Source: an uncultured Fidelibacterota bacterium
GTDB taxonomy: Bacteria; Fidelibacterota; Marinisomatia; Marinisomatales; TCS55
Direction: 5' to 3'
DNA length: 55,200 nt
Assembly (NCBI GenBank): GCA_902581045.1
Contig: CACHMU010000007.1
Coordinates: forward strand, 1-55,200
The notes beneath the pieces were generated by a model. It did no database searches and was not told the DNA's origin. It was given only the letters and a program-made list of their open reading frames with translations. Positions 1 through 55,200 of the stretch are shown one piece after another. A program made the translations under genes and the position numbers. How positions within the stretch are numbered: position 1 is the stretch's first letter; each line of letters starts with the position of its first letter.

Positions 1-877
1 GGCGAAGTTCTAAAATGCAACCTGTCCCAACAGTACCTGACCCAATATATTCACCTGGAATCAAATTAGTATTCATACTAGCACGTTCAATCATATCACC
101 AAATGAATGATAAAGATCATTTGTATTTCCATCAGAAATCAGCTTTCCATTTACATGACAGGTCATTCTTAAGTGCAACTTTCCATTATCATCCCAAGCA
201 TCTTCTAATTCATCTGGTGTAACCATATATGGGCCAAAGCTTGATGCAAAATCTTTTCCTTTTGCAGGTCCTAGGCTTAATGGCATTTCTTCGCGCTGTA
301 AATTTCGAGCTGACCAATCATTAAGTATTGTATAGCCAGCAATCACTTGATCAGCATCTCCAGATTTAATATTTGAACCGCCATTGCCTATAATAATAGC
401 GAATTCTAGTTCAAAGTCTAATTCAGTTGTTTTATTTGGATAAGGAATCTTTTGACCATGGCCGTAGCAACAGTTTGGATTAGAAAAATAAAAGATAGCT
501 ATTTTAAACCAATCTGGATGCATATCTAATCCCCTTAATTTTCTTGCTGCACGAACGTGTTGTTCAAAAGCATAAAAGTCGCGAAAAGCTGGGGGATTTA
601 TAACGGGAGGCAAAATCTGAATATCTGATTCTGAATCAGATATTTCAGATAAATTACTATTGGAAACAATTTCTTCTAATTCTTGTAAAATAGGAAAAAA
701 ATGGTTCCAATCTTCAAGAGTAGATTTTAGGTCTTTTGGAATTGAAAGGAATTTTTCATTTCCATGATCTTTATTGATCCATTCTGCACTTTTTCTAATA
801 TCTATAATTGAATCATTGAGTTTAAAGCCAAAGGAGGGTTGCTTATTTTGATCTGCTAGGTAAGTTAATAATTTCAT
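1..877 (-). CDS. Fumarylacetoacetase / FAH-family hydrolase, 3' end outside window
   Basis: The minus-strand reading frame opens at ATG 877-875 (MKLLTYLADQNKQPSFGFKL) and stays open to the window edge, so about 292 residues of the N-terminal part are visible and the C-terminus is missing. Internal segments such as FRDFYAFEQHVRAARK, LDFELEFAIIIG, GYTILNDWSARNLQ, LGPAKGKDFASSFGP and the closing GTGCILEL are typical of fumarylacetoacetate hydrolase-fold enzymes, including the acidic metal-binding residues around ELEFA. In tyrosine breakdown this fold cleaves fumarylacetoacetate to fumarate and acetoacetate. It starts 8 bp after the HPPD stop codon and so is probably cotranscribed with HPPD. The family also contains other acylpyruvases, so the exact substrate comes from context. 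Confidence 0.85.
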   Translation of the reverse strand, partial: MKLLTYLADQNKQPSFGFKLNDSIIDIRKSAEWINKDHGNEKFLSIPKDLKSTLEDWNHFFPILQELEEIVSNSNLSEISDSESDIQILPPVINPPAFRDFYAFEQHVRAARKLRGLDMHPDWFKIAIFYFSNPNCCYGHGQKIPYPNKTTELDFELEFAIIIGNGGSNIKSGDADQVIAGYTILNDWSARNLQREEMPLSLGPAKGKDFASSFGPYMVTPDELEDAWDDNGKLHLRMTCHVNGKLISDGNTNDLYHSFGDMIERASMNTNLIPGEYIGSGTVGTGCILELR

Positions 878-885
878 TGTAATCT

Positions 886-1974
886 TTATAAGTTTCCGCG
901 TAGAGCTTGTTCTTTTTCAATTGATTCAAATAGTGCTTTAAAATTTCCTTTTCCAAAACTATTTGATCCTTTTCGTTGAATAATTTCGTAAAAAAGAGTT
1001 GGTCTGTCTTGAAGTGGTTTGGTAAAAATTTGAAGCATATATCCATTTTCATCTGAGTCTAGTAATATACCTAATTCAGATAGGATATCAATATCTTCAT
1101 CAAAATCTCCAACACGCTTTTTCAAATCATCATAATATGTTTTTGGTGTTTCCAACAATTCAACACCATTTAATTTTAATTGTTTTACAGTCTTTATAAT
1201 ATCTTTAGTTGACATAGCAACATGTTGTACTCCAGGGCCATCGTAGAATTCAACAAATTCTTGAATCTGAGATTTCTTTAGTCCTTCAGCTGGTTCATTA
1301 ATCGGCATTTTTATTTTTTCATTTTCATTGGCCATTACAATTGATCGTAATGCAGAAAACTCAGTTGAAACATCTTTATCATCCACGCTCCAAAAACGAT
1401 GCCATCCAAAAACCTTTTCGTAAAATTTACAGGTCGGTTCCATCTCGCCATTTGGTTGATTGCCAACAACATGGTCGATATGAACTAGACCTGTTGGATT
1501 TGCAACAGTTCCGACATCCATAACCTGATACCCAGGCAAAAATACACCATTATACTTTTCCCTCTCAACAAATGTGTGAGTGGTATCGCCATAGGTTTTA
1601 ATTGTGGCAAGGATTGCTTCGCCCTTTTCATCCTCAATCATTTGGGGTTCTGATACACTTTCAGCTCCACGACTTGTAGTCTCTTGCCAGGCATTTTCGG
1701 CATTATCTACTGCAAAGGATATATCTTTAACTCCATCACCATGCTTATCAATATGTTGTCCAATTTCAGTTCCTGGTACAAGTGGAGAGCTTAATACAAA
1801 CCGAATTTGATTTTGCTTCATCACGTAGCTTACTTTATTGCGATTACCAGTTTCGAGTCCTTGATAAGCAATTGGTTGAAATCCCAATGCTGTTTGATAA
1901 TAGTGAGCTGCTTGCTTTGCATTACTCACATATAGTTCGCAGTGATCAAATGAGTTTATTTTAAAAGTGTTCAT
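886..1974 (-). CDS. hpd: 4-hydroxyphenylpyruvate dioxygenase
   Basis: This 362-residue protein is full length for HPPD, the non-haem Fe(II) enzyme that converts 4-hydroxyphenylpyruvate to homogentisate. Two vicinal-oxygen-chelate domains are visible. The iron ligands of the family are present: His168 in VHIDHVVG, His251 in GVQHVAMS and Glu330 in TLFYEIIQR. The substrate-pocket segment GYMLQIFTKPLQDRP and the C-terminal lid helix GKGNFKALFESIEKEQ are also there. It lies between an aminotransferase gene (7 bp upstream) and the FAH gene (8 bp downstream). This gives three of the steps of tyrosine degradation; homogentisate dioxygenase is not seen here and may lie beyond the left edge. The identification is firm. 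Confidence 0.95.
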   Translation of the reverse strand: MNTFKINSFDHCELYVSNAKQAAHYYQTALGFQPIAYQGLETGNRNKVSYVMKQNQIRFVLSSPLVPGTEIGQHIDKHGDGVKDISFAVDNAENAWQETTSRGAESVSEPQMIEDEKGEAILATIKTYGDTTHTFVEREKYNGVFLPGYQVMDVGTVANPTGLVHIDHVVGNQPNGEMEPTCKFYEKVFGWHRFWSVDDKDVSTEFSALRSIVMANENEKIKMPINEPAEGLKKSQIQEFVEFYDGPGVQHVAMSTKDIIKTVKQLKLNGVELLETPKTYYDDLKKRVGDFDEDIDILSELGILLDSDENGYMLQIFTKPLQDRPTLFYEIIQRKGSNSFGKGNFKALFESIEKEQALRGNL

Positions 1975-1981
1975 AATAGGC

Positions 1982-3073
1982 TTATAAATTAACGATAGTT
2001 TTTAATTCAGATATTAATCTATTATTTTGTTTTTTTGTTCCAATAGACATTCGAATACAATTAGGCCAGCCAAACGGCGACAGATTCCTAACAATAACTC
2101 CTTTATGTAAAAGTGCGTCTACAATATCTTTTGCGTTTTCTTTTGAGGGCCAAACTGTTGTAATAAAATTTGTTGCTGAAGGGATAGTTTCGATTTTTAA
2201 TTTTGATAATTCTAACTCTAAAAGCTCATAGCCAATTTTATTTAATATTAATGTTTTATCTAAAAACTCATTATCATCCATTGCGGCAATTCCAGCTTCC
2301 ATTGCAATTGATGATGGTTCAAAAGGCTCTTTGACCTTCATCAAATTATTTATCAGTTTGTCATGAGCAAATCCATACCCAATTCTAAGACCAGCAAGTC
2401 CATAGACTTTTGAAAAAGTCCTAAGAGTAATAACATTGTCATATTTGTAGTGCATGGAATTTGGGTAGTCCTTATTTGATTGTGCATACTCAAAATATGC
2501 TTCATCTAAAATAATCAGAACTCTTTGTGGTATATCAGAGTAAAATGCATCAAACTCTTTTTTTGTAATATATGTTCCCATAGGGTTATCTGGATTAGCT
2601 ATATAAATTATTTTGGTTTGGTCATTTATTTTTTTTACAATTGATTTTAGATTATATCGATAGTTCTTCATCGGTATCCAGTGAACTTTTTTACCTGATG
2701 CATTAGCTAAAACACGAAACCCGATAAATGAATTTTTTGCAGATATCATTTCATCATTGTCCATTAAAAAAGTTCTAATGATGGTAGACATGATTCCTTC
2801 ACTGCCAGCGCCAAGGATAACATTATTCATTTTTATTTTAAATGCTTCTGCAAGCTTATTCCTTAGATTATAGCCAGAAGCATCAGGGTATCTATGAAGT
2901 TTATTTATTGATTTTTTTATTTTTTCAATTGCTTTGGGAGATGGGCCAATTGGATTTTCATTAGAGGCTAGTTTATCAATATTTTTTATCCCAAGTTCAC
3001 GTTGTACTTCTTCAATAGGTTTGCCAGGGACATAATTTTCCAAATTTTCAATATATGATGGCACTAATGGCAT
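1982..3073 (-). CDS. HisC-family PLP aminotransferase, probably acting on tyrosine/aromatic amino acids
   Basis: This is a 363-residue fold-type I aminotransferase. By family it resembles histidinol-phosphate aminotransferase: LASNENPIGPSPKA near residues 35-48, NPDNPMGT (160-167), LDEAYFEY with the PLP-contacting Asp190, the PLP lysine K222 in TFSKVYGLAGLRIGYG, and the C-terminal Arg in CIRMSIGT. HisC-type enzymes commonly accept aromatic amino acids. Its place directly before HPPD and fumarylacetoacetase suggests that here it makes 4-hydroxyphenylpyruvate from tyrosine, although a histidine-biosynthetic role cannot be excluded. The ATG overlaps the TAA of the Lrp gene by one base (TAATG), which indicates translational coupling. 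Confidence 0.82.
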   Translation of the reverse strand: MPLVPSYIENLENYVPGKPIEEVQRELGIKNIDKLASNENPIGPSPKAIEKIKKSINKLHRYPDASGYNLRNKLAEAFKIKMNNVILGAGSEGIMSTIIRTFLMDNDEMISAKNSFIGFRVLANASGKKVHWIPMKNYRYNLKSIVKKINDQTKIIYIANPDNPMGTYITKKEFDAFYSDIPQRVLIILDEAYFEYAQSNKDYPNSMHYKYDNVITLRTFSKVYGLAGLRIGYGFAHDKLINNLMKVKEPFEPSSIAMEAGIAAMDDNEFLDKTLILNKIGYELLELELSKLKIETIPSATNFITTVWPSKENAKDIVDALLHKGVIVRNLSPFGWPNCIRMSIGTKKQNNRLISELKTIVNL

Positions 3074-3531
3074 TATAAGGGTAGCTGTGTTTTATTTTTA
3101 AATGTTGATAGAACTACGGATGTTTTTAAATGTTGAACATTTGCTAGCGCAGAAAGACCATGTAATACTAGTTCATCGTAATGTGGAATGTCACGTGTTG
3201 CAATTTTTAGTAAAAAATCACCTTCACCTGTAATATGATGGCATTCTAAAACTTCTTCCATTCCAGATATTGATTTGAAAAAATCTTCCACAGGCGATTC
3301 GCCATGCCTAGCCAATTTGACTTCAACAAACGTTACGCAAGTATATCCGGCTTTATTGGTATTTAATAATGTTGTGTAGCGATCAATTAATCCACTTGAT
3401 TCAAGTTTTTTTACCCGCTCTAATGTGCTTGAAGGAGACAATTTTACTCTTTTAGAAAGTTCATAATTTGTTATGCGGGCATTTTCTTGAAGTTCGCTTA
3501 ATATCGATTTGTCTGTATGGTCAATTTTCAT
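3073..3531 (-). CDS. Lrp/AsnC-family transcriptional regulator
   Basis: This small regulator has an N-terminal winged helix-turn-helix (MKIDHTDKSILSELQENARI ... LSPSSTLERVKKLESSGLIDRYTTLLN) and a C-terminal RAM/AsnC ligand domain (EVLECHHITGEGDFLLKI). I place the start at ATG 3531 because family members begin with M-x-x-D-x-x-D. An upstream in-frame ATG at 3561 would add ten residues not typical of the family. Lrp/AsnC proteins usually sense amino acids. Being the first gene of the tyrosine-catabolic operon, it probably controls that operon in response to tyrosine or a related aromatic. The 128-bp AT-rich gap to divergent sfsA must hold both promoters, but I could not pick clear boxes. Confidence 0.9.
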   Translation of the reverse strand: MKIDHTDKSILSELQENARITNYELSKRVKLSPSSTLERVKKLESSGLIDRYTTLLNTNKAGYTCVTFVEVKLARHGESPVEDFFKSISGMEEVLECHHITGEGDFLLKIATRDIPHYDELVLHGLSALANVQHLKTSVVLSTFKNKTQLPL

Positions 3532-3659
3532 TACTATATTTGAAATAGTTATAAATAACAAAAGAAAATATGATAAAAATTATAATATACAAAATATTAT
3601 TCTAAATTACACAATTACTAAAATGATTTATTCTACTATATTAATTTCCTATCAATTAA

Positions 3660-4373
3660 ATGATTATTAAAGGTCCATTAATTACAGGTGTCTTTATTGA
3701 ACGTCCTAATCGTTTTATTACTTTAGTTGAAGTTAATGGTAAAATAGTTCGTTCTCATTTACCCGACCCTGGGCGTCTTAAAGAGTTATTAATTCCTGGG
3801 ACAGAAGTTCTCTTAAAACCTGCCACTAATCTAGATAGTAGGAAAACAAAATTTTCAACTGTTATGGTTCGATTTGAAGGAAGGCTTATATCTTTAGTTT
3901 CCGCATTGCCTAATAAATTTGTTAAGGAGTCAATAGAAAAAAATATTTTACCGATGCTAAAAAATTATAAAATAATAAGGCCTGAAGTACCATATGGGAA
4001 CCATCGCTTTGATTTTTTATTAAATAATCATGAAGGTTTTAAATTTTACTTAGAGGTAAAGTCAGTGACCTATGTTAAAAATGGTATAGCACGATTCCCT
4101 GATGCGATAACTGCAAGAGGAACTCGACATGTAGTTACCTTGTCAGAATTAATGCAAAGTGGAATTAATTCTGGTATTCTTTTTGTTTGTCAAAGGGATG
4201 ACCCAGCTAGTTTTGAACCTATGTGGGATAGGGACCCTATTTTTTCTAAAGCATTATTTGAAGCGTCTAAAATGAATGTTAATATTTGGTGCATATCTAC
4301 AACTGTTACAGAAACCGAAATAACATTTAAGCGTCAAATTCCTGTAAATTTAACTCCACCTAAATCAGGATAA
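3660..4373 (+). CDS. sfsA: SfsA family protein (DNA/RNA nuclease SfsA)
   Basis: At 237 residues it has the normal length of SfsA. The N-terminal half is an OB-like domain with the signature RPNRFITLVEVNG and HLPDPGRLKELLIPG. The C-terminal half carries a PD-(D/E)XK nuclease-like core with D118 in HRFDFLL and E132-V-K134 in YLEVKSVTYV. The family was named for sugar fermentation stimulation in E. coli; its in vivo role remains poorly defined and nuclease activity is inferred from the fold. The gene is divergent from the tyrosine operon and six bases before the next gene. The start is ATG with no obvious Shine-Dalgarno. Confidence 0.92.
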   Translation: MIIKGPLITGVFIERPNRFITLVEVNGKIVRSHLPDPGRLKELLIPGTEVLLKPATNLDSRKTKFSTVMVRFEGRLISLVSALPNKFVKESIEKNILPMLKNYKIIRPEVPYGNHRFDFLLNNHEGFKFYLEVKSVTYVKNGIARFPDAITARGTRHVVTLSELMQSGINSGILFVCQRDDPASFEPMWDRDPIFSKALFEASKMNVNIWCISTTVTETEITFKRQIPVNLTPPKSG

Positions 4374-4379
4374 TTTAGT

Positions 4380-6050
4380 TTGAGTCTAGAAAATATTATT
4401 ATCAATCTAAAAAGAACTTTTTGGATAATTTTTATTCCATTTTTTATTTATTCGTGTGCTGCGGTATCTCCGCCAAGAGGGGGGCCTGAAGACACAACTC
4501 CTCCTGAGTTAATTGCGTCTAGCCCAGAAGCAGGTACGTTACAATTCAAAGGCGGTAAAGTAACATTAACGTTTTCAGAGTATATTGATGAAAAGTCAAT
4601 TATTTCTGCTATTCAAATTTCTCCAGTTTTAGATCCACCAATTGAAATTGTTTATGATGATGATCAGATTGTTCTTGAATTCCCAAATGAGTTGTTACCT
4701 AATCAGACATATGTGATTACTATAAATCGCAATTTAAAAGATGAGCGAAAAGTTGCATTGAAGGAATCAATCCAGATTGCGTTTAGCACGGGTAATATTA
4801 TTGATAAGGGTGAAATTAAAGGGCATATTTATGGCGAGGATAATTATGTAGTGCATTTGTGGAAACTACTAGATGGCTTTACTGATTCAATCTTTGTAAA
4901 GGAGCCATTATATATATCTGAAGCTAATGATGACGGTTTTTTTAGTTTTAAATATCTTTCTTCAGGAGATTATTCATTGCTAGGATTAGAACGTGCTGCA
5001 GCAGGAGCAGCCCTGGTCCGGGAAAGAATGTCTTATGGAGTAAGTCCAAAAAAGATATATTCAGTTGGAGTAGATAGTATAATATCTGGTATCCCACTTA
5101 GACCAAATCGTGAGATTCCCAAATTAAAATTGAATTTTGGCGAATGGGTTGGAAAAAAATGGGGGTGGATTAATTTTAATCAAGATTTAGATAGTCCAAT
5201 TTTTGAAGGTATAAGGTTAGTGGATTCACAGCAAAAAAAGATTGTCCCTGAACTAAACCAAGCTCTAGCGGATAAGAAAAATTTTTTAATGATTTCCCCT
5301 GATACTCTGTCAAAAGGTAAGTCAGAATTCACAATTGATAATTTATTTATAAATGGTATTTCTATGCTTGAAAATGCTAAAATAAATTTCAGAACGATAT
5401 CAAAAATCGACACATCCTATTTAAAAATTGTTAAGCCTGAATCAGCAACATCAATACGATTAGATAAGGATGGAGGGCCATTAGTTCCTATTATCTTTTC
5501 TAAGCCTATTTTAGAATTTTCTGATTCTGCCTTTTTTGTTGTTTCTGATTCTGATACAGTAGTTACCAAAGTCAATTGGGCGAACCCTATAGAGATTTCT
5601 TTTAAGCCAAACAATGGTTGGGAGGATAAAAAAGATTATCAACTTATGATTTTCTCAAATCGTCTAACTCCAATTGAAGGGAAATCTTTAAAAGATTCTA
5701 TTGTATATATTAATATTAAATCTGAGAAAGCGCTTGGATATGGCGGATTAAGTGGAGAAATAGAATATGATTCTGAATCAGCTATTATTGAATTAATGCA
5801 TTTGGAAAATAAATCAGAAGTTTTTTATTCTACTGTAAATTCTAATAATCAATTTGAATTTAATAAAATACCAGAAGGGTCGTATAGCATGATGATAATT
5901 GATGATAAAAATAATGATAGTATATATACGAATGGTTCTGTTTTCCCATTTAAAGCTAGCGAATGGTTTTATTCCCATCCTGACACTTTTGATGTTCGCG
6001 CTAATTGGGATGTTGATATAGGAATAATAAAGTTACTAGAGGGTAAATAA
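4380..6050 (+). CDS. Ig-like (Big_5) domain outer-membrane/periplasmic lipoprotein
   Basis: This 556-residue protein starts with TTG, 6 bp after sfsA. It has a lipoprotein signal peptide ending IYSCAA (lipidation at the Cys near residue 26), followed by PPRGGPEDTTPPELIASSP and then a Big_5-type Ig domain (VTLTFSEYIDEKSI ... VLEFPNELLPNQTYVITI). The remainder looks beta-rich, with a second Ig-like segment around residues 350-450 and a carboxypeptidase-regulatory-like tail (YGGLSGEIEYDSES ... FEFNKIPEGSYSMMIIDD). The CAAVSPPRGGPEDTTPP N-terminus is common among FCB-group Ig-like lipoproteins. The function is unknown; anchoring or structural roles at the envelope are likely. It is followed after 4 bp by the mannose-1-P guanylyltransferase gene. 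Confidence 0.8.
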   Translation: MSLENIIINLKRTFWIIFIPFFIYSCAAVSPPRGGPEDTTPPELIASSPEAGTLQFKGGKVTLTFSEYIDEKSIISAIQISPVLDPPIEIVYDDDQIVLEFPNELLPNQTYVITINRNLKDERKVALKESIQIAFSTGNIIDKGEIKGHIYGEDNYVVHLWKLLDGFTDSIFVKEPLYISEANDDGFFSFKYLSSGDYSLLGLERAAAGAALVRERMSYGVSPKKIYSVGVDSIISGIPLRPNREIPKLKLNFGEWVGKKWGWINFNQDLDSPIFEGIRLVDSQQKKIVPELNQALADKKNFLMISPDTLSKGKSEFTIDNLFINGISMLENAKINFRTISKIDTSYLKIVKPESATSIRLDKDGGPLVPIIFSKPILEFSDSAFFVVSDSDTVVTKVNWANPIEISFKPNNGWEDKKDYQLMIFSNRLTPIEGKSLKDSIVYINIKSEKALGYGGLSGEIEYDSESAIIELMHLENKSEVFYSTVNSNNQFEFNKIPEGSYSMMIIDDKNNDSIYTNGSVFPFKASEWFYSHPDTFDVRANWDVDIGIIKLLEGK

Positions 6051-6054
6051 TTTT

Positions 6055-7113
6055 ATGTATGCGGTAATTATGGCTGGAGGGCGTGGTACTCGATTTTGGC
6101 CAGCAAGTAGAAAAGATAATCCAAAGCAACTTTTGAGAATCGTTGGCAAAGAAACGATGTTACAGATAACAGTAGATCGTTTAAAGAAACTTAAATGTGT
6201 AGAAGATGTTTTTATTGTTACTGGTGAAAATTTGAGCTCTAAGATTAAAAAAACTATTAAAGGAGTTCCTGCCAAAAATATCATTGTTGAACCCTTAGGT
6301 AAAAATACGGCACCTGCAATAGGTCTAGCTGCAATTCGAATTAAGTCTATAAGAAAAGATGCTATTATGGGAGTTTTCCCTTCTGATCATTTAGTTATAG
6401 GCGCACAAAAATTTGCAAAAACAGTAAGATCTGCAATTCAATTAGCAAATAAGGAAAAAACTTTAGTTACGATAGGAATTAAGCCATCTTATCCATCTAT
6501 AAATTATGGTTATATCCAATTTGATAAGAAAAATAGTAAAAATCATTTGAATGGCTTTCACGTTAAGACATTTGCAGAAAAACCTCATAGAAAGCTTGCA
6601 CAACGTTTTATCAAAAGTGGGGATTTTTTATGGAATGGGGGTATGTTTGTTTGGAAAGTAGACTCTCTACTCGATCAAATAAATATTCATATGCCAGATT
6701 TATGTAATCAATTAGAAAAAATTGAAAAAAGAATTAAGATAAAAAAAGATTTTATTAATATTTGGAGAAAAATAAAATCTGAGTCAATTGACTATGGTCT
6801 ATTAGAAAAGTCAGATGATATCTTTGTCATTAAGGCTGAATTTGAGTGGAATGATCTTGGCTCTTGGAGTTCTGTTTATAATATTTCACCAAAAACAAAA
6901 AATAATAATGTAATTCGTGGTGAAGGAAAAATTATTGATGGTTCAAATAATCTAATTCAATCGGAAGGCAATTTTACAGCAGTTATCGGTGTGAATGATA
7001 TTGTTGTTGTAAATACCCCGGATGTAACATTAGTTATTCCTAGAGACAAGGTGGAAAACGTAAAAGAATTAGTAGATTTTTTAGAAAAAAATAATAGGGA
7101 TGATCTTCTTTAA
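6055..7113 (+). CDS. manC: Mannose-1-phosphate guanylyltransferase
   Basis: This enzyme makes GDP-mannose from mannose-1-phosphate and GTP for surface glycans. The 352-residue protein has the nucleotidyltransferase signature MAGGRGTRFWPASR (residues 6-19), FPSDH, FAEKPHRKLAQ, GDFLWNGGMFVWK, the substrate motif ESIDYGLLEKSDD and EWNDLGSWSS. It ends with a short left-handed beta-helix-like segment and lacks the C-terminal isomerase domain of bifunctional AlgA/ManC proteins, so it is the monofunctional type. It is tightly spaced with the upstream lipoprotein (4 bp) and the downstream small gene (6 bp), suggesting one transcript. Confidence 0.93.
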   Translation: MYAVIMAGGRGTRFWPASRKDNPKQLLRIVGKETMLQITVDRLKKLKCVEDVFIVTGENLSSKIKKTIKGVPAKNIIVEPLGKNTAPAIGLAAIRIKSIRKDAIMGVFPSDHLVIGAQKFAKTVRSAIQLANKEKTLVTIGIKPSYPSINYGYIQFDKKNSKNHLNGFHVKTFAEKPHRKLAQRFIKSGDFLWNGGMFVWKVDSLLDQINIHMPDLCNQLEKIEKRIKIKKDFINIWRKIKSESIDYGLLEKSDDIFVIKAEFEWNDLGSWSSVYNISPKTKNNNVIRGEGKIIDGSNNLIQSEGNFTAVIGVNDIVVVNTPDVTLVIPRDKVENVKELVDFLEKNNRDDLL

Positions 7114-7119
7114 TTAATA

Positions 7120-7389
7120 ATGGATAAAAAAGAAGCAGAAAAAATATTGAATTTGTTCGATGAATTATCAGAAAAATTCAATATAAATATAGTGCATGGT
7201 AAAGGAGATTTTATAGGAGGTATGTGCTCTATTAATGATGAGAAATTTATTGTATTAAATAAAATCAAACCGTTGAATCAGAGATTAAATGTTCTCGCTA
7301 ATGAATTTTCAAAATTAAATCTTGAAAATATTTTCGTTCAGCCAATCCTTCGTGAATTTATTTCAAAATCACAGCAGGATATTTTTTAG
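7120..7389 (+). CDS. Small conserved-looking hypothetical protein
   Basis: This 89-residue protein is not assigned to a characterised family. It begins with a charged amphipathic helix (MDKKEAEKILNLFDELSEKF) and continues with a glycine-containing turn (GKGDFIGGMCSINDEKFIVLNK). It then has a helix-rich C-terminal half with QRLNVLANEFSKL and IFVQPILREFIS. There is no signal peptide or membrane segment, so it should be cytosolic. The pattern GGxC...IxLNKxxPxxQR...PxxRExI resembles short uncharacterised proteins I associate with Bacteroidetes-like genomes, but I cannot confirm this. It follows manC by 6 bp. Confidence 0.65.
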   Translation: MDKKEAEKILNLFDELSEKFNINIVHGKGDFIGGMCSINDEKFIVLNKIKPLNQRLNVLANEFSKLNLENIFVQPILREFISKSQQDIF

Positions 7390-7408
7390 TTTTCGGCTAT
7401 TTATTTAC

Positions 7409-7438
7409 TTGAAATAAAGCATTTTAAATCATTACAAT
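7409..7438 (+). promoter_or_regulatory. Putative promoter of the EF-G-like/HIT/symporter operon
   Basis: TTGAAA (7409-7414) and TACAAT (7433-7438) are separated by 18 bp, about 58 bp before the EF-G-like start. The -10 context CATTACAATTAG recurs before the DUF885 gene (28999-29010), which supports it as a real promoter element. This is a motif reading by eye; no start site has been mapped. Confidence 0.45.
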
Positions 7439-7496
7439 TAGCCCTACTATTTTTTAACCGAGGTATGAAAAGCGAACCTAATTATAAAGGTATATT

Positions 7497-9584
7497 ATGA
7501 AAGATTATGCATCAACAGATATCCGCAATTTTGCAATTGTAGGTCATGGGGGATCAGGAAAAACAATGCTTTCTGAAGCAATGTTATCAAAAAGTGGAGA
7601 GATTAATCGCTTGGGCACTATTGAATCAGGCAGTACAGTTTCAGACTATCATCATGATGAACACGAACGTCAAATATCAATCCATTCCTCACCTCTTCAT
7701 TTAGAATGGGATAATGTAAAATTTAATCTAATTGATACCCCAGGGTATCTTGATTTTATAGGAGAAACAATATCTTCTTTAGCTGTAGTTGATGCTGCAG
7801 TTATTGTTGTTCATGCAGTTAATGGAATTGAAGTAGGAACAGAACAAGTATGGAATTATGCAAGCAATTATGGTCTACCAAAAATTTTAGTTATCAATGG
7901 TCTTGATAGAGAACATACGGAGTTTGACAAAATTCTTGAACAAGCTAAAAACAACTTTGGTTCAAATGTATTTCCTTTGCAATTACCTGTTAATGCTGGC
8001 CCAGGATTTAACCAGATTATTGATGTTTTAAGAAGTGAATTAATTACATATACTACAGATGGAAGTGGAAAATTTTCTGAAAGTGAATTACCTGAAGAAT
8101 GGAAAAATAAGGTCAAAACTTTACATGAAGAATTAATCGAATATGTCGCAGAATCAGATGATACTCTTCTTGAGAAATTTTTTGAAGAAGGTAGCCTAAG
8201 TGAGGAGGAAATGAGAAAAGGCCTTCATCATGCCATACAAAATCAAGTTTTCATTCCTTTATTCTGTACAGCTGCAACCCAAAATATTGGTGCTGCAAGA
8301 GTTATGGATTTTATATCAAAATATGGCTCTTCTCCTTCTGATCGTGCTTCTATTGAAGCAGAAAACGCCGACTCAAATGAAAAAGTTGATGTTGAATTAG
8401 ATGCGTCTGAACCTGTAGTACACATATTTAAGACTATTAGTGAAGCACATGTTGGTGAACTTTCATTTTTCAGAGTCTATTCTGGTTCAGTTTCAACTGG
8501 ATTAGATTTACATAATACGACACGTGGAAATACTGAAAGATTTGGTCAAATGTTTTTGATGAATGGTAAAGAAAGGACAAGTGTTACAAAATTAAATGCA
8601 GGAGACATTGGTGCTGTTGTTAAGCTCAAGGATACACATACAGGTAATACATTAACTGGCCCTAATAATAAGGTGAAATTATCTTCTGTAGAGCTGCCGA
8701 CATCAAATATACATTTAGGAATTAAGTCTAAATCAAAAGGTGATGAGGAAAAAATTGCAATGGGTCTAGCTACTTTACATGAAGAGGACTCCACATTTAT
8801 TTACAATGTTGATCCTGAACTTCACCAAACTGTTCTCTCTGGGCAAGGAGAACTACATTTGCAAGTATCAATTGATCGTTTAAAACGAAAGTTTAACGTA
8901 GATGTTGAAACTTTTAAACCTAAAATTCCTTATCGTGAGACTATAAAAGGTAATGGTTCTTCAAAATATCGTCATAAAAAACAAAGTGGTGGTGCTGGAC
9001 AATTTGCTGAGGTATGGATGCGAATAGAAAGCAAGAAAAGAGGTGATGGTGTTGAGTTTATTCATTCTTTAGTAGGGCAGAACGTTGATCGAGTATTTGT
9101 TCCATCTGTAGAGAAAGGTGTTATGGCAGCTTGTACAGAAGGAGTATTAGCTGGATATAGAGTTGTTGATGTTAAAGCAGATTTTTATGATGGCAAACAA
9201 CATCCTGTTGATTCCAAAGATATTGCATTCCAAATGGCTGGGAAGCAAGCTTTTAGAGATGCATTCTTGCAAGCGCAACCTTGCCTACTTGAGCCTATTT
9301 TAAATATAGAAATTAAAGTTCCTGAGGAATTTATGGGTGATGTCATGGGTGATATGTCAAGCCGAAGGGGTAAGATTATGGGTATGGACGCTGAAGGCGC
9401 CTTTCAACTAATTAAAGCTCAAGCTCCCCAATCTGAAATGTATCATTACTCAACAACGTTAAGGTCTTTGACAGGAGGTAGGGGTATACATTCAGAAAAA
9501 TTTAGTCATTATGAAGAAGTTCCTAGAGATATGGAGGCCAAAGTAATTGCTGAATCAAAAACAGATCAAGAGGAAGAGTCCTAA
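7497..9584 (+). CDS. EF-G-like translational GTPase (EF-G family, divergent paralogue type)
   Basis: This 695-residue protein has the full EF-G architecture: GTPase domain (about 1-275), domain II (about 300-385), domain III, domain IV (PYRETIKG ... HKKQSGGAGQFAEVWMRIE) and domain V (LEPILNIEIKVPEEFMGDVMGDMSSRRGKI). The P-loop reads GHGGSGKT (16-23) rather than the GHIDAGKT of canonical EF-G, and G3 is DTPG (80-83). The G4 motif is NGLD (134-137) where NKxD is expected, so guanine recognition may be altered. These traits place it with the EF-G-like/EF-G2 group rather than the main elongation factor, which should be encoded elsewhere. It is directly followed by the HIT gene with no intergenic base. 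Confidence 0.88.
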   Translation: MKDYASTDIRNFAIVGHGGSGKTMLSEAMLSKSGEINRLGTIESGSTVSDYHHDEHERQISIHSSPLHLEWDNVKFNLIDTPGYLDFIGETISSLAVVDAAVIVVHAVNGIEVGTEQVWNYASNYGLPKILVINGLDREHTEFDKILEQAKNNFGSNVFPLQLPVNAGPGFNQIIDVLRSELITYTTDGSGKFSESELPEEWKNKVKTLHEELIEYVAESDDTLLEKFFEEGSLSEEEMRKGLHHAIQNQVFIPLFCTAATQNIGAARVMDFISKYGSSPSDRASIEAENADSNEKVDVELDASEPVVHIFKTISEAHVGELSFFRVYSGSVSTGLDLHNTTRGNTERFGQMFLMNGKERTSVTKLNAGDIGAVVKLKDTHTGNTLTGPNNKVKLSSVELPTSNIHLGIKSKSKGDEEKIAMGLATLHEEDSTFIYNVDPELHQTVLSGQGELHLQVSIDRLKRKFNVDVETFKPKIPYRETIKGNGSSKYRHKKQSGGAGQFAEVWMRIESKKRGDGVEFIHSLVGQNVDRVFVPSVEKGVMAACTEGVLAGYRVVDVKADFYDGKQHPVDSKDIAFQMAGKQAFRDAFLQAQPCLLEPILNIEIKVPEEFMGDVMGDMSSRRGKIMGMDAEGAFQLIKAQAPQSEMYHYSTTLRSLTGGRGIHSEKFSHYEEVPRDMEAKVIAESKTDQEEES

Positions 9585-10079
9585 TTGAAACATTTATGGG
9601 CTCCATGGCGAATGGAATATATTCGCCAAAAAAAAGATTCAGATAAAGGGTGTGTTTTTTGTAATAAATCTAAAGAAGAAAATAATGATAAGGACAACCT
9701 TGTACTTTTACGCGGACAAGAGTCTTTTGTGTTAATGAATCTTTATCCCTATAATAATGGCCATTTAATGGTGGCACCTTATAAACACCTAGACACTTTT
9801 GAGTTGATGAGCAAGTCCTGTATGAATGAAATTATGGATTTATCTACCAAGTCAATGGAAATAATTAAAAAAAAATTAAATTCTGACGGTTTTAATTTTG
9901 GGGCAAATGTTGGCAAGGCAGGTGGTGCAGGCATTGAAGATCATATTCATTTTCATATTGTGCCTAGATGGATTGGCGATACAAACTTTATGCCTGTAGT
10001 TGGTCAAACAAAAGTTATTATCGGAGGTTTGGTTGAAACTTATGATGAACTCAAATATAATTTTGATAAGTTGAAATAG
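9585..10079 (+). CDS. HIT-domain nucleotide hydrolase (Ap4A phosphorylase/FHIT-like)
   Basis: The start is a TTG abutting the EF-G-like stop; the N-terminus MKHLWAPWRMEYI is diagnostic for this HIT subgroup. A zinc-type pair CVFC (C23, C26) precedes the HIT core, and the catalytic histidine triad HIHFHIVPR lies at residues 120-128 with the conserved NVGKAGGAGIEDH just before it. HIT proteins of this group hydrolyse or phosphorolyse dinucleoside polyphosphates such as Ap4A; the exact substrate is not readable. At 164 residues the length is normal. The gene sits between the EF-G-like GTPase and a micro-membrane protein in a run of abutting or overlapping genes. Confidence 0.9.
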   Translation: MKHLWAPWRMEYIRQKKDSDKGCVFCNKSKEENNDKDNLVLLRGQESFVLMNLYPYNNGHLMVAPYKHLDTFELMSKSCMNEIMDLSTKSMEIIKKKLNSDGFNFGANVGKAGGAGIEDHIHFHIVPRWIGDTNFMPVVGQTKVIIGGLVETYDELKYNFDKLK

Positions 10080-10295
10080 ATGATGGACTTTTATCAGACA
10101 TGGCTGCCTTTTATATATTTATATGGTATAGGGGGGATAGCCTTTGTTATTGGAATGCTAATTATTATTAAAAGCCGTGCTCTTCGTTTAAATTATTCTA
10201 TTCACTCAAAATGGGTGTGGACACTTATTTATGGATTTTTGTTCTACGCTAGTATCCATGCATTATTTATTTTTATTGCAATAGGAAGCAAATAA
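10080..10295 (+). CDS. Two-TM small membrane protein coupled to the SSS symporter
   Basis: This 71-residue protein has two hydrophobic helices (about 9-29, YLYGIGGIAFVIGMLIIIK, and about 46-68, WTLIYGFLFYASIHALFIFIA) joined by a short basic loop. The ATG directly follows the HIT stop, and its own TAA overlaps the ATG of the symporter by one base (TAATG), so translation is probably coupled. I do not recognise a named family. Similar small two-helix partners precede some sodium:solute symporter genes, for example the YhdT/PanF arrangement, so an accessory-subunit role is a reasonable inference. Confidence 0.75.
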   Translation: MMDFYQTWLPFIYLYGIGGIAFVIGMLIIIKSRALRLNYSIHSKWVWTLIYGFLFYASIHALFIFIAIGSK

Positions 10296-12154
10296 TGAAC
10301 CTTGAGGTTGGAACCCAGTTAGATAAAATAGTTATTTTATTATACTTCACATTAGTGATGGGGTTCGGAGCATATTTTGGTAAGTATAGCAAAAATACAA
10401 CTGACTATTTTTTTGGTGGGAGACGATTTGCTTGGTGGTTGATTACAATTTCAATTGTTGCTACAGGAGTAGGATCACATAGTTTTGTAAAGTATTCAAC
10501 GAAGGCTTATCAATATGGTCTTTCCTCGACAATGACATATATGAATGATTGGTTTTTTATGCCCTTATTCATGTTTGGATGGTTACCAATAATTTATTAT
10601 ACAAAAGTAAAATCTATTCCCGAGTATTTCGAACGAAGATTTAATTCAAAGGCTAGATATTTAGCTACATTAATGATCCTATTATATATGGTAGGATATA
10701 TCGCCATACAATTTTTGACTTTGGCTACAGCATTATATCGTATTTATGGTATACCATTAATGCTAACTGTTGTACTAATTGCTATCGCAACAACAATCTA
10801 TATGCATTTTGGTGGTCAGACTTCCGTTATTTTCACTGATCTTATTCAAGGTTTTATTCTAATTTTTGCAGGACTATTATTATTTTTCCTTGGAGTGCAA
10901 TTTCTTGGCAATCAAACTGGTATTAGTGGCTTAAGTGCCTTTTGGACAAATTTAACTCCATTGCAAAAATTGCCCTTGGCTCATTTTAACCATCCACCTG
11001 ATTTTAATTTTGTAGGTATTTTTTGGCAAGATGGTATTGCAGGATCAGTTGGGTTTTTATTTTTAAATCAAGGTTTAATTATGCGTTTTATGGCTGCAAA
11101 AAGTGTGAATGAAGGTAGAAAAGCAGCAGCATTTAATGTATTGCTTGTTCTACCTATCTCAGCTATTGTTGTTTCCAATGCTGGGTGGATAGGTAGAGCC
11201 ATATCAAATGCTGCGCCAGGAGTTCTTCCATTAGAATTAGCTGCGAATGATGTTTTTGTTGCAGTTACAAATATTGTTGCATCACCAGGAGTTTTTGGAT
11301 TTATTATTGCTGCACTTTGCGCTGCATTAATGTCAACTGCGGATACTTTAGTTAATGCATCTTCAGCAGTTATTGTAAACGATATTTATGAACCGTTATC
11401 TAAAAAAATTAAAAGTGAAAAAGAAAAATTAGAATTTGCGCGATTAACATCTATTGGAGTAAAAGTAATTGCAGTTATTTTGGTACCATTTTTTAATTCT
11501 TTTGATTCAATTTATGAGGCACATGGCTGGTTTCATTCTACATTTACACCACCTCTTGTTGTTGGGGTCTTTTTAGGTATTTTTTGGAAGAGATTTACTA
11601 CTCCAGCAGTTATTGCCACATTCCTAGGTGGGGCATTTTTAATGATTTTAGGACAAATATATCCGGAATTAATTAGTCCATTCTCACATGGAATTGAGCT
11701 AAGACCAGGCCGGGGCTATTCATATATTGGTGCACTATATAATATCTTTGTATGCGCTGGGGTAGGCGTAGTTGTTAGTCTATTTACTAAACCCGAATCA
11801 GATAAGAAGTTAAGTGGTTTGACAGTTTTTGATGTCCATAAACTGAAAGAGATTTTTAAGGGATCAGAAGTAAATGAAGAAGTAGGTGAGAAGTTGGAAG
11901 TCAATTGGAAACTAGATAAAAGCAATTCCGATATTTTACGCTTTTCAATAAAGGATATGGCTATGATGAAAGCAAACCCTGGAGATTTAGTCTATATTCA
12001 AGATTCCAGATGGTGGCTTGGAGGTCTTAAGTCAGCTCATTCTATTTTTGGAGAACCTCACAATGAAGATGGAGTTGTTTATTTAAATCAATCTCATTTA
12101 GACCATGGTCAGTTTGTTGAGGGTTTAAGTCTTAAAGCTGAAAAGGAAATGTAA
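10295..12154 (+). CDS. Sodium:solute symporter (SSS family)
   Basis: This 619-residue inner-membrane protein has about 13 hydrophobic helices and SSS-family features: TTDYFFGGRRFAWWLITISIVATGVGSHSF in the first third, KVKSIPEYFERRFNSKARYLA, and the sodium-site region FIIAALCAALMSTADTLVNASSAVIVNDIYEP. The substrate is not evident; solutes of the family include sugars, amino acids and carboxylates. After the last helix (about residue 505) a soluble C-terminal extension of about 115 residues follows (KLSGLTVFDVHKLKEIFKG ... DILRFSIKDMAMMKANPGDLVYIQ), longer than in typical short SSS proteins. The gene is translationally coupled to the preceding small membrane protein. Confidence 0.88.
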   Translation: MNLEVGTQLDKIVILLYFTLVMGFGAYFGKYSKNTTDYFFGGRRFAWWLITISIVATGVGSHSFVKYSTKAYQYGLSSTMTYMNDWFFMPLFMFGWLPIIYYTKVKSIPEYFERRFNSKARYLATLMILLYMVGYIAIQFLTLATALYRIYGIPLMLTVVLIAIATTIYMHFGGQTSVIFTDLIQGFILIFAGLLLFFLGVQFLGNQTGISGLSAFWTNLTPLQKLPLAHFNHPPDFNFVGIFWQDGIAGSVGFLFLNQGLIMRFMAAKSVNEGRKAAAFNVLLVLPISAIVVSNAGWIGRAISNAAPGVLPLELAANDVFVAVTNIVASPGVFGFIIAALCAALMSTADTLVNASSAVIVNDIYEPLSKKIKSEKEKLEFARLTSIGVKVIAVILVPFFNSFDSIYEAHGWFHSTFTPPLVVGVFLGIFWKRFTTPAVIATFLGGAFLMILGQIYPELISPFSHGIELRPGRGYSYIGALYNIFVCAGVGVVVSLFTKPESDKKLSGLTVFDVHKLKEIFKGSEVNEEVGEKLEVNWKLDKSNSDILRFSIKDMAMMKANPGDLVYIQDSRWWLGGLKSAHSIFGEPHNEDGVVYLNQSHLDHGQFVEGLSLKAEKEM

Positions 12155-12228
12155 ATATATTAGTTATTGCGAATTAAAAAATTATTAATTTCCCGGGCAT
12201 TTATTTTATAAAAAATAAAAGTTCATTT

Positions 12229-12301
12229 TCCGGAGTAGCTCAGTTGGTAGAGCGAGTGGCTGTTAACCACCAGGTCGGGGGTTCGAGTCCCTCCTCCGGA
12301 G
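12229..12301 (+). tRNA. tRNA-Asn (anticodon GTT)
   Basis: A 73-nt cloverleaf: acceptor arms TCCGGAG and CTCCGGA pair perfectly, the D arm is GCTCAGTTGGTAGAGC, the anticodon loop CTGTTAA carries GTT at 12262-12264, and the T arm is GGGGGTTCGAGTCCCTC. The discriminator is G12301. The following bases are CAATAA, so CCA is not encoded. Confidence 0.97.
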
Positions 12302-12305
12302 CAAT

Positions 12306-12340
12306 AAAAGGGTTTAGTTTTGAAACTGAACCCTTTTTTA
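12306..12340 (+). terminator. Rho-independent terminator after tRNA-Asn
   Basis: AAAAGGGTTTAGTTT and AAACTGAACCCTTTTT form a nearly perfect stem with one G-U pair and a tiny loop, ending in a T run. It starts a few bases after the tRNA 3' end. Confidence 0.85.
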
Positions 12341-12398
12341 TTAAGAGCTATAAAAAACATAAATTATTTACTTTATACAACATTTATGAATTTTTTTG

Positions 12399-12428
12399 TT
12401 GACAAAAAAGTCACCTTTATATTAAGAT
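12399..12428 (+). promoter_or_regulatory. Strong sigma-70-like promoter for an orphan RNA
   Basis: A consensus -35 box TTGACA (12399-12404) is followed by 18 bp and TAAGAT (12423-12428). A start near 12435 would place the first base at the foot of the first hairpin of the RNA candidate below. It lies after the tRNA terminator and has no open reading frame immediately downstream. Confidence 0.55.
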
Positions 12429-12434
12429 TACTAA

Positions 12435-12553
12435 TGAGAATTCTGATCTTTCGGAGGTAAGAGGAGGTTCTCAATTTACGCAGAAGCACTCAATTTAACT
12501 CCTTGATGTGCTTTAGTTGTTAAAAGCCCCTAAATTATTTAGGGGCTTTTTAT
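12435..12553 (+). ncRNA. Candidate structured small RNA (or terminator-bearing leader), no known family
   Basis: Between a consensus promoter and a strong terminator lie about 118 nt without a plausible gene. Hairpin 1 closes with TGAGAA (12435-12440) and TTCTCA (12468-12473); its large loop contains two purine-rich motifs, GGAGG (12453-12457) and GAGGAGG (12461-12467). Hairpin 2 pairs AAGCACTCAA (12484-12493) with TTGATGTGCTT (12503-12513, one bulged T) and has a loop containing CTCC. The G-rich loop 1 and C-rich loop 2 are complementary over 4-5 bases (AGGAG with CTCCT), so a kissing contact is possible. It does not match tmRNA, SRP RNA, RNase P RNA or the common riboswitch signatures I know. 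It could be a free sRNA or a leader controlling the gene at 12597. Confidence 0.5.
12522..12552 (+). terminator. Rho-independent terminator of the RNA candidate
   Basis: A perfect 13-bp stem AAAAGCCCCTAAA / TTTAGGGGCTTTT with a 3-nt loop, followed by T's. It lies 44 bp before the ATG at 12597, so it either ends a free RNA or acts as an attenuator. Confidence 0.9.
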
Positions 12554-12596
12554 TTATAGCCTAAATATTCATGTAATAAATTCCTGAATAAATTTT

Positions 12597-15467
12597 ATGC
12601 AACTAATTTTTAAAACAATATCTACTTTTTTATTAATCGGGATAATTGAGGCCCAAGATCCACCAAATGTAAAATGGAATCAAATTAACACTGAGCATTT
12701 TGAAATTATTTTTCCGATGGAAATAAGTGCGGAAGGGTTAAGAGTTGCAAATACACTTGAATATGTTAATAGTCATATTGGTAAATCATTATTAAGTAAA
12801 CATAAAAAAATACCAATAGTTTTAAGGAATCGAAGTTCTATTCCAAATGCTTTTGTATCTCAAGCTCCTTGGATGTCAGAATGGTTTAATGTTCCTTTCC
12901 CATCTAAAGGTGGAGGTACAAATGAATGGTATAGAGATCTGGCGATTCATGAGGGAAGACATATTATACAAACAAATTATATGAATACGGGTACAAGTAA
13001 ATTCGTAGGCATTTTATTTGGAGAGTCAACACAATCATTTTTCAATGGCTTATTATTACCAGCATGGTATTGGGAAGGTGATGCAGTTGGAATAGAAACT
13101 GCATTGACATATTCAGGTAGAGGACGTATCCCCCATTTTGATTTATTATCAAGATCTCAATACTTAAGTGACAAAAAATTCAATTATCATCAGGCACTTT
13201 ATGGATCATACAAAACAGTTTATCCAAATAGATATGAATTAGGGTATTTTTTAACAACTCATGTAAAAACAAATTATGGAATGGACTCCTGGAAAAAGAT
13301 TATAGATAAAACACTAAAATGGCCATTTATAATAAATCCATTTTTCCCTTTATCAAGATCAACAAAAATGGTTACTGGCGCAACGCTTAAGCAGGTTCAT
13401 AGCGATACATATTATGATCTTAATGAACTCTGGTTAAAGCAGATAGAAAATATTTCAGAAGAAAAACTTAACGCATTAAGTAAAGACTCAGATATCTTTA
13501 CTAATTATAGCTTTCCATCCACAAGACTAGACAAACAGATATTTGCTTTAAAATCTGGGATTGCTGATGTCCCAACAATTGTAAAAATTGATAACAATGG
13601 AGAAAAAATATTAGCTGAAATACCTACATCAGCAACGATCTTTGGATATCATTCTAATGGAAATATGGCAGTATGGTCTTTCTATGAGCCTGATAAGCGA
13701 TGGACAAAATTAAGTTGGGCAAATCTTGAAGTTTTTGATTTTAAGACTAGCAAAAGAAAAGTTATCACATCAAATAAGCGTTTATACAATCCTAATATTT
13801 CTGAAGATGGCAAAAGAATTGTTGCAGTTTCATTCACTGAAAATAGAAATAGTTTATTAGTTGTAATTGATATTGAAGGAAATATTCTTGATCGAGTTGA
13901 AGCACCAGATCAGGGGTCAATAATGTTCCCATCCTGGTCTAGAGATGGTAAAAGAATTGTTTTCACTTCACAAAAGTATGAAGGCAGATCAATATATATT
14001 TATAATCTCGACCGTAGGATATTTGATAAAATCAAATCAGAAACATGGGAGGATATTTCACGTCCAATTTTTTATAAAGATTTTATCATTTATGAGTCAC
14101 CCTATGTTGGAATTGATAATCTCTTAGCAATCAATATTGATACAAAAGAAGAGTTTCTAATAACTAGCAGAAAATTCGGTGCCTATGAACCTTTTATAAC
14201 AGCAAATGATAAATTAATATTTAGTGATTATAGATTAAAGGGTAAAAGAACAGTAATAAAAGATCTTAACCCCAATAAATGGAAACGTATTCCTTCAATA
14301 TCTTATGACCCAGTTAGATCATTTCAGCCAATGTTTGATCAAGAGGACGGAACCATTTTTGATTCACCAGTACCATCAAATCCATATAAAATAAACCCTT
14401 ATAATTCATTCGCTAATCTTTTCAATTTTCACAGTAGATATATTTTTGACAGTAATTTTGATCCAAAATTCGGGATTAGATCAGATAACGTATTGGGTAC
14501 AGCAACCATATTGGCAGATATATCAATAAATCAGGAGAAAAAAACATCTAATAAGAGCCTGAATCTATTTTATAAGGGATTTTATCCAATATTGAGCGTG
14601 GGTATAAATAGCTCTGACCGTAGCGAGAATTATGGCCCTTTTAAGCAGAAATTAGAAAATCGCCCAGATACTATTCAGTTCAGTGTAAATGAAAAATGGA
14701 ATGAGAACTCAATAGAGTTTGGTGTTGGTGTTCCCTGGTTTAATAAAATTACAGGTATTAATAATAAATACTTTTTTACTCAAACTGGAGCAAAGATTAT
14801 TTCGAGATCCAAAACTTATTTTTATTACGATTTTGTTGAGAGGACAATCCCTAAAGATGTATTATTGCAATCACAAAAAAGTGTTTCTGAGAGGGACGGC
14901 AAAATTATTCCAACCTATTTTGAAGGCACCTTCGTTTCAGAAAATGAGTCATCCTTAAGAGACCTACGATCTAATGGATGGCTTCTTAATTTATATCTTG
15001 GTGGAATGCCTTCTGAAAGTCTATGGGCTGGTCAACAGATCTCAGTACGAGGAAATTTGAATATGAATGGTTTAAGAAAACATCATTCGCTTTCCATCTT
15101 AACTCAATTTGAAAAGAACGATAATTCAGGGAATTATACTTTTCCAAGCCGAATTAAATACCCATATGATTATCGGCCTTATTATTTCAATCAAGGTTGG
15201 AAAACAAAAATTACATATCGTATGCCGCTAACTTATCCAGATAAAACACTGCTTAGGGGTGTAAGTTATTTAAAAAGAGTTCAAGGCAAATTATATTTTG
15301 ATATGATGAGCACAGAAGTTTCTAATGATCCAATGTTAACTATAGGTAGTGGAATTGTTTTTGACTTAGGTGGTTTTTTTGATATTGTTTTTCCTATCTC
15401 AGTATCAATGAGTTATTATTATCAGCCAATTCATGGTAAAAGTGGAATCCAATTCGAATTTGAATAA
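12597..15467 (+). CDS. Secreted HExxH metallopeptidase-like / TolB-propeller / outer-membrane barrel fusion
   Basis: This 956-residue protein has a signal peptide (ends IIEAQ, about residue 20). An N-terminal gluzincin-like (peptidase MA type) domain follows with the zinc motif H118-E-G-R-H122 in LAIHEGRHIIQTNY and the likely third ligand Glu160 in WYWEGDAVGIETAL. Residues about 300-600 hold TolB/WD40-like repeats (ISEDGKRIVAVSF, PSWSRDGKRIVFTSQKYEG). The last third is rich in aromatic beta strands and ends GIQFEFE, like a beta-barrel that terminates in the outer membrane. The combination suggests a surface-tethered or self-localising peptidase. The start lacks a clear Shine-Dalgarno; it lies downstream of the RNA/terminator element. 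No close characterised homologue is known to me. Confidence 0.75.
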   Translation: MQLIFKTISTFLLIGIIEAQDPPNVKWNQINTEHFEIIFPMEISAEGLRVANTLEYVNSHIGKSLLSKHKKIPIVLRNRSSIPNAFVSQAPWMSEWFNVPFPSKGGGTNEWYRDLAIHEGRHIIQTNYMNTGTSKFVGILFGESTQSFFNGLLLPAWYWEGDAVGIETALTYSGRGRIPHFDLLSRSQYLSDKKFNYHQALYGSYKTVYPNRYELGYFLTTHVKTNYGMDSWKKIIDKTLKWPFIINPFFPLSRSTKMVTGATLKQVHSDTYYDLNELWLKQIENISEEKLNALSKDSDIFTNYSFPSTRLDKQIFALKSGIADVPTIVKIDNNGEKILAEIPTSATIFGYHSNGNMAVWSFYEPDKRWTKLSWANLEVFDFKTSKRKVITSNKRLYNPNISEDGKRIVAVSFTENRNSLLVVIDIEGNILDRVEAPDQGSIMFPSWSRDGKRIVFTSQKYEGRSIYIYNLDRRIFDKIKSETWEDISRPIFYKDFIIYESPYVGIDNLLAINIDTKEEFLITSRKFGAYEPFITANDKLIFSDYRLKGKRTVIKDLNPNKWKRIPSISYDPVRSFQPMFDQEDGTIFDSPVPSNPYKINPYNSFANLFNFHSRYIFDSNFDPKFGIRSDNVLGTATILADISINQEKKTSNKSLNLFYKGFYPILSVGINSSDRSENYGPFKQKLENRPDTIQFSVNEKWNENSIEFGVGVPWFNKITGINNKYFFTQTGAKIISRSKTYFYYDFVERTIPKDVLLQSQKSVSERDGKIIPTYFEGTFVSENESSLRDLRSNGWLLNLYLGGMPSESLWAGQQISVRGNLNMNGLRKHHSLSILTQFEKNDNSGNYTFPSRIKYPYDYRPYYFNQGWKTKITYRMPLTYPDKTLLRGVSYLKRVQGKLYFDMMSTEVSNDPMLTIGSGIVFDLGGFFDIVFPISVSMSYYYQPIHGKSGIQFEFE

Positions 15468-15530
15468 TTATAAATAATATGTACTTTTGTGGGCGGAAAA
15501 ATTCTATTAAAGCATTAATTCGAGGTAAGA

Positions 15531-15686
15531 ATGAGTAATCGCGGAGAAGAAAGAAGACGTGCAGAGCGTCGTTTAATTGAAGATAGACGGAAAGAGCAAA
15601 TTCCTGTTGAGAATGATCGTCGTTCTGACATCCGTAGAAGAAGTGATGATGAACGTAGATCTGGTGAAGATCGGCGAATTAATTGA
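15531..15686 (+). CDS. 51-residue Arg/Asp/Glu-rich micro-protein
   Basis: A short frame starts at ATG 15531 with a good Shine-Dalgarno (GAGG, 5 bp spacing). It encodes MSNRGEERRRAERRLIEDRR and then a run with repeated DRR/ERR units (NDRRSD, IRRRSD, DERRSGEDRRIN). Over half the residues are Arg, Glu or Asp, with Arg pairs every 4-7 residues, so it should form a charged helix or stay disordered. DRR repeats of this sort occur as linkers before signalling domains, but here nothing follows. It ends 12 bp before the next gene. The function is unknown; RNA or ribosome contact is one possibility. Confidence 0.6.
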   Translation: MSNRGEERRRAERRLIEDRRKEQIPVENDRRSDIRRRSDDERRSGEDRRIN

Positions 15687-15698
15687 AAATATAATTTA

Positions 15699-16037
15699 GT
15701 GAAAAAAATCAAAAATATTATTTCTCTAATGCTTGTCATGTGGTTGGGAATATTTTCCCAAATCACTATTTCGCATTTAGGTCATGGTCATGATTTATTG
15801 ACTCCAGAACCTTCATTGTGTACCGAAGATTGTGATAGAGAATCACATCGAAGTTCTAAAGTCGATTGTGACTTATTTGTTGCTAAAAGAATTTTAGAAG
15901 TTAATGGGGTAGTTGCCATTGCTTCTTTAGCCTCCTACGAATCGAACAACCCTCAAGAATGGGTGTTCATTAATCCTCCGAATTCTCAATTAGATAAAAA
16001 TATTTATCTAGTTAGGGGTCCCCCTATCCTTTTGTAA
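15699..16037 (+). CDS. Secreted His/Cys-containing small protein of a metal-handling locus
   Basis: A GTG start gives 112 residues. An N-terminal signal peptide or anchor (MKKIKNIISLMLVMWLGIFSQ) is followed by a metal-ligand cluster: HLGHGHD (about 26-32), CTEDC (41-45), H50 and DCDLF (C57). The arrangement of His then spaced Cys resembles short periplasmic proteins found beside heavy-metal transport genes (DUF2946-like), but I cannot assign a family. Its neighbours are a His-rich lipoprotein and a ZnuD-like TonB receptor, suggesting zinc or another divalent metal. Confidence 0.65.
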   Translation: MKKIKNIISLMLVMWLGIFSQITISHLGHGHDLLTPEPSLCTEDCDRESHRSSKVDCDLFVAKRILEVNGVVAIASLASYESNNPQEWVFINPPNSQLDKNIYLVRGPPILL

Positions 16038-16052
16038 TCAACTCGTTTTCTT

Positions 16053-16079
16053 TTGATGGTTATAGTTATGGACCATCAA
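16053..16079 (+). repeat. Perfect 8-bp inverted repeat between two metal-locus genes
   Basis: TTGATGGT (16053-16060) and ACCATCAA (16072-16079) are perfect inverted copies separated by 11 bp, 16 bp after the stop of the small His/Cys protein and 31 bp before the His-rich lipoprotein. It may be a weak hairpin terminator (TTTT follows) or a dyad operator. Confidence 0.45.
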
Positions 16080-16110
16080 TTTTATCAAAATTTTTACAAT
16101 AGGAAAAAAA

Positions 16111-16623
16111 ATGTTTAAGGATCTTAAAAGAATCAAAAAATTATCTAATACCGTATTTGGTATTTCATTATTACTATTTGTTGTCGCTTGTGAAGATGAG
16201 CATGATCATGATCATGATAATCATACTGATGCAGAAGGATTTATCCTGGAAAATAGTAGTGGAGCTCAAGTATATAAAGAATTTAAAGGAACGACTCAAG
16301 GAACCATAACAGTAAATGCTGGAAGCACTCTTGAATTAACAGTTCATTTTCTTGATGATGATGGTAAAGAAATAGAGCACGATGAGCATGAAGAAGAGGA
16401 AGAAGAAGGTGGTTTAAAAGTTTCTGGGTTCAATTCTAGTATCGCAACCGTTGAAGTTGAAGGTGAAGATGACCACGATCATGGCGGAGAAGAAGAACAT
16501 CATGAAATGGCATTAGAGATTAAAGGCGTTAGTGCAGGGTCAACAAGTTTCAAACTTGAATTGATGCACGGGGATCATGCAGATTATACTTCTACAAATA
16601 ACGTTCCGATTACTGTAAAATAA
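16111..16623 (+). CDS. His/Glu/Asp-rich metal-binding lipoprotein
   Basis: This 170-residue protein has a lipoprotein signal peptide ending VVACEDE (Cys about residue 27). Immediately after it lies a His-Asp cluster (EHDHDHDNHTD). Two further clusters are EHDEHEEEEEEGG (about 90-102) and DDHDHGGEEEHHE (about 119-131). They are set between Ig-like beta segments (TQGTITVNAGSTLELTVHFLDDDGKEI; IKGVSAGSTSFKLELMHGDH). Such runs bind Zn, Ni or Cu in characterised periplasmic carriers. As it lies upstream of a ZnuD-like receptor, it probably captures metal at the outer membrane. A hairpin-forming inverted repeat separates the two genes. Confidence 0.82.
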   Translation: MFKDLKRIKKLSNTVFGISLLLFVVACEDEHDHDHDNHTDAEGFILENSSGAQVYKEFKGTTQGTITVNAGSTLELTVHFLDDDGKEIEHDEHEEEEEEGGLKVSGFNSSIATVEVEGEDDHDHGGEEEHHEMALEIKGVSAGSTSFKLELMHGDHADYTSTNNVPITVK

Positions 16624-16640
16624 GTAAAATCTGAATCAAA

Positions 16641-16691
16641 ACATTTTTGTGCATGCATTATGGAAATGTATTTTATGCATGCACAAAATGT
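16641..16691. repeat. Large inverted repeat between lipoprotein and receptor genes
   Basis: Arms ACATTTTTGTGCATGCAT (16641-16658) and ATGCATGCACAAAATGT (16675-16691) are complementary apart from one extra T, around a 16-nt centre. No T tract follows, so it is not a standard terminator. It may be an operator dyad or an RNA stem that sets the ratio of lipoprotein to receptor. Confidence 0.75.
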
Positions 16692-16782
16692 AAAGTTATC
16701 TAAATCCTAAATTCCTTTTTACCTTTCAGCATGTTAAATGTTGAACGTACAGGGGATCATACGTCTTTTCAAGGGGGAACTA

Positions 16783-19005
16783 ATGTTCAATAAAAAGAAA
16801 ATTCTGTGTGCTTGCTGCGCAGTTTGTGTCGCAGTGCAAGCACAAAATGCATCTGTCTCTGGGAGAGTTCAATCCTCTGAGACCAAAGAGCCGTTGCAAT
16901 CTGTCAATATCGTGATTCCAAATTTAGAATTGGGATCAACTACAGATATAAATGGTCAATTCACAATAAATGATATTCCTTTAGACAACATAGAGTTAGA
17001 GATTTCAATTCTAGGCTATCGTGATACGACTATGTTTATACAAATAGATAATAGTTTAGTTAATCTTGGGAATATTTTTTTAGATCCTGAAGTTTTGCAT
17101 TTTGAAGAAATCAATGTTGAGGTCCATAGTGACCTTGACCCAACTTCTTCACTATCAAGTATTTCCATGTCTGGGAAAGCAATGCAAGAGAATATGAAAG
17201 GTTCAATTGCGAAAACTCTTCAAAACGAACTGGGTGTAGCAATACAGTCGATGGGGCAGGCGACAACAAGGCCTATATTAAGAGGATATTCTGGTGATCG
17301 TTTTCTAATTACAGAAAATGGATTTGAAATCGGTGATTTATCACATACCTCAGTAGATCATGCACTAAGCATGGATTTAGGTGGTGTAGAGGAAATAGAA
17401 ATCATTAGAGGACCTCGTGCTCTTCTTTTTGGGTCAAATACAATAAGTGGCGTTGTTAATGTTGATAAGAACTCTATGCCAGAAGTCAAATTTGATCATT
17501 TTCATTCTTATTTTACATCGGCTTACAATTCTGGTAATAAAGGACTATTTAATAATATTTCATTCATTGCTCCAATGAATAAGAATGATTTTCGTTTTTC
17601 CTTTCAAAATAGAAAAGCTGGTAATGAAATGACTCCAATTGGAGAATTAAAAAACACATCATTAAATAATACTGAATGGTTTTTTGGATTGAGAAGGTTC
17701 AATGATGGAAGAAGAGGAACAGTTAGTATTGAAAATGTTAAAATGAATTATGGAATACCTGGATCCCCTGAAGGACATATTAGTGGTGTGGATTTGAAGA
17801 TGAATAAAACCACTCAAAAATTAAATTATCATCAAGATATTGATTTTAAAGGTTTTGAAACTTTTGATATAGACCAAAAGTTTACTCGTTATAGTCACTC
17901 AGAATTAGAATCAAATAAAACCTTCGCTGCTGTTAAACTGGCTCAAGATATATTTTTTATCCAGTCTAAGTTCACTGGATTGAAAAGAGAATTTGGAACT
18001 TCTGTACAATACCGTTTATTTAAGGCAGGTGGATTTTATTGGACTCCAAACACATCTGAGTTAAACTTTTCATTATTTGGTTTTAGAGAGAAAGACATGT
18101 CTGGTTTAATAGCTCAGGTATCATTTAGGGGAGAATACTCGGTCATAGATCCTAAGGTAAATAAAGGAGCAAGATTTTCAAATATTGATGGTAATTCTGT
18201 AACAAATAAAAATTTTGGCTTCCTCTCTATATCTGCTGGGCTAATTAAATCATGGGAAAACGTACAGCTTTCTTCAACTATAATGAGAACTGGAAGAACC
18301 CCTGGGATTGAAGATCTATTTTCAGATGGACCACATCTTGGAAGTTATAGTTATGAGATTGGGAATCCAGATCTTGACTTTGAGGAAACATTTGGACTTG
18401 AAAACTCCCTGCAATATAAAAAAGATAAATTCTTTTTATCATTAAATGGGTTTTTTAATAAAAGTCCAAATTTTCATCAATACATAAAAATGGGTAATGG
18501 ATATGTACCTGGCTCAGATTGGATAGAATGGGGAAGCGGATCAACTGGATGGCTATATAAATATCAAATGAGGGGGGTTCAAACTGAAATAAGTGGTGGA
18601 GAATTCCAAATGGGATACGAAGGAAGAATAGTAGATATCACGAGTGATTTTTCATTTGTTAAAGGTAAGAATATCTCAGATAATGATAATATTGCATTTA
18701 TGCCTCCAGATAAAATTGGTTTATTGGTCTCAACTAAATCAAATAATGATTTAACTGGATCGATTAGAGTTTCTAAAGTTCTAGAACAAAAAATGATTTC
18801 AGAATTTGAAACAGTGACTCCAGGATATTTGCTAATTGATTTTTTTGGTAGTTATACTTTTAGCACCAGTCAAGGAAACCATCGTTTGGTATTTCAAATA
18901 AATAACGTACTTAACGAAACTTATTATAATCATTTATCAAAAGTAAAAACTATTATGCCTGAAGCAGGGAGAAATATCAGCTTACAATATCGAATTTTGT
19001 TGTAA
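16783..19005 (+). CDS. TonB-dependent outer-membrane receptor, ZnuD-like
   Basis: I place the start at ATG 16783, after a purine-rich GGGGGA, rather than at an in-frame ATG 45 bp earlier; this gives 740 residues and a clear signal peptide (MFNKKKILCACCAVCVAVQA). A carboxypeptidase-regulatory-like domain follows (VSGRVQSSETKEPLQSVNIV ... DINGQFTINDIPL). Then comes a TonB plug with RPILRGYSGDRFLI, TSVDHALSMDLGGVEEIEIIRGPRALLFG and ISGVVNV, which resembles the ZnuD zinc-receptor branch, and a 22-strand-type barrel ending SLQYRILL. Upstream His-rich genes support metal uptake. The gene ends 3 bp from the convergent gene at 19009. Confidence 0.86.
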   Translation: MFNKKKILCACCAVCVAVQAQNASVSGRVQSSETKEPLQSVNIVIPNLELGSTTDINGQFTINDIPLDNIELEISILGYRDTTMFIQIDNSLVNLGNIFLDPEVLHFEEINVEVHSDLDPTSSLSSISMSGKAMQENMKGSIAKTLQNELGVAIQSMGQATTRPILRGYSGDRFLITENGFEIGDLSHTSVDHALSMDLGGVEEIEIIRGPRALLFGSNTISGVVNVDKNSMPEVKFDHFHSYFTSAYNSGNKGLFNNISFIAPMNKNDFRFSFQNRKAGNEMTPIGELKNTSLNNTEWFFGLRRFNDGRRGTVSIENVKMNYGIPGSPEGHISGVDLKMNKTTQKLNYHQDIDFKGFETFDIDQKFTRYSHSELESNKTFAAVKLAQDIFFIQSKFTGLKREFGTSVQYRLFKAGGFYWTPNTSELNFSLFGFREKDMSGLIAQVSFRGEYSVIDPKVNKGARFSNIDGNSVTNKNFGFLSISAGLIKSWENVQLSSTIMRTGRTPGIEDLFSDGPHLGSYSYEIGNPDLDFEETFGLENSLQYKKDKFFLSLNGFFNKSPNFHQYIKMGNGYVPGSDWIEWGSGSTGWLYKYQMRGVQTEISGGEFQMGYEGRIVDITSDFSFVKGKNISDNDNIAFMPPDKIGLLVSTKSNNDLTGSIRVSKVLEQKMISEFETVTPGYLLIDFFGSYTFSTSQGNHRLVFQINNVLNETYYNHLSKVKTIMPEAGRNISLQYRILL

Positions 19006-19008
19006 GGA

Positions 19009-20013
19009 TTATTTGCTTGTTGGCATTCCTCTAAGAGAAATAGAGAATCGCCATATGTCACTTCCTTGGTCCATGTCACCTTCATTGCTTGCAAAAGACC
19101 CATCAATAAAAATAGGTTTTTGCAGATTAAGGGAAATAGCTCCAAACCTCGTACCAAAGAGAAAAGATATGCTGGGTGCAATTGACGTTGATTTTGTATT
19201 TGGAGCTTCCAAATTATTCCAATATCCTTGAGTAGTATGAAGTATGTTTAAAGCATAACCTAGCGAAGTATCATTATCATCAAAACGTTTAAAAATCGAT
19301 GAAAGCACAACATTAATATTCGTTGGAGGTAAATAACCATATTTGCTTTCTGCGATTGGTTTTTCTATAATAATAAAGCCGCCATAAAATGTTGGATTAA
19401 CACTTTGTTTATAATATACCTGCGCCTCAAGGTTGTAGTTATACGTACCGTTACTTAAGCTAAAATGACGATGTTCTTTTGCTTCTTCACCATTTAAAAA
19501 ATATGGATCAGAAGTTAATTGGTTATTTGATGGAATAGTTAATCCACCTCCACCAAAAACACGGATTCCATTACCTAGCCCGGTATTTTTAAACATATAC
19601 CTTAATAGAATTTTTGAATCACCGAATATTCCTCCATTCGCATTATTAAAATCAGTTAAGCTTCCCTCTGTCCTATGGTGAATAGATGAATTAGACTGGT
19701 CCCAATTCATTGATCGAACACCTAAAGTTGTACTTAGGGTTAGATTAAATTTTTGTGAAATTCCGTATACAATGCTGGGGCGGACTATGAACGTATTTAA
19801 TGAACCTTTATGCTTAAAAGGTTCTCCTTTTATAGGATCATGCCACCAATCTATATATGTGAAATGGCTTTGAATCCCATAATATAATGCACCTTTTTCT
19901 GCACCAAAACCTTTATCTGACTCGCCAACTGGCAAGGAGGGGTTACCTCAGAGTGCTCATTGACCATATAAAGCAGCCATAAGTAAAAAGAATATTATTG
20001 GCTTATATTTCAT
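19009..20013 (-). CDS. Outer-membrane beta-barrel protein with two in-frame TGA codons (candidate UxxU selenoprotein)
   Basis: Read without recoding, the gene would start at a TTG (19935) inside a conserved-looking segment and have no signal peptide. In the same frame upstream, ATG 20013 begins a clean signal peptide MKYKPIIFFLLMAALYGQ, then TGA-Ala-Leu-TGA (codons 19 and 22; 19959-19957 and 19950-19948), then GNPSLPVGESDKGFG. Cleavage after GQ, as in other secreted proteins here, would leave Sec-Ala-Leu-Sec at the mature N-terminus, in the place of a CxxC. A hairpin TTGCCAGTTGGCGA follows, its loop 17 nt after the second TGA, matching the SECIS candidate of the Sec-peroxiredoxin at 42988. 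The other ~310 residues are amphipathic strands (transporter-like barrel) ending FSISLRGMPTSK. Total 334 residues. Alternative: a pseudogene with two stops. TGA acts as a normal stop elsewhere in the window. Confidence 0.68.
19922..19935 (-). promoter_or_regulatory. Candidate bacterial SECIS hairpin in the outer-membrane protein gene
   Basis: On the minus strand TTGCC-AGTT-GGCGA forms a 5-bp stem (6 bp with the flanking C-G), with a G as second base of the loop. The loop begins 17 nt after the second TGA and 26 nt after the first, both within the usual distance range for bacterial SECIS elements. Confidence 0.6.
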
Positions 20014-20095
20014 GCCGAATTTTAAGGTAAAAATGTATTGCAGAGTTAGCTACATTAGGAATTTTAAAAGTAGTTAAGTAAGTTAAATAATTACT

Positions 20096-21511
20096 ATGGA
20101 TAAAATACAATCTAGAATAGAAACGATTTTCGATCAACAGTTACTCAATTGTCAATCTATTAGAAATACATCTTTAAAAGAAAGGCGTACAAAACTTAGT
20201 TCTATTGAATCGTGGCTTTTAGATCATAAGGATGAAATTAGAGATGCAATGTATGCAGATTATAAGAAGCCTGTTTCTGAAGTTGATCTGACAGAAATAT
20301 GGGCCGTAGTTAATGAAATACGACATATTCGAAAATATCTAAAAAAATGGATGCGTCCAAAAAAAGTTAATCCAACTCTAGCAATGGCAAATGCGGAAGC
20401 ATGGATTCAATATGAACCTAAAGGGGTAGTCTTAATAATTACGCCATGGAATTTCCCATTTAATTTATCAATTAGTCCTTTGATTTCTGCAATTGCTGCA
20501 GGTAATTGTGCAGTAATAAAGCCCTCTGAATTAACACCAAATTCTGCAAAAGTTATTTCTAAAATGGTCAGTGATCTTTTTGATGAAAATGAGGTCGCTA
20601 TTTTCGAAGGTGACGCAAATGTAGCTAAAGCACTATTGCAAAAACCCTTTAATCATATCTTTTTTACAGGTAGTCCTAAGATTGGAAGTACGGTAATGGA
20701 AAAAGCAGCAAAGCATCTGTCAACCGTGACACTAGAATTAGGTGGAAAATCACCAACGATCGTTGATGAGACCGCAAATCTCAAGGATGCAGCACAAAAA
20801 ATATCGTGGGGAAAATTTTTAAATTGTGGCCAGATATGTTTAGCACCAGATTATGCTATTGTCCATGAATCAGTTAAAGAAAAATTATTACAAGAAATTA
20901 AAAAGGTATCAGCTGAACAGTTTTCATCCAATAATGGTGGAATGAAACAATCTGAAAATTATGCACGAATTGTTAATTCAAAGCATTTTGAAAGATTAAA
21001 GAGTTTGCTTGATCGCACTACTTCTTTTGGTGATAAAGTATATATGGGAGGTCAAACAGATTCTTCTAGTGACTTTATTGAACCAACTGTTCTTACAGAT
21101 GTTAAATCTGAATCACCTATAATGAGTGAAGAGATATTTGGGCCAATTCTTCCGATAATTACATATAATGAGATTGACGAAGTGATTCGATTAATTAATA
21201 GCAGTCCGAAACCATTAGGCTTATATATTTTTAGTTATAATAGAAAAAATATTGATTTCATTTTAAATAACACTTCTGCTGGTGGAACCTCAATAAATGA
21301 TACGATTCTACATTATATGCATCTTAATTTACCTTTTGGAGGAATCAATAATAGTGGATTTGGTCGGACCCATGGAGAAGCGGGTTTTAAAGCATTCTCA
21401 AATCAGAGGTCTATACTTAGACAATCACGTCTGAGTCCTATGAAATTATTATACCCACCTTATACTAATAAGGTTAAAAAGATGATAAAATTATTAATGA
21501 AATATATTTAA
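20096..21511 (+). CDS. Class 3-type aldehyde dehydrogenase (fatty/aromatic aldehydes)
   Basis: This 471-residue NAD(P)-dependent enzyme oxidises aldehydes to acids. The motifs are ITPWNFPFNLSISPLISAIAAGNCAVIKPSE, FTGSPKIGSTVMEKAAKHL, the catalytic Glu in LELGGKSP and the catalytic Cys248 in NCGQICLAPDY. The C-terminus SPMKLLYPPYTNKVKKMIKLL carries the PPY signature of ALDH3 enzymes plus a basic-hydrophobic tail that may touch membranes. It is divergent from the UxxU protein gene (82 bp between starts) and 45 bp before secreted MsrB, so it may serve in lipid-peroxidation detoxification; that is inference from neighbours. Confidence 0.9.
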   Translation: MDKIQSRIETIFDQQLLNCQSIRNTSLKERRTKLSSIESWLLDHKDEIRDAMYADYKKPVSEVDLTEIWAVVNEIRHIRKYLKKWMRPKKVNPTLAMANAEAWIQYEPKGVVLIITPWNFPFNLSISPLISAIAAGNCAVIKPSELTPNSAKVISKMVSDLFDENEVAIFEGDANVAKALLQKPFNHIFFTGSPKIGSTVMEKAAKHLSTVTLELGGKSPTIVDETANLKDAAQKISWGKFLNCGQICLAPDYAIVHESVKEKLLQEIKKVSAEQFSSNNGGMKQSENYARIVNSKHFERLKSLLDRTTSFGDKVYMGGQTDSSSDFIEPTVLTDVKSESPIMSEEIFGPILPIITYNEIDEVIRLINSSPKPLGLYIFSYNRKNIDFILNNTSAGGTSINDTILHYMHLNLPFGGINNSGFGRTHGEAGFKAFSNQRSILRQSRLSPMKLLYPPYTNKVKKMIKLLMKYI

Positions 21512-21556
21512 GAGTAAAAGGATTAAATTCACACAGCAAAAATTAGTGGGATATTA

Positions 21557-22042
21557 ATGAAAAGACTATTTATCATATCTGCAGTAAGTTTGTTTGGGTT
21601 ATTTTTAATGGGTCAAGCACAGCAAAAAACTTCAAAAGGATTTGTAATGGATAAAGTTGAGAAAACAGATAAAGAATGGCAGGCTTGCTTGACTCCACAG
21701 GAATACCAGATACTACGAGAAAAAGGGACAGAAATGGCATTCACTGGAAAATATTATAAACACAAGGAGGAAGGTACCTATACTTGCGCTGGTTGTGATA
21801 ATGAATTGTTTAGCTCAGAAACAAAATATGATTCTGGATCTGGTTGGCCTGCTTTTTTTGACGCATTGGATAAAACAAAAGTTAATACTAAGCGTGATTT
21901 GAGCTTTGGAATGATTCGGACTGAGATAACATGTGCCAAATGTGATTCTCATTTAGGACATGTTTTTGAGGATGGTCCAAAACCTACGGGGTTACGTTAC
22001 TGTGTAAATTCTCTTGCATTAGATTTTATTGCAAAAAAATAG
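21557..22042 (+). CDS. msrB: Secreted peptide-methionine (R)-S-oxide reductase MsrB
   Basis: This 161-residue protein has a signal peptide ([21 protein letters not shown]), so it repairs oxidised methionine in the periplasm. The structural zinc cysteines CAGC (77, 80) and CAKC (126, 129) are present, as are [23 protein letters not shown] and the catalytic Cys149 in [10 protein letters not shown]. The start ATG is preceded by GGGATATTA without a strong Shine-Dalgarno. A degraded copy of its 3' end lies at 22619-22715. The merC gene follows after 8 bp. Confidence 0.95.
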
Positions 22043-22050
22043 TTATTATA

Positions 22051-22449
22051 ATGATATTAAATAAAACATTTTCTACAATTAACCTTGATAAAATTGCTGT
22101 TTATTTATCAGTCTTTTGCGCAGTTCAATGTCTTCTTTTACCGCTTTCCGCATTATTATTACCTACATTATCTGTAGTTCCATTAGCTGATGAATGGTTT
22201 CATAGTCTTTTATTATTTTTTGTTATTCCAACAAGCGTTTTTGCTATGGCATTGGGTTGCAAAAAGCACAAAAGTTATAATATTATTTTTTATGGAATTT
22301 TCGGGTTGAGTATTTTAATTATTAGCGCGATTTGGGGGCATGACCTATTTGGTGAATCTGGTGAAATAGTTTCAACCTTGGTTGGAACTTCAATTCTATC
22401 TTATGGTCATATTCAAAATCAAAAATTATGTAAACTTTGTTGTCATTAA
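22051..22449 (+). CDS. MerC-domain inner-membrane protein
   Basis: This 132-residue protein has four predicted helices. It carries the MerC signature CAVQCLLLPLSALLLP in helix 1 (Cys at about 23 and 27) and FVIPTSVFAMALGCKKH. A cytoplasmic tail ends KLCKLCCH with a CxxCC cluster. MerC proteins carry mercuric or other soft-metal ions across the inner membrane, but many family members lie outside mer operons and have unknown cargo. No merA or merR is present here. It is 8 bp from msrB and 20 bp before a Cys-rich micropeptide, suggesting one transcript devoted to thiol or metal stress. Confidence 0.88.
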   Translation: MILNKTFSTINLDKIAVYLSVFCAVQCLLLPLSALLLPTLSVVPLADEWFHSLLLFFVIPTSVFAMALGCKKHKSYNIIFYGIFGLSILIISAIWGHDLFGESGEIVSTLVGTSILSYGHIQNQKLCKLCCH

Positions 22450-22469
22450 TAATTCAATTAGGAGTAAAT

Positions 22470-22565
22470 ATGAAAAACAGCAATAATTTTAATTCTAATC
22501 AAAAATTATATTTTGTTATTGATGATTGTGATTGCACTTGTTGCGACAGCGATGATTGTTGTTAA
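22470..22565 (+). CDS. 31-residue cysteine-rich micropeptide (metallothionein-like?)
   Basis: An AGGAG Shine-Dalgarno sits 6 bp before ATG 22470. The peptide begins MKNSNNFNSNQKLYF and ends VIDDCDCTCCDSDDCC, with six Cys and five Asp in the last fourteen residues. This density of Cys and Asp suggests metal binding. Its place 20 bp after merC, whose own C-terminus has CKLCC, supports that reading. A competing frame through the same DNA encodes a hydrophobic segment (LLLMIVIALVATAMIVV), but it lacks a start with ribosome-binding signal. No family is known to me. Confidence 0.55.
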   Translation: MKNSNNFNSNQKLYFVIDDCDCTCCDSDDCC

Positions 22566-22618
22566 TTCAATCCCATCCAAATAATATATCAAACTATTAC
22601 TTCAATCTTATCATCAGG

Positions 22619-22715
22619 GCAAATACGATTCTAATGAAGGAGATATTTTGAAAATGGACAAAATCTACAGAACTACTTTACTGTAAATTCTCTTACCTTA
22701 AATTCTGTTTAAAAA
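22619..22715 (+). pseudogene. Degraded copy of the msrB 3' end
   Basis: The stretch aligns base by base with msrB 21936-22042. It shares CAAAT..GATTCT, AGGA.AT.TTTT, ATGG..CAAAA.CTAC, TTACTG and TAAATTCTCTT, followed by a decayed tail. Small gaps break the frame. By eye identity is about 70-80 percent. It is the relic of a duplication that left merC and the micropeptide between the intact gene and this fragment. Confidence 0.7.
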
Positions 22716-22763
22716 ATAATTATTTTTAACTTTTATAATACATTCTTGTCTAATTAAAAAATA

Positions 22764-25208
22764 ATGAAATCAGTCTATAGATTCATCAATCTTATTTTAT
22801 TGTTTTCCATAATCAATGGCCAAGATTTAGCCCGAGATATTGCAGGGTCAGTTTTGGATATGGATAATTTGGAGCCTCTACCTTATGCAAATATTATTAT
22901 TCAAGGTACTGGAAGAGGAGTCACTTCAGACGCTGATGGTCATTTTGTTCTTGTTGATGTTCCGGCTGAGCCTTGCACCTTAATTATCTCATATATAGGT
23001 TATCGCACAGCCAAAATTGGTTATGATAATTCTATTTCTCAGGGGCCTTTGGAAATTAGGCTAAAGTTAGAAGCACTAAACTTTCAAGCTGTAGATGTTA
23101 TTGCGGATGAATATCAAATAATAAAAAGTTCAGGAGATGAAGTAAGCAAAGTAACTCTCTCTCCACGGCAATTATCTCTTTTGCCTAATATGGGTGAAGT
23201 GGATATTTTTCGTTCACTTCAATTATTACCCGGTATAACCAGTACTGGCGATGGATCATCAGGCATAAATGTTAGAGGTGGTGGCTCCAATCAAAATATG
23301 ATACTTCTTGATGGTATGAATATTTACCATGTTGATCATTTTTTTGGGATGTTTAGTGCCTTCAATGCTGATGCAATCAAAGATGTGCAAGTTTACAAAG
23401 GAGGATTCCCAGCAAAATATGGTGGAAGGTTATCTAGTGTAATTGACATGACAGGTAAGAATGGTGATTTAACCAAAAGACAATTTGGTCTAGGCGCAAA
23501 TTTAATGTCGACTCAATTATTGTATGAAACACCAATTGTGTTTGGTGGTAGTTGGTTGTTATCATTTAGACGATCATACTCTGATTATATGTCTAGTCCA
23601 TTTTTTGAAAAGATGTATGAGTTTGTAACTGGTGATGATGAGGTACCTACAAATAATCGTCGTCGTGTAAATCCTAATAATGAAGATGACGAAGCTTTCC
23701 AGCAGCAAATTTTTCCTAAATTTTATTTTTATGATTTACATAATAAAGTGACTTTCACTCCAGGTAAAAAGGATGTCATAAGTATAAGTATGTATGGAGG
23801 AAGAGATTTTTTAAATGAATCTCGGGAGACCCAAGGAGTAAGAAACCGACCAGGAGGGGGAGGATTTGGTGGTGGTGGAAACCAGCAGACAATTACCCGT
23901 ATTGATGATAACAATACGGATTGGGGAAACCTAGGAATGAGTTTTCGTTGGAATCACAGGTGGACAGATCGTTTTTCAACTCAAGCTCTTTATAGTTCTT
24001 CAAATTTTAATAGTGATTACAATCGTCACTTATATACAATTGGTGGAGGAGGAAGAACATTTAAAATTGGTGAAAGTAATGGCGCTAGAGATAAATCTTT
24101 TCGTGTAGATAACGTTCTTCATGCAAATGCTAACCATATTTTAGAATTTGGTCTGGAAACAACTAGTCTTGGTACACATTATGATGTAGCTGTTTATGAC
24201 TCGATTGAGATTTTAGACTTGGAATCAAATACAATGTTGCTAAGTCTTTATCTTGAAGATCGATGGAAAGTATTACCTTCACTAACCATAGGAATGGGAA
24301 TTAGGGCAACATCGCAAACAGGTCTAGATAGCTTATATATTTTAGATGTCGCCACAGATTCGGTTTTTATTTCACCAAGGTTTTCATTTAATTGGAATAT
24401 TGGAGAAAATTTTTCTATAAAGGGTGCCTGGGGTAATTATTTTCAATTCATTAATAATATTGTTCTTGAAGATGTTTTGCAGGGTAATTCAAATTTTTGG
24501 TTAGTATCAGATGATGATATTCCACCGGGCTCTGCTGAACATCAAATTTTAGGAATTAAATATGAAACAAGAAATTATTTGTTTGAGGTAGAGGGATATC
24601 GAAAATACATGGATGGAATGATTGAGTATACTAGACGTTTTCAAGAGCTAGCCGATTATGGTAATTATTTTTTCTTTGGTGATGCGTATGCAGAAGGCCT
24701 AGAATTTTTGGCTCAGAAAAAAACGGGAGCGTTTAATGGTTGGATAGGTTATACATTTGGCAATGTAAAGTATGATTTTGGAGCATTGGCACCTGAACCT
24801 TATCCCGCAAGCCATGATAAAACACATGAAGCAAAAATAGTAGGTACTTATAAATGGGGCCCCTGGAATTTTGCTTCAACATTAATACATGCTACTGGTA
24901 CACCATATACAACACCTGAAAGTAGATATTATCTTCCTTTATTGAATGGAGATGAGTTTAATTATATTCATGTTAGTCAAAAAAATGCACATCGGCTTCC
25001 TGATTATCAACGGGTTGATATAAGTGTATTTCGCCAATTAGACACTCCGGCATTTAAATGGGATATCGGTTTTTCTGTGTTTAATCTATTGAATAACAAA
25101 AATGTAAATTATCGTGAATATGACCTCGATGTTGTTCCAGTTGTTGTATCGGATATGATGCTATTACCTATGACAATAACATTATTTTTTAAGGTTTCAC
25201 TTAAATAA
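22764..25208 (+). CDS. TonB-dependent receptor with carboxypeptidase-regulatory-like domain
   Basis: This 814-residue outer-membrane receptor has a signal peptide ending INGQ (about 20). A CarboxypepD_reg-like domain follows (IAGSVLDMDNLEPLPYANIII ... SDADGHFVLVDVPAEPCTLIISYIGYRT). The plug contains LSPRQLSLLPNMGEVDIFRSLQLLPGI, GINVRGGGSNQNMILLDGMNIYH and VYKGGFPAKYGGRLSSVIDM. The barrel ends in FFKVSLK. A Gly/Asn-rich loop (RPGGGGFGGGGNQQ) lies near residue 365. The next gene, 9 bp on, encodes a DUF4249 lipoprotein; this pairing recurs at 43502-46917. The ligand is unknown. Confidence 0.9.
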   Translation: MKSVYRFINLILLFSIINGQDLARDIAGSVLDMDNLEPLPYANIIIQGTGRGVTSDADGHFVLVDVPAEPCTLIISYIGYRTAKIGYDNSISQGPLEIRLKLEALNFQAVDVIADEYQIIKSSGDEVSKVTLSPRQLSLLPNMGEVDIFRSLQLLPGITSTGDGSSGINVRGGGSNQNMILLDGMNIYHVDHFFGMFSAFNADAIKDVQVYKGGFPAKYGGRLSSVIDMTGKNGDLTKRQFGLGANLMSTQLLYETPIVFGGSWLLSFRRSYSDYMSSPFFEKMYEFVTGDDEVPTNNRRRVNPNNEDDEAFQQQIFPKFYFYDLHNKVTFTPGKKDVISISMYGGRDFLNESRETQGVRNRPGGGGFGGGGNQQTITRIDDNNTDWGNLGMSFRWNHRWTDRFSTQALYSSSNFNSDYNRHLYTIGGGGRTFKIGESNGARDKSFRVDNVLHANANHILEFGLETTSLGTHYDVAVYDSIEILDLESNTMLLSLYLEDRWKVLPSLTIGMGIRATSQTGLDSLYILDVATDSVFISPRFSFNWNIGENFSIKGAWGNYFQFINNIVLEDVLQGNSNFWLVSDDDIPPGSAEHQILGIKYETRNYLFEVEGYRKYMDGMIEYTRRFQELADYGNYFFFGDAYAEGLEFLAQKKTGAFNGWIGYTFGNVKYDFGALAPEPYPASHDKTHEAKIVGTYKWGPWNFASTLIHATGTPYTTPESRYYLPLLNGDEFNYIHVSQKNAHRLPDYQRVDISVFRQLDTPAFKWDIGFSVFNLLNNKNVNYREYDLDVVPVVVSDMMLLPMTITLFFKVSLK

Positions 25209-25217
25209 GGCTGATTT

Positions 25218-26081
25218 ATGAATAAAAAATTATTCTTTTTGTATCTGACGATCACATTCTTTCTATCAGTAAGTTGTGAGGATACTCTCAAACCAGTTCC
25301 GGATGAAAATTTAATTGTAGTTCGTGCCTATATTTATGCTGGGCAACCAGTTAAAGATATAATATTAATGTCTACGCTCGCTTTAGATGATGAGAGTACT
25401 GAACCTACTCCTGTTGATTCTGCTGAAGTAATTCTTTCAAGAGGAAATGAAAATTTTACTCTTGAGCCTGTATATGCATATGACACAACCGAGACTGATA
25501 CTACGTTTTCTCTTACATATCACTATCCAGATAGTGACCTGATTGTTGGAGTCGGTGATACTTTTCAATTAGAAATAAACTATATGGATCAAAAATTAAC
25601 ATCGCAGACTATTGTTCCAGCTAAGCCAGACAGTTTTTCTGCCTCAATTGATACACTTTGGGTTCCAGAATTCAAAAGAAATAGAGATTATATTAATTGG
25701 ATTGTAGCAGATTCTAATAGAATTAAACTGGATTGGGATAATCCAAATGAATTATACCATTATCTATTAATGGATAATGTTGAAACGGACCCTAATCCTT
25801 TAGAAAAACAAGCCCCACCAAGATGGAAACGTTTTGTGTCTCAACCTTTCGCAGATACATCGTATACTATTTTACCTACAGTTGTAACTCATTTTGGACG
25901 TCATGATATTGTTCTTTTCCATGTTCAAACTGACTATGTACTTTTATATCAATCAAGCGGTCAGGACTCTAGAGACTTAAATGAACCTTATTCAAATATT
26001 AAAGGTGGATTGGGGATGTTTACCGCCTTCAATAGCGATACAGCTTCAGTATATTTAGTTAAAAAAGAAAATTCTAATTAG
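25218..26081 (+). CDS. DUF4249-type outer-membrane lipoprotein
   Basis: This 287-residue protein has a lipobox LSVSCEDTL (Cys about 21). The following beta-rich body (ENLIVVRAYIYAGQPVKDIILMSTLALDDE; DSAEVILSRGNENFTLEP; SQTIVPAKPDSFSA) matches the DUF4249 pattern of a modified Ig-like domain with PA-x-P linkers. Such lipoproteins regularly follow TonB receptors in FCB bacteria and are presumed surface partners in substrate capture. Its last 8 bp overlap the convergent AlkB-like gene. Confidence 0.82.
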   Translation: MNKKLFFLYLTITFFLSVSCEDTLKPVPDENLIVVRAYIYAGQPVKDIILMSTLALDDESTEPTPVDSAEVILSRGNENFTLEPVYAYDTTETDTTFSLTYHYPDSDLIVGVGDTFQLEINYMDQKLTSQTIVPAKPDSFSASIDTLWVPEFKRNRDYINWIVADSNRIKLDWDNPNELYHYLLMDNVETDPNPLEKQAPPRWKRFVSQPFADTSYTILPTVVTHFGRHDIVLFHVQTDYVLLYQSSGQDSRDLNEPYSNIKGGLGMFTAFNSDTASVYLVKKENSN

Positions 26082-27207
26082 CCATTAAATAAGATAACCC
26101 ACTAGCTTCATTTTGTTTTTTAGCAAGATTTTTTTCTGCATTATTGGCCAGTTTTTTATCCCATTCTTTTAGCTTTGGTGCCATTATTCGATGGTAAATC
26201 CAAGGTGTAAATAAAACTAAATAAACACAGGACAAATATCCTAAGGGCATTTTTGGGGCCCCTGGATATGCTTTTAATTCCCAATATTCTAATGAAGAAT
26301 TCTCATGATGAGATGAGTGACGAGTTAAGTTATAAAGTAGAACACTGCTAATTCTTTTATTTGTATTCCATGAATGTTTAGGCTCTATTGGAGCTCCTTC
26401 TTCACGAACTAATCCATAATGTTCCATGTAATTAACACCTTCAAGCATAATTTTTCCGCCAGTTGCAATTAGTAAAAACATTATTACCCCTGCCCATCCA
26501 CTCAAGTAAAATGCACCTGCTGTGAGTAATCCTGATCTAAAATATCCTATTATCATCCTATTTTGTAAAGTGATGGTGTTATGTCCTGATCTTTTTAGCC
26601 GTCTATTTTCAATGATCCAAGCATTTCGGTGTGATAAATAAGTTGATCGTAAAATAAATGCATACGGATTTTGACCTCGTTTTGCTGTAGCTGGATCTCG
26701 TTCAGTCGCGACATATTTATGATGTCCATAAACATGTTCAATTGCAAAAGCGCAATCCCACGTAAATGCTAAAAACCAGTTGCCTAGAAACATATCAAAT
26801 TTATTTTTTTTACGATGAGTAAGTTCGTGACCTATATTTGTTCCTGCAGATGCAACTAATAAACCCATTACAAATAAATATCCTATCAAATGATATATGC
26901 TTGTATTATCTCGTGCAATCATAAAAGAGGAAGCCCAATCTGGGAGAGGAAAATCACCTACCATTAATATACTTGCAAAGACGGCAATAAAAAGAAATGG
27001 AAAATTAATATATAGTAGAAAATTCAAAATTTTAGTTGAGAAATATTTTGGGTTTTTACTGTTATCACCGAAAGCGGAATCACCAATAATGAGAATTAAT
27101 GCAAAAATTGCAAAATAGACCCACATCCAATGCTCACCTTTTAAGGCAAAGAATGCTCCAAAGGCTGTTAGAGTAGGCGCGGCTGCGAAACGAATATATT
27201 TTATCAT
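26074..27207 (-). CDS. AlkB-type membrane alkane/fatty-acyl hydroxylase
   Basis: This 377-residue integral membrane di-iron protein has about six helices and all histidine boxes of the AlkB branch: HELTH (127-131), EHVYGHH (157-163), the AlkB signature NYMEHYGL (259-266) and LTRHSSHHENSS (294-305). These distinguish it from desaturases. It would hydroxylate alkane or alkyl chains using O2 and electrons from a rubredoxin; no rubredoxin gene is visible in this window. It lies convergent with a DUF4249 gene and divergent from a 32-residue membrane peptide and glutaredoxin. Substrate chain length cannot be read. Confidence 0.85.
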   Translation of the reverse strand: MIKYIRFAAAPTLTAFGAFFALKGEHWMWVYFAIFALILIIGDSAFGDNSKNPKYFSTKILNFLLYINFPFLFIAVFASILMVGDFPLPDWASSFMIARDNTSIYHLIGYLFVMGLLVASAGTNIGHELTHRKKNKFDMFLGNWFLAFTWDCAFAIEHVYGHHKYVATERDPATAKRGQNPYAFILRSTYLSHRNAWIIENRRLKRSGHNTITLQNRMIIGYFRSGLLTAGAFYLSGWAGVIMFLLIATGGKIMLEGVNYMEHYGLVREEGAPIEPKHSWNTNKRISSVLLYNLTRHSSHHENSSLEYWELKAYPGAPKMPLGYLSCVYLVLFTPWIYHRIMAPKLKEWDKKLANNAEKNLAKKQNEASGLSYLMAN

Positions 27208-27322
27208 AATTTTCCTTTATGAGTTTAATATTCACTAGCCGAATATTCAAGTTAGAGGTAATTGCTTGAAAACTGTAAATTAACAGCTGAAAATAGTAAT
27301 TAACTCAAAGGAAATTGATTTA

Positions 27323-27421
27323 ATGGAATTTTTTTATTTTATTGTAGGTTGGGTTTTATCATTGGGTGGTTTATACGCAATCCATAAAATATTGATAGTC
27401 GCGGAAAAGCACGAAAAATAG
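27323..27421 (+). CDS. 32-residue single-TM micropeptide
   Basis: ATG 27323 follows AAGGA by 10 bp. It encodes MEFFYFIVGWVLSLGGLYAI and a basic/acidic tail HKILIVAEKHEK. One helix spans almost the whole peptide. It ends 5 bp before the glutaredoxin start and is divergent from the AlkB gene. It may be a small membrane partner, but it is not recognised. Confidence 0.5.
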   Translation: MEFFYFIVGWVLSLGGLYAIHKILIVAEKHEK

Positions 27422-27426
27422 TTTTT

Positions 27427-27654
27427 TTGAAAAAATCCATAAAAATTTATACCACTAATTGGTGTAGTTATTGCGATCTTGCCAAGCGATTTTTTAATGA
27501 AAAAGGATGGGACTATGAAGAAATCAATATTGAGATTTTAGGTTGGGATCGATCTAAATTACTTGAAGTTGGTAAAGCAACAACGGTTCCACAAATTGTA
27601 ATTGATGGTGAGCCTATTGGTGGATATGAAGATTTAATCAAAATTTATTCATAA
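27427..27654 (+). CDS. Glutaredoxin (dithiol, CSYC)
   Basis: This 75-residue thioredoxin-fold protein has the active site C13-S-Y-C16, the cis-proline region TTVPQIVIDG and GGYEDL. The TTG start gives MKKSIKIYTTNWCSYC; no ATG is available. It should reduce disulfides or deglutathionylate proteins with electrons from glutathione or another thiol. It is preceded by the membrane micropeptide (5 bp) and followed by an aminotransferase (14 bp). Confidence 0.9.
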   Translation: MKKSIKIYTTNWCSYCDLAKRFFNEKGWDYEEINIEILGWDRSKLLEVGKATTVPQIVIDGEPIGGYEDLIKIYS

Positions 27655-27668
27655 AACTTTTTAGCTAG

Positions 27669-28910
27669 ATGACTCAATTTTTATCACATGTTCCTCCAAT
27701 GGGTATTTATGAAACTCTTTACGCTTTTCGAGATACTTTTGGTAGTTTTATGGGTACCAAAGGTACACACCCCTGGTCCCAAGGATTTCCCTTAACTACA
27801 CCATTAGAAAAATTTGGTGGCCCAGAGTTGCCAGGGAGCGTTGAAGTTACTTTTGAGGATCGATTTTATCCTAAGGCATGGGGGCATCCTAAATTGCGTA
27901 ATTCCATTGTTGATTACTATAACTCACGCTATGGTTCAAATATTGCATCAGAGAATGTTATGATATTTGCTGGAGGTAGGCCTGGTATTTTTACCGTAAT
28001 GGCATTCTTAAAAAAGCATATAAAGGTGAGAATCGGGAATATTGAATGGCCTGCTTACCTTGATATCATGACACAAACTAATTCTGATTATGAGACTGTA
28101 CCCTTCACAAAAGAAAATAATTTTCATCCAGATAATGAAGAATATTTTGGTAGAAATAATTTAGATGATGAAACTGCGATTTTGTCCATTATATCAAATC
28201 CGCAAAATCCTTCAGGGCAAACTCGTTCTGGAGAAGAGTTACGTGAATTAATAGAAATTGCAGAAAAACCTAGCAATGGTATCTTACTTGATGAGGCATA
28301 TGAAATGTTTCACTCTCCATCAGTCAGTGGTATTGAATTTGTTAAAGATATTGATAGCAGTAATATTTTTCTTTCTGGCGCTTGCACAAAAGGACTCCAG
28401 TCTCCAGGGATTAGGATTGGTTGGATTATTGCTAGTAGGACAAATATAGAAATCATGTCAAATTTTTCAAGCTTTGGAATGGGCGGTGTGAGCCACCTCT
28501 CTCAGCATTATGCAGTAAAACTTCTTGAAGCCACGCGAGTAGAAAAAGCTCGAAAAGCTATTGAAAAACATTATAGTTGGCAACGGGAACGGTATGGTAA
28601 TGCATTTAAGGAGATGGGTTTAGGTGTCTATACCGGCAATGGAGGTTTTTATCATTGGCTTGAGTTGCCCGAAGGTATGACTAGTGATGAATTGAATAAA
28701 CGACTTTTCAAACGGGGTGCAGCTATTCTTTGTGCTTTTGACTGTGATATGGCTCGCCCTCATTCTAAGGATCCTAATTATAAAACACCATATGAGCGAT
28801 TCTTTAGATTTTCTTTTGGACCCCTTCTTCCAGAAAGCTTTGAATCAGATATAAAACTTTTTCATGAAGTATATGAAGCTTACAAGAATGAGATGGGAAT
28901 TAAGAATTAA
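27669..28910 (+). CDS. Class I/II PLP-dependent aminotransferase
   Basis: This 413-residue fold-type I enzyme has the substrate segment HPKLRNSIVDYYNSRYG, ISNPQNPSGQTRSGEELREL (Asn of the PLP site), LLDEAYEMF and the PLP lysine in GACTKGLQSPGIRIGWI. The C-terminal Arg-containing FFRFSFG is also present. Family members transaminate aspartate, aromatic or other amino acids; the specificity here is unknown. It follows glutaredoxin by 14 bp. Confidence 0.85.
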   Translation: MTQFLSHVPPMGIYETLYAFRDTFGSFMGTKGTHPWSQGFPLTTPLEKFGGPELPGSVEVTFEDRFYPKAWGHPKLRNSIVDYYNSRYGSNIASENVMIFAGGRPGIFTVMAFLKKHIKVRIGNIEWPAYLDIMTQTNSDYETVPFTKENNFHPDNEEYFGRNNLDDETAILSIISNPQNPSGQTRSGEELRELIEIAEKPSNGILLDEAYEMFHSPSVSGIEFVKDIDSSNIFLSGACTKGLQSPGIRIGWIIASRTNIEIMSNFSSFGMGGVSHLSQHYAVKLLEATRVEKARKAIEKHYSWQRERYGNAFKEMGLGVYTGNGGFYHWLELPEGMTSDELNKRLFKRGAAILCAFDCDMARPHSKDPNYKTPYERFFRFSFGPLLPESFESDIKLFHEVYEAYKNEMGIKN

Positions 28911-28979
28911 AAATGATTTATTCTAAAGTATTTAAGAATTGACTCTCTATTATTGATTAAATATCTTCAATTTTTTCTT

Positions 28980-29008
28980 TTGTAAACAAGATTGTCTTTC
29001 ATTACAAT
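28980..29008 (+). promoter_or_regulatory. Putative promoter of the DUF885/transporter/hydrolase operon
   Basis: TTGTAA (28980-28985) and TACAAT (29003-29008) are separated by 17 bp. The -10 region CATTACAATTAG is the same as before the EF-G-like gene (7430-7441). A GAGGAGG Shine-Dalgarno and the start follow within 30 bp. Confidence 0.45.
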
Positions 29009-29031
29009 TAGACCCCATTGAGGAGGGAAAA

Positions 29032-30795
29032 TTGAATCATATGAAATTGAAAAAATGGATTTTATTTCTTTGGATTATTTTATGCTTTGTATCTTGTGTC
29101 AAGCAAGATGTAAAAAAGGAACTATACCAAATTTTTTCGGATGCACGTCAATATGAATTAATTAGTAATCCAATTAGTGCCACTTATTCTGGTAATCATA
29201 CATTAAATGATCGCATGCCATCTGTTTCTAATGAACAGATGGAAAAGAACCTAAAGTTTTGGAATTCTATTTTATCACGCTTAGAAGAGATTCAATTAAA
29301 TACTCTTTCAAAAAAAGATAGGGTAAATCATAAGATTTTTCTCCGCATTATAAATAGTCGAATCAAAAGTATTGAATACAAAGATTATTATATGCCATTT
29401 AATGCAGATTCTGGTTTTCATACAGGTTTGGCTCGTCTATATAAAGCCATGCCATTCGAGACAGTTGAGGATTATGATATCTATATTTCTAGACTGTTGG
29501 ATTTCCCAAGGTATTTTGATGAACAGATTACTAATATGTCTATGGGCCTAAATACTGGAATTTCCATCCCAAAAGTTGTTTTGAAAGGATATGAGGTCAC
29601 TATCAAAACCCATGTAGTAGACGTTGCTGAGGAAAGTGCCTTCTTTGAACCATTCCGATCTTTTCCAAATTCATTTAGTGATAAACAAAAATCCGAGATA
29701 AAAGAAAAAGGGCGTCTAGCTGTTATGAACGGTGCAGTCAAAGCCTATGCCAGTTTTTTGGATTTTTTCTTAAATCAATACTACCCTAATGCACGTACAA
29801 CACTGGGGGCCTCAGAACTACCTGGAGGCATGGATTACTACAATTTCAAAATTGATTATTTTACAACATTAAATTTAAATGCTAAGGAGATTCATGAAAT
29901 TGGATTGAATGAGGTGAAAAGAATAAGAACAGAGATGGAAGAAATAATCGAATCAGTTGAGTTTAAGGGTAGCTTTTCAGATTTTTTGAATTTTTTAAGA
30001 ACGGATCCGCAGTTTTATGCCACTTCACCTGAAGATTTATTGAAGGAAGCTTCATATATTGCAAAACGTATAGATGCAAAGCTTCCCTCTCTTTTTAATA
30101 AGTTGCCCCGTTTGCCATACGGTGTTGCACCTGTGCCTGATGACTTAGCTCCTAAATATACTGGTGGCAGATATGTTGGCCCAGCAGAAGGTAGTAAGGA
30201 ACCAGGATATTATTGGGTCAATACCTATAAACTAGATGTACGGCCATTGTATAATCTGGAAGCTCTAACACTCCATGAAGGTGTTCCTGGGCACCATCTC
30301 CAGAATTCCATTGCATCTGAATTAACTGATCTTCCAGATTTTCGAAAAGATCTTTATTTATCAGCATTTGGAGAAGGGTGGGGACTGTATAGTGAATATT
30401 TAGGAGTTGAAGCAGGATTCTACACGGATCCTTATAGCAACTTCGGACGTCTTACCTATGAAATGTGGAGAGCCTGCCGTCTTGTGGTTGACACAGGTAT
30501 TCATGCAATGGGATGGTCTCGACAAAAAGTTATAAATTATCTATCAGAAAATACGGCTCTGCCAATACATGAATGTACGACAGAAACAGACCGGTATATA
30601 GCATGGCCAGGACAGGCTCTTTCTTATAAAATTGGTGAACTTAAAATTAAAGAATTAAGAAAATTTTCTGAAAAAGAGTTAGGTAGAAAGTTTGATGTAA
30701 GAAACTTTCATGATACGGTATTAGGTAGTGGCTCAGTTCCGCTTGATGTTTTAGAAGATCAAATAAAGGATTGGGTGGCATCTCAAAAAAATTGA
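29032..30795 (+). CDS. DUF885 zinc metallopeptidase-like lipoprotein
   Basis: This 587-residue protein has a lipoprotein signal peptide (LCFVSCVKQD). The DUF885 core contains the zinc motif HEGVPGHHLQ near residue 415 and FGEGWGLYSEYLG about 40 residues later, which supplies the second acidic ligand. GSGSVPLDVLEDQIKDW closes the domain. The TTG at 29032 fits the GGAGG Shine-Dalgarno spacing better than the ATG three codons later, though either gives a workable signal peptide. It probably degrades peptides at the outer envelope. A neurotransmitter-type transporter and an M20 hydrolase follow, so the three may form a peptide/amino-acid scavenging operon. Confidence 0.87.
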   Translation: MNHMKLKKWILFLWIILCFVSCVKQDVKKELYQIFSDARQYELISNPISATYSGNHTLNDRMPSVSNEQMEKNLKFWNSILSRLEEIQLNTLSKKDRVNHKIFLRIINSRIKSIEYKDYYMPFNADSGFHTGLARLYKAMPFETVEDYDIYISRLLDFPRYFDEQITNMSMGLNTGISIPKVVLKGYEVTIKTHVVDVAEESAFFEPFRSFPNSFSDKQKSEIKEKGRLAVMNGAVKAYASFLDFFLNQYYPNARTTLGASELPGGMDYYNFKIDYFTTLNLNAKEIHEIGLNEVKRIRTEMEEIIESVEFKGSFSDFLNFLRTDPQFYATSPEDLLKEASYIAKRIDAKLPSLFNKLPRLPYGVAPVPDDLAPKYTGGRYVGPAEGSKEPGYYWVNTYKLDVRPLYNLEALTLHEGVPGHHLQNSIASELTDLPDFRKDLYLSAFGEGWGLYSEYLGVEAGFYTDPYSNFGRLTYEMWRACRLVVDTGIHAMGWSRQKVINYLSENTALPIHECTTETDRYIAWPGQALSYKIGELKIKELRKFSEKELGRKFDVRNFHDTVLGSGSVPLDVLEDQIKDWVASQKN

Positions 30796-30806
30796 AAGGA
30801 AATAAA

Positions 30807-32309
30807 ATGTCTGATTCATCACCACGTTTTTCATCTCGTTTTGCTTTTTTGGTAAGTGCATTAGGTATTGCTGTAGGCACAGGAAATATATGGAGGTTCC
30901 CAAGAATCGCAGCTTCAAATGGAGGTGATGATGGAGCAGGAAGCTTTCTTATTGCTTGGGTTACTTTTTTATTTTTATGGAGTATTCCCTTAATAATTGT
31001 TGAGTATGTTATGGGTAGAACATCTAGGAAAGGGACAGTGGGAGCCTTTGCACATTTTATGGGTAAACCTTTTGCATTTCTTGGAGGTTTTATAGGTTTT
31101 GTAGCAGCTGCTATTGCTTTTTATTATTCAGTTATCGTTGGTTGGAACATTTATTATTTCGGTAGTATGACTTTTTCTGATCTTCCTACAACAACTGATA
31201 GCTCATGGGAACTATGGAACAACTTTCAAAATAGCTCTTTCCCAATTTTATTTCATGCTATTGCAATGAGTGTTGGCGGATTTGCTATATATAAAGGTGT
31301 TTCTTCAATTGAAAAAGTAAATAAAGTATTAATTCCTACTCTTTTAGCAATTGTGTTGCTTTGTGTATTTAGAGCATTATCTTTACCTGGATCTATGGCA
31401 GGCATATCTTATTTATTTACTCCAGAATGGTCTCAATTAAAAGATCCCAGAATTTGGCTTGATGCATTAACACAAAATGCATGGGATACAGGCGCAGGTT
31501 GGGGATTGTTTTTGACGTATGCTATCTATATACGAAAACGTTATGGAATAATTAAAAATGCATTTACTACTGCAATTGGCAACAATTTGGTATCACTATT
31601 GGCAGCAATTATGATTTTTAGCACTGTTTTTTCAATTCTTGGCAATGACTTAAATATGTCTAAGCCTGAAATCTTAGAAATCATGAAAACTTCAGGTCCT
31701 GGGTCTACAGGATTAACCTTTATATGGATGCCACAACTTTTCGTAAAAATGTCATTTGGTAAACCACTAGCAATTCTATTTTTTCTGGGATTAACCTTTG
31801 CTGGTTTTTCATCATTAATTTCAATGCTCGAACTAGCTGTTAGAAATTTAATTGACTTTGGTGTCAAGCGGGCAACTGCAGTAGGTTGGATAGTAGGAGT
31901 CTGTTTTATTATGGGTATACCTTCAGCCAAGAATATTGACATTTTAGCAAATCAAGATTTTGTCTGGGGTGTGGCCTTAATGTTATCTGGAGTTCTTGTC
32001 GCTATAGCAGCGATTAAGTATGGGTTATCTAGAATTGTTGCAGAAATCAGTTCTGACATTGAAGATGATTGGCCAGTCCCTCTTTGGTGGCAACCACTTA
32101 TCAATTATATTGTGCCTGTAATAGGTGTCGTAATTTTCTCATGGTGGATGTGGCTTTCAGCTACTGTATACGCGCCAGCAGATTGGTATGACCCAACTTC
32201 GTTATATAGTGTTGCAACTTGTGTTGTCCAATGGTCGATACCAATGTTAACTTTTTATATCCTAAACCAGTGGATTAACAATCGACTTGAGAATCCCATT
32301 GAATCTTAA
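30807..32309 (+). CDS. Sodium-dependent amino-acid transporter (NSS/SNF family)
   Basis: The ATG at 30807 after AAAGGA is preferred to an upstream in-frame start inside the DUF885 gene; this gives 500 residues. The NSS signature is clear in RFAFLVSALGIAVGTGNIWRFPRIAASNGG (helix 1, sodium and substrate site), about 11-12 helices, and SFGKPLAILFFLGLTFAGFSS in helix 8. Family members import amino acids or related amines with sodium. The substrate is not determined. It ends 14 bp before the M20 hydrolase. Confidence 0.92.
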   Translation: MSDSSPRFSSRFAFLVSALGIAVGTGNIWRFPRIAASNGGDDGAGSFLIAWVTFLFLWSIPLIIVEYVMGRTSRKGTVGAFAHFMGKPFAFLGGFIGFVAAAIAFYYSVIVGWNIYYFGSMTFSDLPTTTDSSWELWNNFQNSSFPILFHAIAMSVGGFAIYKGVSSIEKVNKVLIPTLLAIVLLCVFRALSLPGSMAGISYLFTPEWSQLKDPRIWLDALTQNAWDTGAGWGLFLTYAIYIRKRYGIIKNAFTTAIGNNLVSLLAAIMIFSTVFSILGNDLNMSKPEILEIMKTSGPGSTGLTFIWMPQLFVKMSFGKPLAILFFLGLTFAGFSSLISMLELAVRNLIDFGVKRATAVGWIVGVCFIMGIPSAKNIDILANQDFVWGVALMLSGVLVAIAAIKYGLSRIVAEISSDIEDDWPVPLWWQPLINYIVPVIGVVIFSWWMWLSATVYAPADWYDPTSLYSVATCVVQWSIPMLTFYILNQWINNRLENPIES

Positions 32310-32323
32310 TTATCGAGGACTAA

Positions 32324-33748
32324 ATGAAAAAAATATTTACTATCTTTATTATTTTAATTGTCTCTAACAATTTTTTTGCACAGTCAAATAAGAAGGATGT
32401 ACAAAAATCTATTGAGAAAAGAGCAAAAGATTATGAAAATATAGCAAAATCTATTTGGGGTTGGGCTGAAATGGGTTATTTAGAAGAAAAAAGTTCTGCT
32501 CTCTTGCAAAAAACATTATCTGATGCTGGATTTAGTATTAAGGCAGGTGTTGCTGATATCCCTACTGCTTTTGTTGCGGAGTATGGTTCTGGACTACCCA
32601 TTATTGGAATTTTAGCTGAATATGATGCATTACCAGGAATATCTCAAGAAGTTGCGACTGAGCGAAAACCAATATTAGATCAGGAAGCAGGACATGCCTG
32701 CGGTCATCATTTGTTTGGAACTGCATCTACTGCTGCTGCTATAGCCATCAAGGATCATTTGAAAAAAACAGGACAAAAAGGTACTATTCGTCTTTATGGA
32801 ACACCAGCTGAAGAAGGTGGATCTGGAAAGGTTTATATGGTTCGAGCAGGTTTATTTGATGACGTCGATGTAGTTTTACATTGGCATGCAGGTGATCGAA
32901 ATGCAGCTAGTCCAAGTACTTCCATGGCTAATAGATCTGCAAAATTTAGATTTCATGGATATTCAGCACATGCTGCTGGTGCGCCAGAAAAAGGTCGTTC
33001 GTCATTAGATGCTGTTGAAGCAATGAACCATATGGTTAATCTTTTACGTGAACATATCCCAGATGGTTCTAGAATTCATTATGTTATTACTAGAGGTGGA
33101 TATGCACCAAATGTTGTCCCAGATTATGCAGAAGTATTTTATTATGTTAGAGATTTTAATGTAGATATTTTAGAAGATATTTGGAGTCGAGTTATAAAAA
33201 CTGCTGAAGGAGCTGCTCTTGGGACAGGTACTCGATTGGAATATGAAATTATTCATGGGAATAGACCTGTGTTAGCTAACAATGTTGTCCAGAAAATGAT
33301 GTATGACAATTTAGTTGAGATTGGTGGCGTAAAGTATAATCGAAAAGAGAAAGCCTTCGCAGAAAAGATTTATAAAACACTTCGCAGTCCAAGCTTGGAT
33401 TTAAGTTCTGCAAAAGAAGTTCAAAGCTATGAATTTACTAAAGGTAAGGGGTCTACAGATGTGGGGGATGTTAGTTGGATGGTTCCAACTGCTGGTTTGC
33501 GTGTTGCAACATGGATACCTGGAACTTCTGCACATACTTGGCAAGCTGTTTCTGCTGGCGGGATGAGCATTGGCATGAAAGGTATGATGAATGCAGCTAA
33601 AACTATAGCAGGTACTGCAGTTGATATTTATTCAAATCCTGAAGTAGTAAAAAGTGCAAAGAAAGAGCTATTAGAAAGAAGGGGACCAAATTTTAACTAT
33701 TATTCACTTCTTGGTGAACGCAATCCACCTTTGGATTATAGAAAATAA
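32324..33748 (+). CDS. Secreted M20-family amidohydrolase (AbgB-like)
   Basis: This 474-residue protein has a signal peptide (MKKIFTIFIILIVSNNFFAQ). The M20 zinc motifs are GILAEYDALPG, HACGHH near residue 124, TPAEEGGSGK and VVLHWHAGDRN. The dimerisation domain starts at SAKFRFHGYSAHAAGAPEKGRSSLDA. It resembles p-aminobenzoyl-glutamate hydrolase subunit B (AbgB) and related amidohydrolases. The export signal implies periplasmic hydrolysis of peptides or N-acyl amino acids, which the adjoining NSS transporter could import. Confidence 0.88.
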   Translation: MKKIFTIFIILIVSNNFFAQSNKKDVQKSIEKRAKDYENIAKSIWGWAEMGYLEEKSSALLQKTLSDAGFSIKAGVADIPTAFVAEYGSGLPIIGILAEYDALPGISQEVATERKPILDQEAGHACGHHLFGTASTAAAIAIKDHLKKTGQKGTIRLYGTPAEEGGSGKVYMVRAGLFDDVDVVLHWHAGDRNAASPSTSMANRSAKFRFHGYSAHAAGAPEKGRSSLDAVEAMNHMVNLLREHIPDGSRIHYVITRGGYAPNVVPDYAEVFYYVRDFNVDILEDIWSRVIKTAEGAALGTGTRLEYEIIHGNRPVLANNVVQKMMYDNLVEIGGVKYNRKEKAFAEKIYKTLRSPSLDLSSAKEVQSYEFTKGKGSTDVGDVSWMVPTAGLRVATWIPGTSAHTWQAVSAGGMSIGMKGMMNAAKTIAGTAVDIYSNPEVVKSAKKELLERRGPNFNYYSLLGERNPPLDYRK

Positions 33749-33757
33749 AATTTAATT

Positions 33758-33808
33758 AGTTTCATTATTAGAAACTGATATAATAGAAAATTAATTACAA
33801 TTTGTAAT
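33758..33808 (+). promoter_or_regulatory. Promoter/operator region of the crt operon
   Basis: An inverted repeat AGTTTC (33758-33763) / GAAACT (33771-33776) is followed by TATAAT (33779-33784) and then a perfect 15-bp palindrome ATTACAATTTGTAAT (33794-33808), 14 bp before the crtI start. The palindrome lies where a repressor would block initiation. The -35 box is not clear. Confidence 0.5.
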
Positions 33809-33822
33809 CTGGTAATTTTTAG

Positions 33823-35292
33823 ATGTCTAAAGATATAATTGTAGTTGGCTCTGGCCTTGCTGGAATGGCATGTGCTTCATATCTAGCAAAAAATAATCAT
33901 AGTGTAACTGTCATTGAAAAAAACAGTACTTATGGTGGTCGTTTACAATCTATTAGTAAAAATGGATATACTTTTGATTCTGGGCCTAGCTGGTATTGGA
34001 TGCCAGATATATTCGATTCTTTTTTTGCAGATTTCGGTAAATCAACTAGTGATTTTTATGATTTGAAAAGGATTAATCCTGGCTATAGAGTTTATTTTGG
34101 CGATGATGACACTTTTGATCTTGAAGAAGATCTTATTTTATTAAAAAATAGATTAGATGATCTTGAAGAAGGTGCTGGAGATTCTTTGCAAAAATACTTA
34201 GATGATGCTAAAGAAAAGTACAATGTGGCTGTTCAAAAGTTCATGTATAAACCAAGTTTGTCTCCTTTGGAATATATTAAGTCAGATTTAATTAAACGGA
34301 TTGGTAGGCTAAATTTATTTCGGCCGATCAGCAAACATATCCGTGATCATTTTTCTGATCCAAAGATTATTCAGATGTTGGAATTTCCTAGCTTATTACT
34401 TGGAGCAAAACCATCTGATACTCCTGCCCTATATAGTATAATGAATTATGCTGATATTGTACTAGGAACTTGGTACCCAAGTGGAGGGATAAGGTCTGTT
34501 GCAAAAGCTGTCTACGAAGTGGCGAGATCAGTTGGAGTAAACTTTGTATTTGATAGCCCAATAGATGAAATATTATTACAGGGTAAAAAAGTAAAAGGTG
34601 TAATGGCAACTGGGAATTCATATAATGGAGATATAGTCGTCGCTAACGCTGACTACCATCATGTTGAGCAGAAAATGTTACCTAAAAAATTTAGAAACTA
34701 TTCTGAATCTTATTGGTCCAATAGGACTATGTCTCCAAGTGCACTATTATTTTATGTTGGATTAAATAATAAGATTGAGATACCTCATCACGCCTTATTC
34801 TTTGATACAGATTTCAATCAGCATGCAAAAGATATCTATGATCATCCAAAATGGCCTGAGTCACCTCTTTTTTATACTTCTTGTACATCAAAATCTGATC
34901 CTAATGTTGCACCTGAGAGTGGAGAAACACTTTTTATTTTGATTCCTGTTGCGACAAATTTGATTGACAAAGAGGAAACTCGAAAAAAATATTTTGATCA
35001 GGTAATTTCTAGGATGGAATTATTAACAAAACAAAAAATTGCTGATCATATTGAATTCTATGAATCATATGGTCATAAAAATTTTATTTCTGATTTTAAT
35101 TCATTTCAAGGGAATGCGTATGGTTTAGCAAACACATTGTTTCAGACAGCATTTTTGAAGCCAAAAATAAAAAATAAAAAAATAAGTAATTTGTATTATA
35201 CTGGCCAATTAACGGTCCCTGGTCCAGGCATGCCTCCGGCTCTCGTCTCTGGGAAAGTTGTAGCAGATCAAGTAATGAGTGATATAAAGTGA
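33823..35292 (+). CDS. crtI: Phytoene desaturase-family FAD oxidoreductase (CrtI type)
   Basis: This 489-residue protein has the N-terminal FAD dinucleotide fold VGSGLAGMACASYLAKNN (7-24), EKNSTYGGRLQSI and FDSGPSWYWMPDIF. The C-terminal carotenoid-dehydrogenase signature is LYYTGQLTVPGPGMPPALVSGKVVADQV. It should introduce double bonds into phytoene, or act as a related carotenoid desaturase/isomerase. It overlaps the phytoene synthase gene by 4 bp (GTGA), which supports a carotenoid assignment. No lycopene cyclase or hydroxylase follows here, so the end product is not predictable. Confidence 0.92.
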   Translation: MSKDIIVVGSGLAGMACASYLAKNNHSVTVIEKNSTYGGRLQSISKNGYTFDSGPSWYWMPDIFDSFFADFGKSTSDFYDLKRINPGYRVYFGDDDTFDLEEDLILLKNRLDDLEEGAGDSLQKYLDDAKEKYNVAVQKFMYKPSLSPLEYIKSDLIKRIGRLNLFRPISKHIRDHFSDPKIIQMLEFPSLLLGAKPSDTPALYSIMNYADIVLGTWYPSGGIRSVAKAVYEVARSVGVNFVFDSPIDEILLQGKKVKGVMATGNSYNGDIVVANADYHHVEQKMLPKKFRNYSESYWSNRTMSPSALLFYVGLNNKIEIPHHALFFDTDFNQHAKDIYDHPKWPESPLFYTSCTSKSDPNVAPESGETLFILIPVATNLIDKEETRKKYFDQVISRMELLTKQKIADHIEFYESYGHKNFISDFNSFQGNAYGLANTLFQTAFLKPKIKNKKISNLYYTGQLTVPGPGMPPALVSGKVVADQVMSDIK

Positions 35293-36140
35293 GTAATACA
35301 GAAATATATTTAAACTCAAGTTTTCAGGCCTGCAAAAAATTAACAAATAATTTTAGCACTTCATTTTCTATGGGTATTTATTTTCTTGGTAAAGAAATCA
35401 GAAATCCTATATATGGTATTTACGGATTTGTTCGAGTAGCCGATGAAATTGTTGATACATTTTTTGACATTGACCAAACTAATGAACTTCAAAGGTTTCA
35501 TCAATTGACCAAAGATGCAATTTCTAATTCCTATAGCTCAAATCCAATATTACATGCATTTCAACATGTGGTAAATTCATACAAGATTGATATAGGCTTA
35601 ATCGATTCATTTTTTGATAGTATGAAATCTGATTTAACTGAAAAAAATTATGATAGGGATTCTTACAAAAAATATATTTATGGATCTGCGGAAGTAGTAG
35701 GATTAATGTGTTTATATGTTTTCCTTTCTGGAGATAAGAATAAATTTAATGAGTTAAAATCTTTCGCTCAAAAACTCGGTTCTGCATTTCAAAAAGTTAA
35801 TTTCTTGCGAGATATTAAAGAAGATTTTCAATCTAAGGGACGAGCATATTTCCCAGAACTTAAAGTTGAGGACAGACTGACACATTCTTCAAAAGAACAA
35901 ATTGAACTAGATATTCAAAAAGATTTTGATGAAGCAAAAGAAGGCATTTCAAGATTGCCTAGAGCGAGTTGTTTGGGTGTTTACCTCGCTTATAGATATT
36001 ATACAAAATTATTAAAAAAATTAATTCGTACTCCTGTAGAAAAATTAATGATAACTAGAATTCGTGTTAGTAATCTTCAAAAATTGCTATTATTTCCTTC
36101 AGCATTAGCTTTTACAATTTTTATGAGAAAAACCAAATGA
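35289..36140 (+). CDS. crtB: Phytoene/squalene synthase family protein
   Basis: This 283-residue enzyme has the two aspartate-rich prenyl-diphosphate motifs D52EIVD56 and (about 173-177) DIKED within KVNFLRDIKEDFQSKGRAYFP. Also present are FSTSFSMGIYFLG near the N-terminus and YGSAEVVGLMCLYVF. It condenses two geranylgeranyl diphosphates to phytoene. The GTG start overlaps crtI by 4 bp and the stop overlaps the next gene by 4 bp, indicating a coupled operon. Confidence 0.93.
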   Translation: MSNTEIYLNSSFQACKKLTNNFSTSFSMGIYFLGKEIRNPIYGIYGFVRVADEIVDTFFDIDQTNELQRFHQLTKDAISNSYSSNPILHAFQHVVNSYKIDIGLIDSFFDSMKSDLTEKNYDRDSYKKYIYGSAEVVGLMCLYVFLSGDKNKFNELKSFAQKLGSAFQKVNFLRDIKEDFQSKGRAYFPELKVEDRLTHSSKEQIELDIQKDFDEAKEGISRLPRASCLGVYLAYRYYTKLLKKLIRTPVEKLMITRIRVSNLQKLLLFPSALAFTIFMRKTK

Positions 36141-36604
36141 TACTATTTTTAATTCTCTTCACGCATAATAATTTGATTGATGATGTGACGATACGTGAAA
36201 TGTATCAAGAAGCAACACGTAATGAAGAAACTTGTGAGACCCTTTATGAATTATTAAAAAATGATTCTTCAAGAAACTTGTCTTCTAGCAGATTAGCTTT
36301 TTATGGAGCGACTCTTACATTAATGGCCAACTTTTCAAAAAACCCGGTAAAAAAAATGATGTATGGTAAACAAGCAGATTATATTTTAGATCAATCTGTT
36401 ATTATGGATCCAAAAAATTTTGATTCAAGAACCTTAAGGATTTTGTTTAATGCAAAAGCTCCTTCTATTTTATCAAATAATAGTGAGCTAAAAGAAGATT
36501 TATATGTATTTGATCAGCTAAAGAAAGATTCAACTAATTTTGCTAAATATAATAAATGGATTATTTCAATTATTAATGACGTGCAAACTGATCTTGTCCC
36601 TTAA
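36137..36604 (+). CDS. Hypothetical protein coupled to crtB
   Basis: This 155-residue protein begins with a short hydrophobic stretch (MILFLILF). It then forms an alpha-helical body with LSSSRLAFYGATLTLMANFSKNPVKKMMYGKQADYILDQSVIMDPKNFDSRTLRIL, resembling TPR-like helices. It overlaps crtB by 4 bp (ATGA), so it is translated with the carotenoid genes. I do not know the family. Similar-sized proteins follow phytoene synthase in some Bacteroidetes-like loci, which suggests a conserved but unassigned partner. Confidence 0.65.
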   Translation: MILFLILFTHNNLIDDVTIREMYQEATRNEETCETLYELLKNDSSRNLSSSRLAFYGATLTLMANFSKNPVKKMMYGKQADYILDQSVIMDPKNFDSRTLRILFNAKAPSILSNNSELKEDLYVFDQLKKDSTNFAKYNKWIISIINDVQTDLVP

Positions 36605-36659
36605 ATTTCACCCCTTTTAATAAACAATTATATATAAAATTAATTATTTAAAACAAATA

Positions 36660-38840
36660 TTGTTCCTAAGCATAGCTTGGTCAATTCTTTTTCCTCAAAG
36701 TAATACTGATAGTGAAAAGCGTGCCATCATTACAAAACAAATATCTGAAAACAAAATTGAAATAGATGGATTATTAAATGAGCCAGAATGGAAGATGGTT
36801 TTACCTGCAAAGGATTTTATTCAACGCGATCCTATTCAAGGTTCTCCGGCCACTGAAAAAACTGAAGTTTATGTTATTCATGATAAAGAAAATTTATATA
36901 TTGGGGCTATCCTATTTGACAGCAATCCTGATGGGATTCTCGCTTATCAGAAACGCAGAGATCAAAGTTTAAGAACTGATGATCGGTTTATGTGGATTTT
37001 AGATACTTTTTTAGATGGTAGAACTGGTTACTTTTTTGAAGTTAACCCTGCTGGACTTTTGGGCGATGGTTTAATAATTGGTGGTGATTCTTATTGGGGC
37101 ATAAATAAAGACTGGAATGGTATTTGGGATGCTCGTGTGGTTGTAATTCCTGAGGGTTGGTCTGTAGAAGTTGTTATTCCATTTAGAACATTAAACTTTG
37201 ATCCAAACCTTGATACTTGGGGAATTAATTTTCAACGTACAGTCAGACGAAAAAATGAAGATATGAAATGGGAAGGGTTTGAAAGAAACAAAAAAATAAC
37301 ACAACCAATACACGCAGGATACCTAAAAGGTTTGAAAAATTTAACTCAAGGCAATGGCTTAGAATTCAAACCTTATTTTAGCCTTAAAAATCAAGAAATG
37401 AATATGGTAAAAGATAATTTTAATGATATAGGCTTTGATGTCTCAATAAATATTACTTCTGGCCTAAAAGCCTCTTTGACTTATAATACAGATTTTGCAG
37501 AAGCAGAAGTGGATCAGCGACGAGTCAACTTAACTCGATTTCCATTAAGATATGCTGAAAAAAGAGGCTTCTTTCTTGAAGGGGCAGGCGTTTATTCATT
37601 TTCACCTAGAAATGATGTTACACCTTTTTTCAGTAGAAGAATTGGACTATCAGATGGAGAACAGATACCTATAAACTATGGAGGTAGATTATCTGGTCAA
37701 ATTGGAAATTATGAGATTGGGGTTATTCAGGCTCAAACAAACTCAAAAGGAGACATTGCAGGTGAAAACTTTACTGTTGCTAGAGTAAAAAGAGCATTTT
37801 TTAAGCAATCTTATTTTGGTTTGGTTTATACAGATCGCTCATCTAGAACAATGGAGCCTGATTCAAATGAATTAGATCAATCTCTTTTCGGTGCTGATTT
37901 AGAACTTAAAACCTCTGAGTTTATGGGTGATAAAAACCTTCAGTTTCAGACATTTTTTGTGCATCATACTGCCCCTTATAGCGAACCTGAACTTAGTATA
38001 TCTGATTTATCTGTTAGAGGATTTAGAATAACTTATCCGAATGATATTTTTCGTAGTCATGTATCTTACCGTGAATTTGGTAATAATTATAATCCAGCTG
38101 TAGGGTTTGGTCGAAGAAATGGTTTTAAACGTATACAACCAAGCTTTAGTTACCACCCACGGCCAGAAAGGTATGATTTTATTAGACAAGTAGAATTTGG
38201 TATTCAATATGAATTTATGACTGACCTGGAAAATAAAATGCTTAAGAAGCAAACTACAATTACACCTTTTAATATAAGGTTTGAAAGTCAAGACCAGTTA
38301 AGTGCAAAAATTGTCAGTTTAATTGAGTATCTTGATAAACCTTTTACCATATATGAAGATATTACTATTCCAATTGAAGAATATAGCAGCGAAGAATTAC
38401 AGGTAAAATTTGAAACTTCAGAAAAGCGAATGTTATCAACAGAATTTGAATATCAAACTGGTGATTTTTGGAATGGACAAAAGCAAACAATAAAAACTCA
38501 AATTTCAGTCAAACCTTTTTCTGGATTTAATATTCAAACAGAATATGAAAAAAATAGTGTCAAATTAAGCGGGAAAAGCTTTAATACTGAATTATACAAC
38601 TTCGAATTAGGAATTTATCCTACCCCGCGCACAGCTATTTTCAGTAATCTGCAATATGACAATGTTTCTGATGCTTTAGGACTATTTGCTAAACTTCAAC
38701 ACACAATCCGCCCTGGTAGTGATTTTTATTTAGTTTATACCCATAACTGGATTAGCTTGAGCGATCAAATTTTTGATTTTGATTTAATGACTGTATCTAA
38801 GGTCAGTTCATTAAAAATAAATTATTCCCTTAGATTTTAG
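36660..38840 (+). CDS. DUF5916 outer-membrane protein with CBM9-like N-terminal domain
   Basis: The protein has an N-terminal CBM9/DOMON-like domain (ENKIEIDGLLNEPEWKMV ... VYVIHDKENLYIGAILFD, RTDDRFMWILDTFLDGRTGYFFEVNPAGLLGDGLI). A long beta-barrel DUF5916 region follows (DFAEAEVDQRRVNLTRFPLRYAEKRGFFLEGAGVYSF) and ends with KINYSLRF. The TTG at 36660 gives only a 13-residue signal peptide lacking a positive end. The same frame is open upstream from 36624 and encodes YKINYLKQILFLSIAWSILFPQ, so a non-standard start (ATT 36627 or ATA 36630) would give a proper signal. The family function is unknown; a transport or glycan-binding role at the outer membrane is inferred. Confidence 0.82.
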   Translation: MFLSIAWSILFPQSNTDSEKRAIITKQISENKIEIDGLLNEPEWKMVLPAKDFIQRDPIQGSPATEKTEVYVIHDKENLYIGAILFDSNPDGILAYQKRRDQSLRTDDRFMWILDTFLDGRTGYFFEVNPAGLLGDGLIIGGDSYWGINKDWNGIWDARVVVIPEGWSVEVVIPFRTLNFDPNLDTWGINFQRTVRRKNEDMKWEGFERNKKITQPIHAGYLKGLKNLTQGNGLEFKPYFSLKNQEMNMVKDNFNDIGFDVSINITSGLKASLTYNTDFAEAEVDQRRVNLTRFPLRYAEKRGFFLEGAGVYSFSPRNDVTPFFSRRIGLSDGEQIPINYGGRLSGQIGNYEIGVIQAQTNSKGDIAGENFTVARVKRAFFKQSYFGLVYTDRSSRTMEPDSNELDQSLFGADLELKTSEFMGDKNLQFQTFFVHHTAPYSEPELSISDLSVRGFRITYPNDIFRSHVSYREFGNNYNPAVGFGRRNGFKRIQPSFSYHPRPERYDFIRQVEFGIQYEFMTDLENKMLKKQTTITPFNIRFESQDQLSAKIVSLIEYLDKPFTIYEDITIPIEEYSSEELQVKFETSEKRMLSTEFEYQTGDFWNGQKQTIKTQISVKPFSGFNIQTEYEKNSVKLSGKSFNTELYNFELGIYPTPRTAIFSNLQYDNVSDALGLFAKLQHTIRPGSDFYLVYTHNWISLSDQIFDFDLMTVSKVSSLKINYSLRF

Positions 38841-38863
38841 GTTAGCTGATCTTAGATCATAAG

Positions 38864-39205
38864 CTATAAAGTATATATTAATATCATTAAGCTAATCGAA
38901 AATAAACTTAATGCAGGTAGCATTTTGTAAAGTTTGTTTTTTACTCTAAAATGTGTAAAAACTGCTGCGCTCATTAATAATAAAATACCTGCTGAGCCAA
39001 GCACAATTATTATATTTTCACTGGACTGAAGCATTAAGGCAAATGATATTTTCAATATTCCAACAAAATCTCTAACCCACTTAGGTAAGTTATATTGATC
39101 GAATTCATTTTGTATATTTTTGTATCTAACTACCCAAACGTACAGAATAGAAACAAGAGTTATTGTTTTAAGTATTTCTATTAATACTTCAAGAGATTGA
39201 TTCAT
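38864..39205 (-). CDS. DoxX-like small membrane protein
   Basis: This 113-residue protein has four hydrophobic helices. NLPKWVRDFVGILKISFALML and AAVFTHFRVKNKLYKMLPAL match the pattern of DoxX-like proteins. The family is linked loosely to quinone or redox chemistry in the membrane; the exact role is unknown. It is divergent from the SDR gene. The 170-bp gap holds an inverted repeat ATGCCT...AGGCAT (39249-39267) and the tandem operator at 39332. Confidence 0.7.
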   Translation of the reverse strand: MNQSLEVLIEILKTITLVSILYVWVVRYKNIQNEFDQYNLPKWVRDFVGILKISFALMLQSSENIIIVLGSAGILLLMSAAVFTHFRVKNKLYKMLPALSLFSISLMILIYTL

Positions 39206-39331
39206 TATGGTCCCCCAATTTTATTTTTTAGTACTGTTTTTGTTTGTTATGCCTCTTTAATAGGCATCAATTATTTATTTTAGTTTAAAAACAAAATATT
39301 TTTCTTGCAATAAAAATTTATAGTATATAAT

Positions 39332-39349
39332 ATCGCTCATATCGCTCAT
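39332..39349 (+). promoter_or_regulatory. Tandem 9-bp operator repeat before the SDR gene
   Basis: ATCGCTCAT occurs twice in direct, adjacent copies (39332-39340 and 39341-39349), immediately after TATAAT (39326-39331), so it covers the predicted transcription start. A related triple repeat lies before the MerR/CarH-type gene (40593-40617). Direct-repeat operators overlapping the promoter suit a CarH-type repressor. Confidence 0.65.
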
Positions 39350-39376
39350 AATAAAAATTTAAAACTTAACATAAAT

Positions 39377-40096
39377 ATGAAAAATAATAATTTTATAATC
39401 ATTGGTTCTAGCGGGGGAATTGGAAGTCAACTGGTTGCAGATTTAGCTGTTAATAATAACCTCCTCCTTGGTTATCATAGTGAAAAACCACATAATCACT
39501 TGCCAAATACTATTTCTGCGCCAGTTGATGCTTCGTCTTTTGAATCTGTAATATCTTTTCTTGAATTTGGAAAAACGGAATTTAAGAAAATTGATGGTAT
39601 AGTCAACCTTCCTGGATCTGTAATCCTAAAACCGGCACATCTAGTTACAGAAGATGAATTTAATATGTCAATTAACATTAATTTAAAATCTGCTTTTGCC
39701 GTTGTACGTGCATCGGGTAAACTTTTATCTGAGAGTTCAGTTGTGTTAATGTCAACAGCGGTCACAAGCTTAGGCCTTGCTAATCATGAACTAATTGTTA
39801 GTGCAAAAGCAGGAATTGAAGCGATGGTACGATCAGCTTCTGTTAGTTACTCCAGAAAGTCACTACGATTTAATGCAATAGCGCCGGGTTTAATCGATAC
39901 ACCGCTGACGAAAAAGATTACGGGTAATCCTGTTGCTTTAGAAATAAGTAAAAATATGCATATTTTAAAACGAATTGGAAAACCCAGTGATATTTCAAAT
40001 ATTATTCAATTCTTAATTAATCCAGATAATAATTGGATAACTGGGCAAACATTTACAGTGGATGGGGGACTTTCTTCCACAAAAGAAACATCATAA
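39377..40096 (+). CDS. Short-chain dehydrogenase/reductase-like protein lacking the catalytic Tyr
   Basis: This 239-residue Rossmann protein has IGSSGGIGSQLV (nucleotide site, 8-19), the structural GIVNLPGS and VVLMSTAVTSLG. The end ITGQTFTVDGGLSS is typical of SDR enzymes. At the YxxxK site the sequence is I-V-S-A-K, so the Tyr is replaced by Ile although the Lys is retained. This suggests loss of classical dehydrogenase activity or a variant mechanism. It is the first gene after the tandem operator and so probably controlled by the CarH-type regulator two genes downstream. Confidence 0.82.
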   Translation: MKNNNFIIIGSSGGIGSQLVADLAVNNNLLLGYHSEKPHNHLPNTISAPVDASSFESVISFLEFGKTEFKKIDGIVNLPGSVILKPAHLVTEDEFNMSININLKSAFAVVRASGKLLSESSVVLMSTAVTSLGLANHELIVSAKAGIEAMVRSASVSYSRKSLRFNAIAPGLIDTPLTKKITGNPVALEISKNMHILKRIGKPSDISNIIQFLINPDNNWITGQTFTVDGGLSSTKETS

Positions 40097-40113
40097 TTAT
40101 TAATAAAATAAAA

Positions 40114-40596
40114 ATGCAAATTTTTTTACCATACAAATCATTCAAGAAATCTGCTGAAGTTTTAGATTATCAAAGATTAGGTAAGCAACGTGTTGAGGCA
40201 TTGCAGATTATTAATATTATAGAGGGTAAGCCAAGAAAAGATGGATTGCCATATAAAGGATGGTTAAATCATCCATGTATTACAATGTGGCAAAAGTATG
40301 TTCCAGCTTTAAAATTATATTATAATGTTTTCATTAATGAATGGATATCAAGAGGTTACAAAAATAATATGCCATTATATGAATTAAATGATATTGAAAT
40401 TTTCTATCCAAATTGGCTGGGTAATAAAAAATTCCATTTATCTCACAGGTCGAATCTTATGAGAAAAAATTACACATTCTATAAAAAGTTCAAATGGAAT
40501 GTAGATCCATTGGTTGGCTATGCCTGGCTAGATGGGAATGGAAATTGGTATGAACAAAACATAGCAACTGGAGAGAAAATATATTTAAATAAATAG
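40114..40596 (+). CDS. Pyrimidine-dimer DNA glycosylase-like protein (MSMEG_6728 family)
   Basis: I start at ATG 40114 (MQIFLPYKSFKKSAEVLDYQ), since family members begin at this point; the in-frame extension to 40033 overlaps the SDR gene. The 160-residue protein shows the signature VLDYQRLGKQRVEALQI, GWLNHPCITMWQKYVPALKLYYNVFINEW and SHRSNLMRKNYTFYKKF. The family is related to T4 endonuclease V-type pyrimidine-dimer glycosylases, which start repair of UV damage; direct activity is not established for most members. It is placed between the SDR and the light-type regulator. Confidence 0.82.
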   Translation: MQIFLPYKSFKKSAEVLDYQRLGKQRVEALQIINIIEGKPRKDGLPYKGWLNHPCITMWQKYVPALKLYYNVFINEWISRGYKNNMPLYELNDIEIFYPNWLGNKKFHLSHRSNLMRKNYTFYKKFKWNVDPLVGYAWLDGNGNWYEQNIATGEKIYLNK

Positions 40597-40617
40597 CTCA
40601 TAACGCTCATTATTCAT
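40593..40617 (+). promoter_or_regulatory. Tandem repeat operator before the MerR/CarH-type gene
   Basis: ATAGCTCAT (40593-40601), AACGCTCAT (40602-40610) and a partial TATTCAT (40611-40617) stand in direct register. They match the ATCGCTCAT repeat before the SDR gene. The first copy overlaps the upstream stop codon. The position 36-60 bp before the ATG fits autoregulation. Confidence 0.6.
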
Positions 40618-40652
40618 TATGTTTTATTAAATTTTATTTTTAGATTATTAAT

Positions 40653-41534
40653 ATGAAATATTTATCATCAAAAGACACTGCTAATATATTGGGAATTAAT
40701 ATATCAACTTTAAAACGTTGGACAGATAGTGGGAAGATCAAGTGTGAAAAGACTGCTGGAGGGCATCGAAAATTTACAATGCAGCATATTCGGGGATATT
40801 ATAAATCATTTAGCGAGTCCAGTAAAAATATAAGCCTGGGTATTGAAAATAAAGAACAAAAATTTTTATATGGCCTAATTAATGACCGTGATTACAAGGA
40901 GTTAGCACAAAATCTAGCAGCATCAAGTTTAAAAGCGGATGAGTTATCTGTTAGAACAATTGTTAATGGACTATATATGAATGGAGTGCCAATTCCCGAT
41001 CTTTTAGATTATGTTATAGATGTTGCTGGACACATTGTTGAATTGCAATTAAAAACAAACAAAATTGATCATACCGATGCATACTTATCCAGAAATGTAA
41101 TTACACGATCAGTTGATTCATTAAATAATGATCAACCAAATGGCTCATTCAATGGAAAAAATGCACTATGTGTAAATTTTGAGGATAATCTTCCTGATAT
41201 AGGTGTTGTAATGTCTGAAGTATTATTGAGGAATAATGGCTTCAATGTTTATAATACAGGTTCTCACGCTGAGTTAGGAGATCTAAAAAACATCATTAAA
41301 AATAGAAAAATAAACCTTTTATTATTTTATCTTTGCGACCTTCAATGCTGTAATGCTATAGTTGAGAAAAATATAAATAAAACAAAAAATCAGATTATTG
41401 AAATTGTTAAATTGGCAAAAAAAATAAATACAAAAGTAATTTTTGGTGGAGAAGGTCTAAAACTTTTAAAGGGTGTAAAAAATCAAATTGGCAATTCGTT
41501 TTTAACTTATAATGACCTTTCAAAGATCATTTAA
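40653..41534 (+). CDS. MerR-family regulator with degenerate B12-binding domain (CarH/LitR type)
   Basis: This 293-residue protein has a MerR DNA-binding domain (MKYLSSKDTANILGINISTL ... RWTDSGKIKCEKTAGGHRKF). A helical domain (about 70-155) and a Rossmann-like B12-binding domain (about 168-290) follow. In CarH proteins a Trp and Glu-His in the helical bundle and an ExHxxG in the Rossmann part hold adenosylcobalamin. Here the corresponding sites read Val129, Asp139-His140 and N179-L-P181-D-I-G184, so the Trp and the lower axial His are missing. It probably still represses the light-stress genes but may not use cobalamin. Tandem repeats sit before it and the SDR. Confidence 0.8.
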   Translation: MKYLSSKDTANILGINISTLKRWTDSGKIKCEKTAGGHRKFTMQHIRGYYKSFSESSKNISLGIENKEQKFLYGLINDRDYKELAQNLAASSLKADELSVRTIVNGLYMNGVPIPDLLDYVIDVAGHIVELQLKTNKIDHTDAYLSRNVITRSVDSLNNDQPNGSFNGKNALCVNFEDNLPDIGVVMSEVLLRNNGFNVYNTGSHAELGDLKNIIKNRKINLLLFYLCDLQCCNAIVEKNINKTKNQIIEIVKLAKKINTKVIFGGEGLKLLKGVKNQIGNSFLTYNDLSKII

Positions 41535-41553
41535 TTCATAAAAAACAAATAAA

Positions 41554-42051
41554 ATGAAAACATTTGAATTAACAAAAACTCAAGTAATTAATAGCTCTAT
41601 GGATAACGTTTTTGATTTTTTTTCAAAACCTGAAAATTTAAAAGCTATTACACCTGAAAAACTTTCATTCAAAATTCTAACGCCGACGCCAATAACTATG
41701 GGCAAAGGTACAGTTATAGATTATACAATACGCTTATTTAAAATACCTGTACATTGGAGAACTTTAATTACAAAGTATGATCCTCCTCATGAGTTTATTG
41801 ATGAACAAATGAAGGGCCCCTATAATTTTTGGCATCATACTCATAAATTCAAGAAGGTTGATGGTGGTGTAGAAATCTCAGATAAAGTAATTTACAGTAT
41901 ACCAATGGGTATTATTGGTCAATTTTTGCATTTTTTATGGATAAAAAGAGATTTGGAAAAAATTTTTTCACATCGAAAAAAAGTTATTAATGATTTATTA
42001 GTTAATAATATTTCAAATACAAAAAATGGTTTTGAAAGGGAAAATAGATGA
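41554..42051 (+). CDS. SRPBCC-family lipid/ligand-binding protein
   Basis: This 165-residue START-like (SRPBCC) protein begins with FELTKTQVINSSMDNVFDFFSKPENLKAITPEKLSFKIL and shows the HWRTLITKYDPPHEFIDEQMKGPYNFWHHTHKF segment of the cell-division-inhibitor-like subgroup. Members bind hydrophobic ligands in a cavity; no catalytic residues are known. It overlaps the next gene by 4 bp (ATGA), indicating coupling. In many genomes it pairs with the SDR/epimerase set of light-responsive loci, which matches the context here. Confidence 0.85.
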   Translation: MKTFELTKTQVINSSMDNVFDFFSKPENLKAITPEKLSFKILTPTPITMGKGTVIDYTIRLFKIPVHWRTLITKYDPPHEFIDEQMKGPYNFWHHTHKFKKVDGGVEISDKVIYSIPMGIIGQFLHFLWIKRDLEKIFSHRKKVINDLLVNNISNTKNGFERENR

Positions 42052-42974
42052 AAGTAGCTGTCTTTGGTGGTACAGGATTTGTAGGCTCATATATCATAGA
42101 TGAATTAATTGATAATAATCATGAACCAGTAGTCCAAGTTAGAGAGGGTTCTGAGTCAAAACTTGCTAATTCTGAAAAGTGTAAGATTGTCCCAGGAGGT
42201 CTTGATGATATTCAATCGATTGAATCTACAATCAAGGGTGCTGATGCTATAATATATTGTGTTGGTATCATTCGTGAATTTCCTAAAAAAGGCGTAACAT
42301 TTGAGAAACTACATTTTGAAGCACCAAAAAAATGTATTGATATAGCCAATTCTATGGGTGTAAAAAGATTTATAATGATGAGTGCAAATGGAGTAAAGGT
42401 AGATGGAACTGGATATCAGAAAACAAAATACTTGGCTGAGGAATACCTCAAGTTTTCAGATTTAGATTGGACTATCATTCAACCATCACTTATTTTTGGT
42501 GATCCAAGAGGTGAAGGAAGACCTGAGTTTTGCTCGCAATTAAAAAAAGATATGTTAAGTCTACCTTTTCCGGCTCCAAATTTTCACGCAGGCTTAAATC
42601 CAATGAATGCAGGAAAATTTGCCATGTCGCCTATTCATGTGAAAGATGTTGCTCAATTTTTTGTTAAATCAATTGAATTAAAAGAATCAGTAAAGAAAAC
42701 CTTTGCACTTGGTGGTGAAGCATATTACTGGAAAGATATTGTTACAACAATTGCAAAATCATATGGAAAGAAAAAATGGATGGTTCCAGCGCCTGCTTTG
42801 GGCATTCAGGCTTTAGCAACATTTTTGGGAAGGTTTTCATGGTTTCCAATTACAAAAGATCAAATTACGATGTTAATTGAAGGCAATATTTGTGAATCAA
42901 AAGAGTTTTATAATTCATTTAAGATTGAACAAACTCCATTTAATACTGAAACACTTTCATACTTAAATAATTAA
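42048..42974 (+). CDS. NAD(P)-binding epimerase-like protein (NDUFA9/extended SDR)
   Basis: This 308-residue extended or atypical SDR has the nucleotide motif GGTGFVGSYIIDEL (8-21), ADAIIYCVGIIREFPKKGVTFEKLHFE, RFIMMSANGVKVDGTGYQKTKYLAEEYL and WTIIQPSLIFGDPRG. This NDUFA9-like subgroup usually binds NAD(P) and is implicated in quinone or lipid processes; the substrate is unknown. It overlaps the SRPBCC gene by 4 bp and lies 13 bp before the Sec-peroxiredoxin. Confidence 0.85.
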   Translation: MKVAVFGGTGFVGSYIIDELIDNNHEPVVQVREGSESKLANSEKCKIVPGGLDDIQSIESTIKGADAIIYCVGIIREFPKKGVTFEKLHFEAPKKCIDIANSMGVKRFIMMSANGVKVDGTGYQKTKYLAEEYLKFSDLDWTIIQPSLIFGDPRGEGRPEFCSQLKKDMLSLPFPAPNFHAGLNPMNAGKFAMSPIHVKDVAQFFVKSIELKESVKKTFALGGEAYYWKDIVTTIAKSYGKKKWMVPAPALGIQALATFLGRFSWFPITKDQITMLIEGNICESKEFYNSFKIEQTPFNTETLSYLNN

Positions 42975-42987
42975 AAATATTTAGCTC

Positions 42988-43521
42988 TTGAAATTATTAA
43001 CTATATTAATTGTGGTATTCCTTATTGGTGGGCTCGCTTTTTTATTTGCCTGGAATCAACCTGCACCTAATAATCCTTCAGTTAAACTAGTCGAAGGAGA
43101 TATAGCTCCAGATTTCGAGCTTAAAGATCAAGATGGAAAGATTCGTAAATTATCTGAATATAGAGGTCAAAGAGTCGTTGTTTATTTTTTTCCAAAAGCT
43201 GATACACCAGGATGAACAAAAGAGGCTTGCGGGTTCCGCGACATTTATTCAGAATATAAGAAAGCAAAGATAATAGTTTTTGGTATTAGTTATGATTCAC
43301 CTAGGGGACTGAAAAAATTTAAAACAAAGTATAATTTGCCATTTAATTTTTTATCTGATTCAAAAAAAGAAGTGGCGCCAAAGTATGGATCTGCAAGTTT
43401 AGCTTGGCCTAAAAGAATGACTTTTATAATTGATAAAAATGGAAAAATTGAAAAAATTTATAGTAAAATAAATGTAAACACTCATGCACAAAGAATTTTA
43501 GATGATTTACTCGATAAATAG
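42988..43521 (+). CDS. Membrane-anchored selenocysteine peroxiredoxin (BCP/PrxQ type), TGA-encoded Sec
   Basis: The frame from TTG 42988 meets TGA at 43213-43215 and continues in register to TAG 43521 (177 residues with Sec). The TGA stands exactly at the peroxidatic cysteine: FPKADTPG-U-TKEACGFRD, whereas the family has DTPGCTKEAC. Sec76 would be the peroxidatic residue and Cys81 the resolving thiol. The family's later motifs are intact: VFGISYDSPRGLKKF, LPFNFLSDSKKEVAPKYG, WPKRMTFIIDKNGKI. An N-terminal helix (MKLLTILIVVFLIGGLAFLFAW) anchors it, facing the periplasm. A SECIS-like hairpin TTGCGGGTTCCGCGA follows the TGA. Its 3' end overlaps the next gene by 20 bp. It probably reduces lipid or hydrogen peroxides and belongs to the light-stress operon. 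Confidence 0.92.
43227..43241 (+). promoter_or_regulatory. Bacterial SECIS hairpin of the peroxiredoxin
   Basis: TTGCGG-GTT-CCGCGA forms a six-pair stem (one G-U) with a loop starting with G. The loop begins 17 nt after the TGA. Its outer bases and spacing match the hairpin in the outer-membrane protein gene at 19922-19935. Confidence 0.8.
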
Positions 43522-45862
43522 GAAAAAGTTTTTATTTGTTTTCCCTTTATTCATTTTTAATCTGATATTTTCTCAGCTTAATCCAAATCAGTCTAATTCA
43601 AATCAGATATATGGATTTATAACAGATAGTTTGTCGGGAGAAGCTTTAATCGGAGCTAATGTGTTTGTTGAAGAGACTGGCAAAGGAATGGCTACTGATA
43701 TTAATGGGTATTACGTTCTTTCTGAAATTCCTTCAAATAAGATCACTCTTATTGTTTCATATGTTGGTTATAAAAGATTTAAAAAGAATATCAATTTTGA
43801 TAATGATATTATAAATAAAAATAAATCTATTAATCTTGATATTGCGATGGAAATCGAAGCTATAGAGATTGTTGAGATTGATGTGAGTGCTGAAGAAATT
43901 GAAAGATTGAACAAAATTGAACCTAGTAGGATTTCACTTTCCCCAAGAGTTTTAAAAGCACAACCTTCACTTGCAGAGCCAGACATTTTTCGAACTATTC
44001 AATCTCTTCCTGGTGTATTAACCACATCAGAGTTCAGTACTGGTCTTGTCATTCGGGGCGGTAATACAGATCAAAACCTAATATTGTTGGATGGGATAAC
44101 TGTTTATAATCCATCTCATCTTGGTGGTCTTTTTTCTAACTTTATTGTTGACGCAGTAAAGGATGCTGAACTTATAAAAGGAGGTTATAATGCCGAGTAT
44201 GGTGGAAGGCTATCAGCTGTACTCGATATTCGTAGCCGTGAAGGTAATAGAAATAAATTTGAAGGTAGTACTAGTATTTCAGTCTTGTCAGCTCAGACAA
44301 CTTTAGAAGGACCCTTTCTGAATGGTGCTTGGCTGTTGGCTGGTAGAAGGACATACTTTGATAAATTATTACCTAAAGTAACTGACTTTAACTTTCCATA
44401 TTACTTTTATGATCTTCAGGGACATGTGTTCACCGATTTAAATGAAAAAGATAGAATTTCTCTAAGCTTTTACCGCGGCGTAGATGATCTTCAATATTCA
44501 GATCTAGACCTAGATTCGGATTGGGGTAATGAAACTGCGAGTTTGGCATATCGTCGAGTATTTAACGAAAAAATAATAGGAAATTTTTTGTTAGCGAATA
44601 GTCGTTTTTATACAAGATTTGGCTTAGGTGGTGAAGCAGGAATCAATGAATACAACCCCCTAAGAGATATTACTTTAGCTGGTGATATATCTTATTTTAA
44701 AAGCCAGGAATTCAATTTATTTTTTGGGGCTGAACTTAAAGATTTAGATATTAAATATAATTCAAGATTTAATGATGAAACTTTATTTGATTCTAGAACA
44801 GCACCCTCACAATTAGCTTTTTATTCGAAAGTAAAATGGAAGCCAAATAAAAGATTTATTATTGAACCAGGTATTAGAATAAGCACTTTTTCAAGTCATA
44901 GTTCGGGATTATATCCAGACCTTCGCTTAAGCAGTAAATTTATAATTGATGATGATCGTTTTATTAATTTTGCTATGGGAAACTATCATCAATTTATTTC
45001 AACTTTTCAAGATGATTTCACACAACAGATTCTTGATAGTTGGTTTGCAATAGATGAAAAAGGTGAACCTTCACGAGCTTCACAGTTTGTTTTAGGATAC
45101 GAGCAATTTATGAATAGAGGAATAAAAATTCAAATTGAAGGCTATTACAAAAATATCACGGATATGCTTACTTATGAAGAAAGGCGTGCAACAACGGATG
45201 GTCGAGTAGAAAATGAGAGCATTCTTGATCTTTTAACACCAGCTGATGGATATGCATATGGAGCAGAACTTTTTATACAGAAATCAATAGGCAAGTTAAG
45301 TGGTTGGGCTGGTTATTCCTGGTCTGTGAGTAGAAAGAAAATGAACAATAAAGAGTACTTTACAAATTGGGATCGTTCTCATGTTTTTAATATTTTATCA
45401 AATTATCAACTAAATAAACAGTGGGAATTTAATTTAAAATATACGCTTCAATCCGGCCAGGCCTTTACCCCTATCAACGGTTACTTTTTAGAGAATCTTC
45501 CAGGTGGATCACAACAGAATTATCGTACAATTCCTGCGACTAGAAATGGTGGCAGATACCCATCATATCATCGATTAGATCTTGGCGCCGTTTGGCATCG
45601 AAAGAATTTTGATATATTTTTTCAAGTAATAAATGTATATAATAGAGAAAATATTTTTACATATACTTATCCACTTGGAAATACGTTTAATGGAATTGAT
45701 GATGATGGTGATTGGGATTTAAAAAAACATGATAAAAATGGAAATGGAAAACCTGATAAAGGAGAACCAAATGTAGATGAGAATGATGAAGGTAGGATAC
45801 AAAGAAATGCTGTTAGTCTTTTTCCATTAATTCCAACAATTGGAATAACCTGGAATTTTTGA
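43502..45862 (+). CDS. TonB-dependent receptor with carboxypeptidase-regulatory-like domain
   Basis: This 786-residue outer-membrane receptor starts inside the end of the peroxiredoxin gene (20-bp overlap). It has a signal peptide (KKFLFVFPLFIFNLIFSQ) and a CarboxypepD_reg-like domain (IYGFITDSLSGEALIGANVFV ... MATDINGYYVLSEIPSNKITLIVSYVGYK). The plug reads LSPRVLKAQPSLAEPDIFRTIQSLPGV, LVIRGGNTDQNLILLDGITVYNPSHLGG and KGGYNAEYGGRLSAVLDI. The barrel's last strand is TIGITWNF. An Asp/Gly/Asn-rich calcium-binding-like loop (FNGIDDDGDWDLKKHDKNGN) lies near the end. It pairs with the DUF4249 lipoprotein through a TGATG overlap. Confidence 0.9.
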   Translation: MIYSINRKKFLFVFPLFIFNLIFSQLNPNQSNSNQIYGFITDSLSGEALIGANVFVEETGKGMATDINGYYVLSEIPSNKITLIVSYVGYKRFKKNINFDNDIINKNKSINLDIAMEIEAIEIVEIDVSAEEIERLNKIEPSRISLSPRVLKAQPSLAEPDIFRTIQSLPGVLTTSEFSTGLVIRGGNTDQNLILLDGITVYNPSHLGGLFSNFIVDAVKDAELIKGGYNAEYGGRLSAVLDIRSREGNRNKFEGSTSISVLSAQTTLEGPFLNGAWLLAGRRTYFDKLLPKVTDFNFPYYFYDLQGHVFTDLNEKDRISLSFYRGVDDLQYSDLDLDSDWGNETASLAYRRVFNEKIIGNFLLANSRFYTRFGLGGEAGINEYNPLRDITLAGDISYFKSQEFNLFFGAELKDLDIKYNSRFNDETLFDSRTAPSQLAFYSKVKWKPNKRFIIEPGIRISTFSSHSSGLYPDLRLSSKFIIDDDRFINFAMGNYHQFISTFQDDFTQQILDSWFAIDEKGEPSRASQFVLGYEQFMNRGIKIQIEGYYKNITDMLTYEERRATTDGRVENESILDLLTPADGYAYGAELFIQKSIGKLSGWAGYSWSVSRKKMNNKEYFTNWDRSHVFNILSNYQLNKQWEFNLKYTLQSGQAFTPINGYFLENLPGGSQQNYRTIPATRNGGRYPSYHRLDLGAVWHRKNFDIFFQVINVYNRENIFTYTYPLGNTFNGIDDDGDWDLKKHDKNGNGKPDKGEPNVDENDEGRIQRNAVSLFPLIPTIGITWNF

Positions 45863-46917
45863 TGAACAAAGTATATATATTTAGCTTATTCCTAATCATT
45901 ATGGGTTGTGATGGGTTTAATGATCCAGAATCTCCTTACATTGAAAAGTATGTAGTTTTTGCCAATTTGTCTGGCAATAAAGCAATGATAAATGATACAG
46001 TTTTTGTTTCCAGAAGTGCTTCATTAGATGAAAATATTGATGCCGAAAAATTATGGGTGGAGGATGCAAAAGTAACTATATCTGGGGATATGATTGATGC
46101 TCAAGCCTATCCTGTGCCTGGTCGCCCAGGTCGTTATCAAACAGATAAGTCAATTATTTATTTACCCGGAAAAACATATAAATTGACAGTTGAAGTTGGA
46201 GGACAAGTTTTGTCTTCAAAAACTACCATTCCAAAATCTTTAAATATTGATACTAAAACTGACTTAACAACTTATACTTGTAGGGATGGCACCATTTTGT
46301 CAATTCCAGAAATTAATGTTAATAATATGGATGAAAATGGTAACCCAATTCAAGGAAAGGTGGATACTCTATTATATAACTATGGTCAATGTTTTACAGG
46401 AAGCTTCGCTTCGTATCCTCTGTTTATGCTTGATTTTACAATAGATGATTCATCAAAGTTAGTTAGAACATTGACCTACGCTCTTGAAAGTGATAGTATG
46501 GACTTAGAACCTGAAGAAAATGGTGTTTTTTATGATTACAATTGGAATAGCGTTCGTGATAGCACTTATATTAATTTGATTTATGATACCAGTTTTGTTA
46601 ATAGAATATGGAAAGGTCAATACCAGCGTGATATGAATAATAATCCATCAAGAGAGAATCCTTTTGTATGGTCTGTAGAAACAACACCGATTAGAATGAG
46701 TTGGTTATTCTTTAATTACTACGGTCTTCAGTTAATAACTGTTCAATCTACAGATAAAAACTATTATAATTATTTAAAAGGAGATCCCATAGGAAATAAT
46801 ATATACATATTACCCGGTTCAAATATTGATGGTGGTTATGGTTTATTTTCTTCTGATACTTCTGTATCATTTTATGTTTATTTAAAAAGAGGTAAAGACT
46901 ACTCAAAAGATTCTTAA
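45862..46917 (+). CDS. DUF4249-type outer-membrane lipoprotein
   Basis: The ATG at 45862 overlaps the receptor's TGA (TGATG), so translation is coupled. The 351-residue protein has a lipobox FLIIMGCDGF, then a DUF4249-like beta body (EKYVVFANLSGNKAMINDTVFVSRSASLDE; YPVPGRPGRYQTDKSIIYLPGKTYKLTVEV; LSSKTTIPKSL). It is the second receptor/DUF4249 pair in the window and probably a surface partner in substrate uptake. The cargo is unknown. Confidence 0.82.
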   Translation: MNKVYIFSLFLIIMGCDGFNDPESPYIEKYVVFANLSGNKAMINDTVFVSRSASLDENIDAEKLWVEDAKVTISGDMIDAQAYPVPGRPGRYQTDKSIIYLPGKTYKLTVEVGGQVLSSKTTIPKSLNIDTKTDLTTYTCRDGTILSIPEINVNNMDENGNPIQGKVDTLLYNYGQCFTGSFASYPLFMLDFTIDDSSKLVRTLTYALESDSMDLEPEENGVFYDYNWNSVRDSTYINLIYDTSFVNRIWKGQYQRDMNNNPSRENPFVWSVETTPIRMSWLFFNYYGLQLITVQSTDKNYYNYLKGDPIGNNIYILPGSNIDGGYGLFSSDTSVSFYVYLKRGKDYSKDS

Positions 46918-47070
46918 GATTTCACATCTTGAGAAATTTAATTTCCAATAATTTTTGCAATAGTTGTTGTAACTTTTAAAATTCTTTTGAAATTTGGGTA
47001 TATCCAATTGCAACCAAGCCAATAGCATCATATAAATAACCGATTTATTTTATTCATTGAGGAGGTTTAA

Positions 47071-49602
47071 ATGAAATCGTTGAACAAATATACTTTTTTA
47101 GTATTTATTCTTATATCCCAATCTTTTGGTTTAAATGAAAAAAATAAAGCTAATTATGATTTAGCAACGCAATTTGCTCCATACAAAATTAAAAAACTTA
47201 CTTATTCGACATCTTTAAATCCTAAGTGGATTAAAGGAACAAATAATTTTTGGTATGAATGGAAGTCGTCAGATGGGAGTGCCTTTTATATTGTTGATCC
47301 TTTAAAAGGAACTAAAGAAAAATTATTTGATAATGATAAAATAGCATCTCAGTTAACACGGTTAACACTCGACCCATGGGATGGGAAACATTTACCAATA
47401 GAAAAAATAAAATTTGTTAAGGACGATATAATTCAATTTGATGTCAAGTCATCTCAAGATGAAGAAAAAGATGAAATAGAAGATGATGAGAATCAAGAAG
47501 AACAAAAACGGAAGCGACAAAAAGCGAAAAAGAAAATTTTTCATTTTGAATATGATATCAAAAGAAAAACATTAAGAGAGCTAGATAAATGGGAAGCCCC
47601 TGATAATCATCCTGATTGGGCAAGCATCTCACCTGATGGAAAAACTATTGTTTTTGTTCGTAATGATAACCTCTTCAAAATTGATGAATCAGAATATAAA
47701 AAAGTTTTAGATGCTCGTCGAGATAAAGATAAAAAATCAGCTGATAAAGCTTCAAAAAAACTTGAATTAGATGAAATTCAATTAACTTATAATGGTGAAG
47801 AACATTTTAGTTACTCAAACTCAAGATTTTGGGCTAGAGGAACAATCGATTCAAAAAGAGAAAAAGAAAAGAATAATCGAAAAAAGGTTAATCTTTATTG
47901 GTCAAAAGATTCTAATAAATTTGCACTTATACGCGCAGATAGAAGAAAAGTAAAGAATTTATGGGTTGTGCATTCAGTCGGTCACAAAAGACCTGAACTT
48001 GAAACATACAAATATGATATGGCTGGAGATTCACTAGTTTCACAGTATGAGATGATGGTATATGATTTAGATAGTGATAGATCTGTAGTTGTAGATACAG
48101 ATAATTTTAAAGATCAAAGAGTGGGTCTTTACGCATCAAGAAACTTTATTTATCCAGACAGTGATGAGCCAAGAAGAAATTTGTGGCTTTCTAAAGACTC
48201 AAAGCACCTCTATTTTTATAGACAAAGTAGAGATTGGCACAAGGTAGATGTATGTAGAGCTGATACTGAAACTGGAAAAGTAGAAGTGCTTTTTGAAGAG
48301 AGGTTAAATACATATATTGATTTACAGAGACTTGAACTAATGGATAATGGGAATATGATTTGGTGGTCTGAGAGAGATGGATGGGGACATTTATATTTAT
48401 ATAATTCGAAAGGCGAAGTCCTTAAACAGCTTACAAATGGTCCATTTTCAGTTCGTTCTGTTGTTGGTATTGATGAGGCTAAAGGGAATATCTATTTTAT
48501 GGCAAATGGAAGAGAAAAAGATGAAGACCCATACTATCAACATTTATATCGAGTCTCAATGGATGGGACACGATTAAAGTTATTAAATAGTGGAAACTTT
48601 GACCACCGAGTAAATATGGATGAATCAAATAAATATTTTATTAGTAATTATTCAAGGGTCAATACACAACCAAAGTCAGCACTTTATAATACCATGGGTA
48701 AAAAATTACTTGATTTGGAAGAATCGGATATGTCACAATTAATAGCTGCTGGGTTTAAGTATCCAGAGCCATTTCAAGTGAAATCAGCAGATGGGATTAC
48801 GGATATATATGGGGTTATGACTAAACCTTTTGATTTTGATCCAAATAAATCATATCCAATTATTGCTTATGTATATCCAGGACCTCAAACCGAATCTGTG
48901 GCAAAAGCCTTCAATCAATTGAGGCATCACACAACACATTTAGCTCAATTTGGATTTATTGTCATAACAATTGGTAATCGTGGTGGTCATCCTTGGAGAT
49001 CAAAGTGGTATCACAATTATGGTTATGGAAATTTAAGAGATTATGGATTGGCGGATAAAAAAGCAGGAATTGAGCAGTTAGCTGCTAAGCATAGTTTTAT
49101 TAATATGGATAGAGTAGGTATTTACGGACATTCAGGAGGAGGATTTATGTCAACTGCAGCGATGCTTGTATATCCTGACTTTTTCAAAGTTGCAGTTTCA
49201 TCTGCAGGAAATCATGAAAACAATGTTTATAATAGTTATTGGTCAGAAAAACATCATGGTATCAAGGAAGTAGTTGATGATGAAGGAAAAATAACGTTTG
49301 AATATGATATTGCAAAAAATTCTCAATTAGCTAATAATCTTAAAGGTCACTTAATGCTAACAACAGGAGATGTTGATAATAATGTACATATGGCAGGTAC
49401 ATTGAGGATGGCTGAAGCATTGATCAAAGCTAATAAAAGGTTTGACTTCTTTATATTCCCAGGTCAACGCCATGGTTTTGGAAATATGAATGATTATTGG
49501 GCATGGTTAAGAGCTGAATATTTTGTAAAACATTTAATTGGCGATAATTATTGGGATGTTGATATCAATCAATTAAATCTTGAAAAAGAACAAAATAAAT
49601 AA
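47071..49602 (+). CDS. S9-family prolyl oligopeptidase / DPP IV-like peptidase
   Basis: This 843-residue protein has a signal peptide (ends SQSFG, about 20) and a strong GAGGAGG Shine-Dalgarno. The N-terminal part is a DPP IV-type beta-propeller (about 150-560; LYWSKDSNKFALIRADRR, NLWLSKDSKHLYFYRQSRDWHKVDV). It carries a highly charged insert DEEKDEIEDDENQEEQ near residue 130-145. The C-terminal alpha/beta hydrolase has the nucleophile in GHSGGGFMS (near 690), the Asp in GDVDNNVH and the His in QRHGFG. It would release dipeptides from imported or extracellular peptides. Confidence 0.92.
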   Translation: MKSLNKYTFLVFILISQSFGLNEKNKANYDLATQFAPYKIKKLTYSTSLNPKWIKGTNNFWYEWKSSDGSAFYIVDPLKGTKEKLFDNDKIASQLTRLTLDPWDGKHLPIEKIKFVKDDIIQFDVKSSQDEEKDEIEDDENQEEQKRKRQKAKKKIFHFEYDIKRKTLRELDKWEAPDNHPDWASISPDGKTIVFVRNDNLFKIDESEYKKVLDARRDKDKKSADKASKKLELDEIQLTYNGEEHFSYSNSRFWARGTIDSKREKEKNNRKKVNLYWSKDSNKFALIRADRRKVKNLWVVHSVGHKRPELETYKYDMAGDSLVSQYEMMVYDLDSDRSVVVDTDNFKDQRVGLYASRNFIYPDSDEPRRNLWLSKDSKHLYFYRQSRDWHKVDVCRADTETGKVEVLFEERLNTYIDLQRLELMDNGNMIWWSERDGWGHLYLYNSKGEVLKQLTNGPFSVRSVVGIDEAKGNIYFMANGREKDEDPYYQHLYRVSMDGTRLKLLNSGNFDHRVNMDESNKYFISNYSRVNTQPKSALYNTMGKKLLDLEESDMSQLIAAGFKYPEPFQVKSADGITDIYGVMTKPFDFDPNKSYPIIAYVYPGPQTESVAKAFNQLRHHTTHLAQFGFIVITIGNRGGHPWRSKWYHNYGYGNLRDYGLADKKAGIEQLAAKHSFINMDRVGIYGHSGGGFMSTAAMLVYPDFFKVAVSSAGNHENNVYNSYWSEKHHGIKEVVDDEGKITFEYDIAKNSQLANNLKGHLMLTTGDVDNNVHMAGTLRMAEALIKANKRFDFFIFPGQRHGFGNMNDYWAWLRAEYFVKHLIGDNYWDVDINQLNLEKEQNK

Positions 49603-49610
49603 GTGGATTT

Positions 49611-50735
49611 ATAATCAAAAACAGTAAGTCCATAAATATTCTGATAATATTAAGTGTTATTATATCTGGATGTGATAGTAATAAGATTATAAATCCAAAG
49701 GGTTACAATACAGAAAATATAATTTTAATAACCCTTGATGGTGTTAGGTGGGAAGAAGTATTTACTGGAGCCGACCCAAATATTATTAATAATGACACGC
49801 TTGTGGTTGATGTTGATAAAACAAAAAAGAATTATTGGGATGATAATGATTTTCAACGTCGAAAGAAGCTAATGCCATTCCTGTGGTCAACGATTTTTGA
49901 GAATGGACAAATCTATGGTAATAAATTCAAGGGTAGTTCAATGGAGTTAACAAATCCATACCTTTTTTCTTATCCTGGTTATAGTGAATTACTTACTGGA
50001 TTTAGCGATGATAGTGTTAATAGTAACGATAAGAAATATAACCCCAATAAGAATGTTTTAGAATTTATGAATGAAAAAGATGGCTTCAGAAATAACGTTG
50101 CAGCTTTTGCCTCATGGGATGTTTTTGATTGGATAATTAATAATCAACGAAACTCATTCACCATTAATTCAGGCGCATACCCTCTTGAAGATAAAATAAT
50201 TACGGTTAAACAAAGATGGATGAATTCATTTATTTCAGAAATTCCGTACCCTGGATATGGGCGCGGAGTACGCTGGGATGTTTTTACATATGAATATGCT
50301 TTCGAATATTTGAAATTGAATAAACCAAGAATTTTATATATATCATTTGATGAAACTGATGGATTTGCACATGATATAAAGTATGATAAATATCTTTATG
50401 GTATTAATCGTTTGGATAGATATATCAAAAACTTTTGGACTTGGATTCAATCAAATGAAAAGTACAAAAATAAAACTACTATGATTATAACAACAGATCA
50501 TGGTAGAGGAAAGTATAAAGATAATAAGTGGGGAAGCCATGGTGCAAGTGTGCCAAATGCAAAGTATATATGGTCTGCAATCATAGGTCCTGATACACCT
50601 GCTCAAGGTGAAATAACTGAATCAAATGATATATATATGAATCAGGTTGCTGCAACAATCACTCATTTATTAGGTTATGATTATTCAACGAACTCAGAAT
50701 CTGGATCAGTTATTTACAATATGATATCAAATTGA
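49611..50735 (+). CDS. Alkaline-phosphatase-superfamily lipoprotein, start codon unresolved
   Basis: The first ordinary start codon is GTG 49803, but the frame is open upstream to 49599 and contains a full lipoprotein signal (IKNSKSINILIILSVIISGC, Cys codon 49671) plus the metal-binding start of the domain, ILITLDGVRWEEVFTGAD. The gene therefore begins at a non-standard codon, most likely ATA 49611. The domain is nearly complete: nucleophile region NPYLFSYPGYSELLTG, FDETDGFAHD (Asp/His ligands) and ITTDHGRG. It should be a phosphatase, phosphodiesterase or sulfatase on the envelope, with the substrate unknown. It ends one base before the convergent DUF2231 gene. Confidence 0.75.
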   Translation: MIKNSKSINILIILSVIISGCDSNKIINPKGYNTENIILITLDGVRWEEVFTGADPNIINNDTLVVDVDKTKKNYWDDNDFQRRKKLMPFLWSTIFENGQIYGNKFKGSSMELTNPYLFSYPGYSELLTGFSDDSVNSNDKKYNPNKNVLEFMNEKDGFRNNVAAFASWDVFDWIINNQRNSFTINSGAYPLEDKIITVKQRWMNSFISEIPYPGYGRGVRWDVFTYEYAFEYLKLNKPRILYISFDETDGFAHDIKYDKYLYGINRLDRYIKNFWTWIQSNEKYKNKTTMIITTDHGRGKYKDNKWGSHGASVPNAKYIWSAIIGPDTPAQGEITESNDIYMNQVAATITHLLGYDYSTNSESGSVIYNMISN

Positions 50736-50736
50736 T

Positions 50737-51174
50737 TTAATGTCTTCCTACTCCATGTGACCAAACTAACGTACCTCCAAGGTAAGCTGTAAAAAATACA
50801 GCACAGACTAATAAAAATAAAAAAGCAAAAGCGATGATATCAATGCGCCTATCATCTTTATAATTATAAAATAAATACATCCAAAAAATAAAAAAAATAA
50901 TTGATCCCCAGGTAACCACATTACCAAATATTTCATGCTGATTCATTAAGTTGGTCACCTCAGTTGAATAATTTTTTTCAGTAGCTTTTTTAAGTTCCCA
51001 TTCTCCAGTTATTGAGGAAAATATTGAAAATATCGCTGATAAACCAACTAACCATAAGCCGGTTGTTTTATGAATCCAATTTGATTTAATTAGATGTATT
51101 GTATGAAGAATAAACGCACCAAAAATAAATGCAATTGGGAAATGAACTAGGAAAGGATGTAAAGTAAAAGACAT
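50737..51174 (-). CDS. DUF2231-type integral membrane protein
   Basis: This 145-residue protein has four helices and begins with MSFTLHPFLVHFPIAFIFGAF, the HPxxVHFPIAF signature of DUF2231. Conserved His residues in the membrane suggest a haem or metal role, but the function is not known. It ends next to the convergent AP-superfamily gene. Confidence 0.8.
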   Translation of the reverse strand: MSFTLHPFLVHFPIAFIFGAFILHTIHLIKSNWIHKTTGLWLVGLSAIFSIFSSITGEWELKKATEKNYSTEVTNLMNQHEIFGNVVTWGSIIFFIFWMYLFYNYKDDRRIDIIAFAFLFLLVCAVFFTAYLGGTLVWSHGVGRH

Positions 51175-51203
51175 TATATCAATTTAATTAATATAATTTT
51201 TTG

Positions 51204-51275
51204 TAGCCCGTAGGGGAATCGAACCCCTGTTGCAGGAATGAAAATCCTGAGTCCTAACCACTAGACGAACGGGCC
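51204..51275 (-). tRNA. tRNA-Glu (anticodon TTC)
   Basis: On the minus strand, the 72-nt cloverleaf reads GGCCCGT acceptor, CGTCTAGTGGTTAGGAC D region, anticodon stem/loop AGGATTTTCATTCCT with TTC, T arm AGGGGTTCGATTCCCCT, and ACGGGCT with a G-U first pair. The discriminator is A. CCA is not encoded. Confidence 0.96.
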
Positions 51276-51351
51276 ACTAATTATAAAAAACTATCTTTAA
51301 AGCGGTTGCAAAATTAGATGTCCTAATCATTAATCAGCAAACTTTAAAATA

Positions 51352-51666
51352 TTAATTTTCTTTTACATCAAGGATGTCAAGAAGCTCACCTTTTTGATGT
51401 AATTCCATTGTAATGTCGGCTCCTCCAATTAGCTTCCCCTTAACAAAAAGTTGAGGTATCGTTGGCCAACCTGATTGCTCAGATAATTGGATCCGAATTT
51501 CAGGATCTACAAGTATATTAATATCTTTATATTCCACTCCATAGTGGTTTAGAATTTGTACTACTTGATTTGAAAATCCACACATCGGCATATCCTTTGT
51601 ACCTTTCATGTAGAGTATAATCGGATTTTCTGCTATATCATTTTTAATTTGTTCTTTTAAGTCCAT
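51352..51666 (-). CDS. grxD: Monothiol glutaredoxin, Grx4 family (CGFS)
   Basis: I start at ATG 51666 (MDLKEQIKNDIAENPI), which overlaps the bolA stop by one base; the upstream in-frame extension would lie inside bolA. The 104-residue protein has the active site C29-G-F-S32 in KGTKDMPMCGFSNQ, WPTIPQLFVKGKLIGGADI and the C-terminal E-L. Grx4 proteins bind glutathione-ligated [2Fe-2S] clusters and pass them to acceptors, working with BolA. Translational coupling with bolA here supports that partnership. Confidence 0.95.
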   Translation of the reverse strand: MDLKEQIKNDIAENPIILYMKGTKDMPMCGFSNQVVQILNHYGVEYKDINILVDPEIRIQLSEQSGWPTIPQLFVKGKLIGGADITMELHQKGELLDILDVKEN

Positions 51667-51923
51667 TAATTTTCCTGCGGATTGTTTTTTTCCCATTCTT
51701 TAGTTGAAAATGTTTTTAATTGAAGAGCGTGAATTTCTCTTGTCATATGATCTCCAATAGCACTATAAACTTTTTGATGCTGTTCAATTAAAGATAAGCC
51801 ATCAAATGAAGAGCTAATTACAATAGCGCTAAAATGATCTTTTGTGCCTGTTGTATCAACCACTTCTATTTTAGCACCTGGAATACCGTTCTCAATTAAT
51901 AGTTTTACCTCTTCAGGTTCCAT
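51666..51923 (-). CDS. bolA: BolA-family protein
   Basis: This 85-residue protein has the BolA pattern MEPEEVKLLIENGIPGAKIEVVD, HFSAIVISSSFDGLSLIEQHQKVYSAIGDHMTREIHALQL. His in DHFSA and in IHALQL are likely cluster ligands when bound to Grx4. It is coupled to the downstream Grx4 gene by a TAATG overlap, matching the known BolA-Grx [2Fe-2S] complex. Confidence 0.94.
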   Translation of the reverse strand: MEPEEVKLLIENGIPGAKIEVVDTTGTKDHFSAIVISSSFDGLSLIEQHQKVYSAIGDHMTREIHALQLKTFSTKEWEKNNPQEN

Positions 51924-52035
51924 TTCAACCTTGCTTATTATAATGTAAATTTAATTTATCTATTAGTATTATTAAAACAAATCAATTGATTAAAGATCTT
52001 TAATCAATAAAACATTTATTAAATTTCATACTTAA

Positions 52036-52809
52036 ATGAAGCTATATAGTTGGAATGTAAATGGCATTCGTGCCGCTGAAAAAAAAGGATTCTTAAATTG
52101 GCTAGACGAAGTACAGCCAGATATCCTTTGTGTCCAAGAGACAAAAGCAAAGATCGACCAGTTAGGTTCATCGTTAATTGAGGATCATGGATATCATACA
52201 TTTTGGCATTCTGCAATAAAACCTGGTTATAGTGGAGTAGCTACATTTTCTAAAGAGAAGCCACACTTTGTACAAGAAGGTTTAGGCATAGAAAGGTTTG
52301 ATTCAGAGGGACGTGTTTTGCTTACTGAACATGATGATTTTTTACTTTATAATATATATTTCCCAAATGGTCAGAAAGACGATGTTCGCCTAAATTATAA
52401 ATTAGATTTTTACGATGAACTATTGCCCATAATTAATGAACAAGTAGATAGTGGGAACAATGTAATTGTAACTGGTGATTGGAATACTGCTCATCATCCA
52501 ATTGATTTAGCACGGCCAAAAGAAAATGTTAAAACATCAGGGTTTATGCCCATAGAAAGAGAAAAGTTAGATACTTATGTTTCAAATGGATGGGTTGATA
52601 CTTTTCGACATTTCCATGCTGAGCCTAATCGCTATACTTGGTGGACGTATAGATTCGGGGCGAGGGAAAGGAATGTTGGTTGGCGTATAGATTATTTTTT
52701 TACAAATGAAACATTTATTGATCAGCTTGAAGATGCAGATATTCATGATAATATAATGGGCTCAGATCATTGCCCGGTATCAATCACTTTAAAAAAAGGT
52801 GGAATCTAA
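52036..52809 (+). CDS. xth: Exodeoxyribonuclease III (AP endonuclease)
   Basis: This 257-residue enzyme of the endonuclease/exonuclease/phosphatase fold begins with MKLYSWNVNGIRAAEKKGFL (Asn7 ligand) and has ILCVQETKA (Glu metal ligand), VTGDWNTAH, RIDYFFTNE and the terminal GSDHCPVSI catalytic His. It cuts DNA at abasic sites and degrades 3' ends in base-excision repair. It is convergent with hemW, with one base between the two genes. Confidence 0.95.
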   Translation: MKLYSWNVNGIRAAEKKGFLNWLDEVQPDILCVQETKAKIDQLGSSLIEDHGYHTFWHSAIKPGYSGVATFSKEKPHFVQEGLGIERFDSEGRVLLTEHDDFLLYNIYFPNGQKDDVRLNYKLDFYDELLPIINEQVDSGNNVIVTGDWNTAHHPIDLARPKENVKTSGFMPIEREKLDTYVSNGWVDTFRHFHAEPNRYTWWTYRFGARERNVGWRIDYFFTNETFIDQLEDADIHDNIMGSDHCPVSITLKKGGI

Positions 52810-52810
52810 T

Positions 52811-53941
52811 TTAAATCATAAGATCGACTGCAATTGCATCAGAAAAAGCGAATCCTTTGTTAGTTAATTTTAATCTATCCTTTTCAAATATAAAATAATT
52901 ACCCCATTTAATTTGATTTTCTTCAATCGATTTTTTGACTGATTTTTTAAATTTATTTGGAATTCGATTTAAATTTATTCCATCACTAATTCTTAATCCA
53001 AATCCAATTAATTCATTTGTAAAATTTTTTTCAGAAAAATCTTCGCTAAAATCTATTGGAGTTTTTCCTTCTTTAATTAACCTAATATATTTATCCAAAC
53101 TTCGCACATTAGAATACCTTTTTTCACCATCAAAGCTATGTGCAGATGGACCAAAAGATAAATATGGATTAATTTTCCAATAGTGAATATTGTGCATGCA
53201 TTCTCTATTTGGTTTTTTCCAATTTGAAATTTCATATTGTACAAAGTTGTTATTAGAAAGAGATGATTGAGTCCATTCATAGTAATTAATGCTTTCATCA
53301 TCACTTGGCATAGTAATTGCGCCATCAGCAACGTATCGAAAGAGTTTTGTATTTTTTTCAACTGTTAAGGAATAGCAAGATATGTGATCCGGTTGTAGAT
53401 CAATCACTTTTTGGAGATCACGCTTCCAAATATCTATTGTTTGATTTGGGATATTATATATTAAATCACAGTTTATATTATTATATCCGGCTTTTCGTGC
53501 ATTCTCAAAAGTAGTTATTACATCACTTGGGCTATGATTGCGGGTTAAAAAATTTAATAATTCTGGTTCTAATGATTGCACACCAATGGATAATCTATTT
53601 ATTCCTAAATCATGGAACTCTTTTAAGCTTTCCATTTCTGCTTCTCCAGGGTTTGCTTCAATAGTGAATTCAACGACCTTTGATATATCAAATTTTTCTG
53701 ATAATGTGTTTATTAATTTTATTATTAGATCAGGATGAATTAGACTAGGAGTACCGCCCCCAATAAAAATCGTATTTATCTTCCATTTACTTGTGTCAAT
53801 AGGGCATAATTGAATTTCTTTTAATAAAGCCTTGAAAAAACTAGGAATATCATCATCGCGTTCAGTTATAGAATAGAAATCACAATACATGCACTTTATA
53901 CGACAAAATGGAATGTGTATATAAAGACCAGCCGTTGGCAT
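52811..53941 (-). CDS. hemW: HemW-type radical SAM protein (haem chaperone)
   Basis: This 376-residue radical SAM protein has CRIKCMYCDFYS (C13, C17, C20) for the 4Fe-4S cluster, the following IFIGGGTPSLI, EANPGE and GVQSLEP, and LIYNIPNQTIDIW. The C-terminal HemN domain carries SFGPSAHSFDGEKRYSNV and NELIGFGLRISDGINL. HemW proteins are haem chaperones rather than the coproporphyrinogen oxidases they are often named after. The GroES-like gene lies 13 bp upstream. Confidence 0.92.
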   Translation of the reverse strand: MPTAGLYIHIPFCRIKCMYCDFYSITERDDDIPSFFKALLKEIQLCPIDTSKWKINTIFIGGGTPSLIHPDLIIKLINTLSEKFDISKVVEFTIEANPGEAEMESLKEFHDLGINRLSIGVQSLEPELLNFLTRNHSPSDVITTFENARKAGYNNINCDLIYNIPNQTIDIWKRDLQKVIDLQPDHISCYSLTVEKNTKLFRYVADGAITMPSDDESINYYEWTQSSLSNNNFVQYEISNWKKPNRECMHNIHYWKINPYLSFGPSAHSFDGEKRYSNVRSLDKYIRLIKEGKTPIDFSEDFSEKNFTNELIGFGLRISDGINLNRIPNKFKKSVKKSIEENQIKWGNYFIFEKDRLKLTNKGFAFSDAIAVDLMI

Positions 53942-53954
53942 GGAAAAATAAAAA

Positions 53955-54335
53955 TTAATCAGCTAAACTATTTATATCATCCCTAATCAATATTAAAATA
54001 GCTGATTGGGGAACAATTAGAAAATCATCATTTTCAATTTTGACTTCTATGGATGCTTTATTTAAAAACAATGCCATATCGCCAACATCTGCTTGCGGTG
54101 GAATATATTTCACCGAGTTATTATTATTGCTGGACCATGGTTCTTCAATGTCATCATCAGGGTTTCCTAATGGTATGCCTGGACCAACTTCAACGACCAC
54201 CCCACTCAGAATCTCTTGTTTTTCTACGACACTTGGAGGCAGATAAAGTCCAGCTTTAGATTTTTTTTCACCACGATCTGGCCTAATTAAAATCCTATCT
54301 CCGACAACAAGAATCTCTTTGTTTTTACTTCTCAT
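53955..54335 (-). CDS. GroES-like co-chaperonin family protein
   Basis: This 126-residue protein has the Cpn10 fold: VVGDRILIRPDRGEKKSKAGLYLPP (mobile-loop region), GVVVEVGPGIPLG, VGDMALFLNKASIEVKIENDDFLIVPQSAILILI. An insert around residues 64-83 (NPDDDIEEPWSSNNNNSV) is longer than in standard 97-residue GroES, and no groEL lies beside it. It may be a second, specialised co-chaperonin. It precedes hemW on the same strand. Confidence 0.82.
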   Translation of the reverse strand: MRSKNKEILVVGDRILIRPDRGEKKSKAGLYLPPSVVEKQEILSGVVVEVGPGIPLGNPDDDIEEPWSSNNNNSVKYIPPQADVGDMALFLNKASIEVKIENDDFLIVPQSAILILIRDDINSLAD

Positions 54336-54419
54336 GTTAGAAATTAAGTATGTTTATTTGGTTAGTACAAGTCGCATGAAAATATTGAAAAATTAGATTT
54401 TAGAAGCGAAATTTACCGA

Positions 54420-54848
54420 ATGGATGTTCAATTAAAGATTGTAAAAACTAATTCTGATAAGGAGCTAGTAATCAATATTAGAAAAGAGGTCTTTATCGAA
54501 GGGCTCAATATACCTGAGCATTTAGAAATTGATTCAAATGAAGAAAGTGCTATATATATATTGGCTCAAGTAGATGGGAAATCTGTAGGTACAGCTAGAT
54601 GGAGAGAAACAGATGAAGGAACAAAATTAGAACGCTTTGCTGTTTTAAATGAATATAGGTCCTGCGGAATTGGAACTAAGATGACTAAGTTTATTATAAA
54701 TAAATTAAAAGACTCTAAATTGATTTATTTAAATGCACAAAGCTCAGCTATTCCTTTTTATGAAAAATTAGGATTTAAACCCATTGGTCCAAGATTTAGA
54801 GAAGTTGATATTGAGCATCAAAAAATGATTTTTCCTAAGAATAACTAG
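54420..54848 (+). CDS. GNAT-family N-acetyltransferase
   Basis: This 142-residue GNAT protein has IRKEVFIEGLNIPEHLEID at the N-terminus, VGTARWRETDEGTKLERFAV and the acetyl-CoA pyrophosphate-loop motif YRSCGIGTKM, then IYLNAQSSAIPFYEKLGF. It resembles the ElaA-like/YitI group. The substrate is unknown. It is divergent from the GroES-like gene with 84 bp between starts. Confidence 0.88.
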   Translation: MDVQLKIVKTNSDKELVINIRKEVFIEGLNIPEHLEIDSNEESAIYILAQVDGKSVGTARWRETDEGTKLERFAVLNEYRSCGIGTKMTKFIINKLKDSKLIYLNAQSSAIPFYEKLGFKPIGPRFREVDIEHQKMIFPKNN

Positions 54849-54933
54849 CCTAAAGCAGTCGTTTTACTATCATAAATTTCCACTTATATTCTAGCTAATT
54901 TGGATAATCTAAATACTAAATAAATAAAATATC

Positions 54934-55200
54934 ATGACTGGTTCAATTTACCGTCGAATGGGACAGCTATTGTTCCATTTTTGGCCATATATACTTATCT
55001 CTTCTATCTCAGCAGTAATTTTTGTACTGTTGAATAGTATCTCTATTTGGTTAACGGCATCATTTATTAATAATGTTTTAACAGATTTTGACAAAATTGT
55101 TCAATCCCAATCAGAATGGGCTTCTAAAACAACTCTTACTGCTAATGAAAAACTGAAATATTGGACCAATTTATTTATTTTGAGAGATACACCTACACAA
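54934..55200 (+). CDS. ABC exporter (permease-ATPase type), N-terminal part only
   Basis: The frame opens at ATG 54934 and runs off the right edge (89 residues seen). It has MTGSIYRRMGQLLFHFWPYI, the first transmembrane helix (LISSISAVIFVLLNSISIWLTASFI) and a periplasmic linker. The pattern resembles the start of MsbA-like half transporters, but no ATPase motif is visible in the part shown. Confidence 0.65.
   Translation, partial: MTGSIYRRMGQLLFHFWPYILISSISAVIFVLLNSISIWLTASFINNVLTDFDKIVQSQSEWASKTTLTANEKLKYWTNLFILRDTPTQ

Follow-up and report, generated by a model that had tools for sequence, protein, structure and literature searches.

A gene on the minus strand of the 55,200-nucleotide stretch analysed here (the window) raises the question of whether two in-frame TGA codons immediately 3' of a signal peptide are read as selenocysteine (Sec) and, if so, what a Sec pair would do at the N-terminus of an outer-membrane protein. 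The only start listed for the gene under translation table 11 is an internal TTG at 19935. With TGA read as Sec, the conceptual protein is MKYKPIIFFLLMAALYGQ-U-AL-U-GNPSLPVGES..., referred to below as the UxxU protein. The main features are:

20013 to 19009, minus strand: predicted UxxU outer-membrane barrel gene, 334 amino acids with Sec at 19 and 22; stop codon at 19009-19011
19960 to 20013, minus strand: signal peptide MKYKPIIFFLLMAALYGQ, 18 codons; coding-type substitutions in the 15 codons before the first TGA, and Sec preceded by Q in 80 of 81 homologous frames
19957 to 19959, minus strand: TGA1, very likely Sec19, the second residue of the segment that begins with Q18; of 81 frames, 80 have TGA and one TGT
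19948 to 19950, minus strand: TGA2, very likely Sec22; again 80 of 81 frames have TGA and one TGT

The reading frame and its two TGA codons

In the 15 codons before TGA1, codon positions 1, 2 and 3 differ 141, 52 and 213 times, respectively, between close pairs of sequences, whereas in a control outside the gene (from 45 codons upstream) they differ 277, 242 and 249 times. The differences before TGA1 follow a coding pattern, unlike those of the control, and the stretch upstream of TGA1 is therefore translated in this frame. Elsewhere in the window TGA is an ordinary stop: of 40 open frames with 150 codons or more, 6 end in it. It is very likely that both UGA codons of the barrel gene encode Sec, and by sequence this is close to certain; the presence of selenium in the protein is inferred, there being no biochemistry. 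Signal cleavage near Q18, giving a mature N-terminus of (Q)-Sec-x-x-Sec, is likewise an inference.

A protein search found UxxU homologues in 82 of 200 related genomes, almost all with two TGA codons, and a profile scan placed the family in 83 of 245 genomes of the phylum (Neomarinimicrobiota). Motif-bearing frames were extracted from 81 sequences, including two repeats of one locus. The codon pair at UxxU is TGA/TGA in 79, TGA/TGT in one (L017) and TGT/TGA in one (L024); since 79 of 81 homologous frames keep both TGA codons, the pair is not a chance occurrence. The consensus of the region is [WYFR]GQ-U-[AP]-[LM]-U-[SGTA]-N-P-[ST]-L-P-V-G. Q precedes the first Sec in 80 frames, the remaining one being unreadable, and the downstream N, P and G are invariant. 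A related record, NZWI01000047, carries a barrel protein 77% identical to that of the window, and a search of a contig collection for close relatives returned one, apparently the same genome as the same-genus sister genome G002. Identity to the window protein falls to 19-25% in the most distant members, so the double TGA has outlasted deep divergence, and the signal peptide and the motif Q-U-x-[LM]-U-x-N are retained phylum-wide. No CxxC member with an intact N-terminus was found in any of the 245 phylum genomes; the tabulated copies without TGA are those in which the N-terminus is missing from the available sequence. No homologues were found on plasmids or in viral contigs. Other phyla were barely searched, and absence of the family outside Neomarinimicrobiota is therefore not shown. 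The family is spread through this phylum, whose members are uncultured and for the most part marine, and calling open reading frames with table 11 truncates its proteins to the internal TTG.

Two variants were seen in passing. One UxxU copy (L111:7968-8985, genome G006) is broken by an in-frame TAA, and is either a decaying gene or an assembly error. Genomes G041 and G054 carry a tandem barrel paralogue with CALU in place of the UxxU segment, followed by a differing sequence, NAPPPPVGG. This CxxU paralogue (QCALUNAPPPPVGG) lies at L129:6776-7783, minus strand, and in L081; a same-type SECIS of its own accompanies the L129 copy.

The SECIS hairpin

A candidate SECIS element follows the second TGA:

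19936 to 19921, minus strand: putative SECIS hairpin CUUGCC-AGUU-GGCGAG, loop 19930-19927; supported by covariation against a synonymous-codon null and by a specificity scan

Counted from TGA2 the loop is 17 nt downstream, and from TGA1 26 nt; the second loop base is G. An earlier, sequence-only reading of the locus had reported the double TGA, the internal-only start and both distances, all of which held exactly. In the family as a whole the stem is closed by CC/GG and the loop is GGUC or AGUU; the SECIS loop of E. coli fdhF carries the same GGUC. The single-sequence fold energy of the window hairpin is unremarkable (z -1.06), and covariation was for that reason chosen as the test. In the null, codons were shuffled solely among sequences sharing the same amino acid, 2000 times. 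The third-position base of the Pro codon pairs with that of the Val codon in 78 of 78 sequences (53 G-C, 25 A-U), and Leu likewise with Gly in 73 of 78, by way of G-C, C-G, U-A, A-U and G-U. The shuffle means were 61 and 34, respectively, and none of the 2000 shuffles reached the observed pairing; two more base pairs show the same excess. Such shuffles leave the relatedness of the sequences in place, but the many pair types across deep lineages argue for repeated compensation in the stem despite it. Approximately 10 sequences (AGCCTCCC-GGTC-GGGACGGC) seem to have shifted to a bulged stem.

The hairpin type is also specific. Scanning 622 kb on both strands gave 33 such hairpins of at least 5 bp, 31 of them with a TGA 16-20 nt upstream. 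These 31 comprise 29 members of the UxxU family, the CxxU paralogue, in which the same hairpin lies over different amino acids, and one Sec thioredoxin-like gene. In the UxxU gene a single hairpin is found close 3' of both UGA codons. That it serves both is an inference, and the gene is an apparent case of one SECIS for two UGA codons.

Selenocysteine machinery

In the same genome as the window, selB (C10:9731-11551, 347 bits) adjoins selA (C10:11590-12921, 507 bits), and there is a selD (409 bits) that itself contains Sec, with one TGA (GAGUACK). No tRNA-Sec scored over threshold in the source MAG, which is 58.5% complete; one was found in sister genome G002 (61 bits). When only genomes with completeness of 90% or more and contamination of 5% or less are counted, the UxxU family is present in 0 of 16 judged to lack Sec machinery and in 29 of 66 others (Fisher p=4e-4). 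The 16 belong to families f15, f24 and f25, in which selA and tRNA-Sec were below cut-off, as judged by eye. The p value overstates independence, because the Sec-lacking genomes fall in only a few clades. All family-bearing genomes without selA over cut-off are less than 90% complete. As a separate observation, small-genome and other lineages in f15 (G053 and others) and f24/f25 appear to be jointly without selA, tRNA-Sec and barrel.

The sequence-only reading had proposed a UxxU selenoprotein of no recognised family, and had named SECIS covariation and sel genes as checks. The selenoprotein claim held, with the double TGA conserved phylum-wide and Cys replacements at either position. The first check was passed (0/2000); in the second, selA, selB and selD were found in the genome itself and tRNA-Sec in its sister.

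Predicted structure

The protein fold was modelled with AlphaFold2 and compared with Foldseek:

19012 to 19887, minus strand: predicted 12-stranded beta-barrel, residues 43-329, plus a C-terminal tail

Models built from 51 and 47 aligned members had pLDDT values of 84.9 and 88.6 and pTM values of 0.81 and 0.85. The top PDB matches by fold were FapF (5o67) and the COG4313 channel 4rl8, while searching the PDB by sequence with the barrel protein gave nothing convincing. PF13557 matches only 3 of 51 family members, weakly (best E 3e-6), and the window protein has no Pfam match. The models support the earlier suggestion of an envelope barrel and make it very likely, as a prediction, that the UxxU protein is an outer-membrane channel.

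In the COG4313 channel of known structure, the lumen is occluded by the first ~14 residues, which fold into it (PMC4493636). The Sec pair falls in the arm matching this lumen-inserted N-terminus. Because the first five mature residues have pLDDT <50, the model leaves the position of the arm unplaced, and its location in the barrel lumen is inferred by analogy with COG4313. By strand order, two conserved motifs, HHRxE (112-116) and HRHF (181-184), lie in predicted extracellular loops; their His, Glu and Arg residues are invariant or almost so.

Gene neighbourhood

Two neighbours in the window bear on function:

22051 to 22449, plus strand: MerC-family mercury-resistance membrane protein, three genes from the UxxU gene and a possible functional partner; PF03203, 82.8 bits
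16738 to 19005, plus strand: convergent TonB-dependent receptor, for which ZnuD is the closest NCBIfam model, with a score below cut-off

MerC is the sole mer gene in the window. In deep lineages the linkage is stronger, and the gene belongs to runs that resemble operons. The gene order is MerR-family regulator, MerA, thioredoxin-like protein and UxxU in G178 (L126), and MerA, MerTP-like protein, ArsR and UxxU in G071 (L132); the adjoining MerA scores over the equivalog cut-off in both. UxxU is flanked by MerT, a CopZ-type metallochaperone and ArsR in four more genomes (G171, G003, G064, G024), and in G135 and G137 a Sec lipoamide-dehydrogenase/MerA-like reductase and a CopZ-like protein are nearby. 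Members of a cluster of neighbour proteins other than those scanned were named by similarity. MerT occurs in 19 of 200 genomes and, with positions compared by eye, lies within about 6 kb of the UxxU gene in 12 of the 19; a rough estimate of such proximity by chance is ~1% per genome. In five loci of nearer relatives (L116, L120, L124, L141 and L142), UxxU is followed immediately by an HMA/MerP-like gene. Many close relatives have no mer neighbour, gyrase genes for example being beside UxxU in L117, L121 and L122. CusA/CzcA-type efflux genes, named by eye, are near L119 and L131, and the MerR-family regulator of L126 scores highest to a Zn(II)-responsive regulator. An MsrB gene is two genes from UxxU in both the window and L106. 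With mer linkage strong in deep lineages and housekeeping neighbours elsewhere, mercury is the best-supported substrate, but it is unproven.

The sequence-only reading had called the protein perhaps redox- or metal-active. That was a guess, and the neighbours in relatives favour mercury or another soft metal. The ZnuD-like receptor and the His-rich proteins it described do exist in the window; of the tabulated loci, only that of the sister genome shares them.

Other gene groups were noted. In the window, 15699-19005 encodes consecutively a His-rich small protein, a His/Glu-rich lipoprotein-like protein and the ZnuD-like receptor. This is likely a zinc or metal uptake set, and the trio is retained beside the barrel gene in G002 (L106). 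A lipoamide-dehydrogenase/MerA-like flavoprotein with GGTUVNEGC, whose redox CxxxxC pair has Sec in place of its first Cys, is encoded at L128:10676-12055 (minus strand) and in L143, L087 and L075; the flavoprotein type also occurs in G133 and G146, and is near UxxU in several genomes. A small thioredoxin-like Sec protein, HRADDU(T/K)DGSCC, is found in L090 (about 3138, plus strand) and in L133 and L086 (minus strand), with a Cys form in L126. Its gene is directly 5' of the barrel gene in L090 and L133, and that of L133 has a hairpin with the same CC-AGUU-GG loop.

Proposed function and alternatives

Because its gene sits among mercury-handling genes in several lineages, the UxxU channel may catch mercury or a similar metal at the cell surface. 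In the proposed mechanism, two UGA codons nine bases apart would both be read as Sec with one SECIS, SelA, SelB, SelD and tRNA-Sec. Once exported and relieved of its signal peptide near Q18, the protein would fold as a 12-stranded channel of the COG4313/Phenol_MetA_deg type, with the N-terminal arm in the periplasmic-side lumen. As that arm occupies the lumen in the COG4313 fold, the selenol pair would sit on the channel plug. A soft metal, chiefly Hg(II) or organomercury, would enter past the His cluster, be caught by the two selenols, and be passed to mercury proteins of the periplasm and inner membrane (MerP-like HMA, MerT/MerC) and then to a reductase. Metal binding, the direction of transport and mercury as substrate are all inferred. 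Handling of Hg(II) or a related soft metal, for which there are no binding or transport data, is favoured by a modest margin; the best overall explanation, which we prefer on balance, is a Sec-x-x-Sec outer-membrane soft-metal channel, above all for mercury. Against a mercury channel, MerT is found in just 19 of 200 genomes and the barrel family in 82. A bolder reading, towards which we remain slightly sceptical, joins a diselenol metal trap on the plug of a mercury or organomercury channel with the Sec reductase and the Sec thioredoxin-like protein, as a mercury system of Neomarinimicrobiota that is built on selenium.

The strongest alternative, which remains possible, is that the selenol pair is an envelope redox centre (peroxide, disulfide or methionine-sulfoxide chemistry, or reductive gating) and that the mer neighbours are lineage-limited. 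UxxU resembles CxxC redox motifs, MsrB is two genes away in both the window and L106, the Sec thioredoxin-like gene is directly 5' in L090 and L133, and a redox role is assumed for most known selenoproteins (PMC13188914). However, two Sec instead of Sec-Cys would be unusual for a dithiol-type site, linkage to MerA, MerT, ArsR and CopZ is recurrent, the barrel has no oxidoreductase fold, and the conserved His residues of the extracellular loops suit metal better.

It is unlikely that the channel serves another soft metal or metalloid, or a hydrophobic organo-element compound, and not mercury. The CusA/CzcA-type genes near L119 and L131, the handling of copper also by CopZ-like and HMA proteins, the Zn(II)-type match of the L126 regulator, the ZnuD-like receptor in the window and the hydrophobic substrates to which COG4313 channels are tied (PMC4493636) speak for it; the adjacency, in several genomes, of MerT and of MerA over its equivalog cut-off speaks against.

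Two readings without Sec were rejected on the substitution pattern, TGA stops elsewhere, Cys replacements and the SECIS. Translation from the downstream TTG, with a non-coding, pseudogene or leader sequence upstream, is all but excluded: the TTG is the sole start given by the table 11 ORF finder, but the upstream frame has third-position substitution bias, its signal peptide and motif are kept phylum-wide with Cys at either position in relatives, the SECIS covaries, and the family is missing from genomes judged Sec-lacking. A changed code or general readthrough fits in-frame TGA taken alone, but can be discounted almost as completely, since TGA ends 6 of 40 long frames in the window, Cys alone substitutes for it in relatives, and a SECIS and selA, selB and selD are present.

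Comparison with known systems

Selenoproteins and outer-membrane channels are both known; the combination is new, and the UxxU proteins form a new selenoprotein family, within the literature and models searched. None of the Pfam/NCBIfam models, including Sao, Tso and FCYXU, matches the window protein, and scans of other members gave weak, scattered hits. A 2026 review that tabulates 119 selenoprotein families/subfamilies has none like the UxxU barrel (PMC13188914), and no description of it was found in the literature searched, bioRxiv preprints being outside its scope.

In fold the nearest systems are the COG4313/PF13557 Phenol_MetA_deg channels (Pput2725, 4rl8) and FapF (5o67), which also have 12 strands and a short arm before strand 1. 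The UxxU protein is only 9-12% identical to them, however, and has its own UxxU and His motifs and, in several lineages, metal-gene neighbours. Sec likewise occurs in outer-membrane barrels in the TonB receptor FCYXU (NF049945) and the MtrB/PioB barrel GSU2204 (NF041027) (PMC13188914, Table 1), but those have one Sec each and belong to other families, whereas UxxU has two, on the N-terminal arm of a predicted outer-membrane channel. The SAO (Sec-assisted organometallic) and Tso operons also group Sec proteins linked to mercury or organometals, and NF041115, listed alongside MerT_CopZ_Se, is a metal-binding protein that has a UxxU. All of these are different proteins, for which the review gives no outer-membrane UxxU channel (PMC13188914).

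Genes of the mer system (MerA, MerT, MerP, MerC, MerR) flank UxxU in several deep lineages. Its parts are known from the inner membrane, periplasm and cytoplasm; in UxxU lineages an outer-membrane Sec channel seems to have been added. This offers a connection of selenium with mercury in bacteria that can be put to the test, and a candidate route for mercury across the outer membrane. If the reading is true, a mercury channel with a diselenol trap would be the outer-membrane step missing from the known mer pathway.
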